Below, in pieces: positions 1-64,000 of a DNA stretch of 64,000 bases (position 1 is its first letter; every line of letters begins with the position of its first letter). A program made the translations under genes and the position numbers. Origin of the DNA: Amycolatopsis mongoliensis (GTDB lineage Bacteria; Actinomycetota; Actinomycetes; Mycobacteriales; Pseudonocardiaceae); assembly GCF_030285665.1 (NCBI RefSeq), contig NZ_CP127295.1, positions 2,604,001 through 2,668,000 on the forward strand, written 5' to 3'. The notes under the pieces are model-generated. The model did no database searches, was not told the DNA's origin, and saw nothing but the letters and a program-made list of their open reading frames with translations.

Positions 1-83
1 GTGGTGGCGGGGAGGACGACGACCAGCACCGGGGCGAGCAGGACACCGGCAGCGGCCGCGAAGAGCTTTCTGTTCCAGGTCAT
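1..83 (-). CDS. Secreted protein, N-terminal fragment (runs off left edge)
   Basis: Only the first 27 or so codons are inside the window. They begin MTWNRKLFAAAAGVLLAPVL and continue with a hydrophobic run, which is a typical Sec signal peptide: a positive start (R, K), an Ala/Leu/Val core, and no mature domain visible. A GAGGAG ribosome binding site lies 7 bases before the ATG. The mature product cannot be named from what is visible. A perfect 12-bp DasR-type dre core at 151-162 lies upstream, so I infer that the gene belongs to the chitin/GlcNAc regulon and may encode a chitinase, chitin-binding oxygenase or similar secreted protein. Confidence 0.7.
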   Translation of the reverse strand, partial: MTWNRKLFAAAAGVLLAPVLVVVLPAT

Positions 84-150
84 TTCGGCTCCTCGAGGGG
101 GAACAGCGTTGTTCCGGAGGGAGGACGAACGAGCACATCCGGGGAAGATG

Positions 151-162
151 TGGTCTAGACCA
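151..162. promoter_or_regulatory. DasR-type dre operator
   Basis: TGGTCTAGACCA is a perfect 12-bp palindrome matching the core of the known DasR site (ACTGGTCTAGACCAGT). It lies 68 bp upstream of the start codon of the left-edge secreted protein, in the promoter position for the minus strand. DasR is the GntR-family GlcNAc-6-P sensor of actinomycetes. The other neighbour (dienelactone hydrolase) is on the same strand and ends at 229, so the site can only serve the left-edge gene. Confidence 0.75.
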
Positions 163-228
163 TAAGATGATTCGGGCACAACGGTCAACGAACTACCGCC
201 GTTCGGCGAAAACGCTCGCCCGCTCGGC

Positions 229-945
229 TCAGTGCGAAGGTCGGGCCGGTTGCCGCAGGTGTTCGCCGAAGAACGACGTCACCCGGCGCCACGCGTCCTC
301 GGACGCCTCGTGGTGGTAGGTGAACCCGACGACCTTGAGCAGCAGGTTCAGCGGTGCCGCGACCTCGATCTTGTTGGCGAACCCGTGGCTCGCACCGTCG
401 TACTCCTTGACGTCGTGCGGGATTTCACGCTCGGTGAGCGCCGTCTCGAGCTTCGCCGCCGCGCCGCGCAGCGAGAAGTCCTTCTTGCCGAAGCTCGCGA
501 CGATCGGGCACGCCTCGTCGAGCACCGACAGGTTCTTCGGCAGCTGTCCGTAGTACGGCGCCGACGCCTCGAAACCGCGTGACGCCGCGACGAGCGCGAA
601 GCCGCCGCCCATGCAGAACCCGGCGATGCCGACCCGGCCCGAGCAGTCCGCACGGCCGGCCAGGAGCGCGCGCGACGCCTCGATGTCGTCGAACGCCCGG
701 CCCTGGTTCGCGAACATGTCGGAGAACACGCGGCGTACGCACCGGCGCATGCCACCGCGCGAGTACAGGTCGGGGCTGAGCGCGAGGTAACCCTCGGCGG
801 CGAAGCGGTCGGTGATGTTCTTCGTGTCCTGGCTCAGCCCGAACGCGTCGTGGATGAGCACCACGCCCGGGTGCGGTCCCTCGCCCGCGGGCTCCGCCAG
901 GTAGCCGCCGATGGTCCCGTCCGTAACCGGAATAGTCATCTCCAT
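229..945 (-). CDS. Dienelactone hydrolase family protein
   Basis: A 238-aa alpha/beta-hydrolase of the dienelactone hydrolase family, which normally uses a Cys-Asp-His triad. The nucleophile motif GFCMGGG places the Cys at about residue 111. The acid is probably the Asp of KKDFSLRG and the base the His of GASHGFAN near the C-terminus. The oxyanion region VLIHDAFGL is present near residue 29. Length fits the family (about 230-250 aa). There is no signal peptide, so it is cytoplasmic. The start could be Met1 (945) or Met3 (939). Substrate is unknown. It stands alone, 53 bp downstream of the first globin-reductase gene, and could be co-transcribed with it. Confidence 0.85.
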   Translation of the reverse strand: MEMTIPVTDGTIGGYLAEPAGEGPHPGVVLIHDAFGLSQDTKNITDRFAAEGYLALSPDLYSRGGMRRCVRRVFSDMFANQGRAFDDIEASRALLAGRADCSGRVGIAGFCMGGGFALVAASRGFEASAPYYGQLPKNLSVLDEACPIVASFGKKDFSLRGAAAKLETALTEREIPHDVKEYDGASHGFANKIEVAAPLNLLLKVVGFTYHHEASEDAWRRVTSFFGEHLRQPARPSH

Positions 946-998
946 ATCGGTGAAGATAGCGAGAATCCGGCTGGTGCGCGCGGGCCGCTGAGAGTTCC

Positions 999-2174
999 TC
1001 AGTCCAGGGTGAACGGGTCGAAACGGATTTGCTCGAGCTCGACGCCGACGCTCAGCAGCTTCGCGATCGTCGCCCGGATCATCGGGGGTGAGCCGGCGAC
1101 GAGGATGTCGTGGTCCTTCCAGGAACTGCGCTGGGTCACCGCGTGGGCGAGCGTGCCGCGGTCGCCGCCCGGTATCGCTCCTTCCTCGGTCACCGGGGTG
1201 ACCGTCAGCCACTTCGAAACCGCGGTCAGCCGCCGGAGGTCGTCCAGCGCGTACAGGTCCTCGGGTCTTCTGCCGCCGAAGAACAGGTGCACCGGGGGGT
1301 TGCGCTTCCAGTGCGCCAGATCGTCGAGGATCGAGACGAACGGGGTCACCCCGGTCCCGCCGGCGATCATCAGCAGCCGCTTCCTGGTGGCGGTCGGGCG
1401 CACGTTGAGCGTGCCCATCGCCGGTCCGAGCCGCCAGGTGTCCCCCGGCTTGGTGTGGTTGACGATGGCGCCGCTGACCCAGCCGCCGGGCACCGTGCGC
1501 ACGTGGAACGTCATCTGGCCGTCGCCGCGCGGCGCGGTCGCCGGGGAGAGGTAGCGCCACATCCGTGGCCGCTGCGGGACCTCCACGCTCACGTAGCTGC
1601 CCGCGCGAAAGGGCAGCAGCCCTTCGGTCTGCACCCGCACCATCGCGACGTCCCGGGACAGCTTGCGGTGGTCGAGCACCCGCGCCGTCCACGACGCCGG
1701 CCCGGTCTCCGCCTGCGCGGCCTCGCGCATGGTCTTGGCGATGAGTCCGTAAGCCGTCGTCCACGCGCTCTCCACCTCGGGCGTCCACTTCTGCTTGAGG
1801 AACCGCTTCAGCGCGGACAGCAGCGCGATGCCGACGGCGTCGTAGTGGCGGGAGACGACGGCGAACTTGCGGTGGTCACGGCCCAGTTGCGCGAGGAAGG
1901 TGGTGAGCTCGTCGGGCCGGTCGACCATCTGCACCACGTACACGATGGCGCGCAGCAGGCGGCTGCGCTGGTTCGCCATGGAGACCGGGAACAGGTCGCG
2001 GCAATCCGGTGCGACCACGAACAACGCTCCGTAGAAGTACTGCGCCAGTTCGTCGGCTTTCGGTTCGATCTCCGCAAAACTTTCACGAATCAGCCGGGCC
2101 AGTTCGCGACCTTCCACGGCCGAAACGGGAACGGTCTGGGGCGGCGCGGAGATCTTCAGTGATTCAGCACTCAT
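999..2174 (-). CDS. Globin-reductase fusion, type II flavohemoglobin-like (copy 1)
   Basis: A 391-aa protein with an N-terminal globin domain (about 20-150), then FAD-binding and NAD(P)H-binding ferredoxin-reductase domains. Aligning by eye with E. coli Hmp, the proximal heme His is His101 in GRDHRKF and the distal B10 Tyr is Tyr48 in QYFYGALF. The FAD motif reads RYLSPA rather than the usual RxYS, the NAD motif is AGGTGVTP, and the usual CGP near the end is SGSP. Length and these changes match the actinobacterial type II flavohemoglobins such as M. tuberculosis Rv0385, for which NO dioxygenase activity is doubtful and an electron-transfer or D-lactate-related role has been proposed. The 2455-3630 gene is a full-length tandem paralogue. 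Confidence 0.85.
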   Translation of the reverse strand: MSAESLKISAPPQTVPVSAVEGRELARLIRESFAEIEPKADELAQYFYGALFVVAPDCRDLFPVSMANQRSRLLRAIVYVVQMVDRPDELTTFLAQLGRDHRKFAVVSRHYDAVGIALLSALKRFLKQKWTPEVESAWTTAYGLIAKTMREAAQAETGPASWTARVLDHRKLSRDVAMVRVQTEGLLPFRAGSYVSVEVPQRPRMWRYLSPATAPRGDGQMTFHVRTVPGGWVSGAIVNHTKPGDTWRLGPAMGTLNVRPTATRKRLLMIAGGTGVTPFVSILDDLAHWKRNPPVHLFFGGRRPEDLYALDDLRRLTAVSKWLTVTPVTEEGAIPGGDRGTLAHAVTQRSSWKDHDILVAGSPPMIRATIAKLLSVGVELEQIRFDPFTLD

Positions 2175-2342
2175 CGGGAACGGTAATCTCCAGTCGTGCA
2201 AAAGGGTTTTGCGACGTGCATGCGGCGTCGCTGTGGCGGTGCCGCCCCCGAGGGTTCCCGACTGTATGCGAATTCCCGTGCAGATGCGCGCGATTCCGCA
2301 TGGTCCGCTCGAACGGAGCAATTCAGCCACGCCGGGTCAACC

Positions 2343-2396
2343 CCGTCTGTCGCTGCGTAAAAACGATCACCCAGACGGTTTACGCAACTCGCGTAA
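2343..2396. promoter_or_regulatory. Nested dyad between the two globin genes
   Basis: The 280-bp gap between the paralogues holds TTACGC-AACTC-GCGTAA (2380-2396), a perfect 6-bp inverted repeat. It also holds a wider pair, CCGTCTG (2343-2349) with CAGACGG (2372-2378), and a further TGCGTAA half-site at 2354-2360. They lie 170-220 bp upstream of copy 1, in its promoter region. This suggests copy 1 has its own regulated promoter instead of being read through from copy 2. The regulator is not identified. Confidence 0.4.
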
Positions 2397-2454
2397 CAAT
2401 TCCCACTGTTCGTTCGATTCGTGCACCGGGCCGCTGTGCCCGCAATTGGAGGTG

Positions 2455-3630
2455 CTAGTCGATCGTGAACGGGTCGTACTGGATCTGGTCCAGCGCGCTG
2501 CCCGCGACCAGCATGCGCGACACCGTCGCGCGGATCATCGCCGGCGAGCCGGACACGAGGATGTCGTGGTCCGGCCAGGCGCCGTACCGCGTGATCGCCT
2601 CGGCCAGGGTGCCCTGCTCGAACCCGGGGACGTCGCCGCCGCGCTCCACCACCGGCGTCACGCTCAGCCAGGGGTTGACGGACGCGAGGGCACGCAGTTC
2701 CTCGAGGTCGTAGAGGTCTTCCCGGGCCGGTCCGCCGTAGAACAGGCGCGTCTTCGGGTTCTCGCCCCACAGCGCGAGGTGGTCGAGGATCGACCGCAGT
2801 GGCGCGATGCCCGTCCCGCCCGCGACCATCAGCACACCCCGTGACGATTCGCGATTGACCGTCATCCGGCCGAGTGGCGGGCCGAGCCGCCAGACGTCCC
2901 CGGGCTGGGTGTGGCTGACTATCGCCCTGGACACCCAGCCGCCTTCGATCGCGCGGACGTGGAACTCGATGCCGCCGTCCTCGCGCGGTGCGTTCGCCGG
3001 CGAGAGGTAGCGCCACAGCCGCGGCCGCTGCGGGACTTCGACGCTCACGTACTGGCCGGGGTGGTAGGGCACGGGCTGGTCGGGTACCAGCCGCACCAGG
3101 GCGAGGTCCCAGGTCAGCCGCCGGTGCTCGACCACGGTCGCCTGCCACGACGGCGGGTTCGTGTCCGACGCGGCCGCGTCCTGCATGGCCCGCGCGGCGA
3201 TGGTGAACGCCTCGGCCCAGGCCCGTTCGACCTCGGGGGTCCACTCCGGGCCGAGGTGGTTCTTGAGCGACGCCAGCAGCGCGGTACCGACGGCCTCGTA
3301 GTGCCGGGGCACCACGCCGAACTTCCGGTGGTCGCGGCCCAGCTGCCGCAAGAACGGCGCGAGGTCGTCGGGCCGGTCCACCATCTGCACGATGTGCACC
3401 AGCGCGCGCACCAGCCGGCCGCGCTGGATCTCCATGTTGATCGGGAAGAAGTCGCGCGTGGTCGGCGCGAGGGTGAACAGCATCCCGTAGAAGAACTGGG
3501 AGATCTCCGCGATGTACGGCTCGGACTTCGCCCAGCTGTCCCGGATGAGCTGCACCATCGCCGCGACGGCCGCGGGGGCTTCACGCGGGGCCGAGGACCT
3601 GGGGAACGGGCTGATCGAATCGGCTGTCAT
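2455..3630 (-). CDS. Globin-reductase fusion, type II flavohemoglobin-like (copy 2)
   Basis: A 391-aa paralogue of the 999-2174 product, with the same length and order: globin (about 20-150), FAD domain, NAD(P)H domain. The proximal His is His101 (GRDHRKF) and the B10 Tyr is Tyr48 (QFFYGMLF). The FAD site again reads RYLSPA, the NAD site is AGGTGIAP, and SGSP replaces CGP. The two proteins align without obvious gaps from about residue 28 to the end and finish DPFTLD/DPFTID, so they arose by tandem duplication. The MarR regulator at 3953 is divergent, with its operator in the shared 322-bp gap. The enzyme probably reduces heme-bound ligands or oxidises an organic substrate with NAD(P)H, but the substrate is unknown. 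Confidence 0.85.
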   Translation of the reverse strand: MTADSISPFPRSSAPREAPAAVAAMVQLIRDSWAKSEPYIAEISQFFYGMLFTLAPTTRDFFPINMEIQRGRLVRALVHIVQMVDRPDDLAPFLRQLGRDHRKFGVVPRHYEAVGTALLASLKNHLGPEWTPEVERAWAEAFTIAARAMQDAAASDTNPPSWQATVVEHRRLTWDLALVRLVPDQPVPYHPGQYVSVEVPQRPRLWRYLSPANAPREDGGIEFHVRAIEGGWVSRAIVSHTQPGDVWRLGPPLGRMTVNRESSRGVLMVAGGTGIAPLRSILDHLALWGENPKTRLFYGGPAREDLYDLEELRALASVNPWLSVTPVVERGGDVPGFEQGTLAEAITRYGAWPDHDILVSGSPAMIRATVSRMLVAGSALDQIQYDPFTID

Positions 3631-3952
3631 GGGCAGGAGTTCGCTGGTCGGGGACGGTGGGGCGGCAACACCCGGTCATTCACCGCCGGCTCGGGCGCGG
3701 AGACGGCATTTCCGCTCACGGCCGCCTCCTGGGTCCATCGCCACTGCATCCACCTCGTCGCTCGTCCGGGCCGCCGCGCGGCCCGTCCGCAGGGTAGCCG
3801 CCGGGCAGCCTTTTGCCCGCATTGTTGCTCCGACCGGGTGTATTACCGCCGGCTCCGGCGTGGGCGACCTCACCGGGGTGATCCTTGCTCGCGCAAGCGA
3901 TCGGCAATAAACTTGTATTACACAAGTAATGGCCGTGGCAGGAGGGGTCCCG
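3631..3952. other. Divergent intergenic region, globin copy 2 / MarR
   Basis: These 322 bases lie between the divergent starts of globin copy 2 and the MarR gene. The only strong structure I see is the nested palindrome at 3911-3930 beside the MarR start. The rest is GC-rich, with short frames on both strands that have no coding character. No terminator or RNA gene is apparent. Confidence 0.6.
3911..3930. promoter_or_regulatory. MarR-type operator (nested palindrome)
   Basis: Two overlapping perfect inverted repeats: ACTTGT-attac-ACAAGT (3911-3927) and ATTAC-acaa-GTAAT (3917-3930). AT-rich nested dyads next to a marR start are the usual autoregulatory arrangement. The element ends 22 bp before the chosen MarR start and lies in the divergent region, so it could control both MarR and globin copy 2. 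Confidence 0.6.
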
Positions 3953-4438
3953 ATGGGCTTCGACGACACCGACGACGACGTCCGGGTCGAGCTCATGCGC
4001 GAGCTGAAGACCGCGTCGCAGCTCCAGCACGCCTGGGTCATGCAGGCCTGGCAGGACCAGCCGGGGTTGCACCCGGCGGCCGCGATGCTGCTGTCGGACC
4101 TCGCGAAGAACGGCGAAGCCAGGCCGTCCGAGCTGGCCAAGCGCCGGTTCGTCGACCTGTCGGTGGTCAGCAGGCAGATCACGCAGCTGTCCGCCGCCGG
4201 GCTGGTCGACCGCCGTCCCGCGCCCGAAGACGGCCGCGCGTCCCTGGTGAGCGTGTCCGAAAAGGGCCGGGCCGAGCTCGCCCGCTGGCGGGCCAACTAC
4301 CTGGAGTTCATGGAGACGGCCCTCGGGGGCTGGGACGACGAGCGCGTCACCGACCTCACCGCCCGGCTCGCCGAAATGAACACCGACCTCCGCCGCGCCC
4401 TCGGCAGTACCGCCTGCCTGGCCGACACGGCCAAGTGA
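3953..4438 (+). CDS. MarR-family transcriptional regulator
   Basis: A 161-aa winged-helix regulator. The HTH runs through LLSDLAKNGEARPSELAKRR and SVVSRQITQLSAAGLV, followed by the wing RPAPEDGRASLVSVSEKG with the conserved DGR (wing Asp-Arg). Flanking helices provide the dimer interface, and the length is normal for MarR. I chose the ATG at 3953 because GGAGGGG at 3941-3947 is spaced correctly before it. An ATG at 3929 has no ribosome binding site and lies inside the operator palindrome. It is divergent from globin copy 2 and upstream of an MFS exporter, the classical surroundings of a MarR regulator that senses small phenolic or toxic compounds. The ligand is unknown. Confidence 0.9.
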   Translation: MGFDDTDDDVRVELMRELKTASQLQHAWVMQAWQDQPGLHPAAAMLLSDLAKNGEARPSELAKRRFVDLSVVSRQITQLSAAGLVDRRPAPEDGRASLVSVSEKGRAELARWRANYLEFMETALGGWDDERVTDLTARLAEMNTDLRRALGSTACLADTAK

Positions 4439-4476
4439 CACACGGCCGCGCCGGTGACACCGGCAGTGGCATTTTG

Positions 4477-4488
4477 CATTCCGGAATG
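4477..4488. promoter_or_regulatory. Palindrome upstream of MFS gene
   Basis: CATTCCGGAATG is a perfect 12-bp palindrome in the 100-bp gap between the MarR gene and the MFS gene, 50 bp before the GTG start. A second dyad, CCGGTG-A-CACCGG (4451-4463), lies just before it and may be a weak terminator for the MarR gene. The sequence differs from the MarR operator at 3911, so a separate regulator is possible. Confidence 0.35.
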
Positions 4489-4538
4489 TGTCCGTTCGGG
4501 CCTGACTTGGCGGCGTGCCACCGGGTTAACTTCGGTAG

Positions 4539-5726
4539 GTGACGCGTAGCCGGGTCGCACTGCTGTGCGCGCTGGGGATCGACAACTTCGGCTCAGGTCT
4601 GTTCCTCCCGTTGGCGCTGGTCTACGTGACGCAGGTGGTCGGCGTGCCGCTCGCGATGGCGGGCACGGCCGTCACGCTCGGTACCGTCGGCGGCCTCGTC
4701 GTCCCGCCGCTGGCCGGCCGCCTCGTGGACCGCGTCGGGCCGCGGGTCGTGGTCATCGGGGCCCAGCTGCTGCAGGCCGCCGGTGCGGGCGCGTACCTGC
4801 TGGCGGACGGCGCGGGCACGGTCGTGGTCGCCGCGGTCCTGCTCGCCACCGGGCAGCAGCTGTTCTACAGCTCCCTGTTCGTGCTCATCGCCGACGTCGC
4901 GGGCGACGTCCCGAAGGACCGGCCGTTCGCCGAGGTGGGGATGGTGCGGGCCGCCTGCTTCGGTCTCGGCGGGCTCGTCGCGGGCGCGCTGCTGACCTGG
5001 CTCGGCTCGACCGGCTACCGGATCGCGCTCTTCCTGGACGTCGTGACGTTCTTCGCGGCCGCGTCGATCCTCGCCTCGTTCGTCCACCTCACGCGGCCGC
5101 GCAGGCAGCACGGCGAACGCTCGGCCAAGGTGCTCCGCGACCGGCCGTACCTCGCCTTGATCCTTTTCAGCGGGCTCTTCGGGCTTTCGCTCGACTTCTT
5201 CCTCATCGGCACGCCGGTGTTCGTGATCGACCGGCTGCACGGCCCGGCGTGGCTGCCCGGCGCGATCCTCGCGCTGCTGACCGTGCTGACCAGCGTCGGC
5301 GGGACGCTCGCGCTGCGGCTCACCGCGCGGCTGACCCGGATCACCGCGATGCGCGCCGGCTCGGCGTTGTTCGCCGCGTGGTGCTTGGTCAGTCTCGGCG
5401 TGCTGCTCGTGCCCAGCGGCTGGCGGGTGGCGTACCTGCTGGTCTCGACGCTGGTGTTCGCCGCCGGCGACCTGGTCTTCGGTCCGCGTTCGGGTGCTCT
5501 GGCCGAAGCCGCGGCACCTCCGGTCGCCCGCGGACGTTATCTCGCTGCGTACCAGTACGCGTTCACCGTGGCGCAGGTGCTCGCGCCCGCGGTCGTCGCG
5601 TTGTTTTCGGTCGCCGACTGGTTACCCTGGGTGCTGGTCGGGACGTGCGCCGGCCTCGCCGTGGCCGGGCTCGGCACGCTGGGCCACCGGTTGCCGGCGG
5701 GTGCTGTCGCACCTGGTCAGAGTTGA
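4539..5726 (+). CDS. MFS transporter (DHA1-like)
   Basis: A 395-aa polytopic membrane protein with about 12 hydrophobic helices in two halves separated by a basic loop (TRPRRQHGERSAKVLRDRPY, near residue 187). The signature GRLVDRVGPR after the second helix is the MFS loop 2-3 motif (GxLaDrxGxr). It is likely a proton-coupled exporter of small molecules. The start is a GTG; no strong Shine-Dalgarno is visible, so translation may be leaderless or start slightly downstream. It follows the MarR gene on the same strand by 100 bp. Its stop codon lies inside the clpB HAIR element. Confidence 0.85.
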   Translation: MTRSRVALLCALGIDNFGSGLFLPLALVYVTQVVGVPLAMAGTAVTLGTVGGLVVPPLAGRLVDRVGPRVVVIGAQLLQAAGAGAYLLADGAGTVVVAAVLLATGQQLFYSSLFVLIADVAGDVPKDRPFAEVGMVRAACFGLGGLVAGALLTWLGSTGYRIALFLDVVTFFAAASILASFVHLTRPRRQHGERSAKVLRDRPYLALILFSGLFGLSLDFFLIGTPVFVIDRLHGPAWLPGAILALLTVLTSVGGTLALRLTARLTRITAMRAGSALFAAWCLVSLGVLLVPSGWRVAYLLVSTLVFAAGDLVFGPRSGALAEAAAPPVARGRYLAAYQYAFTVAQVLAPAVVALFSVADWLPWVLVGTCAGLAVAGLGTLGHRLPAGAVAPGQS

Positions 5727-5742
5727 GCGGAACAGACTCAAG
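5722..5742 (+). promoter_or_regulatory. HAIR element (HspR operator) of clpB
   Basis: GTTGAGC-N7-ACTCAAG matches the HspR-binding HAIR consensus CTTGAGT-N7-ACTCAAG, with a perfect right arm and five of seven bases in the left arm. The spacing is the exact 7-7-7. It lies 80 bp before clpB, as in other actinobacteria where HspR represses clpB and the dnaK operon. The left arm overlaps the TGA stop (5724-5726) of the upstream MFS gene. Confidence 0.85.
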
Positions 5743-5822
5743 TTTTCGTGCGTTAAGCATAGTGTCAGGTCTCGGTCAGGCCTGTCACCTGGACTTTTGA
5801 TGTATCGAGCATGAGGTGAGGG

Positions 5823-8417
<2,595 letters not shown>

Positions 8418-8425
8418 CCCCAAGT

Positions 8426-8480
8426 CCGTGAAGGCCTCCTTACCGGCTCTTATGGCCGGGAAGGAGGCCTTCACGGCTTT
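8426..8480 (+). terminator. clpB terminator, CCGTGAAGG-type hairpin
   Basis: 22-bp arms at 8426-8447 and 8455-8476, with one mismatch and a 7-nt loop, followed by a short T run (CTTT). It lies 9 bp after the clpB stop. The arms are nearly the same sequence as the hairpin at 32961-33013, so this is also a member of a dispersed palindromic repeat family. Confidence 0.85.
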
Positions 8481-8606
8481 CCGGCCGTCCAAAGTGGCTT
8501 CTCGTGACGATTTGTCGACCCGGGATCGGGAATTGGCCCGAACGGGCCCGGCGACACGGGTACCGGCGCTCATCTCTTCGGCGTAGCAGGCGATACCCTG
8601 CACGTC

Positions 8607-9371
8607 GTGGGTATTCCGGCGTGGATCTGGTTCGTCATCGCCGCCGTCGCGCTGGTGGCGGGGCTGGGGCTGCTCGCGGCCGACCGGGCGAAGGAGGGCT
8701 CGCGCAACCGCGAGCGAATGCGCTGGGCGCAATTGCGCGGCTGGCAGTTCGTCGAGGAGGACGAACGGCTGCCGCAGCAGTGGGCAGGCGGCGCGATCGG
8801 CTACTTCGGCGCGGACGCCGCGGTGAACGTCGTCGCGGGTTCGACCTTCACCTCCGACGGCCGCCGTCCCGTGTTCATCTTCGACATCGAGTCCGAGGGG
8901 CAGATCCCGGCGGTCGTCGTCGCGGTGCGCTGCAACAAGAAGCACCGGATCCCCATCGAGATGTGGCTGTCCAGCGTGCCGTTCCAGCGCACCGACATGC
9001 CCGAGATGCTCGGCCCGATCGGCTCGCGCTACGCCTTCGCCGACGACGCCGACGGCGCCCGCGCGGTGATCACCCAGGAGCTCGTCGACGCCGCGGACCA
9101 GCTCGGCGGCGACGTCGGCGTGGCCTGGCTCGAGAACGAGTGGGTGCTCGCCAGCGTCGTCCCGACCGCCGGGCCGTCGCGCCTCGAGCGCCTGCTGCGC
9201 GACCTGGGCGAGATCGCGGACATCGTCGACCCGTTCGACGAGGACTACGACGCGGGCCGCCACCAGGCGAGCGCGCCCATCCCGTCCAGCGGGGGCAACC
9301 CGCCCACCCCGGCCGCGGGGACGCCGGTCCAGCAGCCGCCCGCGGACCCGCCGCCGGCGCCGCAGGGCTAG
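8607..9371 (+). CDS. Membrane-anchored conserved protein of unknown function
   Basis: A 254-aa protein with a single N-terminal transmembrane helix (about 5-25, IPAWIWFVIAAVALVAGLGL), a short basic segment, a folded domain (about 35-205) with several beta-rich stretches, and a disordered Pro-rich tail (about 218-254). I do not recognise a named family. Its position between clpB and pyrE recalls M. tuberculosis Rv0383c, a conserved secreted/membrane protein, so it may be an orthologue; that is inferred from order only. The start is a GTG without an obvious ribosome binding site. Its TAG stop shares CTAG (9368-9371) with the stop of the convergent gene. Confidence 0.7.
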   Translation: MGIPAWIWFVIAAVALVAGLGLLAADRAKEGSRNRERMRWAQLRGWQFVEEDERLPQQWAGGAIGYFGADAAVNVVAGSTFTSDGRRPVFIFDIESEGQIPAVVVAVRCNKKHRIPIEMWLSSVPFQRTDMPEMLGPIGSRYAFADDADGARAVITQELVDAADQLGGDVGVAWLENEWVLASVVPTAGPSRLERLLRDLGEIADIVDPFDEDYDAGRHQASAPIPSSGGNPPTPAAGTPVQQPPADPPPAPQG

Positions 9372-10069
9372 AGGTCGAGCGCCGGCCGGTCGAGCACGCT
9401 GACCGCCGCCGACGCGAGGGTCCCGCGCACGGTGGTCGTGCCGCCCTGGACGTGGACGACGTGGTCGACGCCGAGGTCGCCGCTGATCGAGCCCGACGAC
9501 AGGCTCTGCGACGTCTTGACCAGGCCGGACGCCGGTCCCAGCTGGCCGCCCAGCTCGTGGCTCTGCTCGACGTCGAGGTCGAGGTCGCCGGCGAAGCTGC
9601 CGATGGCGTGCTGCTCGGACGCCACGCCGACCGCGCCCAGCCGGCCGAGGTCGACGGCCTGCCCGGACGACCGGCGGGCGGCGACCCCGCCCGTGAGGTC
9701 TCCCGCGAAGAGCCCGGTGTCGAGCTGCTCGGCGTTCTCGCTCAGGACGTCGACCCCGTGGGGCAGCCAGACGCCCTGGTGGGCCCGCCCGAGGACGCCC
9801 GCGCGGTCGCCGCGCGTGGCGACGGCCTCCGTGAGGTCGGACGCGAGCCGGGCGTCGCCGAGCTGCTTGGCCACGACGTCGCGGCGGCTCGCGGAGAGCG
9901 TGTCACCGTCGCTGTCGAGCGTGGTGGTGTGCCGGTGGTCGAGGGGCAGGGTGAGTTCGGCCGGGGACGCGAGCGCCGCCGCGGGGGACGCGAACAGGAG
10001 GGCCACGGGCGCCGCGCCGGCGGCGATCTTGGGCAGGTAGCCGCTCTTGCGCCTGCTGTGCTTACCCAT
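9368..10069 (-). CDS. Secreted protein with three ~37-aa repeats
   Basis: A 233-aa protein of unknown function. Residues 1-35 form a signal peptide (basic MGKHSRRK start, then an Ala-rich hydrophobic core ending ALA/SPA). The C-terminal half contains three spaced repeats anchored on LFAGDLT, SFAGDLD and SISGDLG, with periods of 38 and 36 residues. This suggests a short solenoid or beta-repeat structure. No enzymatic motif is visible. The start at 10069 is chosen for the signal peptide; a frame start at 10105 would add an implausible N-terminal extension. The gene is convergent with the membrane-anchored protein, and the two stop codons overlap in CTAG. Confidence 0.65.
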   Translation of the reverse strand: MGKHSRRKSGYLPKIAAGAAPVALLFASPAAALASPAELTLPLDHRHTTTLDSDGDTLSASRRDVVAKQLGDARLASDLTEAVATRGDRAGVLGRAHQGVWLPHGVDVLSENAEQLDTGLFAGDLTGGVAARRSSGQAVDLGRLGAVGVASEQHAIGSFAGDLDLDVEQSHELGGQLGPASGLVKTSQSLSSGSISGDLGVDHVVHVQGGTTTVRGTLASAAVSVLDRPALDL

Positions 10070-10121
10070 GATCGGGACGATAGCCCGGGCTCGAAACGGC
10101 TGCACCCGGAGGCCCTGACCT

Positions 10122-10140
10122 GTGGGTATCGTTCACCCAC
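10122..10140 (+). promoter_or_regulatory. Palindrome and -10 box abutting SDR start
   Basis: GTGGGT and ACCCAC form a perfect 6-bp inverted repeat whose right arm ends at the base before the ATG. A TATCGT hexamer at 10127-10132 could be a -10 box. With the ATG at 10141, the transcript would be leaderless and the palindrome could act as an operator over the start site. Confidence 0.4.
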
Positions 10141-10974
10141 ATGACCACCACCAACTTCTTTGCCGGGGGTCCGGGTGGCGGAGCCCCCGGCTCGGGGCGA
10201 AGCCCCGGAAGTCACACCGCTGTGATCACCGGAGCCACTGCGGGCATCGGCGCGCAGTTCGCGCGCACGCTCGCCGCCGAGAAGTACGACCTCGTGCTCG
10301 TCGCCCGCGACACCGCGCGCCTGGAGGCCTATGCCGCTGAGCTGCGGGAAAAGTACGGCGTCGCCGTCGAGGTGCTCCCCGCCGATCTGTCCGAAGTGGA
10401 CGGACGAACGGCGGTCGAGGAGCGGCTCGCCGCCGGTCCGGTCGACCTGCTCGTGAACAACGCCGGGTTCGGGCTGAACGGCGACTTCTGGACGATCCCG
10501 CCGGACGCGCTGCAGCGCCAGCTCGACGTGAACGTCACCGCGGTGCTGCGACTGACCCGGGCCGTGCTGCCCGGCATGATCGAGCGCGGCCACGGCGACA
10601 TCATCCAGGTCAGCAGCGTCGCGGGCTTCTTCAGCGGTCGCGGTTCGACGTACACGGCCAGCAAGAACTGGGTCACGTCGTTCACCGAAGGCATCGCCGC
10701 GTCGCTGCCGAAGGGCGTCCGGATGATGGCGCTCTGCCCCGGTTTCACGGCTACCGAGTTCCACCAGCGAGCGGGCATCGGCAAACCGGGCCCGAAAATC
10801 GCCTGGCTGGGTGTCGAACAGGTGGTCGGCGAAGCGCTCGCGGACCTGCGCCGTGGCAAGGTGATCTCGGTGCCGAGCCTGCAGTACAAGGCCGTCGTCG
10901 CGATCGGCGGGCTGCTGCCGCGCACGGTGCTGCGCCGGATCAGTGGCGGCTTCGGCGGCAAGGGCCGCACCTGA
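10141..10974 (+). CDS. Short-chain dehydrogenase/reductase
   Basis: A 277-aa classical SDR. The cofactor motif TGATAGIG sits near residues 30-37, the NNAG motif follows in LLVNNAGFG, and the catalytic Ser and YxxxK lie in [19 protein letters not shown]. The C-terminus GGFGGKGRT is Gly-rich. The substrate is unknown. The first 23 residues ([18 protein letters not shown]) are not part of the fold and are encoded by a GC-rich palindromic repeat that appears to sit in frame at the 5' end of the gene. No ribosome binding site precedes the ATG, and the transcript may be leaderless. Confidence 0.85.
10163..10208. repeat. Palindromic GC-rich repeat inside SDR 5' end
   Basis: A compound hairpin sequence: GGGGGTCC...GGAGCCCCC, then CGGGGC-GAA-GCCCCG (10193-10207, perfect). 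Such CGGGGCGAAGCCCCG hairpins are common between genes in Streptomyces and Amycolatopsis. Here the repeat is translated in frame as a Gly/Pro/Ser-rich N-terminal extension of the SDR. Confidence 0.55.
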
Positions 10975-10990
10975 GTAGGGCTGTCCCTAC
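10975..10990. promoter_or_regulatory. Inverted repeat upstream of ABC operon
   Basis: GTAGGG-CTGT-CCCTAC is a perfect 6-bp inverted repeat about 60 bp before the ABC ATPase start. It overlaps the TGA of the upstream SDR by one base. A TAGCGT hexamer at 11037-11042 may be the -10 box of a leaderless transcript beginning at the ATG (11050). The regulator is not encoded next to it. Confidence 0.45.
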
Positions 10991-11049
10991 CCCGAAGACG
11001 CGCGTGCGCACCAGGGTCATCGAGGGGCTGCCTGCCTAGCGTTTTCCCC

Positions 11050-11790
11050 ATGACGAATGAGGCGGTTCGGCTCGAGGCCGTGCGCAAGGAGTACGACGGC
11101 GTGGTCGCGCTGGACGGGGTCTCGATCTCGTTCCCGCGCGGCGGTTTCACGGCCGTGATGGGCCCGTCGGGCTCGGGCAAGAGCACGTTCCTGCACTGCG
11201 CGGCCGGGCTCGACCGGCCGACGTCGGGCCGCGTCGTGCTCGACGGCCAGGACCTCGCCGGCAAGAGCGAGACGTACCTGACCAAGCTGCGCCGCGACCG
11301 CGTCGGCTTCGTCTTCCAGGCGTTCAACCTGCTCTCGGCGCTGACGGTCGAGCAGAACGTCGTGCTGCCGCTGCAGCTGGCCGGGAAGCGTGCGGACAAG
11401 CGGCTCGTCGCGCGGATCCTCGAGCACGTCGGGCTCGACGGCCGCCGCAAGCACCTGCCCGGGCAGCTCTCCGGCGGGCAGCAGCAGCGCGTCGCGATCG
11501 CGCGGGCCCTGGTCACCGACCCGGCCGTGCTGTTCGCCGACGAGCCGACCGGGGCGCTCGACACCCGCACCGCCGCCGACGTGCTCGGCCTGCTGCGCGA
11601 CTCCGTCCGGTCGTCGGGCCAGACGGTGATCATGGTGACGCACGACCCGGTCGCCGCGTCCTACGCCGACGAGGTCGTGTTCCTGGCCGACGGCCGGATC
11701 GCCGGCCGGCTCGCCCGGCCGACCGCCGAAGCCGTCGCCGAACGGATGACCCACCTGGGGGCCTGGGACCGGCCGGCGGTGCGGGCCTGA
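11050..11790 (+). CDS. ABC transporter ATP-binding protein (MacB/LolD type)
   Basis: A 246-aa nucleotide-binding subunit. Walker [10 protein letters not shown] is at about 38-46, the Q-loop is in FVFQAFNLL, the signature LSGGQQQR at about 140-147, Walker [13 protein letters not shown] near 158-169, and the H-loop in VTHD. The [12 protein letters not shown] stretch and the compact length are typical of the MacB/LolD group, which energises FtsX-like permeases (mechanotransmission, lipoprotein or drug efflux) instead of importing a solute. Its TGA overlaps the ATG of the permease gene (TGATG at 11788-11792), so the two are translationally coupled. Confidence 0.95.
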
Positions 11791-14237
11791 TGTTCAAGCT
11801 CGCGATGCGCACCCTCCGCCTGCGCAAGGGCGGGTTCCTGGCGACGTTCGTCGCCGTGTTCTTCGGCGCGCTGATCGTCTCGGCGTGCGGTGGCCTGATG
11901 GAGACGGGCATCCGCTCCGAGACGCCGGTGCAGCGGCTGGCCGCGGCGCCGATCGTCGTCGGCGGGCAGCAAACGCTTGCGCTGCCCGAAGAGGACCCGG
12001 CGACCCTCGACCCCGAGGACAAGCACAAGGTCAAGAACGCGACGCTGCCCGAGCGCGTCCGCGTCGACGCCGCGCTGGCCGACCGCCTGCGCGCGGTCCC
12101 CGGCGTCACGAACGTCGTCGGCGAGGTCAGCTTCCCGGCGCAGGCCGGCGCCGCGAGCGCCCTCGGGCACGCGTGGGATTCCGCCGCGCTGACGCCGTAC
12201 ACGCTGAAAGGTGAAGCGCCGAAGCCGGGCGAAGTCGTGGTCGACGCCGGGCTCGGGCTCGCCGTCGGGGACACGCTGCCGGTCGCCGCGCACGGCAGCG
12301 TCGGCCAGTACCGGATCTCCGGCATCGCCGAGGCGCCGCAGGTCATGCGGGATTCGGCGCTGTTCTTCTCCGCTTCCGACGCGGAAAAGCTGTCCGGGCA
12401 CCCGGGGCAGTTCGACGCCATCGGCGTCTTCGGCGGGGACGTCGACGCGGTGACGGCGGCCGTCGGGGACGCCGGGATCGTGACGACCGGGACCGACCGC
12501 GGTGCCCTCGAGTTCCCCGAGGTGACCAAGAGCGGTGAGGACCTCATCGTGCTGGCCGCCGTGTCGGGCGGGCTGTCGGCGATGGTCATGGTGTTCGTCG
12601 TCGCGGGCACGCTCACGCTGTCGACCCAGCAGCGCCAGCGCGAGCTCGCGCTGCTGCGCGCGATCGGCACGACCCCGCGCCAGCTGCGGCGGATGGTCCT
12701 CGGCGAGGCGCTGGTCGTCGGCGTGCTCGCGGTCGCCGTCGCGGTCGTGCTCGGGCCGCTGCTCGGGAAGTGGCTGTTCGGCGAGCTCGCGGCCCACCAC
12801 GTCGTGCCGGACGTGCTGGAGTTCGAGCAGGGCTGGCTCCCGGCGACGGTCGCCGCGGGCGCTTCCCTGCTGGCCGTCGTCGCCGCGTCCTTCGTCGCGG
12901 GCCGCCGGGCCTCGAAGGTCCGCCCGACCGAGGCGCTGGCCGAAGCCGCCGTCGAACGGCGCTGGGTGACCCCGATCCGGGTGATCACCGCGATCCTGTG
13001 CTTCGCGGGCGGGACGGCGCTGGCCATCGTCACGGTCGCCGTGATGACCGGCCCGGTCGCGGCCAGCACGGCCGGCCCCGCGGTGATGCTGTGGGCGTTC
13101 GGGCTCGCGGCGATCAGCCCGGGCGTCACCAAGGTGACGGCGATGCTGCTGCGCTGGCCGGTCCAGGCGGTCACCGGCGTCACCGGCCGGGTCGCGCTGC
13201 TCAACACCCGCGTCGGCGCGGTGCGGACGGCCGGCGCGGTCACCCCGATCATGCTCGCGGTCGGCATCGCGACCGCCAACATCTACCTGCAGACCACCCA
13301 GGAAGCCGTCTCGAACCAGGCGTACACGGAGGACCTGCGGGCGGACGCGGTCGTCGCCGGGCCGGGCGGGCTCGACCCGTCGGTGCTCGGCCGGGTCGCC
13401 GCGGTGCCGGGGGTCGCGAGCGCTTCGGAGTACGTCACGAGCTCGGTGTTCGTCGAGAAGCCGTACGATTCGAACAACGACCAGGACGGCTGGCCCGCGC
13501 TCGGCGTCAGCGAGCTGACCGGGAACGCCGTCGAGGTGCCGACGACGCTCGGGCGCCACGTCGGCGACACGCTGTCGCTGAAGCTCGGCGACGGCACGCC
13601 GGTGGACGTGCGGGTGACGGCCGTCGTGAGCCAGCGCGCCGGGTTCGAACGGCTCGTGCTGCCCGCGTCCCTGCTCGCACCGCACACGACGCTCGGGCTG
13701 GCTCCGCAGCTGCTGGTCCGCGCCGCTCCCGGCGTCGACCCGGCGACGCTGGCTTCGCGCCTTCGCGAGGCGACGGCCGGAATGCCGGTGATGGTCGGTG
13801 ATCGTGCCGCGCTCATCGCGGCGCACGCGAAGGGCAACGAGATCGGCGCGTGGGTCAACTACCTGCTCGTCGGGATGATCATCGCGTACACGGTGATCTC
13901 GGTCGTCAACACGCTGGTGATGGCCACGGCCAAGCGGCGCCGCGAGTTCGGGCTGCAGCGGCTCGGCGGGTTCACCCGCGGCCAGGTGCTGCGGATGGCC
14001 GGTGTCGAAGGCGGGCTGATCGCGACCATCGCGGTGCTGCTCGGGACGCTGGTCGCGGCGGGCTCGATCGTGCCGTTCTGCCTGGTGGTGAGCGGATCGC
14101 CGCTGCCGTCCGGGCCGCCGGCGATCTACCTGGTGGTGCTCGCGATCGCCGTGGTCCTCTCGCTCGTCGCGATCCTCGTCCCGGCCTGGGCGGCGACGCG
14201 CGGGCGTGCGGTCGACGCCACATCCATCGGGGAGTGA
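11790..14237 (+). CDS. FtsX-like ABC transporter permease
   Basis: An 815-aa membrane protein made of two FtsX-type units. It has one helix near residues 15-35, an extracellular MacB periplasmic-core-like region (about 40-240), and an FtsX helix bundle (about 250-380, with the conserved LALLRAIGTTPRQLRRMVLG). After further helices around residue 400-450 comes a second extracellular region (about 500-675), then a final FtsX bundle with the second copy FGLQRLGGFTRGQVLRMAGV. Duplicated permeases of about 800 aa with one MacB-type ATPase are common in actinomycetes, where they act in efflux or lipoprotein handling. The substrate is not known. It is coupled to the ATPase gene. Confidence 0.92.
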   Translation: MFKLAMRTLRLRKGGFLATFVAVFFGALIVSACGGLMETGIRSETPVQRLAAAPIVVGGQQTLALPEEDPATLDPEDKHKVKNATLPERVRVDAALADRLRAVPGVTNVVGEVSFPAQAGAASALGHAWDSAALTPYTLKGEAPKPGEVVVDAGLGLAVGDTLPVAAHGSVGQYRISGIAEAPQVMRDSALFFSASDAEKLSGHPGQFDAIGVFGGDVDAVTAAVGDAGIVTTGTDRGALEFPEVTKSGEDLIVLAAVSGGLSAMVMVFVVAGTLTLSTQQRQRELALLRAIGTTPRQLRRMVLGEALVVGVLAVAVAVVLGPLLGKWLFGELAAHHVVPDVLEFEQGWLPATVAAGASLLAVVAASFVAGRRASKVRPTEALAEAAVERRWVTPIRVITAILCFAGGTALAIVTVAVMTGPVAASTAGPAVMLWAFGLAAISPGVTKVTAMLLRWPVQAVTGVTGRVALLNTRVGAVRTAGAVTPIMLAVGIATANIYLQTTQEAVSNQAYTEDLRADAVVAGPGGLDPSVLGRVAAVPGVASASEYVTSSVFVEKPYDSNNDQDGWPALGVSELTGNAVEVPTTLGRHVGDTLSLKLGDGTPVDVRVTAVVSQRAGFERLVLPASLLAPHTTLGLAPQLLVRAAPGVDPATLASRLREATAGMPVMVGDRAALIAAHAKGNEIGAWVNYLLVGMIIAYTVISVVNTLVMATAKRRREFGLQRLGGFTRGQVLRMAGVEGGLIATIAVLLGTLVAAGSIVPFCLVVSGSPLPSGPPAIYLVVLAIAVVLSLVAILVPAWAATRGRAVDATSIGE

Positions 14238-14264
14238 GAACGGCCGTGTGTAAGACTCTCGGCC

Positions 14265-14828
14265 GTGGCGAACCCCGGGTTGGATCAAGCGGCGAAACTC
14301 GAACTGGCCAGGCTGGTCACCGATCTTTCCGTGGTGCACGGAAAAGTGACCCTGGCGTCCGGCAAGGAAGCCGACTACTACATCGACCTCCGGCGCGCGA
14401 CGCTGCACCACGCGGCCGCACCGCTGATCGGCAAGCTGCTGCGCCAGCTCACCGCGGACTGGGACTACGTCGCCGCGGGCGGCCTGACGCTAGGCGCCGA
14501 CCCGGTCGCGCTGGCGATGCTGCACTCCGCGGCGACCGAGGGTGTCGTGCTCGACGCGTTCGTCGTCCGGAAGTCCGTCAAGGAACACGGCATGCAGCGG
14601 CGCATCGAGGGCATGGAGGTCCGCGGGCAGCGCGTGCTGGCGGTGGAGGACACCTCCACGACCGGCGGCAGCGTCCTGACGGCGGTCGAGGCCCTGCGTG
14701 AAGCGGGCGCGAACGTCATCGGCGTGGTGACGGTGGTCGACCGCGACACCGGGGCGCGCGAGGCCATCGAGAAGGAAGGTCTGGAGTACCGCTACATCCT
14801 CGGCAAGGACGACCTCGGCCTGGACTGA
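14265..14828 (+). CDS. pyrE: Orotate phosphoribosyltransferase
   Basis: A 187-aa enzyme of de novo pyrimidine synthesis: orotate + PRPP gives OMP. The type I phosphoribosyltransferase signature VLAVEDTSTTGGS (124-136) carries the acidic pair and the PRPP-binding loop. The flexible-loop region VRKSVKEHGMQRRIEG and the substrate region GKEADYYIDLRR are present. Length fits the family (about 180-210). The start is a GTG close to a possible -10 (TAAGAC), so the message may be leaderless. As in M. tuberculosis, it sits between clpB and a TrmH methylase gene. Confidence 0.95.
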   Translation: MANPGLDQAAKLELARLVTDLSVVHGKVTLASGKEADYYIDLRRATLHHAAAPLIGKLLRQLTADWDYVAAGGLTLGADPVALAMLHSAATEGVVLDAFVVRKSVKEHGMQRRIEGMEVRGQRVLAVEDTSTTGGSVLTAVEALREAGANVIGVVTVVDRDTGAREAIEKEGLEYRYILGKDDLGLD

Positions 14829-14836
14829 TTCGCCCC

Positions 14837-14852
14837 GGTGACCCAAGTCACC
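14837..14852. promoter_or_regulatory. Inverted repeat upstream of sigma operon
   Basis: GGTGAC-CCAA-GTCACC is a perfect 6-bp inverted repeat 57 bp before the sigma factor start and 9 bp after the pyrE stop. It may be an operator or part of the sigma promoter. The stem is too short and lacks a T run for a good terminator. Confidence 0.35.
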
Positions 14853-14908
14853 GACAATCACCCCGTGACGATTCCCGCGCTTCTGTGTCCTCCTGTCGAG
14901 GAGGTGCC

Positions 14909-15472
14909 GTGACGACCAGCGCGGAGCCAGGTACGCCGCTCGACGACGCGACCCTCGTCAGTCGCGCGAAAGACGGCGATGTCCAGGCGTACGAGCAGCT
15001 CGTGCTGCGCTACCAGGGGCCGATGTTCCGGCTCGCCGTGAAGATGCTCGCGCACCGCGGCGACGCCGAGGACGTCGTGCAGGAGGTCTTCCTCAACGCC
15101 TGGCGCAAGCTCGGCCAGCTCGGCGAGGACGCGGCGTTCGTCGGCTGGCTCTACCGGGCCACCACGAACCGCTGTCTCAACGCGATCCGCGCGCGCAAGC
15201 CCCAGGCGGACGTCGACCTGGACACCGCCGAGTCGCCGCGGGTGGACCTCCAGCCGGAGCGGGCCGTCCAGGTCAGCGGCCAGCTCGCGGCGTTGAACGC
15301 GGCACTGGCGCAGCTGACGCCCGAACAGAGAGCGTGCTGGCTGCTGCGCGAAGTGCACGGCCGGTCCTACGACGAGATCGGCGAAGTCGTCGGCGCGAAC
15401 GCGACCGCGGTCCGCGGCCGGATCGCGCGGGCCCGGGCTCAGCTGGCGGAGGTGATGAAGCCATGGCGATGA
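14909..15472 (+). CDS. ECF-type RNA polymerase sigma factor
   Basis: A 187-aa sigma-70 family protein with region 2 (about 20-85: YQGPMFRLAVKMLAHRGDAEDVVQEVFLNAW, including the region 2.2 DAEDVVQEVF) and region 4 (about 125-180: LTPEQRACWLLREVHGRSYDEIGEVVG, a helix-turn-helix for the -35 box). There is no region 3, which fits ECF class. I chose the GTG at 14909 for the GAGGAGGT ribosome binding site at 14898-14905. The C-terminus overlaps the start of the anti-sigma-like gene by 10 bp, so the pair is translationally coupled. Its regulon probably includes the Asp23-family genes downstream. Confidence 0.9.
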   Translation: MTTSAEPGTPLDDATLVSRAKDGDVQAYEQLVLRYQGPMFRLAVKMLAHRGDAEDVVQEVFLNAWRKLGQLGEDAAFVGWLYRATTNRCLNAIRARKPQADVDLDTAESPRVDLQPERAVQVSGQLAALNAALAQLTPEQRACWLLREVHGRSYDEIGEVVGANATAVRGRIARARAQLAEVMKPWR

Positions 15473-16047
15473 CGGACTACGAGCTGCCCTGCGAACGCGA
15501 CGTCGAGCAGGTGTGGGAGCGGCTCGACGCGGTCGGCGCCGGGCTGGCCGACGAGCACGAGCTGACCTGCCCGCACTGCCGGGCCGCGCGCGAAAGCCTG
15601 CTGGCCCTGCGCGAGGCCACCGCGGAGCTGGTGGCCGAGGAGGACGTACCGCCGGCCTTGTTCGGCCGGATCATGTCGGCGGTGCGGGCCGAGGTGCGGC
15701 GCGGCTCGATGGTGGCGCTGCCGACCCCGGAACCGGGGTTCGTCGAGATCAGTGAGCAGGCCGTGGCCGCGGTGCTGCGGTACGCGGCGGACACGGTCGA
15801 CGGCGTCCGGGCGCGCCGCTGCCGGGTGCGGACGGGCACCGGCGGCGTCGTCGAAGTCGAACTCACCCTCGCGGTGAGTCTCCGGAACGTCACCGGCGGT
15901 GCAGCGTTGGCGCTGGTGCGGGAACGGGTGACCGCGGCGGCCGCGGCCCGGGTGGGGCTGACGCTCGCGAAGCTCGACCTGCTGGTGGACGACCTCTTCG
16001 AGGAAGACACTGTTGCGGAAGACACTGTCGGGGAGCCAGGGGAATGA
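15463..16047 (+). CDS. ZAS-type anti-sigma-like domain fused to Asp23/Gls24-like domain
   Basis: A 194-aa protein. Its N-terminus has Cys10 and the motif His32-x3-Cys36-x2-Cys39 (HELTCPHC), the zinc-binding HX3CX2C of ZAS anti-sigma factors. After a helical linker, residues 90-180 resemble the Asp23/Gls24 alkaline-shock fold (EISEQAVAAVLRYAADTVDGV... VEVELTLAVSLRNV). No transmembrane segment is seen, so it is soluble. The ATG has GGAGGTG at 15448-15454 and lies inside the end of the sigma gene. I infer that it binds the upstream sigma factor and that the Asp23-like part links this to envelope stress. The fusion assignment rests on motif reading only. Confidence 0.65.
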   Translation: MAMTDYELPCERDVEQVWERLDAVGAGLADEHELTCPHCRAARESLLALREATAELVAEEDVPPALFGRIMSAVRAEVRRGSMVALPTPEPGFVEISEQAVAAVLRYAADTVDGVRARRCRVRTGTGGVVEVELTLAVSLRNVTGGAALALVRERVTAAAAARVGLTLAKLDLLVDDLFEEDTVAEDTVGEPGE

Positions 16048-16400
16048 GGGTGGACTACGTCATCGCCGATCCGGTGATCGCCAGCGTGGCGGCCAGGGCG
16101 GCGATCGGGACGCCGGGCGTCGTCCGGCTCGAGCCGGGCCTGCGCGGCCTGGTGACGGCGTGGACGCGGGCCGCGCGCCAGCGGTGGAAGGGCCTCGACC
16201 CGGCGCCGGCGGACGGCGTCCGGGTCCGCACGATCGACGGCCGGGTGACCGTCGAGATCGACCTGGTCACGGCGGCGGCCGACCAGGCCGCGGCGGTCGG
16301 CCGGGCCGTGCAGCGCGCGGTCCGGCGGTTCGTGACCGAGCAGACCGGCTTGGTCGTCGACGAGGTTTCGGTGTCCATCATGGACATCGAGGCCCGGTGA
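16044..16400 (+). CDS. Asp23/Gls24 family protein
   Basis: A 118-aa small protein of the Asp23/Gls24 envelope-stress family. The fold-defining stretches are VIASVAARAAIGTPGVVRLEPGLRG at the start, VRVRTIDGRVTVEIDLVTA in the middle and RRFVTEQTGLVVDEVSVSIMDI at the end, matching the beta-alpha pattern of Asp23. Its ATG overlaps the previous TGA (ATGA at 16044). Family members coat the membrane face in firmicutes; the actinobacterial role is poorly known. Confidence 0.8.
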   Translation: MRVDYVIADPVIASVAARAAIGTPGVVRLEPGLRGLVTAWTRAARQRWKGLDPAPADGVRVRTIDGRVTVEIDLVTAAADQAAAVGRAVQRAVRRFVTEQTGLVVDEVSVSIMDIEAR

Positions 16401-16708
16401 CCGCGGCCGAAGCCGTCGCGAAGATCGTCGGCGCCCTCGCGGCGGTGGACGGTCTCCGCCCGGCGACCCCGATCTCCCCCGAGGCGACGTGGCTACCGGT
16501 CGACTGGGCCGGCCTGGCGGTCGACCTGACGGCCGATGTGGTCGAGCTCCGCCTGATCGCGACGCGGTTGCCGATCCCGCCGTTGCTGGAGCAGGCCACG
16601 GCGGTGGTGCGTCCCCTGCTGGCCGGAACGGAGTGGGAGAACGCGCGGCTGCGGCTGGTCGTCACGGACCTCGACGGCGCGGCGTTCGCGAGACCCACGT
16701 CACAGTGA
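16397..16708 (+). CDS. Small protein of the sigma/Asp23 operon, unknown function
   Basis: A 103-aa protein with a GTG start that overlaps the previous TGA (GTGA at 16397). It has an alternating helix and strand pattern (AEAVAKIVGALAAVDGL; VDLTADVVELRLIATRLPIPPLLEQA; RLRLVVTDLDG) which is compatible with a shortened Asp23-like or partner fold, but I do not recognise the family. The tight coupling on both sides says that it works with its Asp23 neighbours. Confidence 0.7.
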   Translation: MTAAEAVAKIVGALAAVDGLRPATPISPEATWLPVDWAGLAVDLTADVVELRLIATRLPIPPLLEQATAVVRPLLAGTEWENARLRLVVTDLDGAAFARPTSQ

Positions 16709-16777
16709 TCCTCTCCCCTCCCGCGGGTCCTCACCTACGAAAAGCCTTGGGGCTCAGCACATTCAGGGAGGACCTCC

Positions 16778-17215
16778 ATGACCGCGACGGCCGAGAAGAC
16801 CACTGAGAAGGCCGAGACCGCCGCCCTCGTCACCAAGCAGGGCACGACCACGATCGCCGACACCGTGGTGCAGAAGATCGCCGGGCTCGCCGCGCGCGAG
16901 GTCAGCGGCGTGCACGATCTCGGCGGCGGCGCGGCGCGGGCGTTCGGCGCCCTGCGCGACCGCATCCCGGGTGCCTCGGCCAGCGTCGGCCAGGGCGTCT
17001 CGGTCGAGGTCGGCGAGCGGCAGGCGGCCGTCGACCTGCAGATCCTGGTCGAGTACGGCGTCGCCATCGCCGATCTCGCGCGGTCGGTGCGCCGCTCCGT
17101 CATCACGTCGATCGAGCAGATGACCGGGCTGGAGGTCGTCGAGGTGAACATCACCGTCAGCGACGTCCACCTGCCCGGCGACGAGGAGCCCGCGCCGAGC
17201 GACCGGGTGCGCTGA
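16778..17215 (+). CDS. Asp23/Gls24 family envelope stress protein
   Basis: A 145-aa protein and the clearest Asp23/Gls24 member of the operon. A charged N-terminal extension (1-20) is followed by the Asp23 core: TTIADTVVQKIAGLAAREVSGV with the family's GV turn, the strand SVEVGERQAAVDLQILVEYG, and the end RSVITSIEQMTGLEVVEVNI. An AGGGAGG ribosome binding site precedes the ATG. It follows the previous gene by 69 bp and ends the operon. It may be the structural output of the sigma/anti-sigma pair. Confidence 0.88.
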   Translation: MTATAEKTTEKAETAALVTKQGTTTIADTVVQKIAGLAAREVSGVHDLGGGAARAFGALRDRIPGASASVGQGVSVEVGERQAAVDLQILVEYGVAIADLARSVRRSVITSIEQMTGLEVVEVNITVSDVHLPGDEEPAPSDRVR

Positions 17216-17239
17216 CCCCGCCCGGCGTACCGTCGAGGC

Positions 17240-17404
17240 ATGGATGAGCCGTCGAAGCCCGACGAGCCGCCGGAGCGGCCCGGGCACCAGCCGCCGTGGA
17301 AGAAGCCGCCCGAGCAGTACCCGCACGAGGAGCCGACGAAGTACCCGGCAAAACGCCCGCCGGAATTCCCACCGGGTGTAACGCCTCCGTCACCGCCCAG
17401 GTGA
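17240..17404 (+). CDS. Small Pro-rich protein (54 aa)
   Basis: A 54-residue frame, MDEPSKPDEPPERPGHQPPW and onwards, about one-third Pro with many Glu and Lys, predicted disordered. It starts 24 bp after the last Asp23 gene and has a weak GAGG before the ATG. No domain or signal is visible. Pro-rich tails like this are seen in real actinobacterial small proteins, but GC-rich sequence can also produce such frames by chance. Confidence 0.4.
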   Translation: MDEPSKPDEPPERPGHQPPWKKPPEQYPHEEPTKYPAKRPPEFPPGVTPPSPPR

Positions 17405-17514
17405 ATGGGTTGCTCCGGTGGGTTAAACATCACACGGCCGGGCATTCTCAGGGGCGGCCGAACTCGATCAGCGGAGTAAAGTCGCTGGTAGGGGGTCGGT
17501 GAAGGGGGCGTGTG

Positions 17515-17907
17515 ATGGCGAAGTTCCTGGCGGAAGTGACTGTCGCGGTACACATCTTGGCCCTGCTTCTCATCGGTTTCGGCGGTTTCATCGCCTGGCG
17601 CTGGCCGAAGCTGATCTTCGTCCACCTCGCCGGGGTGGCCTGGGGCATCCTGGTCAACGTGGCGCCGGTGCCGTGCCCGTTCACCGCGCTGGAGAACTAC
17701 TTCCGGCACCAGCAGGGCCTCGGCGACCTGCCCGGCGGGTTCAACGCCTACTACCTGTACGGCACGGTGTTCCCGCAGTCGTGGCTGCCGGCGATCGGCA
17801 TCGTCGCGATCGCGGTGGTCGTCTACTCCTACGTCGGCCTCTACCACCGCTGGCGCCACCGCGACCACACCGAGGACGCCCGGACGCACCGGGTGCGCCT
17901 GGGTTAA
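17515..17907 (+). CDS. DUF2784 family membrane protein
   Basis: A 130-aa integral membrane protein with three or so hydrophobic segments (about 5-25, 30-50 and 85-108). The stretches LIGFGGFIAWRWP, WGILVNVAPVPCPFTALENYFR and the basic HRWRHR end are typical of DUF2784 proteins. The function of the family is unknown. The ATG at 17515 is preferred, with GAAGGGGG at 17501-17508; a GTG one codon earlier is possible. It precedes a TrmH-type methylase on the same strand by 14 bp and may be co-transcribed with it. Confidence 0.8.
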   Translation: MAKFLAEVTVAVHILALLLIGFGGFIAWRWPKLIFVHLAGVAWGILVNVAPVPCPFTALENYFRHQQGLGDLPGGFNAYYLYGTVFPQSWLPAIGIVAIAVVVYSYVGLYHRWRHRDHTEDARTHRVRLG

Positions 17908-17921
17908 GCGACAATCGGGGG

Positions 17922-18578
17922 GTGAGCACCTCCCCCGACGCCGGACCCACCGAGTGGGTGAGCCGCGAAGAGGTCGGCGTCGGCCCGTGGCCGGGTGACT
18001 GGCCCTCGGACGAGCGGTACGACCCGGACCTGCTGCGCGACGGCGACCGCCGCAACGTCGTCGACGCGTACCGCTACTGGCGCCGCGAGGCGATCGTGTC
18101 CGATGTGGACCGCCGGCGGCACCCGTTCCACGTCGCGATCGAGAACTTCCAGCACGACCACAACATCGGCACGGTGGTCCGCACGGCGAACGCCTTCGCG
18201 GCGGCGGAGGTGCACATCGTCGGCCGCCGCCGCTGGAACCGCCGCGGCGCGATGGTGACGGACCGCTACCAGCACCTCCGTCACCACGACGACGTCTCCG
18301 GACTGGTGTCGTTCGCCTCGGAAAACGGCCTCGCCGTCGTGGCGGTGGACAACACCCCGGGGTCGCAGCCGGTCGAGACGGCGGAAATCCCGCGCGAGTG
18401 CGTGCTGCTGTTCGGCCAGGAAGGGCCGGGGCTGTCGCCGGGCGCGCAGGAGGCGGCGTCCCTGGTGGTGTCGATCGCCCAGTTCGGGACGACGCGCTCG
18501 ATCAACGCGGGCGTGGCGGCGGGGATCGTCATGCACGCTTGGGTCCGGCAGCACGCCGATCTGTCGACGGCCTGGTAG
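17922..18578 (+). CDS. TrmH (SpoU) family RNA 2'-O-methyltransferase
   Basis: A 218-aa SPOUT-class methylase that transfers a methyl group from SAM to a ribose of tRNA or rRNA. All three SpoU motifs are visible: motif 1 NFQHDHNIGTVVRTANAF, motif 2 LLFGQEGPGLS, and motif 3 AQFGTTRSINAGVAAGIVMH with the trefoil-knot SAM site. The N-terminal 50 residues are a short extension. The start is a GTG immediately after GGGG. Its position downstream of pyrE resembles M. tuberculosis Rv0380c. The stop abuts the stop of the convergent GH5 gene. Confidence 0.92.
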   Translation: MSTSPDAGPTEWVSREEVGVGPWPGDWPSDERYDPDLLRDGDRRNVVDAYRYWRREAIVSDVDRRRHPFHVAIENFQHDHNIGTVVRTANAFAAAEVHIVGRRRWNRRGAMVTDRYQHLRHHDDVSGLVSFASENGLAVVAVDNTPGSQPVETAEIPRECVLLFGQEGPGLSPGAQEAASLVVSIAQFGTTRSINAGVAAGIVMHAWVRQHADLSTAW

Positions 18579-19553
18579 TCAGAGCCCCCAGCCCCAGCGC
18601 AGCTGCACCACGCCGGACGCGTTGTTGGTGGCCAAGCCGCTCCCGCTCTGGCGCGTGATCGAGTAGGTGTCGCCGGAGCGCAGGCCGGGCCAGTAGACGA
18701 CGCCCATCTGTCGCGACCTCGCGAGATCGGTGGTGGCGGCGAAGTACGCGGTGAAGGTGTTGCCGTCCTGGTGGCCCGCGGAGTAGTCCAGTCCCGTCGT
18801 CATCGGGGCGCCGGCCTCGTCGATGATCGTGCGCGAGGAGTACGACCCGAGCCGGTTGCTCAGGTTGGCCGTCCACGCGGCGCGGGTGGTGTCCGAAGCC
18901 CAGAAGCCGTAGAAGTGCAGCGACAGCAGCGTGCCGCTCAACGCGCCGGCGGCGCCGACGCCGGTGACGTTGTCGTTGTAGCCGGTGCCGCTGATCAGGA
19001 CCCGGCCGCGCGGGACGGCCGAGTGCCGGGACAACCAGGTCGAGCAGAGCGACACCCAGGCGTTCAGGCTGTAGCCGAACGGCTCGTTCATCGGCTCGAA
19101 GTAGACGTTCCCGTTGCCGCCGTAGTCGCCGGTGACCTTGTCCCACATGGTGTTCCACGCGGTGACGTCGTCGACGAAACCGTCCTTGTCCGCTTCCCAG
19201 TACCCGAAGATGACCTTCATCCCGTGGGCCAGCGTCGAGTCGGCGGCCCCCTTGTAGCGCGCCCACCAGTCGGAATTCACGCTCTGCGGGTTGATCGGCA
19301 GCCGCACGGTGTTCGCGCCGAGCTGCTGGAAGCCGGTGATGATGCCGTCCGCCTTGGCGCGGACGACGTCGTAGCTGTCGCCCGCGGTGAGGCCGGTCGG
19401 GATGACCCAGCCGTCCACGTAGTTGTCACGGGCGTCGGCCCAGTTCACGCCGCGGAAGGCGTTCGTCGCGGCGGACGCCGGCGGGACCGTGAGCAGGGGT
19501 GCGGCGAGAACGGCGAGCAGGAGGATGCGCAGGCAGTGACGAAGGCGGGTCAT
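18579..19553 (-). CDS. Secreted glycoside hydrolase family 5 (cellulase-like)
   Basis: A 324-aa secreted enzyme. The signal peptide runs to about residue 28 (RLRHCLRILLLAVLAAPLL core, PASA cleavage site). The GH5 TIM barrel follows: the proton donor is Glu157 in PMNEPFG, the strand-7 nucleophile is Glu246 in IIDEAGAP, and the strand-6 His is in SLHFYGFW. It therefore hydrolyses beta-glycosidic links (cellulose, mannan or similar). No carbohydrate-binding module is attached. RBS GGAG sits 5 bp before the ATG. A 16-bp palindrome at 19578-19593 just upstream suggests LacI-family control by a plant-polymer sugar. Confidence 0.9.
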   Translation of the reverse strand: MTRLRHCLRILLLAVLAAPLLTVPPASAATNAFRGVNWADARDNYVDGWVIPTGLTAGDSYDVVRAKADGIITGFQQLGANTVRLPINPQSVNSDWWARYKGAADSTLAHGMKVIFGYWEADKDGFVDDVTAWNTMWDKVTGDYGGNGNVYFEPMNEPFGYSLNAWVSLCSTWLSRHSAVPRGRVLISGTGYNDNVTGVGAAGALSGTLLSLHFYGFWASDTTRAAWTANLSNRLGSYSSRTIIDEAGAPMTTGLDYSAGHQDGNTFTAYFAATTDLARSRQMGVVYWPGLRSGDTYSITRQSGSGLATNNASGVVQLRWGWGL

Positions 19554-19577
19554 GCGAACTCCGATGTCCGATGATCG

Positions 19578-19593
19578 ATGTTGACGTCAACAT
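19578..19593. promoter_or_regulatory. LacI-type palindromic operator upstream of GH5
   Basis: ATGTTGACGTCAACAT is a perfect 16-bp palindrome with a central CG, the style of actinobacterial LacI-family sugar regulators. It is 25 bp before the GH5 start on the minus strand. No LacI gene is adjacent. The element at 26480-26503 has different half-sites (GCAAGCG), so a regulator encoded elsewhere is expected. Confidence 0.65.
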
Positions 19594-19635
19594 GCCTGGC
19601 CGAGAATCCTCTCGGACCGGGGCCGGTGTCAAGCG

Positions 19636-21774
19636 TCAGGCGGGGGCGACCTCGACCGGGATGCCGTTCAGCACCGAGGTTCCCGATGGCACGTCGAGCA
19701 GCGTCTCGTCCGCGACGAGGTTCGAGTTGACGCCGGGGTTCGCGCTCGCCACGCGGGTCCGCGCGCCGTCGACATCGTGGCCCCAGCCGTGCGGGATGCT
19801 GACCACGCCCGGCCGGACCTCGTCCGTCACCTCCACCGGCACCTCCAGCTTGCCGGCGCGCGAGCTCACCGACGCCAGCGAGCCGTCGGTGAGGCCCAGG
19901 CGCGCCGCGTCGGCCGGGTGCACCAGGACCGTGCAGCGGTTTCCGCCGCGGACCAGCGGCTTCAGGTTGTGCATCCACGAGTTGTTCGAGCTCAGGTGGC
20001 GTCGGCCGATCAGCACGAGACCCTCGTCGAGCGGGCGGTCCAGCTCCGCGCGCAGCCGGGGGACGTCGGCGACGACCGGCTCCGGCGCCAGCTCGATCCG
20101 GCCGGACGCCGTGCACAGCATCTCGGGGATCCGCGGCTTCAGCGGCCCGAAGTCCATCCCGTGCGGCGCGGCTTCGAGGTCGGCGAGCGTGACGTCGTAC
20201 GGCCCGGCGCGCAGCAGCAGGTCGACCAGCCGCGCGGGGCCGGTGCGGTCGGGGGTGACCTCGAGCTCGGCACGGCGGGCGACGTCGGCGGCGACGAAGT
20301 CGTCGAGCGCCGAGACGTCCGCTTCGGGGCCCTGACCGGTGACGATGCCGGTGAGCCGCAGCATCGTCTCCCACTCCTGCGGCAGCTCCGACGGCAGCGT
20401 CGCCGGCGTCCAGTTGGCGACGTTGCGCACCGAGAGCTGGTAGAAGGCCAGGTCGAAGTGCGGCCGCTCGAGCGGCGACGGGCCGGGCAGGATCACGTCG
20501 GCCTGGCGCGAGGTCTCGTTGAGGTAGACGTCGACGGAGATCATGAAGTCGAGCTTCTTCAGGGCTTCGCTCAGGCGCCCGGCGTTCGGCGTGCTGAGGC
20601 AGGGGTTGCCGCTGACGGTGATCAGCGCGCGGACCTGGCCCTCGCCCGGGGTTTCGATCTCGTCGGCGAGCGTCGCGACCGGCAGTTCGCCGACGACCTC
20701 GGGGTAGCCGCGCACGCGGCTGTGCCAGCGCCCGACGGCGAACGGCCGCCGGTTGCCGGTCGGCTGGCACGCGGCGAGGGGGAACATCGCGCCGCCCGGG
20801 GCGTCGAGGTTGCCGGTGAGCACGTTGAGGACGTCGACCAGCCAGCTCGCGACCGTGCCGAACGCCTGCGTCGTGGTGCCGATCCGCCCGTAGACCACGG
20901 CGTTTTCCGCGTCGGCCAGTTCGAGCGCCATCCGGCGGATCTCGGCCGCGTCGATACCGGTGCGCGGGGCGACAGCTTCCGGGGTGAACGGCCGGGCCAG
21001 TTCGCGGACCTCGTCGAGGCCGTTCAGGTGTTCTTCGAGACGGCCTGGTGCGACGCGGTTCTCCGCGAACAGGACGTTGACCAGGGCGAACAGCAGCAGC
21101 GCGTCGGTGCCGGGCCGGATGGCGTGGTGCTCGTCGGCGAACTGCGCGGTGCGCGTGCGGCGCGGGTCGACGACGACGATCTTGCCGCCGCGCTCGCGGA
21201 TCCCGCGCAGCCGCCCGCGGATGTCCGGCGCGGTCATCAGGCTGCCGTTCGAGACGAGCGGGTTGGCGCCGAGGATCAGCAGGTGCCGCGTGCGGTCGAG
21301 GTCGGGCACGGGGATGGCGAGCGGGTCGCCGAACATCGTGCCGGACGAGTAGTGCTTCGGCATCTGGTCGACCGACGTCGCGCTGTAGAAGTTCTTGGTG
21401 CCCAAGGCTTTGTAGAGCACCCGGCCGTAGAGCGTCAGGGCGATGTTGTGCACGCCGGGGTTGCCCGCGTACACCGCGACGGCGTCCCGGCCGTGCTCCT
21501 CGAGGATCGGCGGGAGCCGGCGGTCGATCTCGTCGTAGGCCTCCTGCCAGCTGACCTCGACGAACTCGCCGTCGCGCTTCAGCAGCGGTGCGGTCAGCCG
21601 GTCGGGGTCGTGGTGCAGTGCGCCGAGCGACGCGCCCTTGGGGCAGATGTAGCCCTTCGAGAAGACGTCGTTCTCATCTCCCCGCACGCGCGTGACCTGC
21701 TGGTTTTCGTCGAGCGTGACCTCGAGCCCGCAGGTCGCCTCGCACAGCGGACAGGTGACGTGTGCTGTGGTCAT
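19636..21774 (-). CDS. Molybdopterin oxidoreductase with N-terminal 4Fe-4S domain
   Basis: A 712-aa protein of the bis-MGD DMSO-reductase superfamily. The N-terminal Cys8-x2-Cys11-x3-Cys15-x28-Cys44 binds a 4Fe-4S cluster, with Lys46 after the last Cys as the usual electron-relay residue. The bis-MGD regions GANPLVSNGSL, VVVDPRRTRTA, SGNPCLSTPN and the C-terminal SSNNSWMHN/HPADAARLGL (molydop_binding) are clear. By position the Mo ligand should fall around KNFYSATSVDQMP, where nitrate reductases have Cys; no Cys is present. There is no twin-Arg signal, so it is cytoplasmic. No Fe-S or membrane partner genes lie nearby. RBS GAGGT supports the ATG at 21774. Substrate unknown. Confidence 0.9.
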   Translation of the reverse strand: MTTAHVTCPLCEATCGLEVTLDENQQVTRVRGDENDVFSKGYICPKGASLGALHHDPDRLTAPLLKRDGEFVEVSWQEAYDEIDRRLPPILEEHGRDAVAVYAGNPGVHNIALTLYGRVLYKALGTKNFYSATSVDQMPKHYSSGTMFGDPLAIPVPDLDRTRHLLILGANPLVSNGSLMTAPDIRGRLRGIRERGGKIVVVDPRRTRTAQFADEHHAIRPGTDALLLFALVNVLFAENRVAPGRLEEHLNGLDEVRELARPFTPEAVAPRTGIDAAEIRRMALELADAENAVVYGRIGTTTQAFGTVASWLVDVLNVLTGNLDAPGGAMFPLAACQPTGNRRPFAVGRWHSRVRGYPEVVGELPVATLADEIETPGEGQVRALITVSGNPCLSTPNAGRLSEALKKLDFMISVDVYLNETSRQADVILPGPSPLERPHFDLAFYQLSVRNVANWTPATLPSELPQEWETMLRLTGIVTGQGPEADVSALDDFVAADVARRAELEVTPDRTGPARLVDLLLRAGPYDVTLADLEAAPHGMDFGPLKPRIPEMLCTASGRIELAPEPVVADVPRLRAELDRPLDEGLVLIGRRHLSSNNSWMHNLKPLVRGGNRCTVLVHPADAARLGLTDGSLASVSSRAGKLEVPVEVTDEVRPGVVSIPHGWGHDVDGARTRVASANPGVNSNLVADETLLDVPSGTSVLNGIPVEVAPA

Positions 21775-21803
21775 GAGTACCTCGCAGGCCGTCGGGTCCT
21801 TCA

Positions 21804-21821
21804 ACATACCGAGCGGTATGT
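21804..21821. promoter_or_regulatory. TetR-type palindrome between molybdoenzyme and GH76
   Basis: ACATACCG-AG-CGGTATGT is a perfect 18-bp palindrome in the 71-bp divergent gap. It is centred about 38 bp from the molybdoenzyme start and about 33 bp from the GH76 start. Its form is that of TetR/AcrR operators. It could control either gene or both. No TetR gene lies next to it; the only one in the window is at 54839. Confidence 0.65.
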
Positions 21822-21845
21822 CGATGGGCAAGGCAGGATTGCGCC

Positions 21846-22844
21846 ATGGACGTCTCGGCTGCCGAACGCGCGGTGACTGCCCGGCATTTGCGGCGGGTGT
21901 GGGGGCTGCCCGGGACCGTCCTGGGCCGCAGCCGCTGGCCGGCGGCACTCGACCAGCGGCTGCACTGGCACTGGAACTACTGGTGGCAGGCGCACCTGCT
22001 GGACACCCTGGTCGACGCACAGCTGCGCTCACCCACTTCTTCCCGCATGACCCTGATCCGTTCTTTCGTGCGTTCGGTGCGGCTGCGCAACTTCGGCCGG
22101 TGGACGAACGAGTACTACGACGACATCGCGTGGCTCGGCCTTGCCCTGCAACGGGTTGCGTCGCTGGGCGTCGACACCGGCCCGGCGGTGGCGGCGATCG
22201 ACACGCAGCTGCTTTCGGGCTGGACGCCCGCGGCGGGCGGCGGCATCTGGTGGCGCCGGGGCGACGACTTCAAGAACGCCCCGGCCAACGGTCCAGCGGC
22301 GATCTTCCACGCCCGGTCCGGGAATCTCACGCGCGCCCGGGAAATGACCTCGTGGATGTCGTCCACTTTGGTCGATCCTTCGTCCGGCCTGGTCTGGGAC
22401 GGGATCCGAGCGGACACGGGCGAGCTGGTGAAGCACATTTTCACGTACTGCCAAGGGGTTTACCTCGGGGCGTGCCTCGAGTTGTCCTTAGTGGACGAAG
22501 CGGCCCGGACGGTGCGGGCGGTGGCTTCGCATTGTGCCCCGGGAGGGGTGATCCGCGGCCAGAGCGGCGGCGACGGCGGGTTGTTCGCGGCGATCCTGGC
22601 GCGCTACCTGGCGTTGGCGGCGCACGCGTTGCCCGGCTCGGAAGCCGCGGTGGCGCGGTCGCTGGTGCTGACGTCGGCCGAGGCGTGCTTGTCCGGTGCT
22701 GCCGAGGCGCCGGAAGGTCCGCTGTTCAGCGCGTTCTGGGACCGCCCGGCGCCGCCGTTGCCGCTACCGGAGGACGCGCCGGAGCGGGACATGTCGGTCC
22801 AGGTCGGTGGCTGGATGCTGCTGGAGGCGGCGGCGACGCTGTGA
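21846..22844 (+). CDS. Glycoside hydrolase family 76-like protein
   Basis: A 332-aa all-helical (alpha6/alpha6) protein resembling GH76 endo-alpha-1,6-mannanases. The family signature YYDDIAW places the catalytic Asp pair at 92-93. The HWNYWWQAHLLDTLVDA stretch and GGIWWRRGDDFKNAPANGPAAI are also typical. No signal peptide is seen, so it acts in the cytosol or is exported without one. That is unlike secreted bacterial mannanases but like the actinobacterial group that includes (from memory) M. tuberculosis Rv0365c. It may act on mannose-containing cell-envelope glycolipids. It is divergent from the molybdoenzyme gene. Confidence 0.82.
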   Translation: MDVSAAERAVTARHLRRVWGLPGTVLGRSRWPAALDQRLHWHWNYWWQAHLLDTLVDAQLRSPTSSRMTLIRSFVRSVRLRNFGRWTNEYYDDIAWLGLALQRVASLGVDTGPAVAAIDTQLLSGWTPAAGGGIWWRRGDDFKNAPANGPAAIFHARSGNLTRAREMTSWMSSTLVDPSSGLVWDGIRADTGELVKHIFTYCQGVYLGACLELSLVDEAARTVRAVASHCAPGGVIRGQSGGDGGLFAAILARYLALAAHALPGSEAAVARSLVLTSAEACLSGAAEAPEGPLFSAFWDRPAPPLPLPEDAPERDMSVQVGGWMLLEAAATL

Positions 22845-22853
22845 GCGGACGCG

Positions 22854-24383
22854 TCAGTGCTGGACGCCTTCCTTGCGCGGGTCGAGGTCGACCTTGGCGC
22901 CCTTGCGGTCCTCCCCGGTGTCGTGCCAATCGGCGATCGCGGCCTTGAGCCGGGCTTTCTGCTCCGCGTCGCTCGCCGCGTACTTCTCCGCGGCCTTCTT
23001 GATGCGGTCGGCCGCCATGAGGTACCGCGCGGTCGTCTTCTGGAAGAACGACTCGATGTCTTCCCGCAAGGCGATCAACGCCGTGTCCGCCGCGGTGGGC
23101 ACGGCGCCGCGGCCCACGAGCTGCCCGTCGGCGTAGGACGCCTCGGCGACCTTGCTCAGCAGGCCGGAGTAGATCTCGGCGGCGTCGTAGCAGTGCTGGG
23201 CGATCTCCATGACCACGACGACGTCCACGGCGAACCGGCCGGACGCGGACGGGTCGCTGTCGTCGCCGTCGGGACTGCTCTTCGTGAAGTCGTAGAGTTC
23301 CAGCACCTTGTGGTCGACGCCGGCGATCCGCTGCCCGACCGCCGTGATGGCCTTCTGGTAGTCCGCTTCGGCTTCGTCCAGATCGGTGTGGAGGGCGCGG
23401 ACGGCGGGGTCCAAGTGCGCGAAGAAGCCGCTCAGCTGCGGGAACCGAAGTCCTTCGTTCGTTTTCGCCTCGCCGACGTTCGCCACGACGTCGACCACGA
23501 AGCCGATCAGGTTCAGCGCCTCGCCGACGCTGCCCGGAGCCTTCTCGCCCAGTGCCTTGGCGACCGTCGTGGCGATGCCCCACGCCTGGCTGGCGGCGTT
23601 CACCGCCACCTTGGCCTTCGGAGCTTCCTTCGCCGGCACCGGCGCGGTTTCGAAGAGCTCGCCGGTGGCCCGGGCGATGAGCTCGAGGATGTTGTTCCGG
23701 GTGGCCTGGATCGTCGTGGCCCGCAGGGAGTAGCAATTGGCCAGCCACCGCACGAGCACGCTTTGGTTCTTCAGCGTGGGGCCGACCGTCGAAAGGAAGC
23801 CGCCTTTGAGGCTGTCCGCCGCGAGCCCCGTCCACCCGGCCAGCCAGGCCCGGTTGTTGTTGCCGTCGTCCCGCACGGAGAGCTTCTCGACCATGCCGGG
23901 CAGGGTGTAGGCGTCGACCGACCCGTCCGGTCGCATCGTCCCGTCGACCTTCAGGAGACTTTGCCGGGCGTCGTCGAGGGACGAGAGCTCCGGTCCGCCC
24001 GCGAGATCCGGGATCGCGGCCGCCAGCTGGTCCCGCTTCGCCCACGCCCAGTCGCCGACCTGGGAAAAGACGTCGGCCGCCCGGCATTCGACGTACTTCG
24101 CGTCCGGGACGCTCCAGCCGTCGCAGGGGGCGGACGGCCGGTTGGCCGGCGTGCTGTCGGCGACGGCCCAGGCGACGACCGGGCAGGTCGTCAGATGACC
24201 TCGTGACTCGGGCGGGACCTGCCACCGGGCGGGCTCGGGCGCGCCGTCGATCTGGCTGGTGCCGCCGCGCAGGGTCTGCCCGGCGTCCCTGGTCCAGCGG
24301 CGTTCCAGCGCCTGCCAGTAATCGTTGAGCGCCGCCGAGAGGGAAGCCGAGTAAACGCTTCCGCTCATGTACTGACCGCTCAT
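22854..24383 (-). CDS. Large helical protein of unknown function
   Basis: A 509-aa protein that I do not recognise. It is predicted almost wholly alpha-helical. The start reads MSGQYMSGSVYSASL. A central stretch around 190-260 (NQSVLVRWLANCYSLRATTI) is followed by a hydrophobic segment near 290-310 (LIGFVVDVVANVG) and a helical, acidic-basic C-terminus (KKAAEKYAASDAEQKARLKA). There is no Sec signal. The pattern recalls actinobacterial ESX/type VII-associated or polymorphic-toxin proteins, but no WXG motif is visible, so this is a guess. GGGGGAAG before 24383 supports the start. It is convergent with GH76, 9 bp apart. Confidence 0.7.
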   Translation of the reverse strand: MSGQYMSGSVYSASLSAALNDYWQALERRWTRDAGQTLRGGTSQIDGAPEPARWQVPPESRGHLTTCPVVAWAVADSTPANRPSAPCDGWSVPDAKYVECRAADVFSQVGDWAWAKRDQLAAAIPDLAGGPELSSLDDARQSLLKVDGTMRPDGSVDAYTLPGMVEKLSVRDDGNNNRAWLAGWTGLAADSLKGGFLSTVGPTLKNQSVLVRWLANCYSLRATTIQATRNNILELIARATGELFETAPVPAKEAPKAKVAVNAASQAWGIATTVAKALGEKAPGSVGEALNLIGFVVDVVANVGEAKTNEGLRFPQLSGFFAHLDPAVRALHTDLDEAEADYQKAITAVGQRIAGVDHKVLELYDFTKSSPDGDDSDPSASGRFAVDVVVVMEIAQHCYDAAEIYSGLLSKVAEASYADGQLVGRGAVPTAADTALIALREDIESFFQKTTARYLMAADRIKKAAEKYAASDAEQKARLKAAIADWHDTGEDRKGAKVDLDPRKEGVQH

Positions 24384-24491
24384 TCGCCACTTCCCCCGGT
24401 TCGTTTCCGTCGAGCGCGCCGAGAGTAGCAACGAAGTGACGCATTTAGACCAATTGTCACTCCCCGGTGTCCGGAAGTGGCCAGTGTCCGG

Positions 24492-25358
24492 TCAGCAGCC
24501 ACAGGAGGCGCCGTGCAGGAACCGCGGGGTCAGCGACACCGATTCCGGCGGCCGGTCCGGATCGGCCATCCGGGACAACAACAGCTGCACTGCCCGGCGT
24601 CCGAGGTCCGCCACCGGCTGGGCCAGCGTAGTCACCGCCGGGCTCACCCGGCGCGCCCACTCCATGTCGCCGTACCCGACCACCGCCAGCTCCGAGCCGA
24701 TGCGGATGCCGCGGCGGTGGGCTTCGTACTGGACGCCCACCAGCATCGACTCGTCCGCTACCACCAGCGCCGTCGGGGAGGGCCAGCCGTCCAGGAGCTT
24801 GGCCGTCGCCCGGGCCGCTCCGCCCGACGTCGACAACCCGCACTCCACCAGCTCGCGGTTGAACCGCAGCCCCGCCTGCTCCAGCCCCAGCCGGTAGCCG
24901 CGGACGCGCTCGCGGCTGATGTCCAGGCTCTCGTCGCCCGAAATCAGGCCGATCTTGCGGTGCCGGCCCTCGGTCAGGTGCTTCACCAGCGAAGCCACCG
25001 CGTACACGTTCTCCGTGCCCACCTGGTCGACGTCGTTGCGGGCGGCGACGCGGTCGACCAGCACCGTCGGCACGCCCATCCGGACCAGGCCGTTGATCAC
25101 CGCTTCGTCGCCGGGCGAAGGCACCAGCAGCACGCCGTCCACGAGGTCCGCCCGCAGCGCGCGCACCAGCGCCGCCTCTTCACTCACCGTGTCGCCGGTG
25201 TCGGCCAGCGTGACATCGCAGCCCGCCTGGGCCGCGGCCGCCCTGATCGAGCGCAGCAGCTCGCTCGAGTAGGGGTTCGCGTGCGTACCCATCGCGACGC
25301 CGATCCGGTAGGTGACCGGGGGGTCCCACAACCGGAGCTCCGGCGAAAGTGCGGTCAT
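24492..25358 (-). CDS. LacI-family sensor domain lacking the DNA-binding domain
   Basis: A 288-aa protein consisting of a LacI/periplasmic-binding-type ligand domain only. It begins VTYRIGVAMGTHANPYSSEL after 14 residues, the point where the full regulator at 25428-26465 is at about residue 66. It follows that protein closely to the end (VLVDRVAARNDVDQVGTENV versus VLIDRLTTRADVDQVGTENI; both end near SCGC). The HTH and hinge are absent, and the 69 bp upstream before the next stop codon cannot encode them. There is no signal peptide, so it is cytosolic. It probably arose by tandem duplication and HTH loss. It could heterodimerise with the full regulator or act as a sugar-sensing partner. Confidence 0.85.
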   Translation of the reverse strand: MTALSPELRLWDPPVTYRIGVAMGTHANPYSSELLRSIRAAAAQAGCDVTLADTGDTVSEEAALVRALRADLVDGVLLVPSPGDEAVINGLVRMGVPTVLVDRVAARNDVDQVGTENVYAVASLVKHLTEGRHRKIGLISGDESLDISRERVRGYRLGLEQAGLRFNRELVECGLSTSGGAARATAKLLDGWPSPTALVVADESMLVGVQYEAHRRGIRIGSELAVVGYGDMEWARRVSPAVTTLAQPVADLGRRAVQLLLSRMADPDRPPESVSLTPRFLHGASCGC

Positions 25359-25427
25359 AAGCCCTCGCAGACGCTCAGCCGAAAGGTATCCGCTGAGCGG
25401 CCACGCCGAGGCGCTCGCACCCCAGAA

Positions 25428-26465
25428 TCACTGATGTGAGTGAACCGGCGGACAGCCGCACGATTCGCGGTGACGCAGAGTGGGTGCCAGCCGCACGGTC
25501 TCGGCCTTGCGCGCGGGGTCGTTGATCCGGGCCAGCAGCAGCCGCACCGCCTGCCGGCCGATCTCCTCGATCGGCTGCGCCATCGTCGTCAGCGGCGGGT
25601 CCACGAGGTCCGCCCACTCGACGTCGTCGTAGACCACCACCGGCAGGTCACGCCCGATCTTCAGCCCGCGCCGCCGCGCCTCGTGCAGCACCCCGACCAT
25701 CATGCTGTCGTTCCCGACCACGAGCGCCGTCGGCGGCTCGGGCAGGGCCAGCAGCGTGCTCAACGCCAGCGCGCCCCCTTCGTGAGACGAGTTCCCGCAG
25801 GCCACGAGGTCGGACGACCACGTGAGCCCGGACCGGCCGAGGCCCAGCCGGTAGCCCAGCACGCGCTCCTCGCTGGTCGAGAGCCCCGGCGTGCCGCTGA
25901 TCATCCCGATCCGCCGGTGCCCGAGCGTCGCCAGGTGCGCGGTCAGCGCCGACGTCGCCTGGATGTTCTCCGTGCCCACCTGGTCGACGTCGGCGCGGGT
26001 GGTCAGCCGGTCGATCAGCACCGTCGGCACGTCCAGGGAGACCAGCTCGCCGATCACCGGGCCGTCGCCCGGCGCCGGGGTGATGAGCAGGCCGTCGACG
26101 CGGCGGGAGCGCAACGCCCGCACCGTGTCGCGCTCGGTGCCGGCGGTGTCGTGCGTGTCGGCCAGCAGCACGGTGTACCCGTGCGCCGACGCCTCCCGCT
26201 CGATCGCCTGCATCAGCGTCGCGAAGTACGGGTTGGCCACCAGTGAGATCGCCATCCCGATCGAGCGTGTCCCGCCGGTGACCAGCGAACGGGCGATCGC
26301 GTCGCCGGTGTAGCCGGTCGTCTCGATCGCCCGCAGGACCGCCGCCTTGGTGTCCTCGGCGACCGCCCGCGTCCCGTTGACGACGTGCGAGACGGTCGTG
26401 ATCGAGACGCCGGCGAGCTCGGCGATGTCCCGCTGGGTCGGCCGCGATGATCTCGGCTGGGGCAT
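25428..26465 (-). CDS. LacI-family transcriptional regulator of the sugar ABC locus
   Basis: A 345-aa LacI/GalR regulator. The HTH is TQRDIAELAGVSITTVSHVV (10-29), followed by the hinge (ETTGYTGDAIARSL) and the type I periplasmic-binding-protein-like sensor domain (66 to the end, with GMAISLVANPYF and TALVVGNDSM). It is divergent from the CUT2 importer operon. The 24-bp palindrome at 26480-26503 lies between the two starts and is its likely operator. The ATG at 26465 has AAGGA upstream; a start at 26495 would place coding sequence inside the operator and is rejected. The gene for the HTH-less paralogue follows 69 bp downstream. Confidence 0.93.
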   Translation of the reverse strand: MPQPRSSRPTQRDIAELAGVSITTVSHVVNGTRAVAEDTKAAVLRAIETTGYTGDAIARSLVTGGTRSIGMAISLVANPYFATLMQAIEREASAHGYTVLLADTHDTAGTERDTVRALRSRRVDGLLITPAPGDGPVIGELVSLDVPTVLIDRLTTRADVDQVGTENIQATSALTAHLATLGHRRIGMISGTPGLSTSEERVLGYRLGLGRSGLTWSSDLVACGNSSHEGGALALSTLLALPEPPTALVVGNDSMMVGVLHEARRRGLKIGRDLPVVVYDDVEWADLVDPPLTTMAQPIEEIGRQAVRLLLARINDPARKAETVRLAPTLRHRESCGCPPVHSHQ

Positions 26466-26479
26466 GCCAATCCTTTCCG

Positions 26480-26503
26480 GCAAGCGTTTGCGCAAACGCT
26501 TGC
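26480..26503. promoter_or_regulatory. 24-bp perfect palindromic LacI-type operator
   Basis: Arms GCAAGCGTTTGC (26480-26491) and GCAAACGCTTGC (26492-26503) form a perfect 24-bp palindrome with a central CG, typical of LacI-family operators. Its right end overlaps the -35 box of the importer promoter, and its left end is 15 bp from the LacI start, so bound regulator would repress both directions. Confidence 0.85.
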
Positions 26504-26528
26504 GTCACCGGTGCAGTCTGTCTACCTT
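26500..26528 (+). promoter_or_regulatory. Promoter of the sugar importer operon
   Basis: TTGCGT (26500-26505) and TACCTT (26523-26528) with a 17-bp spacer fit a housekeeping sigma-70 promoter. The -35 box shares bases with the operator palindrome. Transcription would begin near 26535, leaving a 35-40 nt leader before the ATG at 26573. Confidence 0.6.
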
Positions 26529-26572
26529 CCCGACCATCGGCAAGCTTCGACACGAACAAAGGGTGGGAACCC

Positions 26573-27589
26573 ATGAGACAGCGAAGTCTCACCGCAGTCG
26601 TGCTGGCCGCCGTCCTCGCCGCGACGACCGGGTGCACGGTCGAACGCCACTGGGGCGGCAACACCAACACGGGCGGGAGCGGCAAGGCGAAGGTCGGCCT
26701 GGTCACCAAGACCGACACCAACCCCTACTTCGTCGAACTCCGCAACTCCGCGAGAGCCGCCGCGCAGGCCAACGGCGCGGACTTCAACGCACTCGCCGGC
26801 CAGTTCGACGGGGACAACGACGGCCAGGTCCGCGCCATCGAGAACCTCATGCAGCAGGGCGTGAACACGATCCTGATCACGCCCAGCTCCTCGACCGGCG
26901 TGCTGAAGGCGATCAAGGACGCGCGTGACGCCGGGGTCCTCGTCATCGCGCTCGACACCGCCACCGAACCGCCCGACGCCGTCGACGCCACCTTCGCCAC
27001 CGACAACTTCGCCGCCGGCGAACAGCAGGGCGCGTACGTCAAGGCCGCGCTCAAGGGCGTCCCGCCCAAGCTGCTCATGGTCGACGGCACGGCCGGCAGC
27101 TCGGTCGACACCCAGCGCCACGGCGGTTTCCTCAAGGGCATCGGGCTCACCGACGGCTCGCCGGAGATCAAGGGCCACACCGCGGCCAACGGCGACCAGA
27201 GCCTCGCCCAGCAGGGCATGGAGAACCTGCTGCAGCGCAGCACCGACATCAACGCCGTCTACTCGATGAACGAGCCGATGGGCCGCGGCGCGTACGCGGC
27301 GCTGAAGGCCCGCGGGCTCACCGGCCAGATCGTCATGGGCTCGATCGACGGCGGCTGCGAGGGCGTCCAGAATGTCAAGGACGGCCAGTACGCCGCAACC
27401 GTCATGCAGTTCCCCAAGAAGATGGCCGAACAGGGCGTGCTCGCCGCCGTCGAGTACGCGAAAACCGGCAAGAAGCCGACCGGCTTCGTCAACACCGGGT
27501 CCGCCGTGATCACCGACAAGCCCCTGCCCGGCATCGAAAGCCACGACACCGCGTGGGGCCTGCAGAACTGCTGGGGAGGCGCGAAGTGA
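26573..27589 (+). CDS. Sugar ABC transporter substrate-binding lipoprotein (CUT2)
   Basis: A 338-aa substrate-binding lipoprotein of the ribose/fructose (CUT2) class. The signal peptide ends at TTGC with Cys21 as the likely lipidated residue. The mature type I binding fold starts KAKVGLVTKTDTNPYFVELR and continues QGVNTILITPSSSTGV, LVIALDTATE and MVDGTAGSSVDTQRHGGF. The order binding protein, permease, single-domain ATPase, then kinase resembles the rhizobial fructose transporter FrcBCA-K, so fructose or another ketose/pentose is a plausible ligand; that is inference. The TGA overlaps the permease GTG (GTGA at 27586). Confidence 0.92.
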   Translation: MRQRSLTAVVLAAVLAATTGCTVERHWGGNTNTGGSGKAKVGLVTKTDTNPYFVELRNSARAAAQANGADFNALAGQFDGDNDGQVRAIENLMQQGVNTILITPSSSTGVLKAIKDARDAGVLVIALDTATEPPDAVDATFATDNFAAGEQQGAYVKAALKGVPPKLLMVDGTAGSSVDTQRHGGFLKGIGLTDGSPEIKGHTAANGDQSLAQQGMENLLQRSTDINAVYSMNEPMGRGAYAALKARGLTGQIVMGSIDGGCEGVQNVKDGQYAATVMQFPKKMAEQGVLAAVEYAKTGKKPTGFVNTGSAVITDKPLPGIESHDTAWGLQNCWGGAK

Positions 27590-28581
27590 CGACAGCAACC
27601 GCAGTGTCTACCAAGGACCGTGAGTCGCTCGGCGAGTTCCTCCTCCGCGCCCCCGCGGTCGGCCCGGCGCTCGCGCTGGTCGTCGCGATCGTGGTGTTCT
27701 CGCTGGCCACGGACACGTTCTTCGACCTCGACAACCTGTCCACAGTGGTCCAGCAGTCGCTGGTCGTCGGAACGCTCGCCCTGGGCCAGACGCTCGTCAT
27801 CCTCATCGCGGGCATCGACCTGTCCAACGCGTCGTCGATGGTCGTCGCGACGCTGATCATGGCGAAGCTCGCCGCGGCCGGCACCAACGGCTTTGTCGCG
27901 CTGCTCGCCGGTGTCGTGCTGACGATCATCGTCGGCATCTTCATCGGTTCGCTGGCGACGCGGATCAAGCTGCCGGCGTTCATCATCACGCTCGGCACGT
28001 TCACCATGCTGACCGCGGTGTCCAAGCTGATCGCCGGCGGCCAGGCCGTGCCGGTGACCGACGGGCTGCTGCAGTGGCTCGGCACCAAGCGCTACCTCTT
28101 CGGCGGCATCCCGATCACCTACGGCATGACGCTGGCGCTGCTGATGTACCTCGGGATCTGGTACGCGCTGACGAAAACCGCGTGGGGCAAGCACGTCTAC
28201 GCCGTCGGCAACGCGCCGGAGTCCGCGCGGCTGTCCGGGATCAAGGTCAACCGCACGGTGCTGTCGGTGTACATCGTGGCCGGCCTGACCTTCGGCATCG
28301 CCGCCTGGCAGGCGCTCGGCCGGACGCCGAACGCCGACCCGAACCAGTTCCAGCTCGGCAACCTCGACTCGATCACCGCCGTCGTCCTCGGCGGGACGAG
28401 CCTGTTCGGCGGTCGCGGCTCGGTGCTCGGGACGCTGATGGGTGCGCTGGTCGTGGCCGTGCTGCGGTCGGGGCTGACGCAGATGAACGTCGACGGCAAC
28501 TACCAGGACCTCGCCACCGGGGCCCTGCTGATCGCCGCCGTCGTGGTGGACCGGATCGCGAGGAGGCAGCAGCAGTCATGA
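27586..28581 (+). CDS. Sugar ABC transporter permease (CUT2)
   Basis: A 331-aa permease of the RbsC/FrcC family with about 8-10 transmembrane helices. Family hallmarks include GQTLVILIAGIDLSNASSMV (the conserved GIDLS loop), KLPAFIITLGTFT, YAVGNAPESARLSGI (the cytoplasmic EAA-like loop, GxNxxAARLSGI) and VVLGGTSLFGGRGSVLGTLMG. The start is a GTG overlapping the previous stop, with GGGGAGGC (27573-27580) in front. Its TGA overlaps the ATPase ATG (ATGA at 28578). Confidence 0.95.
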   Translation: MTTATAVSTKDRESLGEFLLRAPAVGPALALVVAIVVFSLATDTFFDLDNLSTVVQQSLVVGTLALGQTLVILIAGIDLSNASSMVVATLIMAKLAAAGTNGFVALLAGVVLTIIVGIFIGSLATRIKLPAFIITLGTFTMLTAVSKLIAGGQAVPVTDGLLQWLGTKRYLFGGIPITYGMTLALLMYLGIWYALTKTAWGKHVYAVGNAPESARLSGIKVNRTVLSVYIVAGLTFGIAAWQALGRTPNADPNQFQLGNLDSITAVVLGGTSLFGGRGSVLGTLMGALVVAVLRSGLTQMNVDGNYQDLATGALLIAAVVVDRIARRQQQS

Positions 28582-29387
28582 CCGATCCCATCCTCCAGGC
28601 CCGCGGGCTGGTGAAACGCTACGGCCGCGTCACCGCGATCGACGGCGCCGACTTCGACCTGCTCCCCGGCGAGGTGCTCGCCGTCGTCGGGGACAACGGC
28701 GCCGGGAAGTCGTCGCTCATCAAAACCCTGTCCGGAGCCGTGATCCCGGACGAAGGGGAGATCAAAGTGGACGGCAAGACCGTCCACTTCAAGTCCCCTT
28801 TGGACGCCCGGCACTACGGGATCGAGACGGTGTACCAGGATCTCGCGGTCGCGCCCGCGCTCGACATCGCGTCGAACATGTTCCTGGGCCGGGAAAAGCG
28901 CCTCAAGGGACCGTTCGGGCTGTTCCGGAAGCTCGACACCGCCACCATGCGGGCCGAAGCGCAGCGGATCCTCGACGAGCTGGGCATCAACATCAAGTCG
29001 ATTTCCCAGCCCGTCGAGACGCTCTCCGGTGGTCAGCGCCAGGGTGTCGCTGTGGCCCGCGCGGCCGCGTTCGGGACCAAGGCGGTGATCATGGACGAGC
29101 CCACCGCCGCGCTCGGCGTCGCCGAGTCCGGCAAGGTGCTCGACCTCATCGGCCGGATCCGCGACCGCGGCCTGCCGGTGGTGCTGATCAGCCACAACAT
29201 GCCGCACGTGTTCGACATCGCCGACCGCATCCACGTGCACCGCCTCGGCAAGCGCGTCGCGGTCGTCTCGCCGAAGACGCACTCGATGAACCAGGTCGTC
29301 GGCCTGCTCACCGGGGCGCTGCGGCTCAACGAGAACGGCGAAGTCGAAGAGGCCGCCGCGGCGACCCACGTGGCCGGCTTGAAGTGA
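28578..29387 (+). CDS. Sugar ABC transporter ATPase, single-domain (FrcA-like)
   Basis: A 269-aa ATP-binding subunit. Walker A GDNGAGKSS is at 38-46, the signature LSGGQRQG near 149-156, Walker B VIMDEPTAALG, and the H-loop in LISHNM. CUT2 importers such as RbsA normally have two fused ATPase domains. This one has one, as in FrcA, so the working transporter must contain two copies. The C-terminal 25 residues (LNENGEVEEAAAATHVAGLK) are an acidic tail. Coupled to the permease (ATGA) and to the kinase (GTGA at 29384). Confidence 0.94.
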   Translation: MTDPILQARGLVKRYGRVTAIDGADFDLLPGEVLAVVGDNGAGKSSLIKTLSGAVIPDEGEIKVDGKTVHFKSPLDARHYGIETVYQDLAVAPALDIASNMFLGREKRLKGPFGLFRKLDTATMRAEAQRILDELGINIKSISQPVETLSGGQRQGVAVARAAAFGTKAVIMDEPTAALGVAESGKVLDLIGRIRDRGLPVVLISHNMPHVFDIADRIHVHRLGKRVAVVSPKTHSMNQVVGLLTGALRLNENGEVEEAAAATHVAGLK

Positions 29388-30244
29388 GAGTGCTGCTGGC
29401 GGGACTGTGCACCGTGGACGTCGTCCAGCGGGTCACCGAACTCCCGGCGCCGGGCGAGAAGGTGCAGTCGCTGCAGGTGGACGTCGCGGCCGGGGGGCCT
29501 GCGACGAACGCCGCGGTGACGGCCGCCGCGCTCGGCGCCGAGGCGACCCTGCTGACCGTCCTCGGTGCACACCCGCTGGCCGCGCTCGCCCGCGCCGACC
29601 TCGAAACGCACGGCGTCCAGCTGATCGACCTGGCTCCCGGCCTGTCCGATCCGCCCCCGGTCAGCGCCGTCGCCGTCCGCGACCGCGACGGCGAGCGCAC
29701 GGTCGTCTCCCGCAACGCCCAAGACCGCACTTTCCTAGGGAAAGCTCCGTTTTTTGGGGTTCCTGGGGTGGGTGGGGCTGATGTGGTGCTGCTTGACGGG
29801 CATCATCCGGAACTTGCGGTGGCCGTCGCGAAGGCCGCGAAAGCCCAGGGCGTGCCGGTCGTGCTCGACGCCGGGAGCTGGAAGCCGGTGCTCGACGAGC
29901 TCCTCCCGCTGGTCGACGTCGCCGCCTGCTCGGCGCACTTCACCGCGCCGGAGCCGGGGCTCCACGAGCGTGGCGCCGGCACCGTCATCACCACCGCGGG
30001 ACCGCGCCCGGTGCGGTGGTCCACTGCGGACGGCGGCTCGGGTGAGGTGCCTGTTCCCGCCGTGGAAGCGCGGGACACACTAGGTGCGGGCGACGTCTGG
30101 CACGGCGCGCTCGCCGTGGCCGTGACCCGCGAACCGACGGTGACGGGCCGGATTCGCTTCGCCAACGAGGTGGCCGCCGAACGGGTGCGGCATGTGGGAC
30201 CGCGGTCGTGGACGACCGCGATCGCAGGAAGGAACAGGACATGA
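29384..30244 (+). CDS. PfkB/ribokinase family sugar kinase
   Basis: A 286-aa carbohydrate kinase. The N-terminal GLCTVDVVQRVTELPAPGEK and the AAGGPATNAAVTAAALGA motif bind sugar, and the C-terminal DTLGAGDVWHGAL (231-243) carries the catalytic base Asp237 and the anion hole. It would phosphorylate the sugar imported by the preceding ABC system. Between about codons 116 and 130 (29,730-29,780) there is an unusual G/T-ending, T-rich stretch encoding GKAPFFGVPGVGG, which looks like an insertion relative to family members. GTG start overlapping the ATPase stop; ATGA overlap with the next gene. Confidence 0.92.
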   Translation: MRVLLAGLCTVDVVQRVTELPAPGEKVQSLQVDVAAGGPATNAAVTAAALGAEATLLTVLGAHPLAALARADLETHGVQLIDLAPGLSDPPPVSAVAVRDRDGERTVVSRNAQDRTFLGKAPFFGVPGVGGADVVLLDGHHPELAVAVAKAAKAQGVPVVLDAGSWKPVLDELLPLVDVAACSAHFTAPEPGLHERGAGTVITTAGPRPVRWSTADGGSGEVPVPAVEARDTLGAGDVWHGALAVAVTREPTVTGRIRFANEVAAERVRHVGPRSWTTAIAGRNRT

Positions 30245-30876
30245 CGGCGTTCGACGACCTGCTGGCCCGGGCCGAGGGCCTGACCGTGCGCGGGCAGCGC
30301 AACGTGCTGGGCATCATCGGCGCGCCCGCGTCCGGCAAGACCACGCTGGCGTGGGCGCTGGCCAACGCGCTCGGTTCGCGCGCCGCCGTGGTCGGCATGG
30401 ACGGCTTCCACCTCGCGCAGGTCGAGCTGCGCCGGCTGGAGCGCACCGAGCGCAAGGGCGCGCCGGACACGTTCGACGCGGCCGGCTACTTCCACATGAT
30501 CAAGCGGCTCGCCGCGGGCCGCGAGACGGTGTACGCGCCGGAGTTCCGCCGCGAGATCGAGGAGCCGATCGCCGGGGCCGTCGCGGTGCCGCCGGAGGTC
30601 CAGCTGGTGATCACCGAGGGTAACTACCTGCTGTTGCCGGACGACCCGTGGAGCGGGATCCGGCCGCTGCTCACCGAGGCCTGGTTCCTCGCGCCGGACG
30701 AGCCCGAGCGGATCGAACGGCTCGTGTCGCGCCACCGCCGCTACGGCCGTTCGCTGGTCGAAGCCCGGCAGCGCGCGCTCGGTTCGGACCAGCGCAACGC
30801 CGACCTCATCTCGCAGACGCGCGACCGCGCGGACCTGGTGCTGGAGAACCTGCCGCTGGCCAACTTCGCGATCTGA
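30241..30876 (+). CDS. P-loop kinase (nucleoside/nucleotide kinase family, FrcK-like)
   Basis: A 211-aa kinase of the uridine kinase/phosphoribulokinase-like P-loop group. The P-loop GAPASGKTT is at 27-35, VVGMDGFHLAQ has the catalytic Asp region, and VQLVITEGNYLLLPDDPW is the conserved strand-4 motif (EGNYLLL) of this family. RHRRYGRSLVEARQRALGSDQRN is the lid. A kinase of this family follows frcBCA in rhizobia (FrcK), which supports sugar or sugar-phosphate phosphorylation in the same pathway. It may add a second phosphate after the PfkB kinase. Coupled by ATGA at 30241. Confidence 0.88.
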   Translation: MTAFDDLLARAEGLTVRGQRNVLGIIGAPASGKTTLAWALANALGSRAAVVGMDGFHLAQVELRRLERTERKGAPDTFDAAGYFHMIKRLAAGRETVYAPEFRREIEEPIAGAVAVPPEVQLVITEGNYLLLPDDPWSGIRPLLTEAWFLAPDEPERIERLVSRHRRYGRSLVEARQRALGSDQRNADLISQTRDRADLVLENLPLANFAI

Positions 30877-30878
30877 CG

Positions 30879-31619
30879 ATGACGCTCATCGTCACCGGCG
30901 GCAGCCGGGGGATCGGGGCGGCGATCTGCTCGCTGGCGGGTGCGCGCGGCTACGACGTCGTCGTGAACTACTCCGGCGATCCGGAGCCCGCCGAGGCCGT
31001 CGCCGAGCAGGTGCGCGCGCACGGCCGTCAGGCGCTGGCGTTCCGCGCGGACGTCTCGGTGGAGGACGACGTCCGTGCGCTGTTCGACGCGGCCGCGGCG
31101 CTCGGGCCGGTGAACGCGCTGGTCAACAACGCCGCGACGGTCGGCAACACGCCCGGGCGGCTCGACTCCTACGACGTCGAGGTCGTCCGGCGGACCCTCG
31201 ACGTCAACGTGACCGGGGTGTTCCTGTGCTGCCGCGAGGCGGTCCGCCGGATGTCGACGCGGCACGGCGGTGACGGCGGGGCGATCGTCAACATCTCCTC
31301 GACGGCCGCGCGGACCGGCTCGGCCGGGGAGTGGGTGCACTACGCGGCGTCGAAGGCCGCCGTGGACACGCTGACGTTCGGGCTCGCGCAGGAGGTCGCG
31401 GGCGAGGACGTGCGGGTCAACGCGGTCGCGCCGGGGATGATCCACACCGGTCTGCACGAGGCCGCCGGCCTGCCCGGCCGGCTCGAGAAGTTCGCGCGGC
31501 AGATCCCGATGGGGCGCGCCGGACGGCCGGCCGAGATCGCCGAAGCGGTGCTGTTCCTGCTGTCGCCGGCGTCGTCGTTCACCACGGGCGCGGTGCTCGA
31601 CGTCGGTGGCGGCCGGTGA
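30879..31619 (+). CDS. Short-chain dehydrogenase/reductase of the sugar operon
   Basis: A 246-aa classical SDR: cofactor motif TGGSRGIG (6-13), the NNAA motif in ALVNNAATVG, catalytic Ser in NISSTAA and the YxxxK in VHYAASKAAVDT. The PG motif VNAVAPGMIHTGLH and the ending GAVLDVGGGR are typical of sugar/polyol dehydrogenases and FabG-like enzymes. It starts 2 bp after the P-loop kinase and closes the operon, so it probably interconverts a polyol or ketose in the same route. The substrate is not predictable from the sequence alone. Confidence 0.9.
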   Translation: MTLIVTGGSRGIGAAICSLAGARGYDVVVNYSGDPEPAEAVAEQVRAHGRQALAFRADVSVEDDVRALFDAAAALGPVNALVNNAATVGNTPGRLDSYDVEVVRRTLDVNVTGVFLCCREAVRRMSTRHGGDGGAIVNISSTAARTGSAGEWVHYAASKAAVDTLTFGLAQEVAGEDVRVNAVAPGMIHTGLHEAAGLPGRLEKFARQIPMGRAGRPAEIAEAVLFLLSPASSFTTGAVLDVGGGR

Positions 31620-31795
31620 TCGGCCGAGTACTTTCCGGAAAACCCGAATGACCTTCAGTGACCAGCGTCCGCCTGCTGGGACGCCCGGAGACGGCGAGAT
31701 CACGATCGGACGGGGAACTTGGTCACCCTTGTTTCGGTAGGCGAACGCTGTGCAACTCTGGGGAGCCGCCACGAGAAAGGACGGCTTCGAGAGTC

Positions 31796-32209
31796 ATGGC
31801 AAAACTCATGTCCGTGCATCACCTCGCGCTCACCGTGACCGACGTGGACCGCAGCGTGCCCTGGTACGTCCGCGTCCTCGACCTCGAGGAGGTCACCCGG
31901 CGCGAAGAGCCGGACACGGGTCTTCGCAAGGTCGTACTCCGGTCCGCCGGGGACGAGTTCTCCGTGGTGCTGGTCCAGCACGCGGACACCGGCAGACGCG
32001 GGTTCGACGAACGCAGAACCGGGCTCGACCACGTCGCGTTCCGGGTCCAGTCGACCGCCGAGCTGGCCGAGTGGGAGTGCCGCCTCGCCGAGTTCGGCGT
32101 CTCCTACCTGCCAGCCGCGCCGTCCCGCACCTTCGAAGGCTCGAAGGTCGTCGTGTGCCGTGACCCGGACGGCATCCAGCTCGAAATCTGGGCCGACCCG
32201 GAACCCTGA
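31796..32209 (+). CDS. VOC/glyoxalase family protein
   Basis: A 137-aa protein with two beta-alpha-beta-beta-beta modules of the vicinal oxygen chelate fold. VHHLALTVTDVDRSVPWY begins module 1, GLDHVAFRVQSTAELAEW begins module 2, and DPDGIQLEIW holds the usual metal-ligand Glu. Probable ligands are the His of HHLAL, the His of LDHVAF and that Glu. It could be a glyoxalase, dioxygenase or resistance protein. GAGAAAGGA precedes the ATG at a long spacing. It ends 2 bp before the convergent DedA stop. Confidence 0.85.
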   Translation: MAKLMSVHHLALTVTDVDRSVPWYVRVLDLEEVTRREEPDTGLRKVVLRSAGDEFSVVLVQHADTGRRGFDERRTGLDHVAFRVQSTAELAEWECRLAEFGVSYLPAAPSRTFEGSKVVVCRDPDGIQLEIWADPEP

Positions 32210-32211
32210 GC

Positions 32212-32880
32212 TCAGGCCCGCGCGTCGTCGGGTTCGTCCACCGGGCGGCGCATCTCCATGCGGTAGCGCAGTACGCCGTACCCCGTGCCGAACACGAAGA
32301 ACGCGACGCTGATCCACAGTGCCGCCGTCTTCAGCCACGGCAGCGAGTCCAGCAGGCCGGCGCCGTAGTAGCCGAGCAGCACCAGCGTCGGCACCCAGAG
32401 CAGGCCGCCGAGCGCGGTCGCCGCCATGAAGCGGCGCGGGTCCATCCGGGCGGCGCCGGCGATCAGCGGGGCGAGCGTGCGGATCCACGGGATCCAGCGG
32501 GCCGCCACGATCGCGAAGAAACCCTTCCGGTCCAGGAACCGTTGTGCGCGTTCGAGGTTGTGCCGGTTCAGCACCTTCCCGTCGCGGCGTGCGATGAGTT
32601 TCGTGCCGCTGCCGCGCCCGATGTAGTAGCCGATCTGGTTGCCGAGCACGGCGACGATCAGCGCTGCTCCCGAGAGGAGCCAGGCGTTCGCGTCCGAACC
32701 GTGCTGGGCCAGCACCACGCCGGCCCCGAACAGCAGCGAGTCGCCGGGCAGGAACAGTCCGATGATCAGCGCGCATTCGACCAGTACGAAGCTCAGCACG
32801 ATCACCCAGACGAGCACCGGCCCGGCGGTGTCCAGCCAGTTCACGCCGACGCCCGCGGCCTCGAAGCTCACGACGTTCAC
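32212..32880 (-). CDS. DedA family membrane protein (copy 1)
   Basis: A 222-aa polytopic membrane protein of the DedA/SNARE-associated family, thought to act as a phospholipid (undecaprenyl-phosphate or PE) scramblase/flippase. Signature stretches are the FLPGDSLLFGAGV re-entrant loop, GNQIGYYIGRGSGTKL, and the amphipathic motif ARWIPWIRTLAPLIAGAARM with the conserved Arg residues (R-x3-R) needed for function. The Glu of VLVECALIIGLF before the re-entrant loop is the other conserved acidic residue. A second DedA is encoded at 39115. Confidence 0.92.
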   Translation of the reverse strand: MNVVSFEAAGVGVNWLDTAGPVLVWVIVLSFVLVECALIIGLFLPGDSLLFGAGVVLAQHGSDANAWLLSGAALIVAVLGNQIGYYIGRGSGTKLIARRDGKVLNRHNLERAQRFLDRKGFFAIVAARWIPWIRTLAPLIAGAARMDPRRFMAATALGGLLWVPTLVLLGYYGAGLLDSLPWLKTAALWISVAFFVFGTGYGVLRYRMEMRRPVDEPDDARA

Positions 32881-32960
32881 ACAGCCAGCCTACGTGGCCG
32901 AGGTGAACGGCCCACGGCGAACGGTCGAATCCAGCTGCCCGGGATATTCAGCTCATACAA

Positions 32961-33017
32961 GCCGTGAAGGCCTCCTTACCGGCAGTAAGAGCCGGTAAGG
33001 AGGCCTTCACGGCTTTT
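32961..33017 (-). terminator. Perfect 23-bp hairpin (CCGTGAAGG-type)
   Basis: Arms at 32961-32983 and 32991-33013 pair perfectly (23 bp) around a 7-nt loop, with TTTT at 33014-33017 on the plus strand. It lies 5 bp beyond the stop of the YceI-domain gene (minus strand). The arm sequence is almost that of the clpB hairpin at 8426-8476, so it belongs to the same dispersed repeat family. Confidence 0.85.
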
Positions 33018-33021
33018 CCGC

Positions 33022-33843
33022 TCAGAACTGCGGCAGCGACTCGCCCTGGACCGCCTCGACGTCCAGCTCGACCTTCACGGTCGTGCCGACCGCCGCCACG
33101 CCGGCCCGGACCATCGCGCTGTAGTTGATCGCGAAGTCGTTCCGGTGCAGCGTCGTCTCGGCGTGGAACGCGACGCGCACGCCGCCCCACGGGTCCGGGC
33201 CCCAGCCGCCGTAGGTCAGCTCGAGCTCGATCTCGCGGCGCTCGCCGTGCAACGTCAGGTCGCCGAGCAGCGTCCACGAGTCCGCGCCGCGCTGGCGCAT
33301 CCCCGTGCTCACGAATGTGATCACCGGGTGGACGTCGACGTCGAGGAAGTCCGGCGAGCGCAGGTGGTCGTCCCGCATCCGGATACCCGTGTCGATGCTC
33401 GCCGCCTTGATCTCGGCGTGCACCGACGACCGCTCGGTCGGGCGGCCGATCTCGATCCGGCCGGACACGTCCGGGAACCGCGCCTTGATGCTCGCGATGC
33501 CCAGGTGCCGGGCGGTCGCGACCACCGACGAGTGCATCGGGTCGATCACCCACGGCCCGGCGGGCGGCAGCTCGATCGCCTCGGCGACCGGGGCCAGCAC
33601 GACGTCGCCGAGCGAGCCGGAGCCGTCCGAGGCGACCTGCGCCATCCGGGCGACCGGGGTGTACCCGGCCGCCGTGACGACGGCGGTGTAGGTGCCCGGC
33701 GCGAGCGCGTCGGTGACGACCTCCCCGCGGACGTCGGCCGCCTGCCGGGCGACCTGCCGCCCGGCAGGGTCGGTCACGGTGAGCACCGCGTGCTCCACCG
33801 CCCAGCCCTCGGCCGTGCGGAAGGTCGCGCGCAAGCCGGTCAT
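33022..33843 (-). CDS. Carboxypeptidase-regulatory-like domain fused to YceI domain
   Basis: A 273-aa protein. Residues 1-80 form a carboxypeptidase-D regulatory-like (transthyretin-type) beta-sandwich (VLTVTDPAGRQVARQ, APGTYTAVVTAAGYTPVARM). Residues 95-270 form a YceI lipocalin-like domain (WVIDPMHSSVVATARHLGI, MRDDHLRSPDFLDVDVHPVITFVS, LTLHGERREIELELTYGG). YceI proteins bind isoprenoid or lipid chains. No signal peptide is present, unlike exported YceI proteins. The start overlaps the MFS stop (ATGA at 33840-33843), so it is coupled to it. Its N-terminal domain resembles the three repeats at the end of that MFS protein. Confidence 0.88.
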   Translation of the reverse strand: MTGLRATFRTAEGWAVEHAVLTVTDPAGRQVARQAADVRGEVVTDALAPGTYTAVVTAAGYTPVARMAQVASDGSGSLGDVVLAPVAEAIELPPAGPWVIDPMHSSVVATARHLGIASIKARFPDVSGRIEIGRPTERSSVHAEIKAASIDTGIRMRDDHLRSPDFLDVDVHPVITFVSTGMRQRGADSWTLLGDLTLHGERREIELELTYGGWGPDPWGGVRVAFHAETTLHRNDFAINYSAMVRAGVAAVGTTVKVELDVEAVQGESLPQF

Positions 33844-36446
33844 GACCGGTCGACCAGCTCGTCGAGGGCCTGGTCGTAGCTCAGCCGGACGTCGTGGCCG
33901 GCCTCGCCGCCGGTCAGCTCCACCTGGCTGGTCGCCGGCGGGTAGCCGCTCGCGACCACGGTGTACGCGCCCGCGGGCAGGTCGCTCACCAGGTACCGGC
34001 CTTCGCCGTCGGTCCGGGCCACGGCCGCGACGTTGCCTTCGGCGTCGAGGACGGTGATCCGCGCGTCCGGGACGACCCGGTCGCCCTCGGTCCGCGCCAC
34101 CCCGGTGAGCTGCACCGAGCTGGACAGCTCGACGTCGTGGCGCAGCACGCCGCTGTCCGGCACGGTCAGCGTCACCGCGACGGGCCGGTAGCCCGCGCCG
34201 CTGGCGACCAGGGTGTAGGCCCCGGCGCCGACCCCGACGAAGGCGTACGTGCCGTCCGTGGTGGTGATGAACGCGCCGTTCACCTCGCCGCGGCCGTCGG
34301 TCAGCGTGACCGTGACGTTCGCCAGCGGGGAGCCGGTGGCGGCCGCTCGCACGGTGCCGGTCAGCTCGCCGGACCCGGTGAGCGTGACGTCGACCGTCGC
34401 GGGCCCGTTGCTGATCACGACGCTGGAGGCCTGCGGCTGGTGGCCGTGGGCCGACACGATGAGCACGTACGCGCCCGGGCCCTGGCTGGGCACCGAGTAG
34501 CTGCCGTCGGAGGCCCCGGTGGCCCGCGCGACCTGGCGGCCGCGCTGGTCGATCAGGGTCAGCGCGGCACCCGGCACGTGGCTGCCGTCCTGCCTGCGCA
34601 CGTGCCCGACGACCGGCACGCCACCCGCGCCGACCGGGGTGTCGACCTCGGATTCGGCGACGGAGTTCGTGATCGGCATCGGCAGCGCGCCCGACACGGC
34701 CTGGTAGTCGCCGTGCCCGTTGGTGCTCAGGGCGTGCTTCCCGCCGCCGACCAGTGCCGGTTCGCGGTCGGCCGGCTTGACCGGCTCGACGATCTCGGTG
34801 GGCTCGTCGGTGAAGTCGTGCTCGTCCGCTTCGAGCAGCGCCTCGCCGCCCTCCATGGTCGCCGCGGCCGGGGCCGCGTTGGTCAGCGGGATCTCCTTCA
34901 TGAACAGCAGCACGACCGTGGCCAGCAGGGCCACCGCACCCGCGATGTAGAACACCGTGGTGATCGAGTCGGTGAAGCCGATCAGCACCGGGGTGCGGAT
35001 CGCCTCCGGCAGGTTCTGGATGCCGCTGGTGTCCCCGGAGAGGTCGCCGATGCCCGCGCCGGCCCCCGGCGGCAGCTGCCCGCCGAACGCCTTCGTGATG
35101 TTCGGCAGCAGGGTGTTGAACAGGACCGTCAGGAAGATCGCGACACCGGCGGTACCACCGATCTGGCGGAAGAACGTCGCCGACGCGGTCGAGACGCCCA
35201 TGTCGCTGCGCGGGCCCGCGTTCTGCACGGCGATGATCAGCGTCTGCATGCACTGGCCGAGGCCGAGACCGATGATCGCGGCCGCGACCAGCGGGTGCCA
35301 CAGCGGCGAGTTGTACTCGACCTGGGCGAAGAAGAACGCGCCGCCGGCGATCAGGACGGTGCCGATGATCGGGAAGATCTTGTAGCGCCCGGTCTTCCCG
35401 GTGAGCCGGCCGGACACGATCGAGCTGAGCATGATGCCCGCCATCAGCGGCAGCATCAGCAGACCCGACTCGGTCGGCGTGTAGCCCTGCACGACCTGCA
35501 TGAACTGCGGGATCATCGTGATCGCGCCGAACATCGCCACACCGACGATGACACCGCCGATGATCGCCACGGTGAACGTCGAGTTCTTGAACAGCCGCAA
35601 CGGGATCAGCGCGGCGTCCTTCATCAGCCGCTCGACCAGGATGAACGCGATGACGCCGACGCCGCCCACGACGTAGCAGAGGATCGCCTTGCCGTCGCCC
35701 CAGCCCCACTTCTGGCCCTGCTCGGCGACGATCAGGAACGGCACGACCGCGACGACCAGCGTCAGCGCGCCCCACCAGTCGATCTTGTGCTCGTGGCGCT
35801 GGTGCGGCACGTTCAGCACCCGGGCGACGACGAACAGCGCGAGGATGCCGATCGGGACGTTGATCAGGAAGACCCAGCGCCAGCCGTGGATGTCGTAGCC
35901 GAAGATGCTGCCGGCGTGCTCGATGCCGGCGAAGAAGCCGCCGAGCACCGGGCCGAGCACGGTGGACAGGCCGAACACGGCCAGGATGTAGCCCTGGTAC
36001 TTGGCGCGTTCCCGGGGCGGCACGATGTCGCCGAGGATCGTCATAGCCAGCGACATCAGGCCGCCGGCGCCGAGCCCCTGCACCGCGCGGAACGCGGCCA
36101 GCTCGTACATGGACTGCGAGAAGGCCGAGGCCAGCGAGCCGATCACGAAGATCGTGATCGCGGCCAGGTAGAACGGCTTGCGGCCGTAGATGTCGGACAG
36201 CTTGCCGTAGATCGGCGTGACGATCGTCGAGGTGATGAGGTACGCCGTGGTCGCCCACGCCTGCAGGTCGAAGCCGTGCAGGTCGTTGGCGATCTTGACG
36301 ATCGACGTGCCGACGATCGTCTGGTCGAGCGCGGCGAGGAACATGCCGCACATCAGGCCGCTCAGGATCGTGACGATCTGGCGGTGGCTCAGCCGGGGTG
36401 GTTGACCCACCTCGAGCTGTGCTGGTGCTTCGGTGGTGGAACTCAT
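33840..36446 (-). CDS. DHA2-type MFS transporter with C-terminal carboxypeptidase-regulatory repeats
   Basis: An 868-aa protein. Residues 1-530 are a 14-helix DHA2 drug:proton antiporter. Motif A is GKLSDIYGRKPFYL, motif C is the Gly-rich FGLSTVLGPVLGGFFAG, and LDQTIVGTSI in helix 1 is the DHA2 signature. A linker of about 90 residues follows. Then come three carboxypeptidase-D regulatory-like repeats of about 85 residues, each ending in a GxYxxVxSGxGY-type motif (GAYVLIVSAHGHQP, GAYTLVASGAGYRP, GAYTVVASGYPP). Even helix number predicts that these domains are cytoplasmic, which is unusual. ATGA overlap with MarR at 36443 and with the YceI gene at 33840 makes a three-gene operon. Confidence 0.93.
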   Translation of the reverse strand: MSSTTEAPAQLEVGQPPRLSHRQIVTILSGLMCGMFLAALDQTIVGTSIVKIANDLHGFDLQAWATTAYLITSTIVTPIYGKLSDIYGRKPFYLAAITIFVIGSLASAFSQSMYELAAFRAVQGLGAGGLMSLAMTILGDIVPPRERAKYQGYILAVFGLSTVLGPVLGGFFAGIEHAGSIFGYDIHGWRWVFLINVPIGILALFVVARVLNVPHQRHEHKIDWWGALTLVVAVVPFLIVAEQGQKWGWGDGKAILCYVVGGVGVIAFILVERLMKDAALIPLRLFKNSTFTVAIIGGVIVGVAMFGAITMIPQFMQVVQGYTPTESGLLMLPLMAGIMLSSIVSGRLTGKTGRYKIFPIIGTVLIAGGAFFFAQVEYNSPLWHPLVAAAIIGLGLGQCMQTLIIAVQNAGPRSDMGVSTASATFFRQIGGTAGVAIFLTVLFNTLLPNITKAFGGQLPPGAGAGIGDLSGDTSGIQNLPEAIRTPVLIGFTDSITTVFYIAGAVALLATVVLLFMKEIPLTNAAPAAATMEGGEALLEADEHDFTDEPTEIVEPVKPADREPALVGGGKHALSTNGHGDYQAVSGALPMPITNSVAESEVDTPVGAGGVPVVGHVRRQDGSHVPGAALTLIDQRGRQVARATGASDGSYSVPSQGPGAYVLIVSAHGHQPQASSVVISNGPATVDVTLTGSGELTGTVRAAATGSPLANVTVTLTDGRGEVNGAFITTTDGTYAFVGVGAGAYTLVASGAGYRPVAVTLTVPDSGVLRHDVELSSSVQLTGVARTEGDRVVPDARITVLDAEGNVAAVARTDGEGRYLVSDLPAGAYTVVASGYPPATSQVELTGGEAGHDVRLSYDQALDELVDRS

Positions 36447-36973
36447 GCGTTGGCCCCCTTGGCCGGTGCAGCGGGTGACGCCTGCGCGTCGGCCAGCTGT
36501 GGAGAGTGGTTCTCGATACCTGTGTTGAGTCGGCCGAACAGCCGGTTCAGGGCCTGGATCTCCCCTTCGGTCCAGTCCCCGAGCACCTCGGCCAGCCATT
36601 GGTTGCGCTTCTTGCGGTTCTCTTCGAACACCCGCATGCCCTCGGCCGTCGGCGCGAGCAGGCAGGCCCGGCCGTCCTCGGGATCGGCCTGGCGCTCGAC
36701 CAGGCCGTGCTGGACGAGCGAGCTCGACTGCCTGCTGATCGTGGAGATCTCGGAGTGGAGCGACTCGGCGAGCCGGCTGGTGCGCTGCGGGCCCTCGTGG
36801 ATGAGGGTGAAGAGGATCGCGTAGGCCGCCCGCTCGATCCCGTCCGGACCCTGCTTGGACACCTGGGACTTCGCCTTGTTGATCAGGCGGACCAGGCGGA
36901 CGAGCTCGTGCCCGAGCTGGTCGGCGAGGTCCAGTTCGGCCTTCGGCCGGGTGGCGGAGCTGTTCGGTGCCAT
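36443..36973 (-). CDS. MarR-family transcriptional regulator
   Basis: A 176-aa MarR regulator. The winged HTH lies around 60-115: LFTLIHEGPQRTSRLAESLH, EISTISRQSSSLVQHGLVER, and the wing ADPEDGRACLLAPTAEG with the conserved DGR. The C-terminal 25 residues are a low-complexity Ala/Pro tail. GAAGGA 6 bp before the ATG supports 36973. It is the first gene of the MarR-MFS-YceI operon, and overlapping palindromes at 37006-37026 form a likely self-operator. The ligand is probably an exported drug or lipid-like compound. Confidence 0.92.
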   Translation of the reverse strand: MAPNSSATRPKAELDLADQLGHELVRLVRLINKAKSQVSKQGPDGIERAAYAILFTLIHEGPQRTSRLAESLHSEISTISRQSSSLVQHGLVERQADPEDGRACLLAPTAEGMRVFEENRKKRNQWLAEVLGDWTEGEIQALNRLFGRLNTGIENHSPQLADAQASPAAPAKGANA

Positions 36974-37005
36974 GAGGGGTCCTTCAACGGCGTTGGTTGG
37001 CGGCT

Positions 37006-37026
37006 GCAACTAGTTGCCTCAGGCAA
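37006..37026. promoter_or_regulatory. MarR operator (overlapping palindromes)
   Basis: GCAACTAGTTGC (37006-37017) and TTGCCT-C-AGGCAA (37014-37026) are both perfect palindromes sharing four bases. They lie 33 bp before the MarR start on the minus strand, in the divergent region shared with the PPOX gene (37162). The TTGCCT/AGGCAA half-sites match common actinobacterial MarR operators. Confidence 0.65.
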
Positions 37027-37161
37027 GGATGTGCCTTCACTAGCGGTTGTGCAAGCGGAGGTGCGTTCGATGTGTCGGAACACACTTTAGTTGTCGTATG
37101 CAAGCAGATTTCCTTCGGGATGCTCCAGGAACAAGGGGGACGGCCACGGGTTGGTAGGGGT

Positions 37162-37587
37162 ATGACCGACGACACAGCGTTGAAGGATTTCCTCGCCGCG
37201 CACCGCCACGGCGTCCTGGCCACGATCCGCCGCGACGGGCGGCCCCAGCTGTCCACCATCACGCACCTGTACGACGCGGAGAGCGGCACGATCACCGCGT
37301 CGATCACGGAGACGCGGGCGAAGACGAAGAACATGCGCCGCGACCCGCGCGTCACCTACCACGTGGGCAGCGAAGACGGCTGGAGCTACGTCGTCGCGGA
37401 GGGACGGGCGGAGCTGACGACGCCCGCGGCGTCCCGGGACGACGCGACGGTCGAGGCGCTCGTCGACTACTACCGCCGCGCGGCGGGCGAGCACCCCGAC
37501 TGGGACGAGTACCGCGACGCGATGGTCGGCGACCAGCGGGTGCTGCTGCGGGTGCACGTGGAGAAGCTCCTGGGCCTGGTCCGCTGA
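37162..37587 (+). CDS. PPOX-class F420/FMN-dependent enzyme
   Basis: A 141-aa split-barrel flavoprotein of the PPOX/FDOR-B group. LAAHRHGVLATIRRDGRPQLSTITHL is the classic N-terminal signature, then ITETRAKTKNMRRDPRVTYHV binds the cofactor phosphate. Length fits. Family members reduce small substrates using F420H2 or FMN. The ATG has TAGGGGT immediately before it, which may be a -10 box of a leaderless transcript. It is divergent from the MarR operon. Confidence 0.88.
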   Translation: MTDDTALKDFLAAHRHGVLATIRRDGRPQLSTITHLYDAESGTITASITETRAKTKNMRRDPRVTYHVGSEDGWSYVVAEGRAELTTPAASRDDATVEALVDYYRRAAGEHPDWDEYRDAMVGDQRVLLRVHVEKLLGLVR

Positions 37588-37595
37588 GCCCACTG

Positions 37596-37648
37596 GTCCG
37601 CACTGCGCTGAACCGGCGATTTCGAAATAGAAGTTCCGCAGTGCGGAC
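37596..37648. promoter_or_regulatory. Paired palindromic operators upstream of GlcD-type oxidase
   Basis: TCCGCA-G-TGCGGA (37635-37647) is a perfect palindrome, and TCCGCA-C-TGCGC at about 37598-37609 is a degraded copy 37 bp away. Together GTCCGCACTGCG (37596-37607) and CGCAGTGCGGAC (37637-37648) also form a 12-bp inverted repeat. The set lies 23-75 bp before the ATG at 37671. The half-site style is that of IclR or GntR regulators; no such gene is adjacent. Confidence 0.55.
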
Positions 37649-37670
37649 TAGTCGGGCTTACCATGAGGCC

Positions 37671-39062
37671 ATGAGCGACGAAGCTTTGGTCACCCGGCTC
37701 CGCGACCTGCTCGGCAGGAGCGCCGTGCTCACCGACTCCGACGTCACCGCGTCCTACGCGCGCGACATGATGCCGCTGGCGCCCTCCGGCCGGCCGCTCG
37801 CCGTCGTGCTGCCCGCGAACGTCGAGGAGGTGCAGGCCGTCGTCAAGGCCTGCGCCGAGGCCGGGGTGCCGATCGTGCCGCGCGGGGCGGGCAGCGGCCT
37901 GTCCGGCGCCGCGAACGCCATCGACGGCTGCGTGACGCTGGCGCTGACCAAGCTGAACGAGATCGTCGAGATCGACCCGGGCAACCGGCTCGCCGTCGTG
38001 CAGCCGGGCGTCGTCAACCTCGACTTCCGCAACGCCGTCGAGAAGCACGGGCTGTTCTACCCGCCGGACCCGTCGAGCTACGACTGGTGCACGATCGGCG
38101 GCAACCTGTCGACCAACGCAGGCGGCCTCTGCTGCGTGAAGTACGGCGTCACCACGGATTCGGTGCTGGGCCTGGAGGTCGTGCTGGCCGACGGGTCCCT
38201 GCTCAAGACCGGACGGCGGACGGTCAAGGGCGTCGCCGGGTACGACCTGGCCAGGCTGTTCGTCGGCAGCGAGGGCACGCTCGGCGTCATCACGCAGGCG
38301 ACGGTCCAGCTCAAGCCGCTGCCCCAGGCGCCGGCGACGTTCGTCGCGGGTTTCACGACGACCGAGGCCGCCGGGGAAGCCGTCGCGCGCGTCGTCCGCG
38401 AAGGACTCGTGCCGTCGCTGCTGGAGATCATGGACGCGTCGTCGATCAAGGCGTCGGAGGCGTACTTGAAGACGGACCTCGGCGCGGGGTCGGACTGCCA
38501 GGCGCTGCTGCTCGGCCAGTCCGACGCGGGCGGCGAGGTCGCCCGCCGCGAGCTGGCGGCCCTGGAACAGATCTGCGTCGACTGCGGCGCGGACCTGGCG
38601 TACACGACCGAGGACCTCGAAGAGGGCCGGATGCTGCTGCAGGCCCGCCGGGTGGTGCTGACGGCGCTGGAGACGTACGGCCAGTGGCTGACCGACGACG
38701 TCTGCGTCCCGCGCACGCGCATCGCCGAGCTCATCCGCGGCTGCGAAAAGATCGGCGAAGAGGTGGGCCTGCGGATCGCCGTGGTCGGCCACGCGGGCGA
38801 CGGCAACATGCACCCGACGATCGTCTACCAGCCGGACGACCCGGACGAGTTCGCCCGGGCCCGGCGGGCTTTCGACGAGATCCTCGAGGTCGGGCTGTCG
38901 CTGGGCGGCACGGTGACCGGTGAGCACGGGGTCGGGAAGATCAAGCGGGAGTGGCTGGAGCGCGAGATCGGGCCGGTGGGGATGCGGGTGCACCGGCAGA
39001 TCAAGGCGGCGCTGGACCCGGAGAACCTGTTCAACCCGGGCTCGATGTTCTCGATGACCTGA
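37671..39062 (+). CDS. FAD-linked oxidase, GlcD/D-lactate dehydrogenase type
   Basis: A 463-aa flavoprotein of the GlcD/D-2-hydroxyacid dehydrogenase family. The N-terminal PCMH-type FAD domain (about 25-220) has PRGAGSGLSGAANAIDG and GGNLSTNAGGLCCVKYG. The C-terminal cap domain has GHAGDGNMHPTIVY (the HxGDGN substrate/metal motif) and TGEHGVGKIKREWLE. It oxidises a 2-hydroxyacid such as glycolate or D-lactate to the 2-oxo acid, passing electrons to an acceptor. No GlcE/GlcF partner genes are nearby, so it is more like a stand-alone D-lactate dehydrogenase. A strong hairpin follows the stop directly. Confidence 0.93.
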   Translation: MSDEALVTRLRDLLGRSAVLTDSDVTASYARDMMPLAPSGRPLAVVLPANVEEVQAVVKACAEAGVPIVPRGAGSGLSGAANAIDGCVTLALTKLNEIVEIDPGNRLAVVQPGVVNLDFRNAVEKHGLFYPPDPSSYDWCTIGGNLSTNAGGLCCVKYGVTTDSVLGLEVVLADGSLLKTGRRTVKGVAGYDLARLFVGSEGTLGVITQATVQLKPLPQAPATFVAGFTTTEAAGEAVARVVREGLVPSLLEIMDASSIKASEAYLKTDLGAGSDCQALLLGQSDAGGEVARRELAALEQICVDCGADLAYTTEDLEEGRMLLQARRVVLTALETYGQWLTDDVCVPRTRIAELIRGCEKIGEEVGLRIAVVGHAGDGNMHPTIVYQPDDPDEFARARRAFDEILEVGLSLGGTVTGEHGVGKIKREWLEREIGPVGMRVHRQIKAALDPENLFNPGSMFSMT

Positions 39063-39105
39063 CGGAAAAGGGCCCCACCGCCGACCGGTGGGGCCCTTTT
39101 CCGTC
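39061..39105. terminator. Bidirectional terminator, 20-bp perfect stem
   Basis: Arms at 39061-39080 and 39086-39105 pair perfectly around a 5-nt loop. The arms contain AAAA and TTTT stretches, so either direction gives a T run. It serves the GlcD-type oxidase (plus strand) and the DedA gene ending at 39115 (minus strand), and overlaps the last base-pairs of the oxidase stop. Confidence 0.9.
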
Positions 39106-39114
39106 AGGCGAACC

Positions 39115-39822
39115 TCAGTCCCGCACTCGCGGGATCCGCTGGGTGACCTCGGGGTCGGTCTCGGCCGCAGGGCCGGCCTTCTTCTCGCGGCGGGCCTTCA
39201 GGTACTCGAACAGGATCGGCACCACCGACACCAGCACGATGAGCACGAAGATCGCGTCCACGTTGTTCGCGATGAACGACACGCCACCGAGCAGCGAGCC
39301 CAGCACTGTGATGCCCGCGGCCCACAGGATGCCGCCGAGCACGGTGTACGTGAAGTAGCGCTTCGGGTCCATCCGGCCGATGCCGGCGATCCACGTGATG
39401 AAGGTCCGGACGAACGGCACGAACCGGGCCAGCACGACCGCCTTCGGCCCGTGCTTCTCCAGGAACTGGTGCGTCTTGTGGACGTACTCCTGCTTGAAGA
39501 TCTTGGAATCGGGCCGGTTGAACAGCTTGGGCCCGACGAAGTAGCCGATGTAGTAACCGACCACGTTGCCGAGCAGCGCCGCGACCGTCACCAGCACGCA
39601 GACCAGCCACAACGGTGCGTCGAGGGTGCCGTTCGCGATGAAGAGGCCGGCCGTGAACAGGAGCGAGTCGCCGGGCAGCACCGGGAAGATGCTGCTCTCG
39701 ATGAAGATGATGAGGCAGAGCACCGCGATGACCGGCGTGGTCAGGCCGCTCAGCAGGTGCTGCGGGTCGAGCCATGACGGCAGCAGGGACATCGTGTTGA
39801 CCGTGCTCTGGGCGAGAATCAC
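39115..39822 (-). CDS. DedA family membrane protein (copy 2)
   Basis: A 235-aa DedA protein. IFIESSIFPVLPGDSLLFTAGLF is the re-entrant loop with its preceding Glu, GNVVGYYIGYFVGPKLF follows, and ARFVPFVRTFITWIAGIGRM is the conserved Arg motif. The basic end (EYLKARREKKAG) is cytoplasmic. The chosen start is a GTG at 39822 with TACCGT 8 bp before it, suggesting a leaderless message; an ATG at 39792 would remove 10 residues. A DedA gene near fba is also seen in M. tuberculosis (Rv0364). Confidence 0.9.
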   Translation of the reverse strand: MILAQSTVNTMSLLPSWLDPQHLLSGLTTPVIAVLCLIIFIESSIFPVLPGDSLLFTAGLFIANGTLDAPLWLVCVLVTVAALLGNVVGYYIGYFVGPKLFNRPDSKIFKQEYVHKTHQFLEKHGPKAVVLARFVPFVRTFITWIAGIGRMDPKRYFTYTVLGGILWAAGITVLGSLLGGVSFIANNVDAIFVLIVLVSVVPILFEYLKARREKKAGPAAETDPEVTQRIPRVRD

Positions 39823-39867
39823 CCCAAAAACGGTACAGGGTCACCCTGAGTCGTTACTGAGACCCGG

Positions 39868-40245
39868 TCAGACCAGCGTGAGCAGGCCCACCACGGACCC
39901 CGCGGCGAGGCCCAGCAGCACCGCCAGCAGCAGGATCCAGTACGCGGGCAGCTGGGCGGCCTGCCGCGGCGGGTCCGGCGGACGCGGGGCGAACGCCGTG
40001 GGTGCTTCGGACGCCGCGTCCAGCGCCGCGCGCTCGCGCTCCAGCGAGGCTTCCCCCGCGCCGGAGAGCAGGCCGTACGCCGACGGCAGTTCGTTGATCG
40101 CGCTGGTCGGGACGGCGTCCGTGCTCGGCTCGGTCGCGCGCCCCTGGGGCGTCGGTGAGGTCGGCGGTGACGCCTGCGGGGCGAAGACGGCTTGCGCGCG
40201 AAGGGCGTCCGCCAGCAGCTGCTCGGGGTCCTTCGGCTCGCTCAT
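39868..40245 (-). CDS. Small tail-anchored membrane protein, unknown function
   Basis: A 125-aa protein with a soluble, Ala/Pro-rich region (1-95) that starts MSEPKDPEQLLADALRAQAV, and a single C-terminal hydrophobic helix (about 101-122: YWILLLAVLLGLAAGSVVGLL). It would be tail-anchored with the N-terminus in the cytosol. No family is recognised. It follows nagA by 23 bp on the same strand and may be co-transcribed with it. Confidence 0.65.
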   Translation of the reverse strand: MSEPKDPEQLLADALRAQAVFAPQASPPTSPTPQGRATEPSTDAVPTSAINELPSAYGLLSGAGEASLERERAALDAASEAPTAFAPRPPDPPRQAAQLPAYWILLLAVLLGLAAGSVVGLLTLV

Positions 40246-40268
40246 CTCCGCCCGCTTCGCTCGTCGTA

Positions 40269-41420
40269 TCAGGTACTCAAGGTAGCCGTACCCACCTCGG
40301 CGACCCATTCACCCCGGCGCAGCACCTTCGCGGGCCGCAGGTCCTGGTCGAGGACGACGATGTCGGCCACGTACCCCTGACGCAGCATCCCGGTGCGGTC
40401 GGCGATGCCCAGCAGCTCGGCGGGCCGTTGCGACGTCGCGTGCACCGCGTCGAGGATCCCGAGTTTGGCACCCTGGATGAGGTTGCGGAAGGCGGTGTCC
40501 ATCGTCAGGGTGCTGCCGGCCAGCGAGCCGTTGTCGGCGAGGGTGGCGACGCCGTCGTGCACGTCGACCTCGAGCCGGCCCAGCGTGTAGCGGCCGTCGG
40601 CGGCGTCGGTGGCCGACATCGCGTCGGTGATCAGCACCGTGCGGGTGCGGCCCGCGTGCTTCGCGGCCAGCCGCACCACGGTCGGGTGCAGGTGCACCAG
40701 GTCGCAGATGAGCTCGATCGTGATGCGCTCGTCATCGAGCAGTGCCCCGACCGGGCCGGGCTCGCGGTGGTGCAGCGGCCGCATGCCGTTGAACAGGTGG
40801 GTCGCGACGGTCGCGCCCGCGTCGATGGCCGGCAGCAGCTGCTCCTCGACGCCGTCGGTGTGCCCGATGGCGGCGATGACGCCCGATTCGGCCAGCTGCC
40901 GGACGGCCTTGACGCCGCCGTGCAGCTCGGGGGCGATGGTGACCATCCGGATCGCGCCCTGGCCGGCGCGCAGGAGCTTGTCGACCGTGCCGGTGTCCGG
41001 CTCGAGCAGCGTCTCCGGGTCGTGCGCCCCGCAGCGGGCCTTCGAGATGAACGGCCCCTCCAGGTGGATGCCCGCGATCTCGCCGTCCTGGGCGATCTCA
41101 CGCAGCGCAGCGACCTGCTCACGCAGGATGTCCACCGGGTCGGACACCAGGCTGGCGAGCATGGTCGTGGTGCCGTGACGGCGGTGCGCTCGCACCGCCG
41201 TCAGGAGTTCCTCGAGATCGAGGGAGGTGAACGAAGCACCTCCCCCGCCGTGGCAGTGGGTGTCGATGAACCCGGGCACGACCAGTGCCCCGCCGACGTC
41301 GACGTACTCGCCCGACGGCGGGGTCCCGGAACCCACGCCGGCGATCCGCCCGTCGGAGACGGCTACCCAGCCGTCATCGAGTACACGGTCCGGGGCAGCG
41401 ACCCGGCCGCCCATGATCAC
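40269..41420 (-). CDS. nagA: N-acetylglucosamine-6-phosphate deacetylase
   Basis: A 383-aa amidohydrolase that converts GlcNAc-6-P to GlcN-6-P, the first cytosolic step of GlcNAc use. The metal motif HCH is at 55-57 (FIDTHCHGGGG), the metal Glu is Glu121 in IHLEGPFI, and AIGHTDG, THLFNGM and LITDAMSA give the remaining His/Asp residues and the substrate site. I chose the GTG at 41420 (GGAG 5 bp upstream) over longer frames that would run into the dre operator at 41457-41470. Repression by DasR is predicted. Confidence 0.93.
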   Translation of the reverse strand: MIMGGRVAAPDRVLDDGWVAVSDGRIAGVGSGTPPSGEYVDVGGALVVPGFIDTHCHGGGGASFTSLDLEELLTAVRAHRRHGTTTMLASLVSDPVDILREQVAALREIAQDGEIAGIHLEGPFISKARCGAHDPETLLEPDTGTVDKLLRAGQGAIRMVTIAPELHGGVKAVRQLAESGVIAAIGHTDGVEEQLLPAIDAGATVATHLFNGMRPLHHREPGPVGALLDDERITIELICDLVHLHPTVVRLAAKHAGRTRTVLITDAMSATDAADGRYTLGRLEVDVHDGVATLADNGSLAGSTLTMDTAFRNLIQGAKLGILDAVHATSQRPAELLGIADRTGMLRQGYVADIVVLDQDLRPAKVLRRGEWVAEVGTATLST

Positions 41421-41456
41421 GAAATCTCCGGCGCCTCTCACGCACCCCAGCATATA

Positions 41457-41470
41457 TTGGTCTGGACCAA
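41457..41470. promoter_or_regulatory. DasR-type dre operator of nagA
   Basis: TTGGTC-TG-GACCAA is a 14-bp palindrome with a two-base centre and matches the dre core. It lies 37 bp upstream of the nagA start, overlapping the promoter region. nagA is a known DasR target in streptomycetes. Confidence 0.85.
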
Positions 41471-41511
41471 GCATGGTGATACGACTCAGTGATCGGAATG
41501 GTCCACCCGGG

Positions 41512-42189
41512 TCACTGTGGGGCCTGCATGGCCTTTTGGAGTGCCTCGAGCGCCCGGCTGGCGGTCGACTTAACGGTACCCTTGGAAATGCCTGCGGCCT
41601 CAGAGATTTCGGCCTCGCTCAGCCCACCGTAGTAACGCAGCACCAGCACTTCGCGCTGGCGGGGCGGCAGCTTGGACAGCGCGCTGACCACCGCCTGGTG
41701 CTCGCTGGAGAGCATCGCGAGGCTCTCGGCGGACCGCGCGTTGACCGCGTGCGGCGGCACGTACTCGCGGGCGGTCTTGCGCCGGCGCAGCACGCTGCGC
41801 GACCCGTTGACCACGGCGGTGCGCAGGTAGCCGACGGCGGCCGCGGCGTCCCGGAGCCTGCCCCAGTTGCGATGCAGGCCGGTGAAGGCCTCCTGCACCA
41901 CGTCTTCCGCCGTCGCGGGCTCGTCCACCAGCAGAATCGCCAGCCGGACCAGCCGCATGCGGTGCTGGCGGTAGAGGTCTTCGAGGGTCAGCGGCGTCGG
42001 CGCCTGCGCCGGTGCCGGCCCGTCCATGACCCGCAGGTGGCCGAGGGTCGCCTCGACACTGCGTTCCGCATTGCCCTCGAGCATGAACCCCTGCCTGTCC
42101 TCGACCCCGGTCCGGCCGTGCCGGTCGTCCCGGGTGGGAGCGGGCACGGTGTGCCGCGTCAGCAGGTTCACGGTATTCACAGCGCTCAC
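41512..42189 (-). CDS. SigE-family (group IV) RNA polymerase sigma factor
   Basis: A sigma-70 family protein of up to 225 aa. An N-terminal extension of about 50-60 residues precedes region 2 (LTLEDLYRQHRMRLVRLAILLVDEPATAEDVVQEAFTGL). Region 4 is LPPRQREVLVLRYYGGLSEAEISEAAGISKGTVKSTASRALEAL. The R-x-L-R-L-A-x-LLV pattern and the length match the actinobacterial SigE-like group. The start is uncertain: GTGs at 42189 and 42180 have no ribosome binding site, but TACCTG before 42189 could be a -10 for a leaderless message. No anti-sigma gene is next to it. Confidence 0.85.
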   Translation of the reverse strand: MSAVNTVNLLTRHTVPAPTRDDRHGRTGVEDRQGFMLEGNAERSVEATLGHLRVMDGPAPAQAPTPLTLEDLYRQHRMRLVRLAILLVDEPATAEDVVQEAFTGLHRNWGRLRDAAAAVGYLRTAVVNGSRSVLRRRKTAREYVPPHAVNARSAESLAMLSSEHQAVVSALSKLPPRQREVLVLRYYGGLSEAEISEAAGISKGTVKSTASRALEALQKAMQAPQ

Positions 42190-42303
42190 ACAGGTACTGA
42201 CGCACGCCCAGCCTATCGGGTCGGCCTGCCGTCGCCACAGATCGGCCGCTGCGACACGGGTAGCGTCGGGCCCGTACCGCCCGCCCGACCCCGGAGAGCC
42301 CCC

Positions 42304-42588
42304 ATGGCCTGGTTCCTCGTCGAAATCACCTACGTCCAGGAAAAGATGCCGGAGGTCCGGCCGCGGCACCGCGAGTTCCTGGGCGAGCTGGCCGAAGAGG
42401 GCCGCGTCGCGGTCGCCGGGCCGCTCGGCGACGGTACCGGCGGCATCACGCTGTACCAGGCCGACGACGAAGCGCACCTGAAGGCGACGATCGACCAGGA
42501 CCCGTACCTCCTGGAGGGCGTCGTCGCGGAGCGGACGATCCGCGAGTTCAAGCCGGTCATCGGCGCCTGGGTCCCCCAGGGGTCATAG
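42304..42588 (+). CDS. YciI-like protein
   Basis: A 94-aa protein with the YciI/dimeric alpha-beta-barrel fold: MAWFLVEITYVQEKM is strand 1, PRHREFLGELAEEGRVAVAGPLGDGTGGITLYQADDEA contains the conserved His and the GP...DG turn, and AERTIREFKPVIG the last strand. The conserved His (HREFL) and Asp suggest a hydrolase- or dehalogenase-like active site, but most relatives are uncharacterised. It overlaps the convergent reductase gene by 6 bp at its stop (42583-42588). Confidence 0.85.
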   Translation: MAWFLVEITYVQEKMPEVRPRHREFLGELAEEGRVAVAGPLGDGTGGITLYQADDEAHLKATIDQDPYLLEGVVAERTIREFKPVIGAWVPQGS

Positions 42589-43527
42589 GTCGAGCACGGC
42601 GGTGCCGCGGTCGACGCAGATCCGCATGGATCCGCCGCCGGCCGCCGGCACCGCGCAGGTCCCGCAGAAACCCTGGCGGCACGAATACGGCGTGCCCGGC
42701 CGCGCCGCGAGGAGGACGTCGAGGGCGGTCCGGTCGGCCGGGACGTGCAGCACCCGTCCCGACCTGCGGAGAGTGAGCTGGAACGGCTCGCCGGAGACGA
42801 TCGGCGGCGGGGCGAACCGCTCGAAGTGGACGGCTTTCGCGCCGGTCAGCCCCAGGTCGACGCGGACGCCGGCGATCATCGGCACCGGGCCGCAGCAGTA
42901 CACCGAAGCGCCGTCCGGCAGCCCGTCGAGGAGCTCGGCGCCCGACGCGGGGACGCCGTACTCCGTGTCCGGGCGGATCCGGACGCGGTCGTCGTCCGCC
43001 AGTTCGCCCACGAACGGCATCGACTCGCGGCTGCGACCGGTGTAGACCAGCCGCCAGTCCGCCCCGAGGGCCGTCGCGCGGTGGACCATGGGCAGGATCG
43101 GCGTGATCCCGATGCCGCCGGCGATGAACAGGAACGGCCCGCCGCCGACGAACGGGAACGCCGTCCGCGGACCGCGTGCGGTGACCCGGGTGCCCGGCGT
43201 GAGGGCGTGGACCTCGCCGGACGCGGTGCCGATCTTCCGCACGGCGATGCGGTAACGGTCGTTTTCGCACGGATCGCCGCACAGCGAGTACTGCCTGACC
43301 AGCCCGGACGGCAGCACGAGATCGATGTGCGCGCCCGGTTGCCAGCGGGGCAGCGGGCCGCCGTCCGGAGCCTTCAACCGGAGACTGACGACTCCCTCGG
43401 CTTCGGGGCGAACGGCCTCGACCACCAGCGGCAGGTTCCGGTCGACCGCGCGCACCGGAGGCCGTCGTTTTCCGCTGAACCGGGACAACCGGCGGTAAAC
43501 ACCCACGACACCGACCAAAGTGGACAT
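42583..43527 (-). CDS. Phthalate-dioxygenase-type reductase (FAD/FMN, NAD, 2Fe-2S)
   Basis: A 314-aa reductase with a flavin-binding domain (RQYSLCGDP is the R-x-Y-S motif), an NAD(P)H domain (FIAGGIGITPILPM; YCCGPVPMI), and a C-terminal plant-type 2Fe-2S ferredoxin (SCRQGFCGTC, Cx4Cx2C, plus the last Cys in RICVDRG). This domain order is that of class IA/phthalate dioxygenase reductases and VanB. It delivers NAD(P)H electrons to an oxygenase. The nearest candidate partner is the putative diiron protein at 43578, with 50 bp between the genes on the same strand. The ATG at 43527 begins MSTLVGVVGVYRRLS. Confidence 0.9.
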   Translation of the reverse strand: MSTLVGVVGVYRRLSRFSGKRRPPVRAVDRNLPLVVEAVRPEAEGVVSLRLKAPDGGPLPRWQPGAHIDLVLPSGLVRQYSLCGDPCENDRYRIAVRKIGTASGEVHALTPGTRVTARGPRTAFPFVGGGPFLFIAGGIGITPILPMVHRATALGADWRLVYTGRSRESMPFVGELADDDRVRIRPDTEYGVPASGAELLDGLPDGASVYCCGPVPMIAGVRVDLGLTGAKAVHFERFAPPPIVSGEPFQLTLRRSGRVLHVPADRTALDVLLAARPGTPYSCRQGFCGTCAVPAAGGGSMRICVDRGTAVLDL

Positions 43528-43577
43528 CAGGTGGTCGGTGCGGCCACTGCCGTCGAGCCGGGCCGGCCGGCCGAGGG

Positions 43578-44435
43578 TCACCCGGCCGCCCGGGCGGCGG
43601 GTGAGCTCGCCAGGTACGCCACGGCCTGCTCGGTGTTCCCGGTCTCCGTCGGGTGGTACGTCTTCCGGAAGTACGGCCGGATCTCCCGCAGCAGCTGACG
43701 CCCGGTCGGCAGCAACCCGCGCTTCGCGGCCCGCCGGTAGCCCCGCAGCGTCGCGCGGCCGGGCCGCGTCGGGTCGTTGCGCATCAGGTACCGCGTGCCG
43801 CGGGCGAAGACCCACGCCAGCACCGGCGTCACCGCCGCCATGCTGCGCACCCGCCGCGTGTACCGGCCGTCGAGGTGCATGAACAGGTCGAACGCGACCG
43901 ACCGGTGCTCGACCTCCTCGGCGCCGTGCCAGCGCAGCAGGTCGAGCATCACCGGGTCGGCGCCGGCGTCCTCCAGGGGCGCGTCGAGCACCCACTGGCC
44001 GAGGAACGCGGTGTAGTGCTCGATCGCGGCGACGATCCCGAGCCGTTCGACCAGCCACTCCTCGGCGGCCGCACCGGTCAGGCCGCGGTCGCCGAGCAGC
44101 TTGCGGAACAGCCACTCCATCTGGGCGGTGTACGGCCGCACGCGCACCCCCGCGGCTTCGAGGTGGGCCGCCGCGCCGTCGTGCGCCTCGGCGTGCACCG
44201 CCTCCTGGCCGATGAAGCCGAGGACGTCCGCCTTGAGCCGCTCGTCCCGGATCAGCGGCACGGCCTGCTTGAACACCTCGACGAACCAGCGCTCGCCTTC
44301 CGGCAGCGCCAGGTGCAGGACGTTGATGGTGTGCGTGGCCTGCGGCTCGCCGGGGATCCAGTGCATCGGCAACGCCGACCAGTCGAACTTCACGTCCCGC
44401 GCGCGCAGGACGAGCTGCTCGTCTTCGCGGGTCAT
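43578..44435 (-). CDS. PF10118-like metal-dependent protein, putative diiron oxygenase
   Basis: A 285-aa protein of the group annotated as predicted metal-dependent hydrolases (PF10118-like). It has a helical ferritin-like pattern with metal ligands Glu78-x2-His81 (GQEAVHAEAH), Glu139-His140 (AAIEHYTAF) and Glu174-x2-His177 (EEVEHRS). Two ExxH motifs with an intervening Glu are the signature of diiron carboxylate oxidases, so an oxygenase role with the adjacent 2Fe-2S reductase is plausible. No hydrolase catalytic motif is seen. Its ATG overlaps the BVMO-like gene stop (ATGA at 44432), and PF10118 genes commonly sit beside such monooxygenases in mycobacteria. Confidence 0.8.
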   Translation of the reverse strand: MTREDEQLVLRARDVKFDWSALPMHWIPGEPQATHTINVLHLALPEGERWFVEVFKQAVPLIRDERLKADVLGFIGQEAVHAEAHDGAAAHLEAAGVRVRPYTAQMEWLFRKLLGDRGLTGAAAEEWLVERLGIVAAIEHYTAFLGQWVLDAPLEDAGADPVMLDLLRWHGAEEVEHRSVAFDLFMHLDGRYTRRVRSMAAVTPVLAWVFARGTRYLMRNDPTRPGRATLRGYRRAAKRGLLPTGRQLLREIRPYFRKTYHPTETGNTEQAVAYLASSPAARAAG

Positions 44436-45904
44436 GACGCGCGTCCGCTGAGCTCGTAGTCGGCCGGGTCCACCTTCCGCGTCTCCAGCCAGTAGCGCCA
44501 GGTGAAGCCGGGCCAGATCGTCCGGTTCACGCCCTTCGCGTCGAGGTACCAGCTCTTGCAGCCGCCCTGCGTCCAGACGCCCTTGACCAGCTTGTCCTGG
44601 ATGTCCCGCTGGAACTTCTCCTGCACCCCGGGCCGGACGTCGATCGCGGCCGCGTCGCGGGAGTCGGCGAGCTTGATCGCGTCGACGACGTACCGGGACT
44701 GCGATTCGATCATGAACACGACGGAGTTGTGGCCCAGCGCGGTGTTCGGGCCGAGCAGGAAGAACAGGTTCGGGAAGCCGGAGACGGTGATGCCCTTGTG
44801 CGTCCGCATCCCCTCGGCGGCCCACTCCTTGGCGAGGTCGCGGCCGTCGACGCCGGTGATGTCCAGGTACTCCAGCGCGTCGGTGACCTTGAACCCGGTG
44901 CCGTAGATGATCGCGTCGACCTCGTGCTCGACCCCGGCGGAGTCGACGACCGAGTGCGCCCTGACCTCCTTGATCCCGGACGTGTTCACGTCGACGTTCG
45001 GCCGGCTCAGCGCCGGGTAGTAGTCGTTGGAGATCAGGACGCGCTTGCAGCCCATCGTGTAGTCCGGCGTGACCTTCTTGCGCAGCGCGGAGTCCTTGAT
45101 GCCCTTCGCGATGTTGCGCTTGGCGATCAGCTCGCCGGCCTTCATGATCGCCGGGTGGCCGTTGAAGCCGATGGCGCGCGCTTCGAGCAGCCAGTACAGC
45201 GCGTTGCGGTAGAGGCGCTGGGTGCCGGGAACGCGCTTGAACAGCGTCTGCGCCCACGACGGCATCGCGTGGTCGGGCTTCGGCATGATCCACGGCGGCG
45301 TCCGCTGGAACAGCGTCAGCTCGGCGACGTCCGGGGCGATCTTCGGGACGAACTGGACGGCGCTGGCGCCGGTGCCGACCACGGCGACGCGCTTGCCGCG
45401 CAGGTCGTATTCGTGGTTCCACTGCGCGGAGTGCCAGGTCTGGCCCTTGAACTTCCTGATCCCGGGCAGCTCGGGGACCTGCGGGATGTGCAGGCCGCCA
45501 ACGCCGGAGACGAGGAACTGCGCGACGAACTCGCGGCCGTCCTTGGTCGTCGCCGTCCAGCGGCGCTCCTTCTCGTCCCAGTGGGCGCCGGTGAGCTCGA
45601 CGCCGAACCGGATCTTCTCGCGCAGCCGGTACTTGTCCGCGACGCCCTTGAGGTAGTCGAAGATCTCCGGCTGCGGCGAGAACGACCGCGACCAGCCCGG
45701 GTTCTGCTCGTACGAGAACGAGTACATGTGCGACTGCACGTCGCACGCGCACCCGGGGTAGGAGTTGTCGCGCCAGGTGCCCCCCACCTCGGTGGCCTTC
45801 TCCAGGATCACGTAGTCCCGGATGCCGGCCTTTTCGAGCTGGATCGCCTGGCCGAGCCCGGAGAACCCGGTGCCCACGATCACGACCTTGAACCGCTCGG
45901 TCAT
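44432..45904 (-). CDS. Baeyer-Villiger-type flavin monooxygenase
   Basis: A 490-aa class B flavoprotein monooxygenase. The FAD site is VGTGFSG (10-16), the second Rossmann site (NADPH) is VVGTGASAVQF near 173, and the BVMO fingerprint FxGxxxHxxxW is FKGQTWHSAQW (152-162). The stretches EVGGTWRDNSYPG and IIYGTGFKVTDALEYL are typical. It would insert one oxygen atom into a ketone or hydroxylate a heteroatom. First gene of a coupled set with the diiron-like protein and the reductase. A 17-bp palindrome upstream at 45952-45968 suggests inducible control. Confidence 0.92.
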   Translation of the reverse strand: MTERFKVVIVGTGFSGLGQAIQLEKAGIRDYVILEKATEVGGTWRDNSYPGCACDVQSHMYSFSYEQNPGWSRSFSPQPEIFDYLKGVADKYRLREKIRFGVELTGAHWDEKERRWTATTKDGREFVAQFLVSGVGGLHIPQVPELPGIRKFKGQTWHSAQWNHEYDLRGKRVAVVGTGASAVQFVPKIAPDVAELTLFQRTPPWIMPKPDHAMPSWAQTLFKRVPGTQRLYRNALYWLLEARAIGFNGHPAIMKAGELIAKRNIAKGIKDSALRKKVTPDYTMGCKRVLISNDYYPALSRPNVDVNTSGIKEVRAHSVVDSAGVEHEVDAIIYGTGFKVTDALEYLDITGVDGRDLAKEWAAEGMRTHKGITVSGFPNLFFLLGPNTALGHNSVVFMIESQSRYVVDAIKLADSRDAAAIDVRPGVQEKFQRDIQDKLVKGVWTQGGCKSWYLDAKGVNRTIWPGFTWRYWLETRKVDPADYELSGRAS

Positions 45905-45951
45905 CTGTCGGCCTCCGCTGCTTCGAGGATGCTGCTCAGATGACGTTACCT

Positions 45952-45968
45952 CAAGTAACAGTTACTTG
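45952..45968. promoter_or_regulatory. TetR-type palindrome upstream of BVMO
   Basis: CAAGTAAC-A-GTTACTTG is a perfect 17-bp palindrome with a central A, 47 bp before the BVMO start. It sits between the BVMO and PPOX genes. TetR-family operators often have this form. TTACCTCA directly precedes it, which resembles GTACCTCA before the dyad at 47435-47449. Confidence 0.7.
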
Positions 45969-45985
45969 GAAGTACTCCCTACTGG

Positions 45986-46459
45986 CTAGTACGCCCCGCC
46001 GAGCTTGGTGTGGTCCCAGCTGGCGATCTTCGTCGGGTGGAAGATCAGCCCGATCCGCTTGGGTGCCTGACCTGCGATGAAGGCGCTCAGCTCGGCCGGC
46101 ACGGGGTCGCCGGGCTTGGCGCCCGCGTACCGCTGCATGAGCGTGATCCCCATCCGGGTGACTTCCGCGGTGTCCTCGACGAGCTGGACGTCGGCCTCGA
46201 ACGAGATGCCGCGCAGCTTCTCGTAGCTGTCGCCGTCCTCGATGAGCACGGTCGCCTCCGGCAGGCGCCGGAGGTTCTTGGCCTTCTGCGACGTGCCGTA
46301 CGTCCAGGTCGCGACGCCGTCCTCGTGCGGGAAGTACCAGAGCGGCGCGAGGTGCGGGCGGCCGTTGGGGCCGATGCTGGCGACGTTGATGACCTTCTGC
46401 TCGTCGAGGTACGCGCGCACCTCGTCCTCGGTCATCCGGATCTGGTCCCGACGCGACAT
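45986..46459 (-). CDS. PPOX-class F420/FMN-dependent enzyme
   Basis: A 157-aa split-barrel protein of the F420-dependent PPOX group: VRAYLDEQKVINVASIGPNGRPHLAPLWYFPH is the N-terminal half, TYGTSQKAKNLRRLPEATVLIEDGDSYEKLRGI the cofactor region, and KRIGLIFHPTKIASWDHTKLGG a typical end. It is likely a small reductase for an unsaturated or oxidised substrate. It starts 10 bp after the SDR gene on the same strand, so it is part of the SDR-PPOX-BVMO cluster. Confidence 0.88.
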   Translation of the reverse strand: MSRRDQIRMTEDEVRAYLDEQKVINVASIGPNGRPHLAPLWYFPHEDGVATWTYGTSQKAKNLRRLPEATVLIEDGDSYEKLRGISFEADVQLVEDTAEVTRMGITLMQRYAGAKPGDPVPAELSAFIAGQAPKRIGLIFHPTKIASWDHTKLGGAY

Positions 46460-46469
46460 CCGCGGCTCC

Positions 46470-47384
46470 TTAGGACTTGGTCGTCGCCGCGCGGCCGCCG
46501 TGCCCGGTGACCGCCGACTCGAACGCGCCGCGCGCCTCGATGTCGGCCAGCGCGGCCTTGTCCGCCGAAGGTACCCGGCTGCGGGAGCCGATTTCGATGA
46601 TCGGCGGGAGGAACGCGCGGAGCAGCTTGAGCCCGCCGACCCAGCGCGGCACGTGGATGGTCCGGGCGCGCTTGAGGATGCCCGCTTCGAGGTCGTCCAG
46701 GGCGACGTCCAGCGGGTAGGTCTTGCCGATCAGGCCGGGCATCGACGAGCGGAGCTTGCCGAACACCGGGTGCGCGTCGGCGCTCTCGACGAGGTCGGTG
46801 CGGATCCACGTCGGGTGCGCGACGCCGACCTTGACGCCCAGGTGGGCGACCTCGGCGCGGAGGCTGTTGGAGAACGCCTCGACGCCGGCCTTGGCGGCGG
46901 CGTAGTTCGCCATGCCCGGCGCGTGCGTGATCGCGGCGAGGCTCGAGATGGCCAGCAGGTAGCCCTTGCGCTCGATGACGTGCGGGAGCGTGACGCGGAA
47001 CGTCCGCCAGACGCCGAGCAGGTCGACCTCGATGACCTTCTCGAACGCGGCCCGGTCGACCGAGCGGACGAAGCCCGCGGTCGCGATGCCGGCGTTGGCG
47101 ATGACGATGTCGATCCCGCCGAAGTGCTCTACGACGCCAGCGGTGGCGGCTTCCAGGGCGTCCCAGTTCGTGACGTCGGCTTCCCAGGCGCGTGCGTTCG
47201 GCCCGATGCGGTCGGCGACCTTCTGCTGCTCTTCGGCTTCGAGGCCGACGAGGGCGACCTTCGCGCCGCGCGCGGCGAGGCGTTCGGCCAGTCCGGCCCC
47301 GATGCCGCGGGCCGCGCCGGTGATCAGGACGACCTTGCCGTCGACCTTCTTGGTGCCGCTGAGCAGCGAAAACGGGTTGGCCAC
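46470..47384 (-). CDS. Short-chain dehydrogenase/reductase of the BVMO cluster
   Basis: A 304-aa SDR: cofactor site TGAARGIG (22-29), NAG in IVIANAGIA, catalytic Ser in ISSLAAI and the YxxxK in ANYAAAKAGVEA. The extra C-terminal 60 residues (WVGGLKLLRAFLPPIIEIGSR) are typical of membrane-associated fatty-alcohol or steroid-like SDRs. It could oxidise an alcohol to the ketone used by the BVMO; that is inference. The GTG start is supported by AGGAGGG 4 bp upstream. First gene of the minus-strand cluster; an inverted repeat lies at 47435-47449. Confidence 0.9.
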   Translation of the reverse strand: MANPFSLLSGTKKVDGKVVLITGAARGIGAGLAERLAARGAKVALVGLEAEEQQKVADRIGPNARAWEADVTNWDALEAATAGVVEHFGGIDIVIANAGIATAGFVRSVDRAAFEKVIEVDLLGVWRTFRVTLPHVIERKGYLLAISSLAAITHAPGMANYAAAKAGVEAFSNSLRAEVAHLGVKVGVAHPTWIRTDLVESADAHPVFGKLRSSMPGLIGKTYPLDVALDDLEAGILKRARTIHVPRWVGGLKLLRAFLPPIIEIGSRSRVPSADKAALADIEARGAFESAVTGHGGRAATTKS

Positions 47385-47434
47385 GGTGCCCTCCTGGACG
47401 TCGCACGTCGCTTCTGGAGGGCACCGTACCTCAC

Positions 47435-47449
47435 CTTACCCGCAGTAAG
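47435..47449. promoter_or_regulatory. Inverted repeat upstream of SDR/BVMO cluster
   Basis: CTTAC-CCGCA-GTAAG is a perfect 5-bp inverted repeat 50 bp before the SDR start. GTACCTCA precedes it as TTACCTCA precedes the stronger palindrome at 45952. The AAGTAAC and AGTAAG half-sites are similar, so one regulator may bind both, weakly here. Confidence 0.4.
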
Positions 47450-47465
47450 CTACCCAGAAGTAGGT

Positions 47466-47530
47466 GTCACTTTCCCTGAGAAAGATGCGTCGTCAGGGCC
47501 TCGCGACGCATCTTTCATAGGGAAAGTGAC
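47466..47530. repeat. Long hairpin repeat overlapping the aldo/keto reductase 3' end
   Basis: The outer arms GTCACTTTCCCT (47466-47477) and AGGGAAAGTGAC (47519-47530) and the inner arms (47480-47492 with 47504-47516) form a 65-nt hairpin with only a two-base internal mismatch. The right arm lies within the last five codons and stop of the aldo/keto reductase gene. It may terminate that gene, but the size and symmetry look like a dispersed palindromic repeat. Confidence 0.7.
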
Positions 47531-48420
47531 GCTACTTCTTCGGTAGTCAGCTCGAGGCTCACTGACGCGATCAGGTCGGTGAGCTGCTCGGGTGTCCGGG
47601 CGCTGGCGATCGGCGCGGCGACCGTCGGCTGCTGCCGCAGCCAGGCGAGCGAGACCGTGGCGACCGAGACGTCGTGCGCTGCCGCCACTTCGTCGAGCTT
47701 GGCCAGCACACGCTCGCCATGGGCGTCCAAATAGGACTCCGCGCGGGCGGCGCGCGGGCTGCCGCTTTCGGCGCCCTTCGTGCGGTACTTGCCGGTGAGA
47801 AAACCCTTCGCGAGGGCGAAGTACGGCAGCGTGGCGAGGCCTTCGCGCGCGACGAGCGGGGCGAGGTCGCGCTCGTAGTCCCGCTCGACGAGGTTGTAGT
47901 GCGGCTGCAGCACGGCGTACCGCGCGAGGCCGTTCTTGTCCGAAATGGACAGTGCTTCGGCGAGCCGCTCGGCGCTGTAGTTGGACGCGCCGAGGTGGCG
48001 GACCTTGCCCGCGCGGACCAGCGCGTCGAACGCCGTCAGGGTCTCCTCGAGCGGGGTGTCCGGGTCGTCGCGGTGGGCGTAGTAGAGGTCGATGTGGTCG
48101 GTCTTGAGGCGGCGCAGCGAGTCCTCGGCCGCGGCCTGGATGTTCTTCGCGGACAGGCCCGGCCTGCCCTCCCACATGCCGACCTTGGTCGCGACGACGA
48201 CGTCGTCGCGGTTGCCGCGCGCGGCGAGCCAGTTGCCCAGGATCTCCTCGGAGCCGCCGCCCCCGCCGTAGAGGTCGGCGGAGTCCACGAAGTTGCCGCC
48301 GGCCGCGGTGTAGACGTCGAGCACGGCGAAGGACTGCGGCTCGTCCGCCGTCCAGCCGAAGACGTTGCCGCCGAGGTTGAGTCCGTACACGTCGAGGTCG
48401 GTGTTGCCCAGCTTGGTCAT
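47515..48420 (-). CDS. Aldo/keto reductase
   Basis: A 301-aa NADPH-dependent TIM-barrel reductase. The tetrad residues lie in NFVDSADLYGGGGGSEEILG (Asp, Tyr), VVVATKVGMW (Lys) and HIDLYYAHRDDPDTP (His). LPYFALAKGFLTGKY and IASARTPEQL are the phosphate and NADPH sites. It reduces aldehydes or ketones; substrate not predictable. The start MTKLGNTDLDVYGLNLGG at 48420 has GGAG only 2 bp before it; TAACGT further up may be a -10 for a leaderless message. The last codons are part of the hairpin at 47466-47530. Confidence 0.92.
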   Translation of the reverse strand: MTKLGNTDLDVYGLNLGGNVFGWTADEPQSFAVLDVYTAAGGNFVDSADLYGGGGGSEEILGNWLAARGNRDDVVVATKVGMWEGRPGLSAKNIQAAAEDSLRRLKTDHIDLYYAHRDDPDTPLEETLTAFDALVRAGKVRHLGASNYSAERLAEALSISDKNGLARYAVLQPHYNLVERDYERDLAPLVAREGLATLPYFALAKGFLTGKYRTKGAESGSPRAARAESYLDAHGERVLAKLDEVAAAHDVSVATVSLAWLRQQPTVAAPIASARTPEQLTDLIASVSLELTTEEVASLSL

Positions 48421-48483
48421 GACTCCGACGTTAGTTCGCCGATCCCGGGAGGAAAATCGCCGTCCCGCGCGTTGGAGTGTTCC

Positions 48484-49305
48484 ATGGCTATCGAACTGGG
48501 CAAGCTCGGAATCTGGCGGTACCACGGCAACGTCGACGCGAAGTTCGCGGCGGAGGCGGAGAAGCTCGGCTACGGGGCGATCTGGCTGGGCGGCTCGCCC
48601 GGCGGCGACCTCGCGTCCGTGGACGACCTGCTCGCGGCGACGGACTCGCTGGTCATCGCGACCGGGATCGTGAACATCTGGCAGGACGAACCGGCGTCGA
48701 TCGCGAAGGCGTACGAGCGCATCGCGGGGAAGTACCCGGACCGCTTCCTGCTGGGTGTCGGTGCGGGTCACCGCGAAGCGACGAAGGAGTACAAGAAGCC
48801 GTACGCGGCTCTCGTCGACTACCTCGACGGCCTGGACGCGGCGGGTGTCCCGGTCGGCGGGCGCGCGCTGGCGGCGCTCGGCCCGAAGGTGGTCAAGCTC
48901 TCAGGCGACCGCACCGCGGGCGCCCACCCGTACCTGACGACGCCGGAGCACACCCGCGACACCCGCGAGATCCTCGGCGCGGGCAAGTTGCTGGCCCCGG
49001 AGCACAAGGTGGTCCTGTCGACCGACGTGACCGAGGCGCGCGCGATCGGCCGCAACACCGTCAAGTACTACCTCGGGCTGTCGAACTACGTCGCCAACCT
49101 GCGGAAACTCGGCTTCACGGACGCCGATCTGGAAGGTGAGGGCAGCGACCGCCTGATCGACGCGCTGGCGCTGCACGGCGACGCGGAGACGGTGGCGCGC
49201 GGGCTGTCGGCCCACCTGGAGGCGGGGGCGGACCAGGTGATCGTCCAGGTGCTCAACGAGGACCCGTGGCCGGCCTACCGCGCGCTGGCTTCCGAACTGC
49301 GGTGA
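48484..49305 (+). CDS. LLM-class F420-dependent oxidoreductase
   Basis: A 273-aa luciferase-like TIM-barrel protein of the F420-dependent group. GIWRYHGNVDAKFAAEAEKLGYGAIWLGG is the N-terminal half-signature, IATGIVNIWQDEP binds F420, and FLLGVGAGHREATKEYKKPYAALVDYLDGL is diagnostic for the F420 LLM subset (TIGR03620-like). It transfers hydride to or from F420; the substrate is unknown. It is divergent from the aldo/keto reductase, and a hairpin (49311-49341) follows the stop. Confidence 0.9.
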   Translation: MAIELGKLGIWRYHGNVDAKFAAEAEKLGYGAIWLGGSPGGDLASVDDLLAATDSLVIATGIVNIWQDEPASIAKAYERIAGKYPDRFLLGVGAGHREATKEYKKPYAALVDYLDGLDAAGVPVGGRALAALGPKVVKLSGDRTAGAHPYLTTPEHTRDTREILGAGKLLAPEHKVVLSTDVTEARAIGRNTVKYYLGLSNYVANLRKLGFTDADLEGEGSDRLIDALALHGDAETVARGLSAHLEAGADQVIVQVLNEDPWPAYRALASELR

Positions 49306-49310
49306 TCCCC

Positions 49311-49341
49311 GTCCGGCCGCCGGTGTTCCCGGCGGCCGGAC
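49311..49341 (+). terminator. Hairpin terminator of the LLM gene
   Basis: GTCCGGCCGCC (49311-49321) and GGCGGCCGGAC (49331-49341) pair perfectly around a 9-nt loop, 5 bp after the LLM stop. There is no T run after it, which is common for actinobacterial terminators. Confidence 0.75.
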
Positions 49342-49459
49342 GCACTGCCTTCTGAACCGATTCCACGTGCGGAGAAGTTTCTGTGCGGGGACCGGTGTGC
49401 GGCGGCGGTCCACCTCGTACGATGCGGTCGGGACCACCCTGTGCCAAGGAGGAGTAACG

Positions 49460-50491
49460 ATGCCCATCGCCACCCCCGAGGTCTACGCGGAGATGCTCGA
49501 CCGGGCCAAGGCGAACGAGTTCGCCTACCCGGCCATCAACGTGACCTCGTCCGAGACCGTGAACGCGGCCATCCGCGGGTTCGCCGAGGCGGAGAGCGAC
49601 GGCATCATCCAGTTCTCCACCGGCGGCGCGGAGTTCGCGTCGGGCCAGAAGGTCAAGGACATGGTGACCGGCGCGACCGCGCTCGCGGAGTTCGCCCAGG
49701 TCGTGGCGGCGAAGTACGACGTCAACGTCGCGCTGCACACCGACCACTGCCCGAAGGACAAGCTGGACGGCTTCGTCCGCCCGCTGATCGAGATCTCGGC
49801 CGAGCGCGTCAAGAACGGCCAGAACCCGCTGTTCCAGTCCCACATGTGGGACGGCTCGGCGATCGACCTCGACGAGAACCTCGAAATCGCCACGGAGCTG
49901 CTCGCCAAGACGGCCGCCGCGAAGATCATCCTCGAGGTCGAGATCGGCGTCGTCGGCGGCGAAGAGGACGGCGTCGAAGCCGAGATCAACGAGAAGCTGT
50001 ACACCGCCGAGGGCGACTTCCTGAAGACGATCGACGCGCTCGGTTCCGGCGAAAAGGGCCGCTACCTGCTGGCGGCGACGTTCGGCAACGTCCACGGGGT
50101 GTACAAGCCGGGCAACGTGAAGCTGCGCCCGGACGTCCTGAAGGGCGGCCAGGAGGCGGCGGCGAAGAAGCTCGGCCTGGACGCCGGCGCCAAGCCGTTC
50201 GAGCTGGTCTTCCACGGCGGCTCGGGCTCGCTCCCGGAGGAGATCCGCGAGGCGGTGTCGTACGGCGTCGTGAAGATGAACGTCGACACGGACACGCAGT
50301 ACGCGTTCACGCGCCCGATCGTGGACCACTTCTTCAAGAACTACGACGGCGTCCTGAAGATCGACGGCGAGGTCGGCAACAAGAAGGTCTACGACCCGCG
50401 GTCGTACCTGAAGGCCGCTGAGGCCGGGATGGCCCAGCGCGTGGTCGAGGCCTGCCAGGCTCTCGGCTCTGCTGGGACGAAGGTCAAGTAG
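49460..50491 (+). CDS. fba: Class II fructose-bisphosphate aldolase
   Basis: A 343-aa class II zinc-dependent aldolase for glycolysis and gluconeogenesis, splitting or forming fructose-1,6-bisphosphate. Zinc ligands are the His of ALHTDHCPKD, the Glu of LEVEIGVVGGEED (the ion-binding region), the His of FGNVHGVYKPG and the His of FHGGSGS, which also binds phosphate. VVKMNVDTDTQYAFTRPI is the C-terminal phosphate loop. Length matches the actinobacterial type. AAGGAGGAG gives a strong start at 49460. In M. tuberculosis fba also lies close to DUF3151 and DedA genes. Confidence 0.97.
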   Translation: MPIATPEVYAEMLDRAKANEFAYPAINVTSSETVNAAIRGFAEAESDGIIQFSTGGAEFASGQKVKDMVTGATALAEFAQVVAAKYDVNVALHTDHCPKDKLDGFVRPLIEISAERVKNGQNPLFQSHMWDGSAIDLDENLEIATELLAKTAAAKIILEVEIGVVGGEEDGVEAEINEKLYTAEGDFLKTIDALGSGEKGRYLLAATFGNVHGVYKPGNVKLRPDVLKGGQEAAAKKLGLDAGAKPFELVFHGGSGSLPEEIREAVSYGVVKMNVDTDTQYAFTRPIVDHFFKNYDGVLKIDGEVGNKKVYDPRSYLKAAEAGMAQRVVEACQALGSAGTKVK

Positions 50492-50502
50492 GTCTGGTGG
50501 AG

Positions 50503-50534
50503 CGAAGGGCCGCCACGGCTGTGGCGGCCCTTCG
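50503..50534 (+). terminator. fba terminator
   Basis: CGAAGGGCCGCCAC (50503-50516) and GTGGCGGCCCTTCG (50521-50534) pair perfectly around a 4-nt loop, 11 bp after the fba stop. It lies 5 bp from the end of the convergent HIRAN-like gene, so it may work for both. Confidence 0.88.
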
Positions 50535-50539
50535 TCGTG

Positions 50540-51466
50540 TCACCTCTCGCCCCGCCGGCCCGCGCGTCCCGGATCCCGCGGCATCAGCAGCTCCACCTCG
50601 ACACCCTTGGCGGTTCTGGTCGTGTAGGCCTCACACCGGACGACCAGGTTCTGTTCGGTGAACCGCTCGACCAACGCTCGGTACCTCTCGGTCATCGCGT
50701 AGGTGAGCTGGCCGACGCGTCGATCGCCGAGGCGGACTTCGATGGCTCGCCGGCCCCGGTACTTGCCGCTCTCGATCGTGCAGAACGCCAACGACGCCAC
50801 GACCTCCCGGTACTCCTGCTTGCCCGCGGGGGCGAAGCCGCTGAGGACATCCTGGTGGTTCTCCTCCTTGGTCACCGTGCACGACCAGGCGCTCCGGAGG
50901 AGCACGTCCGAATCCGTCAGCTTCGCGACGATCGGGTCTTCGGGTTCTTTGCGGGCGCGCAACTCGTCGGGGCGGGCGACGTGGAGGTAGATGCCGTAGA
51001 ACTTCGCTCCGCCACCGGTGATCCGTGCCGGGCAGGTGCCCAGCGCGCCCTCGGCGCGGAGTTTCAGCAGTTCAGGCTGGTACTCCTCCGCCCAGGTGCT
51101 GGACAGGTAGCCGACCTTGAGCGGGCGGTCGCCCAGCAGGACGTCGACCCGCACGGCGTTCCCGTCCCAAGGGTTCTCCGGCTCGGGTACCAGTACTGCC
51201 GTCGCGGGAAAGTGTTCTTCGAAGTTCGTGCCGAAGGCTTTTCCGCCGGCGACGAGGCGCAAGGCGTCCTGGTAGTGACTCTCCCCGGCAACGGCGAGCC
51301 GTCCGTCGTCCGAGAGGGGGACGAGCTCGAGGTGCGTCCGGCCGGGGCTCGGCGGTTGACCGCCGGGAGGCCGGGCCCCGACGGAGATCGGTTGCCGAGG
51401 GGGTGCCGCAGCGGCCGGCGTGCTCTGGGGCTGCGGCGCCTTGTTCCTCCGTGAGAAGGGCCACAT
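50540..51466 (-). CDS. HIRAN-like domain protein
   Basis: A 308-aa protein that I assign by pattern only. After a Pro-rich N-terminus (1-45), residues 55-130 read VAGESHYQDAL ... VLVPEPENPWDGNAVRVDVLLGDRPLKVGYLS. This matches the HIRAN style (G-xx-Y, EP-NP-D-NAV, G-xx-VGYL), a fold used by HLTF/Rad5 helicases to bind DNA ends. Near residues 240-270, AIEVRLGDRRVGQLTYAMTERY may be a second, shorter unit. No helicase or nuclease domain is attached. It is convergent with fba. A stand-alone DNA-end or damage-binding role is possible; function unproven. Confidence 0.6.
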   Translation of the reverse strand: MWPFSRRNKAPQPQSTPAAAAPPRQPISVGARPPGGQPPSPGRTHLELVPLSDDGRLAVAGESHYQDALRLVAGGKAFGTNFEEHFPATAVLVPEPENPWDGNAVRVDVLLGDRPLKVGYLSSTWAEEYQPELLKLRAEGALGTCPARITGGGAKFYGIYLHVARPDELRARKEPEDPIVAKLTDSDVLLRSAWSCTVTKEENHQDVLSGFAPAGKQEYREVVASLAFCTIESGKYRGRRAIEVRLGDRRVGQLTYAMTERYRALVERFTEQNLVVRCEAYTTRTAKGVEVELLMPRDPGRAGRRGER

Positions 51467-51615
51467 GTCCTCATCCTCCGAGTTCGGCGCAGGTGGATCA
51501 CGCGTGCCTCGGAGTCGTCGTCATCCGGCTCGGTGTTACGGAAAGCGGCGGTGGCCGGCTCCGATCGTGCCGAGCCGGAGCGCACGTCCTGAGCGCGGAT
51601 GGCCGGGTGAGGTCC

Positions 51616-52827
51616 TCATCCGACGCCGGGTGCCCCTGCCTCGACCTGCCGCCGGGCGGTCCATCGCCGGGTCGCCGGACCCGCGGCCGCCCACAGGACG
51701 AACACCCCGCCCAGCACCACCAAAGCCGTCCAGTACGCCACCGGTGGGGCCGACTCCGTGTGCGCGTCACCCAGCACCCACGGCCGGAACTGTGACTGCA
51801 CCCACAGCGCCCCGTACCCGAAGGCCGTCACGAGCAACGCCCCCGCGCCCGCCGTCAACAGCCCATGACCGCGGCCGATCGCGAACGCCAGGTCCACGGC
51901 GAGACCCACCGCCAGCAGGTAGAACGGGATCGTCGAGACCGGGAAGCCCATCCCGAGCAGCAGCGGCCACATCACGCCGCGGTAGGCGATGTACGCCAGG
52001 GCCACCGCCGAAGCCGACCAGCGGAAACCCAGCGTCTTGCGCGCCAGGACCAGGATCAGCGCCATCACGCCGATGCCCCACAGCGGGTACACCCACTCCG
52101 GGATCGGCATCGTGAAGTGCATGACCGCGGCCCGGTCGACCGGGTGCCCGATCTGGTTGGCCGCGAAGTCCAGCAGCGACGGCTCCGCCTCCGGTGCCCC
52201 GCGCTCCCACGCGCGCAGGCCGAGGATGCCGTACTCCTGCTGGCCGTTCGGGAAGAACGTGTTCTCCAGGAAGAACGCCCACAGCCCGAGCAGCACGCCG
52301 GTCCGGAACCGGCCCGGCGGCGCGTACTTCAGCCAGCCCAGCAGCACGCCCGCCTGCATGATGCCCGTGCCCAGGTAGAGCATCATGTGCGACGGGCTCC
52401 ACGCGGTCAGGTCGAGGCCGTTGACGCGGTGGTTGATGACGTCCAGCGGCGCCGCGACCAGGAACGTCAGCAGCCCGATCTGCATCAGCCGCAGCGCCTT
52501 CTTGTCGGCGCCCAGGCCCGTGTAGCTGTGGATCGCCACCAGCACGACGATGATCACCGTGCCGACGGTGTTGATCAGGTGCGGCGGCGCCAGGTCGTCG
52601 CGCAGCCACATGAAGTGCCACGACATGTCCCACGACGAGCCGAGCAGCTTGAACCCGAACGCCGTCAGCCACATCCCGTAGCAGAACCGGAGCACCCAGT
52701 CCGGAGTCGGCTGCCCGGGGGCGCCACGGTGCCAGTGCCGCGTGAAGAACAGCCGTGTCTTGCCGATCGGGCTGCGCGGGATCACGTCCACCGGGACGTC
52801 GACTGCCTTGGCCATGCGGGACATCAT
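51616..52827 (-). CDS. Polytopic membrane protein of unknown function
   Basis: A 403-aa integral membrane protein with about nine hydrophobic helices (for example MLTAFGF... near 55, GTVIIVVLVAIHSYTGL near 90, AVALAYIAYRGVMW near 280). Conserved-looking polar pairs inside membrane regions include SWDMSWHFMWLRDD, WSPSHMMLYLGTG, HRVNG and FFPNGQQEYG. Several His and Asp/Glu in such positions suggest a metal or heme site, but no family is recognised. The start is uncertain: ATGs at 52827, 52824 and 52815 have no ribosome binding site. Confidence 0.75.
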   Translation of the reverse strand: MMSRMAKAVDVPVDVIPRSPIGKTRLFFTRHWHRGAPGQPTPDWVLRFCYGMWLTAFGFKLLGSSWDMSWHFMWLRDDLAPPHLINTVGTVIIVVLVAIHSYTGLGADKKALRLMQIGLLTFLVAAPLDVINHRVNGLDLTAWSPSHMMLYLGTGIMQAGVLLGWLKYAPPGRFRTGVLLGLWAFFLENTFFPNGQQEYGILGLRAWERGAPEAEPSLLDFAANQIGHPVDRAAVMHFTMPIPEWVYPLWGIGVMALILVLARKTLGFRWSASAVALAYIAYRGVMWPLLLGMGFPVSTIPFYLLAVGLAVDLAFAIGRGHGLLTAGAGALLVTAFGYGALWVQSQFRPWVLGDAHTESAPPVAYWTALVVLGGVFVLWAAAGPATRRWTARRQVEAGAPGVG

Positions 52828-52932
52828 GGCCGGTCATGGTCACGAGCGCGCAAAGACCACGAAAAACCCGGGTTCACCCCTACGGGTGGACGACTTGCTT
52901 TCGCCCGGCGCGGCTTGGCAGGGTGTGCCGCC

Positions 52933-53019
52933 ATGATGCCGAAACGAGTTGTGGCCGCCGTCCTGATCGGCGCTCTGGTGCTGGCCGGCGGCGGGGTTCT
53001 CGCGGGCCTGTTCTTCTGA
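52933..53019 (+). CDS. Tiny single-pass membrane protein (28 aa)
   Basis: MMPKRVVAAVLIGALVLAGG continues into GVLAGLFF: a Lys/Arg start, then an uninterrupted Gly/Ala/Leu/Val helix. It looks like a real membrane microprotein or a signal-like remnant. No ribosome binding site is visible. It lies 26 bp upstream of the DUF3151 gene on the same strand. Confidence 0.35.
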   Translation: MMPKRVVAAVLIGALVLAGGGVLAGLFF

Positions 53020-53045
53020 TCCGGGCGCGTGGGCAGAATGGGGTC

Positions 53046-53456
53046 ATGACGCACAACCTGCTCGGCCCCGAGCCGACGCTGCTGCCCGAGCACACCGCCG
53101 CCCAGGCCGCGCTCGACGCCGGGAACGACCCGGCCGCCGTCGCGGCCGAACACCCCGACTACAGCGAGGCGTGGGCTTCGCTGGCCGAGAAGGCCCTGGA
53201 CGCGGGCGAGACCGTCGCCGCGTACGCGTACGCCCGCACCGGCTACCACCGGGGTCTCGACCAGCTGCGCCGCGCCGGCTGGAAGGGCTTCGGTCCGGTG
53301 CCGTGGGCGCACCGCCCGAACCAGGGGTTCCTGCGCGCCCTCGCCGTGCTGGGCAAGGCCGCCGGGAAGATCGGCGAGACCGAGGAGTACGACCGCTGCC
53401 GGACGTTCCTCGCCGACTCCGACCCGGCCGCCGCGGAAGCCACCGGCCTGAAGTGA
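53046..53456 (+). CDS. DUF3151 family protein
   Basis: A 136-aa protein of the DUF3151 family (MTHNLLGPEPTLLPEH start). The helical repeats (AAQAALDAGNDPAAVAAEHPDYSEAWASLAEKAL, TGYHRGLDQLRRAGWKGFGPVPWAHRPNQGFLRAL) look like TPR-type pairs. The GWKGFGPVPWxHxPNQGFLR segment is the family signature. Function unknown. The gene is near fba here and in M. tuberculosis (Rv0360c, close to Rv0363c), so the linkage is conserved. Confidence 0.9.
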   Translation: MTHNLLGPEPTLLPEHTAAQAALDAGNDPAAVAAEHPDYSEAWASLAEKALDAGETVAAYAYARTGYHRGLDQLRRAGWKGFGPVPWAHRPNQGFLRALAVLGKAAGKIGETEEYDRCRTFLADSDPAAAEATGLK

Positions 53457-53463
53457 CCCAGGT

Positions 53464-53518
53464 CCGTGAATGGCACATTGAGGGACTTCAAGTCCCTCAA
53501 TGTGCCATTCACGGCTTT
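53464..53518. terminator. Near-perfect 51-nt palindrome (CCGTGAATGG-type)
   Basis: Arms 53464-53488 and 53490-53514 are perfectly complementary (25 bp) with a single central base, followed by CTTT. It lies between the convergent DUF3151 and lipase genes. The ends CCGTGAA/TTCACGG are those of the hairpins at 8426 and 32961, while the inner sequence is different, so it is a sub-type of the same repeat family that serves as a bidirectional terminator. Confidence 0.85.
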
Positions 53519-53526
53519 GGCAGGCC

Positions 53527-54750
53527 TCAGAACAGGCCGCAGTTGGAGAAGGCCGGGAGACCCGCGAAGCGGGCCTCGAGCCAGGCGAACGCCTCCGGGT
53601 ACGCCCGCACCGCGGCGAGCACGTGCGTGGGCACCAGCGTCGTGCTGAACTGCACCTTCACGCCCTTGCCGCACCACGTCCGGCCCAGCGTCCGGTCCTG
53701 CGCGTAGGGCACGACGTCGTCGAGGGCGCTGTGGACGATCAGCACCGGCGCCGCCGGCTTCAGCGCCCCGATCTTCTGCTCGGCCACCCGTGACCGGTAC
53801 GGCTCTTCACCGAGGTACGCGACGAGCGAGCGGCCGTCGTTCGTCAGCGTCGACGACTGCGTGAACGCGTGCGCGGCGATCGCCTCCACCGTGCACTCGG
53901 TCCGGACCTGCTCGAACAGCTGCTTGCCGCGGGCGTTGAGCAGCGCCGGGATGTTCAGCTCCGGGTACGCGTAGTTCATGCTCACCAGCGCGAAGCCGAG
54001 AAAACCGACCGCGTAGTGGCCGTCGAGGTTCTTGGCGACCTCGCCGAGGTCCGCCGGCACCGCGCCCGCGTACGCGCCCTTCAGCTTCAGTTCGGGCGCG
54101 TAGCTCGGCTGCAGCTCCGCCGCCGCGGCCGACGCGCCGCCGCCCTGGGAGTAGCCCGCGATCGCGACCGGGCCGTCGTCCGGCAGCCCCGCCTCCTGCA
54201 GCCGCTGCGCCGCGCGGATCGCGTCGAGCACCGCGTGCCCTTCCGACGCGCGGTTGATGTACGTGTGGTCGCCCGGCGTGCCGAGTCCCTCGTAGTCGGT
54301 CACGACGACGCCGTAGCCCCGCGCCAGCAGCCCGGCGATGAACGGGCCTTCGTACTCGAAGCCGGTGGCCAGCGCTTTCGACGGCGCGCAGTCGTCGCCT
54401 TCGCCCTGCGTGCCGACGGCGTAGGAGACGATCGGGCGCACGCCGGCGCCGTGCCAGGTGGAACGCGGGGTCAGCACCGTGCCGGTGACCGCGATCGGCG
54501 AACCGTGCGTGTCGGTGCTGCGGTACATGATCCGCTGCACGCCGGCGTCGGCCTCGAGCAGCTTGACCGGGTCGATGTAGAACGTCGACGCCTCGTGCCG
54601 GATGACGTCACCGTTGCTGCCTGCCGGCAAGGGGGACGGCGGATCGTAGAAGGACGCGGCGGAGGCCTGCGGTGGGCCGAGCGTCGCCAGAACCAGAACG
54701 GAAATCGTGGCGACCGCCGCGGAGAGGGCGCGGCGAGGGAAGATACGCAT
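53527..54750 (-). CDS. Secretory lipase (LIP family)
   Basis: A 407-aa secreted alpha/beta-hydrolase of the secretory lipase family (PF03583 type). The signal peptide is about 1-31 (basic start, PQASA cleavage region). The nucleophile is Ser201 in GYSQGGG, the acid is probably an Asp in LIVHSALDDVVPY, and the base the His of PTHVLAA. GYGVVVTDYEGLG and the two Cys (GDDCAPSKALATG; TWCGKG) are typical. It hydrolyses triglycerides or other esters outside the cell. It is divergent from the TetR gene, which probably controls it. Confidence 0.9.
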   Translation of the reverse strand: MRIFPRRALSAAVATISVLVLATLGPPQASAASFYDPPSPLPAGSNGDVIRHEASTFYIDPVKLLEADAGVQRIMYRSTDTHGSPIAVTGTVLTPRSTWHGAGVRPIVSYAVGTQGEGDDCAPSKALATGFEYEGPFIAGLLARGYGVVVTDYEGLGTPGDHTYINRASEGHAVLDAIRAAQRLQEAGLPDDGPVAIAGYSQGGGASAAAAELQPSYAPELKLKGAYAGAVPADLGEVAKNLDGHYAVGFLGFALVSMNYAYPELNIPALLNARGKQLFEQVRTECTVEAIAAHAFTQSSTLTNDGRSLVAYLGEEPYRSRVAEQKIGALKPAAPVLIVHSALDDVVPYAQDRTLGRTWCGKGVKVQFSTTLVPTHVLAAVRAYPEAFAWLEARFAGLPAFSNCGLF

Positions 54751-54786
54751 GCTTGCTCCTCGTTGAGCAGGACTAGTGCGTGGGGA

Positions 54787-54817
54787 ACACCTTTTTAGAC
54801 AGAGGTGTCGGAAAAAG
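54787..54817. promoter_or_regulatory. TetR-type operator between lipase and TetR
   Basis: Imperfect dyads in the 88-bp divergent gap: ACACCT (54787-54792) with AGGTGT (54803-54808), and TTTTTAGACA with TGTCGGAAAAA flanking GAGG. The element is close to the starts of both genes, the usual position for a TetR repressor controlling itself and a neighbour. Confidence 0.5.
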
Positions 54818-54838
54818 AATCACGTGAGGTGGACCACC

Positions 54839-55483
54839 ATGTCAAGCCCGGCTCCGCGCGGGCGGCCGCGCAAGCTCCCGGTCGGGGAGCAGCGCGCCCG
54901 CGTGCTGCAGGCGACGGCGAGGGTCGTCGCGCAGCACGGGATGCAGGGCGCGACGATCGAGCAGATCGCGCGCGAAGCCGGCGTCTCGCGCCAAGCCGTC
55001 TACGAGCAGTTCGGCGACCGCGCGACACTGTTCGCCGAGGTCGTGGCCGAAACCGAGGAGCGCGCGTTCGCCGCGATCGCGGGGCCGTCGGTGACCGACC
55101 CGCAGCCCGGCCTGCGGGCCTGGGCACGCGCCAACTATGCCAACATGGTCACCTTCGTCGCCGACAGCCCCGAGGCCTACGGCGTGCTCCGCGCGGCCGA
55201 GCGCGTGGGCGACCCCGCTCTCACCCGGTTGAGGGAGAGGCTGGCCGTGGTCTACGCCGACGCCAGCCGCAAGCGGTGGGCCGCGCACGGCATCGACTCC
55301 GGCCGCGCCGACCGCGCGCTCGTCACGCTCTTCTTCGCGATGACGGAGTCACTGGTGCAGGCGACCTGGGACGGCGAGCCGCCGGACGAGGAAGCCCTGA
55401 TCGACCTGCTCACCGAATTCACGGTCGGCGGCGTCGCCCGCCTCCAGACGAAGGCGAGCGACGTCATCGACCGGCTGCGGTAA
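54839..55483 (+). CDS. TetR-family transcriptional regulator
   Basis: A 214-aa TetR regulator. The HTH is TIEQIAREAGVSRQAVYEQF (about 41-60), preceded by RARVLQATARVVAQHGMQGA. The C-terminal helical domain (about 75-205) is the ligand-binding/dimer part. RBS GAGGTGG at 54826-54832 supports the ATG at 54839. It is divergent from the secretory lipase and may sense a lipid, with the operator-like dyad between them. It converges on the GGDEF gene with a 6-bp gap. Confidence 0.93.
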   Translation: MSSPAPRGRPRKLPVGEQRARVLQATARVVAQHGMQGATIEQIAREAGVSRQAVYEQFGDRATLFAEVVAETEERAFAAIAGPSVTDPQPGLRAWARANYANMVTFVADSPEAYGVLRAAERVGDPALTRLRERLAVVYADASRKRWAAHGIDSGRADRALVTLFFAMTESLVQATWDGEPPDEEALIDLLTEFTVGGVARLQTKASDVIDRLR

Positions 55484-55489
55484 GGGCAG

Positions 55490-56770
55490 CTAAGCGGCGG
55501 CCAGCGCCACTTCGACGGACCCCACCACCCGGTTGCGCCCGCCGTGCTTGGCCGCGTACACGGCTGCGTCGGCGGACGCCATCACTTCCTCGATCGACGA
55601 CCCATCGAGGGGGTAGGCGGCGACGCCGATGGACGCCGTCTGCCGTTCGATGTCGACGGCGGCGCCTTCGTTGGTCTTCGTGCTGATGACCAGCTCGCTG
55701 ACCCGTTGCCGGATCCGCTCCGCCGTGACGATCGCGTCCTCTTTGGAGGTCGCGGGCAGCAGCGCGACGAACTCCTCGCCGCCGAACCGACCGACCAGGT
55801 CGTGCGCCCGGGTCTCCTGCTTGACCACCGCGGCCACAGCCTTGAGCACGTCGTCCCCCGCGAGGTGCCCGTAGGTGTCGTTGATCCGCTTGAAGTGGTC
55901 GAGGTCGATCATCATGGCGCCGAAGCTGCCGTTGTCCCGCTCGGCGCGCGAGATCTCCCGTTGTGCGCCGTCCTGCCAGGTGGTGGCGTTGAGCAGCTGC
56001 GTCTTCTGGTCGGTGGTGGCCAACTCCTCGAGCCGCTTGATCAGCATGGACCGCTGCAGCACGTACAGCGGCAGGATGACCAGCACCGACAGCAGCGGCT
56101 CGTCGGTGAGCACCATGACCAGCAACCCGCCGACGCACAGGGTCGCCAGCTCCAGCAGGTTGTCGTCCATGTTCCCCAGGCAGCCCTCCACGGTGGCGTT
56201 CGCCTGGTTGGCCAGGTACAGGCCGAGGCTGGTGAGGAGGGCGTTGACGACGAAGTAGATGGCCACCGCGAGGCACACGGCCGGCACGCTGATCTGCGGT
56301 GAGACGAGCATCGCGAGCCCGGCCGTGCACGCGGACAGGCTGGCGGTGGTCGCGTTGGCCGCGACGCGGTGCGGCTGCCCGGGGCGGGTGCCCGACCAGC
56401 TCCGCAGCGCCATGTTGACGTAGAGCGACACGCTCAGCAGGGCGACCAGCTGCGCGGGCAGCAGCAACCCGGCCGGGATCAGCCAGACCGACGTCATGTT
56501 GACGTGGGAGCTTTCACTCAGGCTGCGGCGGGCCCGCTCGATGCGGCGGCTGATTTCGTTCTGCGCGACGGCGAGCGCCAGCAGCAGCGCGAACATGCCG
56601 TAGTGGTCGACTGAGGCCGGAGTCGTGAAGGCGGCGGTGACCGCCCACGCCACCGCCGCGGTGATGGCGGTCAGGGTGAGCGCGATCCAGCGTGGCGGAC
56701 GCCGCCACAGCGCCCAGTCGGCAACACCAAGAATCAGGCCTTGTCCAGATCGTTCCCCCAATGTGACCAT
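55490..56770 (-). CDS. Membrane-bound diguanylate cyclase (GGDEF)
   Basis: A 426-aa protein that makes cyclic di-GMP. The N-terminal 240 residues hold about six to seven transmembrane helices (MASE-like sensor without a clear name). The GGDEF domain occupies about 255-420. The active site is GGEEF at 330-334, and an RxxD inhibitory site (RAHD, 321-324) lies exactly five residues before it, so the enzyme is probably feedback-inhibited by c-di-GMP. IDLDHFKRINDTYGHLAGDDVLK is the metal and GTP region. No EAL domain. GGGGGA just before ATG 56770 supports the start. Confidence 0.93.
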   Translation of the reverse strand: MVTLGERSGQGLILGVADWALWRRPPRWIALTLTAITAAVAWAVTAAFTTPASVDHYGMFALLLALAVAQNEISRRIERARRSLSESSHVNMTSVWLIPAGLLLPAQLVALLSVSLYVNMALRSWSGTRPGQPHRVAANATTASLSACTAGLAMLVSPQISVPAVCLAVAIYFVVNALLTSLGLYLANQANATVEGCLGNMDDNLLELATLCVGGLLVMVLTDEPLLSVLVILPLYVLQRSMLIKRLEELATTDQKTQLLNATTWQDGAQREISRAERDNGSFGAMMIDLDHFKRINDTYGHLAGDDVLKAVAAVVKQETRAHDLVGRFGGEEFVALLPATSKEDAIVTAERIRQRVSELVISTKTNEGAAVDIERQTASIGVAAYPLDGSSIEEVMASADAAVYAAKHGGRNRVVGSVEVALAAA

Positions 56771-56977
56771 TTTTCCCCCAAGCTCTTGCGCTGTAGCGCG
56801 GTGACAACCCACTCACGGACAGTTTCAGCCCGTTTGCCTCCTGTCCACAAGGGCTTTCGGTGTGTACCTTTTTCCTGACGCCGGATGAAGGGTGACCAGC
56901 GATGCGAACCAGAGACCAGTAGCAGGGCGCACCGCAAGGTCGCGAGGTCTAGTACACCCGCGCGTGGAGCACGTGAT

Positions 56978-58237
56978 TCAGGCGTGTTCGGCGCGCGGGG
57001 CTTCGTCGTCCACACGGGCGTCCCGGTCCGCGTTCATCGAGCGGTGCCACGCGAGCGCGAGCGGCAGCGTGAGTATCAATCCGGCAACACCGAAGATTCC
57101 GACGGTCGTCTGCGCCCCGACGAGGTCCGTCAGCACGCCGCCGATGAGCGGGCTGATGCCGAGCATCGTCGTCAAGCCCGTGTTGGACAGGCCCATCGTC
57201 TGAGCGCGGTTCTCGTCCGGCACCGCGAGCGTCAGCGAGGCCGTCGCCTGCAGCAGCGCGACCGAACCGAACGCGCCGGACAGGACGAACAGGATGATCG
57301 ACACCCACGGGTTCGGCTGCGCGAAGCCGGCCAGCATGGGCACCGCGCACAGCGCCGACAGCGGCCCGATCAGCTTTGGCCGGGCTTCGGCGGACACCCA
57401 CCGCGTGAAGACGAACGTGCCGATGACGCTGCCCACCGGGTCGGCCGCGAGCAGGAGCCCGACGAGCTCGGGCCCGCCGCCCGCCGACGAGACGTAGGGC
57501 GCGGCGATCCCCTCGTAGACCGGCAGCAGGCCCATCAGCCAGGTGAACAGCACGAGCGCCCGCAGCGCGGGGTTGGCGAACGCCACCCGGCTGCCGGTGC
57601 CGATCATGGCGAAGAACGGCTTCCGCTTTTCGGCGTTCGCGGCGGGCGGCCGGGCCCGCACGCCGAACCGGACGAAGCCGGCGGAGAGCAGGAACGTGGC
57701 CGCGTCGACCACCAGGGCGACGTGCGGGTCGAGCGCCAGCAGCAGCGCACCGCCGCCGGCGAAGCCGAGCAGCTGCGCCGACTGCACGGTCATGCTCCGC
57801 ACGCCCATGCCGACGACGAACCGGTCGCCTTCGAGGATCTGCGGCAGCAGCGCGAGCTGCGCGGCCTTGAACGGCGGGTTCAGCAGCGAGACGCCGGCGA
57901 CCAGGACGCAGACCGCCCAGAACGGCAGCGACGGGATGGCGACGAGCAGGATCAGCCCGGCGCGCGCCAGGTCGACGACGACCATCACGGTCCGGCGCGA
58001 GAACCGGTCGGCGAGGCCGGTCAGGAAGATGCCGCCGAGCAGCGACGGCGCGAAGGTCAGCGCGTAGGTGAGGCCGGTCAGCGTGGCGGAGCCGGTGACG
58101 GTGAAGACGAGGATGGACAGCGCGACTCTGGCCAGCTGGTCGCCGGCGATCGACAGCAGTTCCCCGAACCACAGCGCGCGGAATTCGGCGATTCCGAACA
58201 CCTCGCGGAACGTGACGCGATCCCGCGGAGCTGCCAT
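56978..58237 (-). CDS. MFS transporter
   Basis: A 419-aa protein with 12 helices of the major facilitator superfamily (enterobactin exporter/DHA3-like). The helix 2-3 loop GLADRFSRRTVMVVVDLAR is the MFS motif A. The acidic His-rich C-terminus (NADRDARVDDEAPRAEHA) is cytoplasmic. GGGAG 7 bp before ATG 58237 supports the start. It is likely an exporter of small molecules. It lies 207 bp upstream of the GGDEF gene in the same direction; no regulator is adjacent. Confidence 0.88.
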   Translation of the reverse strand: MAAPRDRVTFREVFGIAEFRALWFGELLSIAGDQLARVALSILVFTVTGSATLTGLTYALTFAPSLLGGIFLTGLADRFSRRTVMVVVDLARAGLILLVAIPSLPFWAVCVLVAGVSLLNPPFKAAQLALLPQILEGDRFVVGMGVRSMTVQSAQLLGFAGGGALLLALDPHVALVVDAATFLLSAGFVRFGVRARPPAANAEKRKPFFAMIGTGSRVAFANPALRALVLFTWLMGLLPVYEGIAAPYVSSAGGGPELVGLLLAADPVGSVIGTFVFTRWVSAEARPKLIGPLSALCAVPMLAGFAQPNPWVSIILFVLSGAFGSVALLQATASLTLAVPDENRAQTMGLSNTGLTTMLGISPLIGGVLTDLVGAQTTVGIFGVAGLILTLPLALAWHRSMNADRDARVDDEAPRAEHA

Positions 58238-58506
58238 GCGCTTTCTCCCGACCTCTTGTGCAGACCGTGCCCGTCGCATGACCGCTGGTGACGAGAAGGC
58301 CTGTCGGTCATGAGGCCGTCACGGTACGTGAGTCCCTCAGCCAGTGTCCCGTGACTGTTGGTAAATCTCTAGGTTCTTTCGCCGGTATCGAAGGTGTCAC
58401 GGAGCTTTCCTGAACGGGTCAGACGATAGCCCGCAGTGTCTGGCCGGTCGCCCAGGAGTCACCAATGGATCATTCCGCACCCGATGGCCGGAGGACCAGA
58501 GGCAAA
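58238..58506. other. Intergenic region upstream of MFS, no gene seen
   Basis: 269 bases between the MFS start (minus strand) and the hairpin after the LLM monooxygenase. I see no coding frame with a ribosome binding site, no RNA gene, and no strong dyad. It presumably holds the MFS promoter. Confidence 0.5.
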
Positions 58507-58538
58507 AGTAGCCACCTCGCGTTCGCGAGGTGGCTACT
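58507..58538 (-). terminator. Terminator of the SsuD-like gene
   Basis: AGTAGCCACCTCGC (58507-58520) and GCGAGGTGGCTACT (58525-58538) pair perfectly around a 4-nt loop. It lies 22 bp after the stop of the SsuD-like gene (minus strand), and TTTTGCC follows the stem on that strand. Confidence 0.88.
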
Positions 58539-58560
58539 CGGTTCGCGCAGGTGGCCGGGG

Positions 58561-59706
58561 TCAGCCGTCGACGGCCAGGGCGTCCTCCGCGGGCGCTCGC
58601 ACCACCTCCGACGCACGCTCCGCGTCCCGCTTGGCCACCTCTTCCCGCACGATCGGGATGACGTACCGGCCGAAGTCGATCGTGTCGCCGAGCATGTCGT
58701 AGCCCCGCGCCGACAGGATCTCGACGCCGAGGTCGTAGTAGTCCAGCAGCGCCTGCGCGACCGTCTCCGGCGTGCCGACCAGCGCGTTCGAGTTGCCCGC
58801 GCCGCCGGTCGCGGCCGCCGTCGGGGTCCACAGCGCGCGGTCGAACCGCTCGCCCCGGGCCGCCACCGCCAGCAGCCGCTGGGAGCCCGTGTTCTCGGGC
58901 TCGGTCAGCTTGTGCCGCCGGGTCAGCGGTTGGCCACCCTTCGTCCGGTCCTTGATCGCCCCGACCGTCGCGTACGCCTTTTCCCAGGCCAGCTCCTCGG
59001 TCGGCGCGATGATCGGGCGGAACGCGACCTGGATCCGCGGCACGTCCGTGCGGCCGGCCGCCAGCGCCGCGGCCCTCACCGACTCGATCTGCTCCGCGGT
59101 CTGGGCCAGCGGCTCGCCCCAGAGGCAGTAGATGTCCGCTTCGGCGCCTCCGGCGGCGTACGCGGCGGGCGAAGAGCCGCCGAAGGAGACGCCCGGCCGA
59201 GGCTTCTGCACCGGCTTGACGTCGCTGACGTAGTCCTTGAAGCGGTAGTACTCGCCCTCGAAGTCGAAGGGCTCGTCCGAGGTCCAGGCCTTCTTGATGA
59301 TCTGGATGGCTTCGCGCGTGCGCCCGTAGCGCTCGTCCTTCGTGAGGTGGTCGCCTTCGCGCTGCTGCTCGTGGTCGTTGCCGCCGGTGATGAAGTGCAC
59401 CGTGAGACGGCCGTCGGAGATCTGGTCGAGCGTCGCGAACGTCTTCGCCGCGAAGGTCGGGTACGAGACGTTCGGGCGGTGCGCGAGCAGGATCTGCAGC
59501 TTGTCGAGCTTCGTGGCGACGTACGCGGCCGCCTGCGCGGGGTCGGGTGAGCCGGAACCGTAGGCGAACAGCACCCGGTCCCAGCCGAAGTCCTCGTGCG
59601 CGCGGGCCAGGCGCAGCGTGTACTCCTTGTCGAACACCCCGCCCGAGCGGGCGTGCGTCTCCGACCCGTCGTGCGTGCCTCCGATGCCCAGGAACTCCAC
59701 CGGCAT
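58561..59706 (-). CDS. SsuD-like FMNH2-dependent monooxygenase (LLM class)
   Basis: A 381-aa luciferase-like monooxygenase resembling alkanesulfonate monooxygenase. RLARAHEDFGWDRVLFAYGSGSPDP, LAHRPNVSYPTFAAKTFATLDQISDGRLTVHFITGGNDHEQQREGD and KAWTSDEPFDFEGEYYRFKDYVSDVKPVQ are typical of SsuD. It would oxidise a sulfonate or related carbon-sulfur compound with reduced FMN. RBS GGAGG lies 5 bp before ATG 59706, so the earlier ATG (59718) is rejected. No flavin reductase gene is adjacent, but an FAD/NAD-binding protein gene (60264) is nearby. Confidence 0.9.
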   Translation of the reverse strand: MPVEFLGIGGTHDGSETHARSGGVFDKEYTLRLARAHEDFGWDRVLFAYGSGSPDPAQAAAYVATKLDKLQILLAHRPNVSYPTFAAKTFATLDQISDGRLTVHFITGGNDHEQQREGDHLTKDERYGRTREAIQIIKKAWTSDEPFDFEGEYYRFKDYVSDVKPVQKPRPGVSFGGSSPAAYAAGGAEADIYCLWGEPLAQTAEQIESVRAAALAAGRTDVPRIQVAFRPIIAPTEELAWEKAYATVGAIKDRTKGGQPLTRRHKLTEPENTGSQRLLAVAARGERFDRALWTPTAAATGGAGNSNALVGTPETVAQALLDYYDLGVEILSARGYDMLGDTIDFGRYVIPIVREEVAKRDAERASEVVRAPAEDALAVDG

Positions 59707-59787
59707 TCCGTCCTCCATCCCTCGCGTCGGTACTCCCAGGGCTACGCCTGGCGCGAGGCATGCGGCAACGGAGTCCGCAGGGTGGAA

Positions 59788-60129
59788 CTAGCGCCGGTAC
59801 TTTTCGATCACCTCGATCGACGCGCGGACCTGCTCGAAGGTGGGCGGGCTCGCCCGGTTGAACACGACGGTCAGGGACCGGCGCGGGACGACCACGAACT
59901 CGACGTCGACCCCGGCCGCCTCCGACGCCGCCTCGACGACGTCCCGCCAGTGCTTCGGGTCGATCCCGTCCGGATCGGCCCACTCGTGCGCGAAGATCGC
60001 CCAGTTGCCCCTGAGCAGGGTGCCGACCACGTCCTGCGCGGTGTGGACGCGATGCGGCGGGCCGATCTCATCCGTCACGTCTTCGCGGTCGTGGTGCCGC
60101 TGCGAAGGCCCGGGCGCCTGTGTGGTCAA
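59788..60129 (-). CDS. Small conserved-looking protein, unknown function
   Basis: A frame of up to 113 aa starting at TTG (60129), or at a downstream GTG. Its C-terminal half (EFVVVPRRSLTVVFNRASPPTFEQVRASIEVIEKYRR) looks like a folded alpha/beta domain. The N-terminal part is polar and rich in Gln, Asp and His. No family is recognised. It is on the same strand as, and 81 bp upstream of, the SsuD-like gene, so may share its message. The start is uncertain. Confidence 0.5.
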   Translation of the reverse strand: MTTQAPGPSQRHHDREDVTDEIGPPHRVHTAQDVVGTLLRGNWAIFAHEWADPDGIDPKHWRDVVEAASEAAGVDVEFVVVPRRSLTVVFNRASPPTFEQVRASIEVIEKYRR

Positions 60130-60202
60130 GGGACAAATCCGCTCCTTCAGCCGGTGTGCCCCGGGGATTCGGCGCCGGTCGCCGGAGTGTTTGGTTTTAT
60201 TC

Positions 60203-60214
60203 CCGGAATTCCGG
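60203..60214. promoter_or_regulatory. Palindrome in the divergent promoter region
   Basis: CCGGAATTCCGG is a perfect 12-bp palindrome in the 134-bp gap between the TTG-start gene/SsuD-like group (minus) and the FAD/NAD protein (plus), 49 bp before the latter's ATG. It may be an operator shared by both directions. Confidence 0.4.
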
Positions 60215-60263
60215 AGTATGGGAAGGACGCCCTGGTCGGGAGCCCCGGCGTAGCTTCGGCTGC

Positions 60264-62135
60264 ATGGCCGAGCGCGCGCCGTTCACCCTCGCCGTCGTGG
60301 GCGCCGGACCCCGGGGGGTCGGCGTCCTCGAGCGGCTCGGCGCGAACGCCGAGCTGCGGCGCGACCGCCGGCTCGAAGTGCACCTGATCGACCCGTTCCC
60401 GCCGGGACCCGGCCGCGTGTGGCGCTACGACCAGTCGCCGCTGCTGCGGATGAACTCCATGCCCGAGGACGTCACGATGTTCACCGACGACTCGGTGAAG
60501 ATGGCGGGGCCGGTGCGGCCGGGGCCGACGCTGCTGGAGTGGGCGCGGAAGGTCCGTGACGGCGCCCTCGACGCCGAAGTGCCGCCCGACGTCGTCGCCG
60601 AGCTGACCGCGCTCGACAGCTTCGACTTCCCGACCCGGCGGCTGCAGAGCGCCTACCTGACCTGGGTGTACCGCAAGATCCTCGGCGACCTGCCCGAGGG
60701 CATCGACGTCGTCGAGCATGCGGCGCGAGCCGTCGGGGTCGACGGTCCTACGGTCAGCCTGTCCGACGGTACGACCGTCGCGGCGGACGCCGTCGTCTTC
60801 ACCGTCGGGCACCTCGACGCCGAACCGGACGAACGGGAGCGCGAGCTCGTGACGTTCGCCGCGCGGCACGGGCTCGCCTACTACCCGGCCGGCTACACCG
60901 CCGACGTCGACTACTCCGGCATCGCGCCGGGCGAAACCGTGCTGGTGCGCGGGTTCGGCCTGGCGTTCGTCGACCTGATGCTGCTGCTGACCGAGGGGCG
61001 CGGCGGCCGGTTCGAGGACCTGCCGTGCGGCGGCCTGCGCTACCACCCGAGCGGTGCCGAGCCGGTGCTGCACGTCGGCTCGCGGCGCGGGGTGCCCTAC
61101 CACGCGAAGATCGGCTACCGGCTGCGCGGGAAACCGTTGCGGCTGCCCAGGTTCTTCGACGCCTACGCCATGGACGACCTTCCCGGGGAGGCGCTCGACT
61201 TCCGCGCGGACGTCTGGCCGCTGATCGCGAAGGAGCTGGCCTGGGGCTACTACAGCGAGCTGTTCACCGGGCACCCCGACCGCGTGCGGATGGACTTCGT
61301 CGTGTTCGCGGACACCTTCGCCGACCTGCCCTGGGATTCGCCGGGCATGCGGGACCTCATCGCGCGGGCGGTGCCCGCCGAGGCCGACCGCCTCGACCTC
61401 GACCGGCTCGACCGGCCGATGGCGGGCCGCGCGTTCGGCTCGGCGGAGGAGTTCGGCAAGGAGCTGCGGGAGTACGTCGAAGCCGACCTCGCGCGCCGGG
61501 CGGACCAGGAGTTCAGCGCCGACCTGGGTGCGTTCATGGCGTTGCTCTCGGTGTACGGCCAGCTGCCGGTGCTCGTCCAAAAAGGACGGCTCGACGCCTC
61601 TTCGCAAGTGTCCGATATGGACGGCTGGTTCCACGGGTTCTTCTCGTACTACGCCAGCGGGCCGCCGCCGCGCCGGCTGGAGGAGCTGCTGGCCCTGCAC
61701 CAGGTCGGCGTGGTTTCCTTCGCCGGCGCGGACATGCGGGTGACGGCGGAGCGCGACGCGTTCGTCGCGTCCAGCGCGAGCTATCCCGGAACGGTTTCGG
61801 CGCGCACGCTGGTCGAAGCGCGGCTGCCTGGCCCGAGCGTCACGCGGGCGGCGGACGGCCTGCTCCAGCAGCTGCGCGACGCGGGCGAGCTGGCCGAGGA
61901 GACGGTCGCGGACCCGGTGACGGGCGCGTTGCTGCCGTCGGGCCGGATCCACACGCGCGTGTCGGACTCCCGCCTGCTCGACGGCACCGGCCGCCCGCAC
62001 CCGCACCGCTTCGCCGTGGGCCCGCACACGAGCGCCCGCTCGGCGGCGGCGTTCACCCGGCCCCGGACGAACGCGTCGAGCTTCCGCCAGAACGACGCCG
62101 TCGCGCGCGAGATCCTGGCCCTCGTGAGTGGTTAG
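60264..62135 (+). CDS. FAD/NAD(P)-binding protein (NAD_binding_9-like)
   Basis: A 623-aa flavoprotein-like protein. The N-terminal FAD site is VVGAGPRGVGVLERL (11-25), with PFPPGPGRVWRYDQSPLLRMNSMP next (the ADP-ribose binding region), and VVFTVGHLDAEPDE and LVRGFGLAFVDLMLLLTEGRGG further on. The whole pattern fits the PF13454 (NAD_binding_9/HpaM-like) family, which includes lysine/ornithine-type N-monooxygenase-like and uncharacterised flavoproteins. The C-terminal half has no named domain. It is divergent from the SsuD-like group, which may supply or use the same sulfur substrate; that is inference. Ends in a hairpin shared with the convergent glycosyltransferase. Confidence 0.85.
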   Translation: MAERAPFTLAVVGAGPRGVGVLERLGANAELRRDRRLEVHLIDPFPPGPGRVWRYDQSPLLRMNSMPEDVTMFTDDSVKMAGPVRPGPTLLEWARKVRDGALDAEVPPDVVAELTALDSFDFPTRRLQSAYLTWVYRKILGDLPEGIDVVEHAARAVGVDGPTVSLSDGTTVAADAVVFTVGHLDAEPDERERELVTFAARHGLAYYPAGYTADVDYSGIAPGETVLVRGFGLAFVDLMLLLTEGRGGRFEDLPCGGLRYHPSGAEPVLHVGSRRGVPYHAKIGYRLRGKPLRLPRFFDAYAMDDLPGEALDFRADVWPLIAKELAWGYYSELFTGHPDRVRMDFVVFADTFADLPWDSPGMRDLIARAVPAEADRLDLDRLDRPMAGRAFGSAEEFGKELREYVEADLARRADQEFSADLGAFMALLSVYGQLPVLVQKGRLDASSQVSDMDGWFHGFFSYYASGPPPRRLEELLALHQVGVVSFAGADMRVTAERDAFVASSASYPGTVSARTLVEARLPGPSVTRAADGLLQQLRDAGELAEETVADPVTGALLPSGRIHTRVSDSRLLDGTGRPHPHRFAVGPHTSARSAAAFTRPRTNASSFRQNDAVAREILALVSG

Positions 62136-62166
62136 GGCGGTTCTAACCGCCCTAACCACTCACGAG
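62121..62166. terminator. Shared terminator inside two convergent coding ends
   Basis: Arms 62121-62142 and 62145-62166 pair perfectly (22 bp) around a 2-nt loop. The left arm contains the last four codons and stop of the FAD/NAD gene (TAG 62133-62135), and the right arm contains the stop (62160-62162) and the final codons of the glycosyltransferase gene. Confidence 0.85.
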
Positions 62167-63266
62167 GCCCAGGCGACCACCTCGGCGAGGACTTGCTCGG
62201 GTGGGGGCATTTTCGCGATCTCGGCCGCGATGCCCCGGGCGGTGTCGCGGGGTTTCGGGTCGGTGAGCAGGTCGCGGGCCGCTGCCTCGATCGCGGGTAT
62301 CCGGATCGCGTCGCCGACCAGGGACTTCGCCGCGCCGAGTGCCGAGAGCGTTTCCGCGTTCGCGAACTGGTCGGCGCCCTGCGGCAGGATCAGCTGCGGC
62401 AGCCCGGCCGCGAGTGACGCCAGCACCGTGCCCGTGCCGCCGTGGTGCACCACCAGGCCCGCGTGCTTCAAGACCTCCGCCTGCGGCACGAACCCGGCCA
62501 CCTGGACGCGAGCCGGCAGCTCGCCCAACGCCGACGGGTCGCCGGGGCCGAGCGCCACCAGCACGTCCACGTCCAGGCGGGACAGCGCGCGGATCGCGCC
62601 GCGCAGGACGTCCGTCGCGCCGAAGACCACCGTGCCCAGCGTCAGGTAGACGAAGCCGTCTTCCGGGAGCGGCGGCAGCGGGACGTCGGGGTCGAACGGC
62701 GTCGGGCGCATCCGGAACACCGTCGGCACGGACGCGGTGCCCGGGTCGCGGACGCTGTCGGGCCAGACGTCGACGCAGGCGTCGCCGAAGAGCGCGTCCG
62801 CCGGGAGCTCGCCCCAGAGCGGCCGCAGCCGTTCGGCGGCCACGGCCAGGATCTCCGGCGGCATCGACCGCCCGATCACGACCGAGACGGCCGGGATGCC
62901 CGCCCGCCGCGCCGCCACCCCGGCGCCGACGTCGCTCATGTCGTAGACGACCAGGTCGGGACGCAGTTCGGGGAGCAGCGGCGTCAGGTCGCCGAGCAGC
63001 GAGTGCGGCAGCAGCTCGGCGAACATGGTGATGCCGACGTCGAGGAAACCGGCGTCCGCACCGTGCCGCTTCTGGGCTTCGGCCTCCGCCTCGCCGATGC
63101 CGATCCCGGCGCGGTGGACCTCGAAACCGAGGTCACGCACCTGGGGCACGAACGCTTCGCCGGTGCCGAAGACGACCTCGTGACCCGCTGCCGCGGCCGC
63201 GTTCGCCAAGGGCAGCAAGGGAAACAGGTGGCCGTACGCCGGGCGGCACGTGAAGAGGATCCGCAC
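62160..63266 (-). CDS. Macrolide/UDP-type glycosyltransferase (GT1, MGT-like)
   Basis: A 368-aa GT-B glycosyltransferase of family GT1. N-terminal start MRILFTCRPAYGHLFPLLPLA, and C-terminal donor motif HHGGTGTVLASLAAGLPQLILPQGADQFANAE, the hallmark of UGT/MGT enzymes that glycosylate macrolides or other small acceptors (self-resistance or detoxification). The predicted catalytic His is in the GHLFP motif. No biosynthetic genes are nearby, so a detoxifying role is more likely than natural-product synthesis. It shares its terminator with the convergent FAD/NAD gene. Confidence 0.9.
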   Translation of the reverse strand: MRILFTCRPAYGHLFPLLPLANAAAAAGHEVVFGTGEAFVPQVRDLGFEVHRAGIGIGEAEAEAQKRHGADAGFLDVGITMFAELLPHSLLGDLTPLLPELRPDLVVYDMSDVGAGVAARRAGIPAVSVVIGRSMPPEILAVAAERLRPLWGELPADALFGDACVDVWPDSVRDPGTASVPTVFRMRPTPFDPDVPLPPLPEDGFVYLTLGTVVFGATDVLRGAIRALSRLDVDVLVALGPGDPSALGELPARVQVAGFVPQAEVLKHAGLVVHHGGTGTVLASLAAGLPQLILPQGADQFANAETLSALGAAKSLVGDAIRIPAIEAAARDLLTDPKPRDTARGIAAEIAKMPPPEQVLAEVVAWAS

Positions 63267-63282
63267 CGCCCGAGCGTACCGG

Positions 63283-64000
63283 TCAGCCCTTCACGACCGG
63301 AGCGATTTGCTGCGCCCACTGCTGCGGGGCCGACGTCCCGCCGGGCAGGGAGTTGAAGTACTCCCAGCCGTCGATCCCGCCGAAGTCCGCGTACTTGCCG
63401 ATGAGACTCCGCACGGTCGACTGAAGTGTCGACATGGCGACATAGCCGCTGCAGTTCGCGGGGTTGGTCACGGTCCCGGCGACGACCTTGCTCGCCGGCA
63501 CGACTCCGCGCTGGATGATGCCGTCGTAGCCGGAGGTGCTGCTCAGCGAGCCCCAGCCACAGTAGAACTGCGTGTTGAACCAGGAGATCTGGCTGCCGCG
63601 GTCGCGGTAGAGCGTGTCGTAGTCGAGGCCCGAGAGCCCGCCGCCGCCGCTGAGTTCGGTCGCGACCGGAGCCAACGTCACCAGGAACGAGCTGCCGAAG
63701 TCGGCGCGCAGGGCGTCGATCAGCTTGTTGAGCGCGGCGTTGGACATGTGCTCTTCGACGTCGAGGTCGATGCCGGAGAGCGAGTACGTCCGGATGAGGT
63801 TCCGCAGCAGCGGGTAGTAGGTGTCGAACTGGGTTTCGAGCCGCTGGAAGCTGCCCGCGGCCGCCCCGCCGACGAAGGCGAGGACGTGCACACCCTGGCT
63901 GCGCAGGGTCGCGAGGTCCTGCCACATCCGCGTGAACTTCGCGGCGTCGGGCGGATCGTCGTTGAGGTGCACGACGCTGTTGGCGTCGAGGTGGATGGCC
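63283..64000 (-). CDS. Glycoside hydrolase family 18 protein (5' end outside window)
   Basis: The visible C-terminal 239 residues of a GH18 TIM barrel. The catalytic DxDxE motif is in SGIDLDVEE (acid Glu at the last E of DVE). Earlier GVHVLAFVGGAAAG and later FLVTLAPVATE, SWFNTQFYCGWG and VVAGTVTNPANCSGYV are typical barrel strands of chitinase/endo-beta-N-acetylglucosaminidase relatives. The frame continues past the right edge, where the signal peptide and promoter must lie. Given its likely substrate (chitin or N-glycans) it may be in the DasR regulon, but its upstream region cannot be seen. Confidence 0.85.
   Translation of the reverse strand, partial: AIHLDANSVVHLNDDPPDAAKFTRMWQDLATLRSQGVHVLAFVGGAAAGSFQRLETQFDTYYPLLRNLIRTYSLSGIDLDVEEHMSNAALNKLIDALRADFGSSFLVTLAPVATELSGGGGLSGLDYDTLYRDRGSQISWFNTQFYCGWGSLSSTSGYDGIIQRGVVPASKVVAGTVTNPANCSGYVAMSTLQSTVRSLIGKYADFGGIDGWEYFNSLPGGTSAPQQWAQQIAPVVKG

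Follow-up and report, generated by a model that had tools for sequence, protein, structure and literature searches.

The window, that is, the whole stretch of 64,000 nucleotides of Amycolatopsis mongoliensis DNA that was analysed, encodes a LacI-family regulator (P0003) and an HTH-less paralogue of it (P0002). The two ORFs, whose positions in an earlier sequence-only reading were confirmed (Table 1), both lie on the minus strand, so that P0002 is downstream of the regulator. The operon divergent from the regulator encodes an FrcB-like binding protein, a permease, an ATPase, a PfkB protein, an FrcK-like kinase and a short-chain dehydrogenase.

Table 1. Features of the locus, in positions of the window.
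Feature	Coordinates	Strand	Remarks
GH76 family protein	21846..22844	+	beyond the copy
P0002, HTH-less LacI paralogue	24492..25358	-	288 aa; sensor domain only, altered effector pocket
P0003-P0002 gap	25359..25427	-	69 bp
P0003, LacI-family regulator	25428..26465	-	345 aa; HTH at about residues 10-55, sensor domain complete
24-bp palindrome GCAAGCGTTTGC-GCAAACGCTTGC	26480..26503	.	two predicted operators of LacI type, abutting, in the regulator-operon intergenic region
FrcB/RbsB-like sugar-binding protein of the importer	26579..27589	+	lipobox-like N-terminus (MRQRSLTAVVLAAVLAATTGC, by eye)
Sugar ABC transporter permease, PF02653	27553..28581	+	start from ORF list
Sugar ABC transporter ATPase, PF00005	28578..29387	+	start approximate, scanned as 28500-29387
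PfkB-family sugar kinase	29384..30244	+	
FrcK-like nucleoside/nucleotide kinase family protein	30208..30876	+	NF006743 above cut-off

As the sequence-only reading had proposed, P0002 is equivalent to the sensor half of the regulator, beginning at about residue 66. Indeed, BLASTP aligned residues 16-288 of P0002 to residues 66-338 of P0003 without gaps, 141 of 273 positions being identical (52%, E 1e-88). According to Pfam, P0003 has a LacI HTH (PF00356) at residues 12-53 (49.9 bits, cut-off 27) and a sensor domain (PF13377, 140.3 bits); P0002 matches the sensor domains, and is thereby homologous to the family, and lacks the HTH that characterizes LacI/GalR regulators. Furthermore, no signal peptide and no lipobox were seen by eye at its N-terminus (MTALSPELRLWDPPVTYRIGV), and the protein is presumably cytosolic. 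The description of P0002 as a co-directional LacI paralogue devoid of a DNA-binding part is thus upheld. It had also been claimed that the intergenic gap leaves no room for an HTH, and an in-frame HTH upstream was looked for in two ways and not found: (i) the stop-to-stop frame of P0002 extends 23 codons upstream with no ATG, GTG or TTG before the ATG at 25358, and (ii) an HTH profile of the orthologues, run against the six frames of the LacI-copy gaps at 93 loci, returned nothing credible (best E 2.1). At all loci where the distance was measured, the copy directly follows LacI, the gaps of the 69 distinct copies being 69-214 nt long with one exception of 779 nt. This exceptional gap (L068, genome G021; about 70-210 nt elsewhere) looks repetitive in translation and the copy behind it is intact; the same profile scan found no HTH hidden inside this gap.

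The copies are 281-298 aa long at all 93 loci collected and their N-termini are alike (consensus MTALS..LW..PVTHRFGVAM, with few exceptions such as L068 and L080), the aligned part of the regulator being the end of the HTH and the hinge. In the AlphaFold model of P0002 (mean pLDDT 79.4), confidence is low for residues 1-11, and the remainder adopts the two-lobed sensor fold. The top 50 Foldseek matches to this model are all LacI-family proteins (query TM-scores 0.52 to 0.68), the best match among solved structures being the ribose repressor RbsR. Residue 47 of P0002 (about 25218-25220) is Cys in 69 of 69 distinct copies and Tyr in 84 of 84 regulators. The C-terminus of P0002 is SCGC, a motif that P0003 also has, seven residues from its end.

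Conservation was analysed in 80 genomes of the genus and in a sample of 297 genomes of the family, and a named collection retained the 80 top-ranking stretches, corresponding to 78 loci, out of 168 related ones. An open match over residues 1-288, with no stops, is present in 74 of the 80 Amycolatopsis genomes, which rules out a sequencing error. The six genomes without the copy are G001, G005, G011, G028, G031 and G036; five of these (G001, G011, G028, G031 and G036) have LacI, which can therefore do without the copy. Outside the core genus, among the matches listed for the family sample, the copy was found in one genome of g10 (A. arida), in four Prauserella genomes (g15: cavernicola, endophytica, flavalba), in two genomes of g20 (Qaidamihabitans albus, P. 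shujinwangii) and in one genome of g41 (P. muralis), and the second matches in these four groups are full-length. In Saccharomonospora (g24), the A. sacchari group (g26), g44 and Lentzea-like genomes, the regulator is the single match (E <=1e-85) among the genomes listed. An absence of the copy from all related species, which would have spoken against its being a genuine gene, is thus not what was observed. Seventy-five large loci (L054-L128, stretches of about 11-14 kb, chosen and not random) were also read: LacI stands without the copy at 31 of them, and the copy stands without LacI at none of the remaining 44.

A quick, unrooted maximum-likelihood tree was built from 27 copies and 58 regulators; in it the copies form one clade, separated from the regulators by a branch with an SH-aLRT support of 100, and their branching order resembles, by eye, that of LacI. 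Their attachment point has on one side 13 regulators, mostly of Lentzea type (support 85), and on the other the 45 regulators from the group of Amycolatopsis, Prauserella and Saccharomonospora (support 93). This would date the duplication to the common Amycolatopsis/Prauserella ancestor or earlier, with later losses, although fast evolution of the copy could pull it too deep; the tree program warned of long branches (L102 with L104, and others). Calculated from 378 pairs among 28 close loci (375 usable for the HTH), the median dN/dS was 0.175 in the copy sensor, compared with 0.085 in the sensor and 0.050 in the HTH of LacI; by this measure the copy is under purifying selection. The 84 distinct LacI orthologues share 103 invariant sensor columns, and at 76 of these the residue is retained in half of the copies or more.

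The effector pocket is altered in the copies. By alignment with manual counting, F81, T197, R201 and D280 of P0003 correspond to PurR F74, T192, R196 and D275, which are presumed to be effector contacts; N252 was taken to be the equivalent of LacI N246, and the D280 column that of the effector-contacting Asp LacI D274/PurR D275. Substitution of LacI D274 abolishes inducer binding. The pocket positions of P0002 are S31, D202, E203 and G230, with R151 kept. The set F81/N252/D253/D280/R201 (FNDDR) is complete in 84 of 84 distinct LacI and in 0 of 69 distinct copies. Indeed, (i) the D280 column, Asp in all 84 regulators, is Gly in 68 of the 69 copies, (ii) the D253 column is Glu in 67, (iii) the Phe of NPYF (F81 column) is absent from all 69, being replaced by S, H, T, A, N or V, with two copies gapped, and (iv) the N252 column is D, G or S in 66. 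The R201 column is Arg in every copy, and the pocket residues Y80 and S226 are kept in 60 and 64 copies, respectively. Losses are not significantly enriched in the pocket relative to the other invariant columns (4/7 versus 27/103, p 0.075; 3/6, p 0.18, without N252), and the argument rests on the identity of the changed residue and on its fixation. By these residues, P0002 is probably sugar-blind.

Among the large loci, the 44 with the copy have PfkB (44), the FrcK-like kinase (44), the three importer genes (37) and GH76 (36), and the 31 without it have FrcK (30), PfkB (24), the importer (16) and GH76 (17). The association with a sugar importer, put forward in the sequence-only reading, was retained in a weaker form: importer genes occur at 37 of 44 copy loci, but none were found in the other seven stretches of about 12 kb, where LacI and the two kinases are present as at all 44, and a strict copy-importer link was dropped. 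The frequency of GH76 as a neighbour hints at a mannan-derived sugar as the substrate.

P0002 and P0003 are adjacent on the same strand, with a possible -10 element for the copy alone. Indeed, a TACCTT (TAnnnT, -10-like) lies at 25383-25388 in the gap, and the leader and ribosome-binding stretch is near-identical in most of the 28 loci of the window clade (L015 deviates). TAnnnT is found at about -30 in 27 of these 28 loci; of 44 other distinct sequences, 39 have it somewhere from -60 to -20. These are raw counts from related, non-independent sequences. A strict sigma-70 promoter and terminator scan of the gap found nothing; TAnnnT could be a candidate -10 of the copy's own promoter. A hairpin attenuator in the gap (window fold z -2.37, arms CGCTCAGC/GCTGAGCG) was rejected, because the left arm varies, by eye, across the 28 loci with no steady compensation.

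The lack of an HTH and of a visible signal peptide, the changed pocket and the tight linkage make protein contact the likeliest mode of action of P0002, and its parent the likeliest partner. P0002 could act at the protein level, through mixed oligomers, to modulate the repressor encoded next to it, a reading that is preferred tentatively, with a little less than an even chance of being correct. P0002 would go back to an ancient duplication of this regulator, after which it would have lost the HTH, undergone changes in its effector pocket and retained the LacI sensor/dimerisation fold. Its subunits would combine with those of the regulator into mixed dimers or tetramers lacking a full HTH pair and with an altered inducer response, and would thereby adjust the grip on the 24-bp double operator, as a built-in equivalent of a lacI trans-dominant-negative (i-d) subunit. 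Dimerisation, the choice of partner and the direction of the effect are putative elements of this scheme. Somewhat unlikely is the more far-reaching proposal of an ancient dedicated anti-repressor, in which a LacI paralogue binding neither DNA nor effector would mix with its parent as an inducer-blind subunit, its dosage, set by its own promoter, would determine repression, and it would have been kept in most examined descendants of the Amycolatopsis/Prauserella ancestor.

The presumed dimer interface bears both on the preferred mixing of subunits and on its main competitor. V257, W284 and V288, presumed equivalents of core residues at the dimer interface of LacI, are for the most part retained or conservatively replaced in the copies, which would permit dimers. 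LacI K84 and Q117 are presumably also interface positions; their equivalents in P0003, E89 and R121, are E and R in 84 of 84 LacI orthologues. In 56 of the 69 copies, these two columns (P0002 positions 39 and 71) hold R/K and D, respectively, always changed together; the remaining 13 have E/D with a non-D residue. If the two residues pair across the dimer, window-clade copies may favour their own kind, and the mixed dimer would be disfavoured. Because of these charge swaps, an unlikely but serious alternative was kept, in which P0002 is a separate homodimeric sensor, insulated from the regulator by its interface, that would have some other ligand (e.g., a phosphorylated sugar made by the neighbouring kinases), or no ligand at all, and whose putative target would be a different protein, for example one of these kinases. 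Besides the linked changes, this alternative draws on the invariance of R151 and the near fixation of E203, which suggest a remodelled and not a randomly changed pocket, and on the presence of both kinase genes at all 44 copy loci, against 37 for the importer. However, the joint change at 39/71 probably happened once, as read off the tree, and the contact between the two residues is assumed; the kinases also accompany most copy-less LacI genes (30 and 24 of 31, as given above).

The palindrome upstream of the regulator is perfect, is the sole exact copy in the 10.8-Mb genome and is conserved across most of the family relatives that were examined, where it carries few mismatches. With centres spaced by 12 bp, its abutting operators seem to leave too little room for two dimers to sit next to each other. 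A third match to GCAANCGNTTGC in the window lies away from the locus, at 11969-11980. Among 105 genomes with a readable upstream region, the LacI-proximal operator matches the consensus perfectly in all 74 that have the copy, versus 14 of the 31 that lack it, an association that is not significant, with just two supported independent pairs, and so a link between the copy and a perfect LacI-proximal operator is suggestive only. These 74 genomes, which also count in favour of the preferred reading, and a mismatch in four of the five genus genomes with LacI and without the copy (two near-relative pairs), would fit a bridging role, in which P0002 bridges or stabilises LacI dimers on both abutting operators, giving stronger repression through a larger complex. 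Such a role is improbable: the fifth of these genomes, G031, has a perfect double operator yet no copy, as do g26 genomes, A. sacchari for example, and the independent events are too few for a test.

Titration of sugar by P0002, one of the roles envisaged in the sequence-only reading, is unlikely, because effector-pocket positions that are invariant in the regulator are replaced in the copy. A cytosolic sugar buffer competing with the regulator for inducer would agree with the type I periplasmic-binding fold and the pocket Arg retained in 69 of 69 copies, but is very improbable in view of the replacements in the D280, NPYF Phe and N252 columns. An inactive relic, the other option raised earlier, or a chance ORF is scarcely credible: the dN/dS of the copy is roughly double the value for the LacI sensor, parts of the most divergent Prauserella copies look degenerate and some lineages lack the copy, but the length of 281-298 aa at 93 of 93 loci, the similar N-terminus, the leader conserved in the window clade and the purifying selection contradict decay.

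In the genome as a whole, 47 PF13377 sensor-domain matches were counted, 42 of which are accompanied by a LacI HTH above the cut-off (paired by coordinates). The five others are P0002, a second sensor-only protein (L129), one protein (L130) whose N-terminal part looks, in our own reading, like a DeoR-type HTH, and two partial matches that are presumably binding proteins. P0002, but not the other sensor-only protein, stands in tandem with a LacI gene resembling it. The L129 protein (L129:4954-5802; G000:C1:7523953-7524801, plus strand) keeps the N and D pocket residues (NDHMALG, GFDDVPEA), and LacI paralogues 57-58% identical to it lie about 20-35 kb away in the same genome. Relatives with at least 79% identity and open frames of 271-289 aa were found in 11 of 40 genus genomes, its own included (10 of 39 others); judged by frame length, it looks like a conserved HTH-less copy too. 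Sensor-only LacI proteins such as P0002 and the L129 protein, with its relatives in 10 of 39 genomes, should not be written off as fragments. LacI is the textbook repressor, and if the preferred reading of P0002 as a modulator of its parent is true, a natural conserved gene of i-d build would mean that bacteria tune sugar repressors by paralogue mixing or by a pseudo-sensor, and this small gene pair would make it possible to test how duplicated repressors avoid or exploit cross-assembly.

P0002 shares the sensor-domain fold and sequence of LacI/GalR regulators (RbsR, PurR, CcpA), but has neither HTH nor hinge and carries Gly in place of the effector Asp. It has the same general fold as the periplasmic sugar-binding proteins FrcB/RbsB, from which it differs by the lack of a signal peptide or lipobox (by eye) and by its presence also at the 7 of 44 loci where importer genes were not found. 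Other likenesses are by analogy. The lacI i-d mutants produce trans-dominant-negative repressor subunits that do not bind DNA, and P0002, as a subunit without DNA binding, could likewise poison mixed oligomers; unlike them, it is a separate, natural and conserved gene with a changed pocket, and its mixing is putative. AmiC is a cytosolic, binding-protein-like regulator of AmiR that binds its ligand; P0002 resembles it in having a type I binding fold without a DNA-binding part and may, like it, work through protein contact, whereas AmiC is ligand-binding and is not a LacI paralogue next to its parent. Finally, eukaryotic Id proteins, themselves without a DNA-binding part, sequester their DNA-binding relatives; P0002 is similarly a paralogue without a DNA-binding part, of an unrelated fold, and the parallel is one of analogy only.
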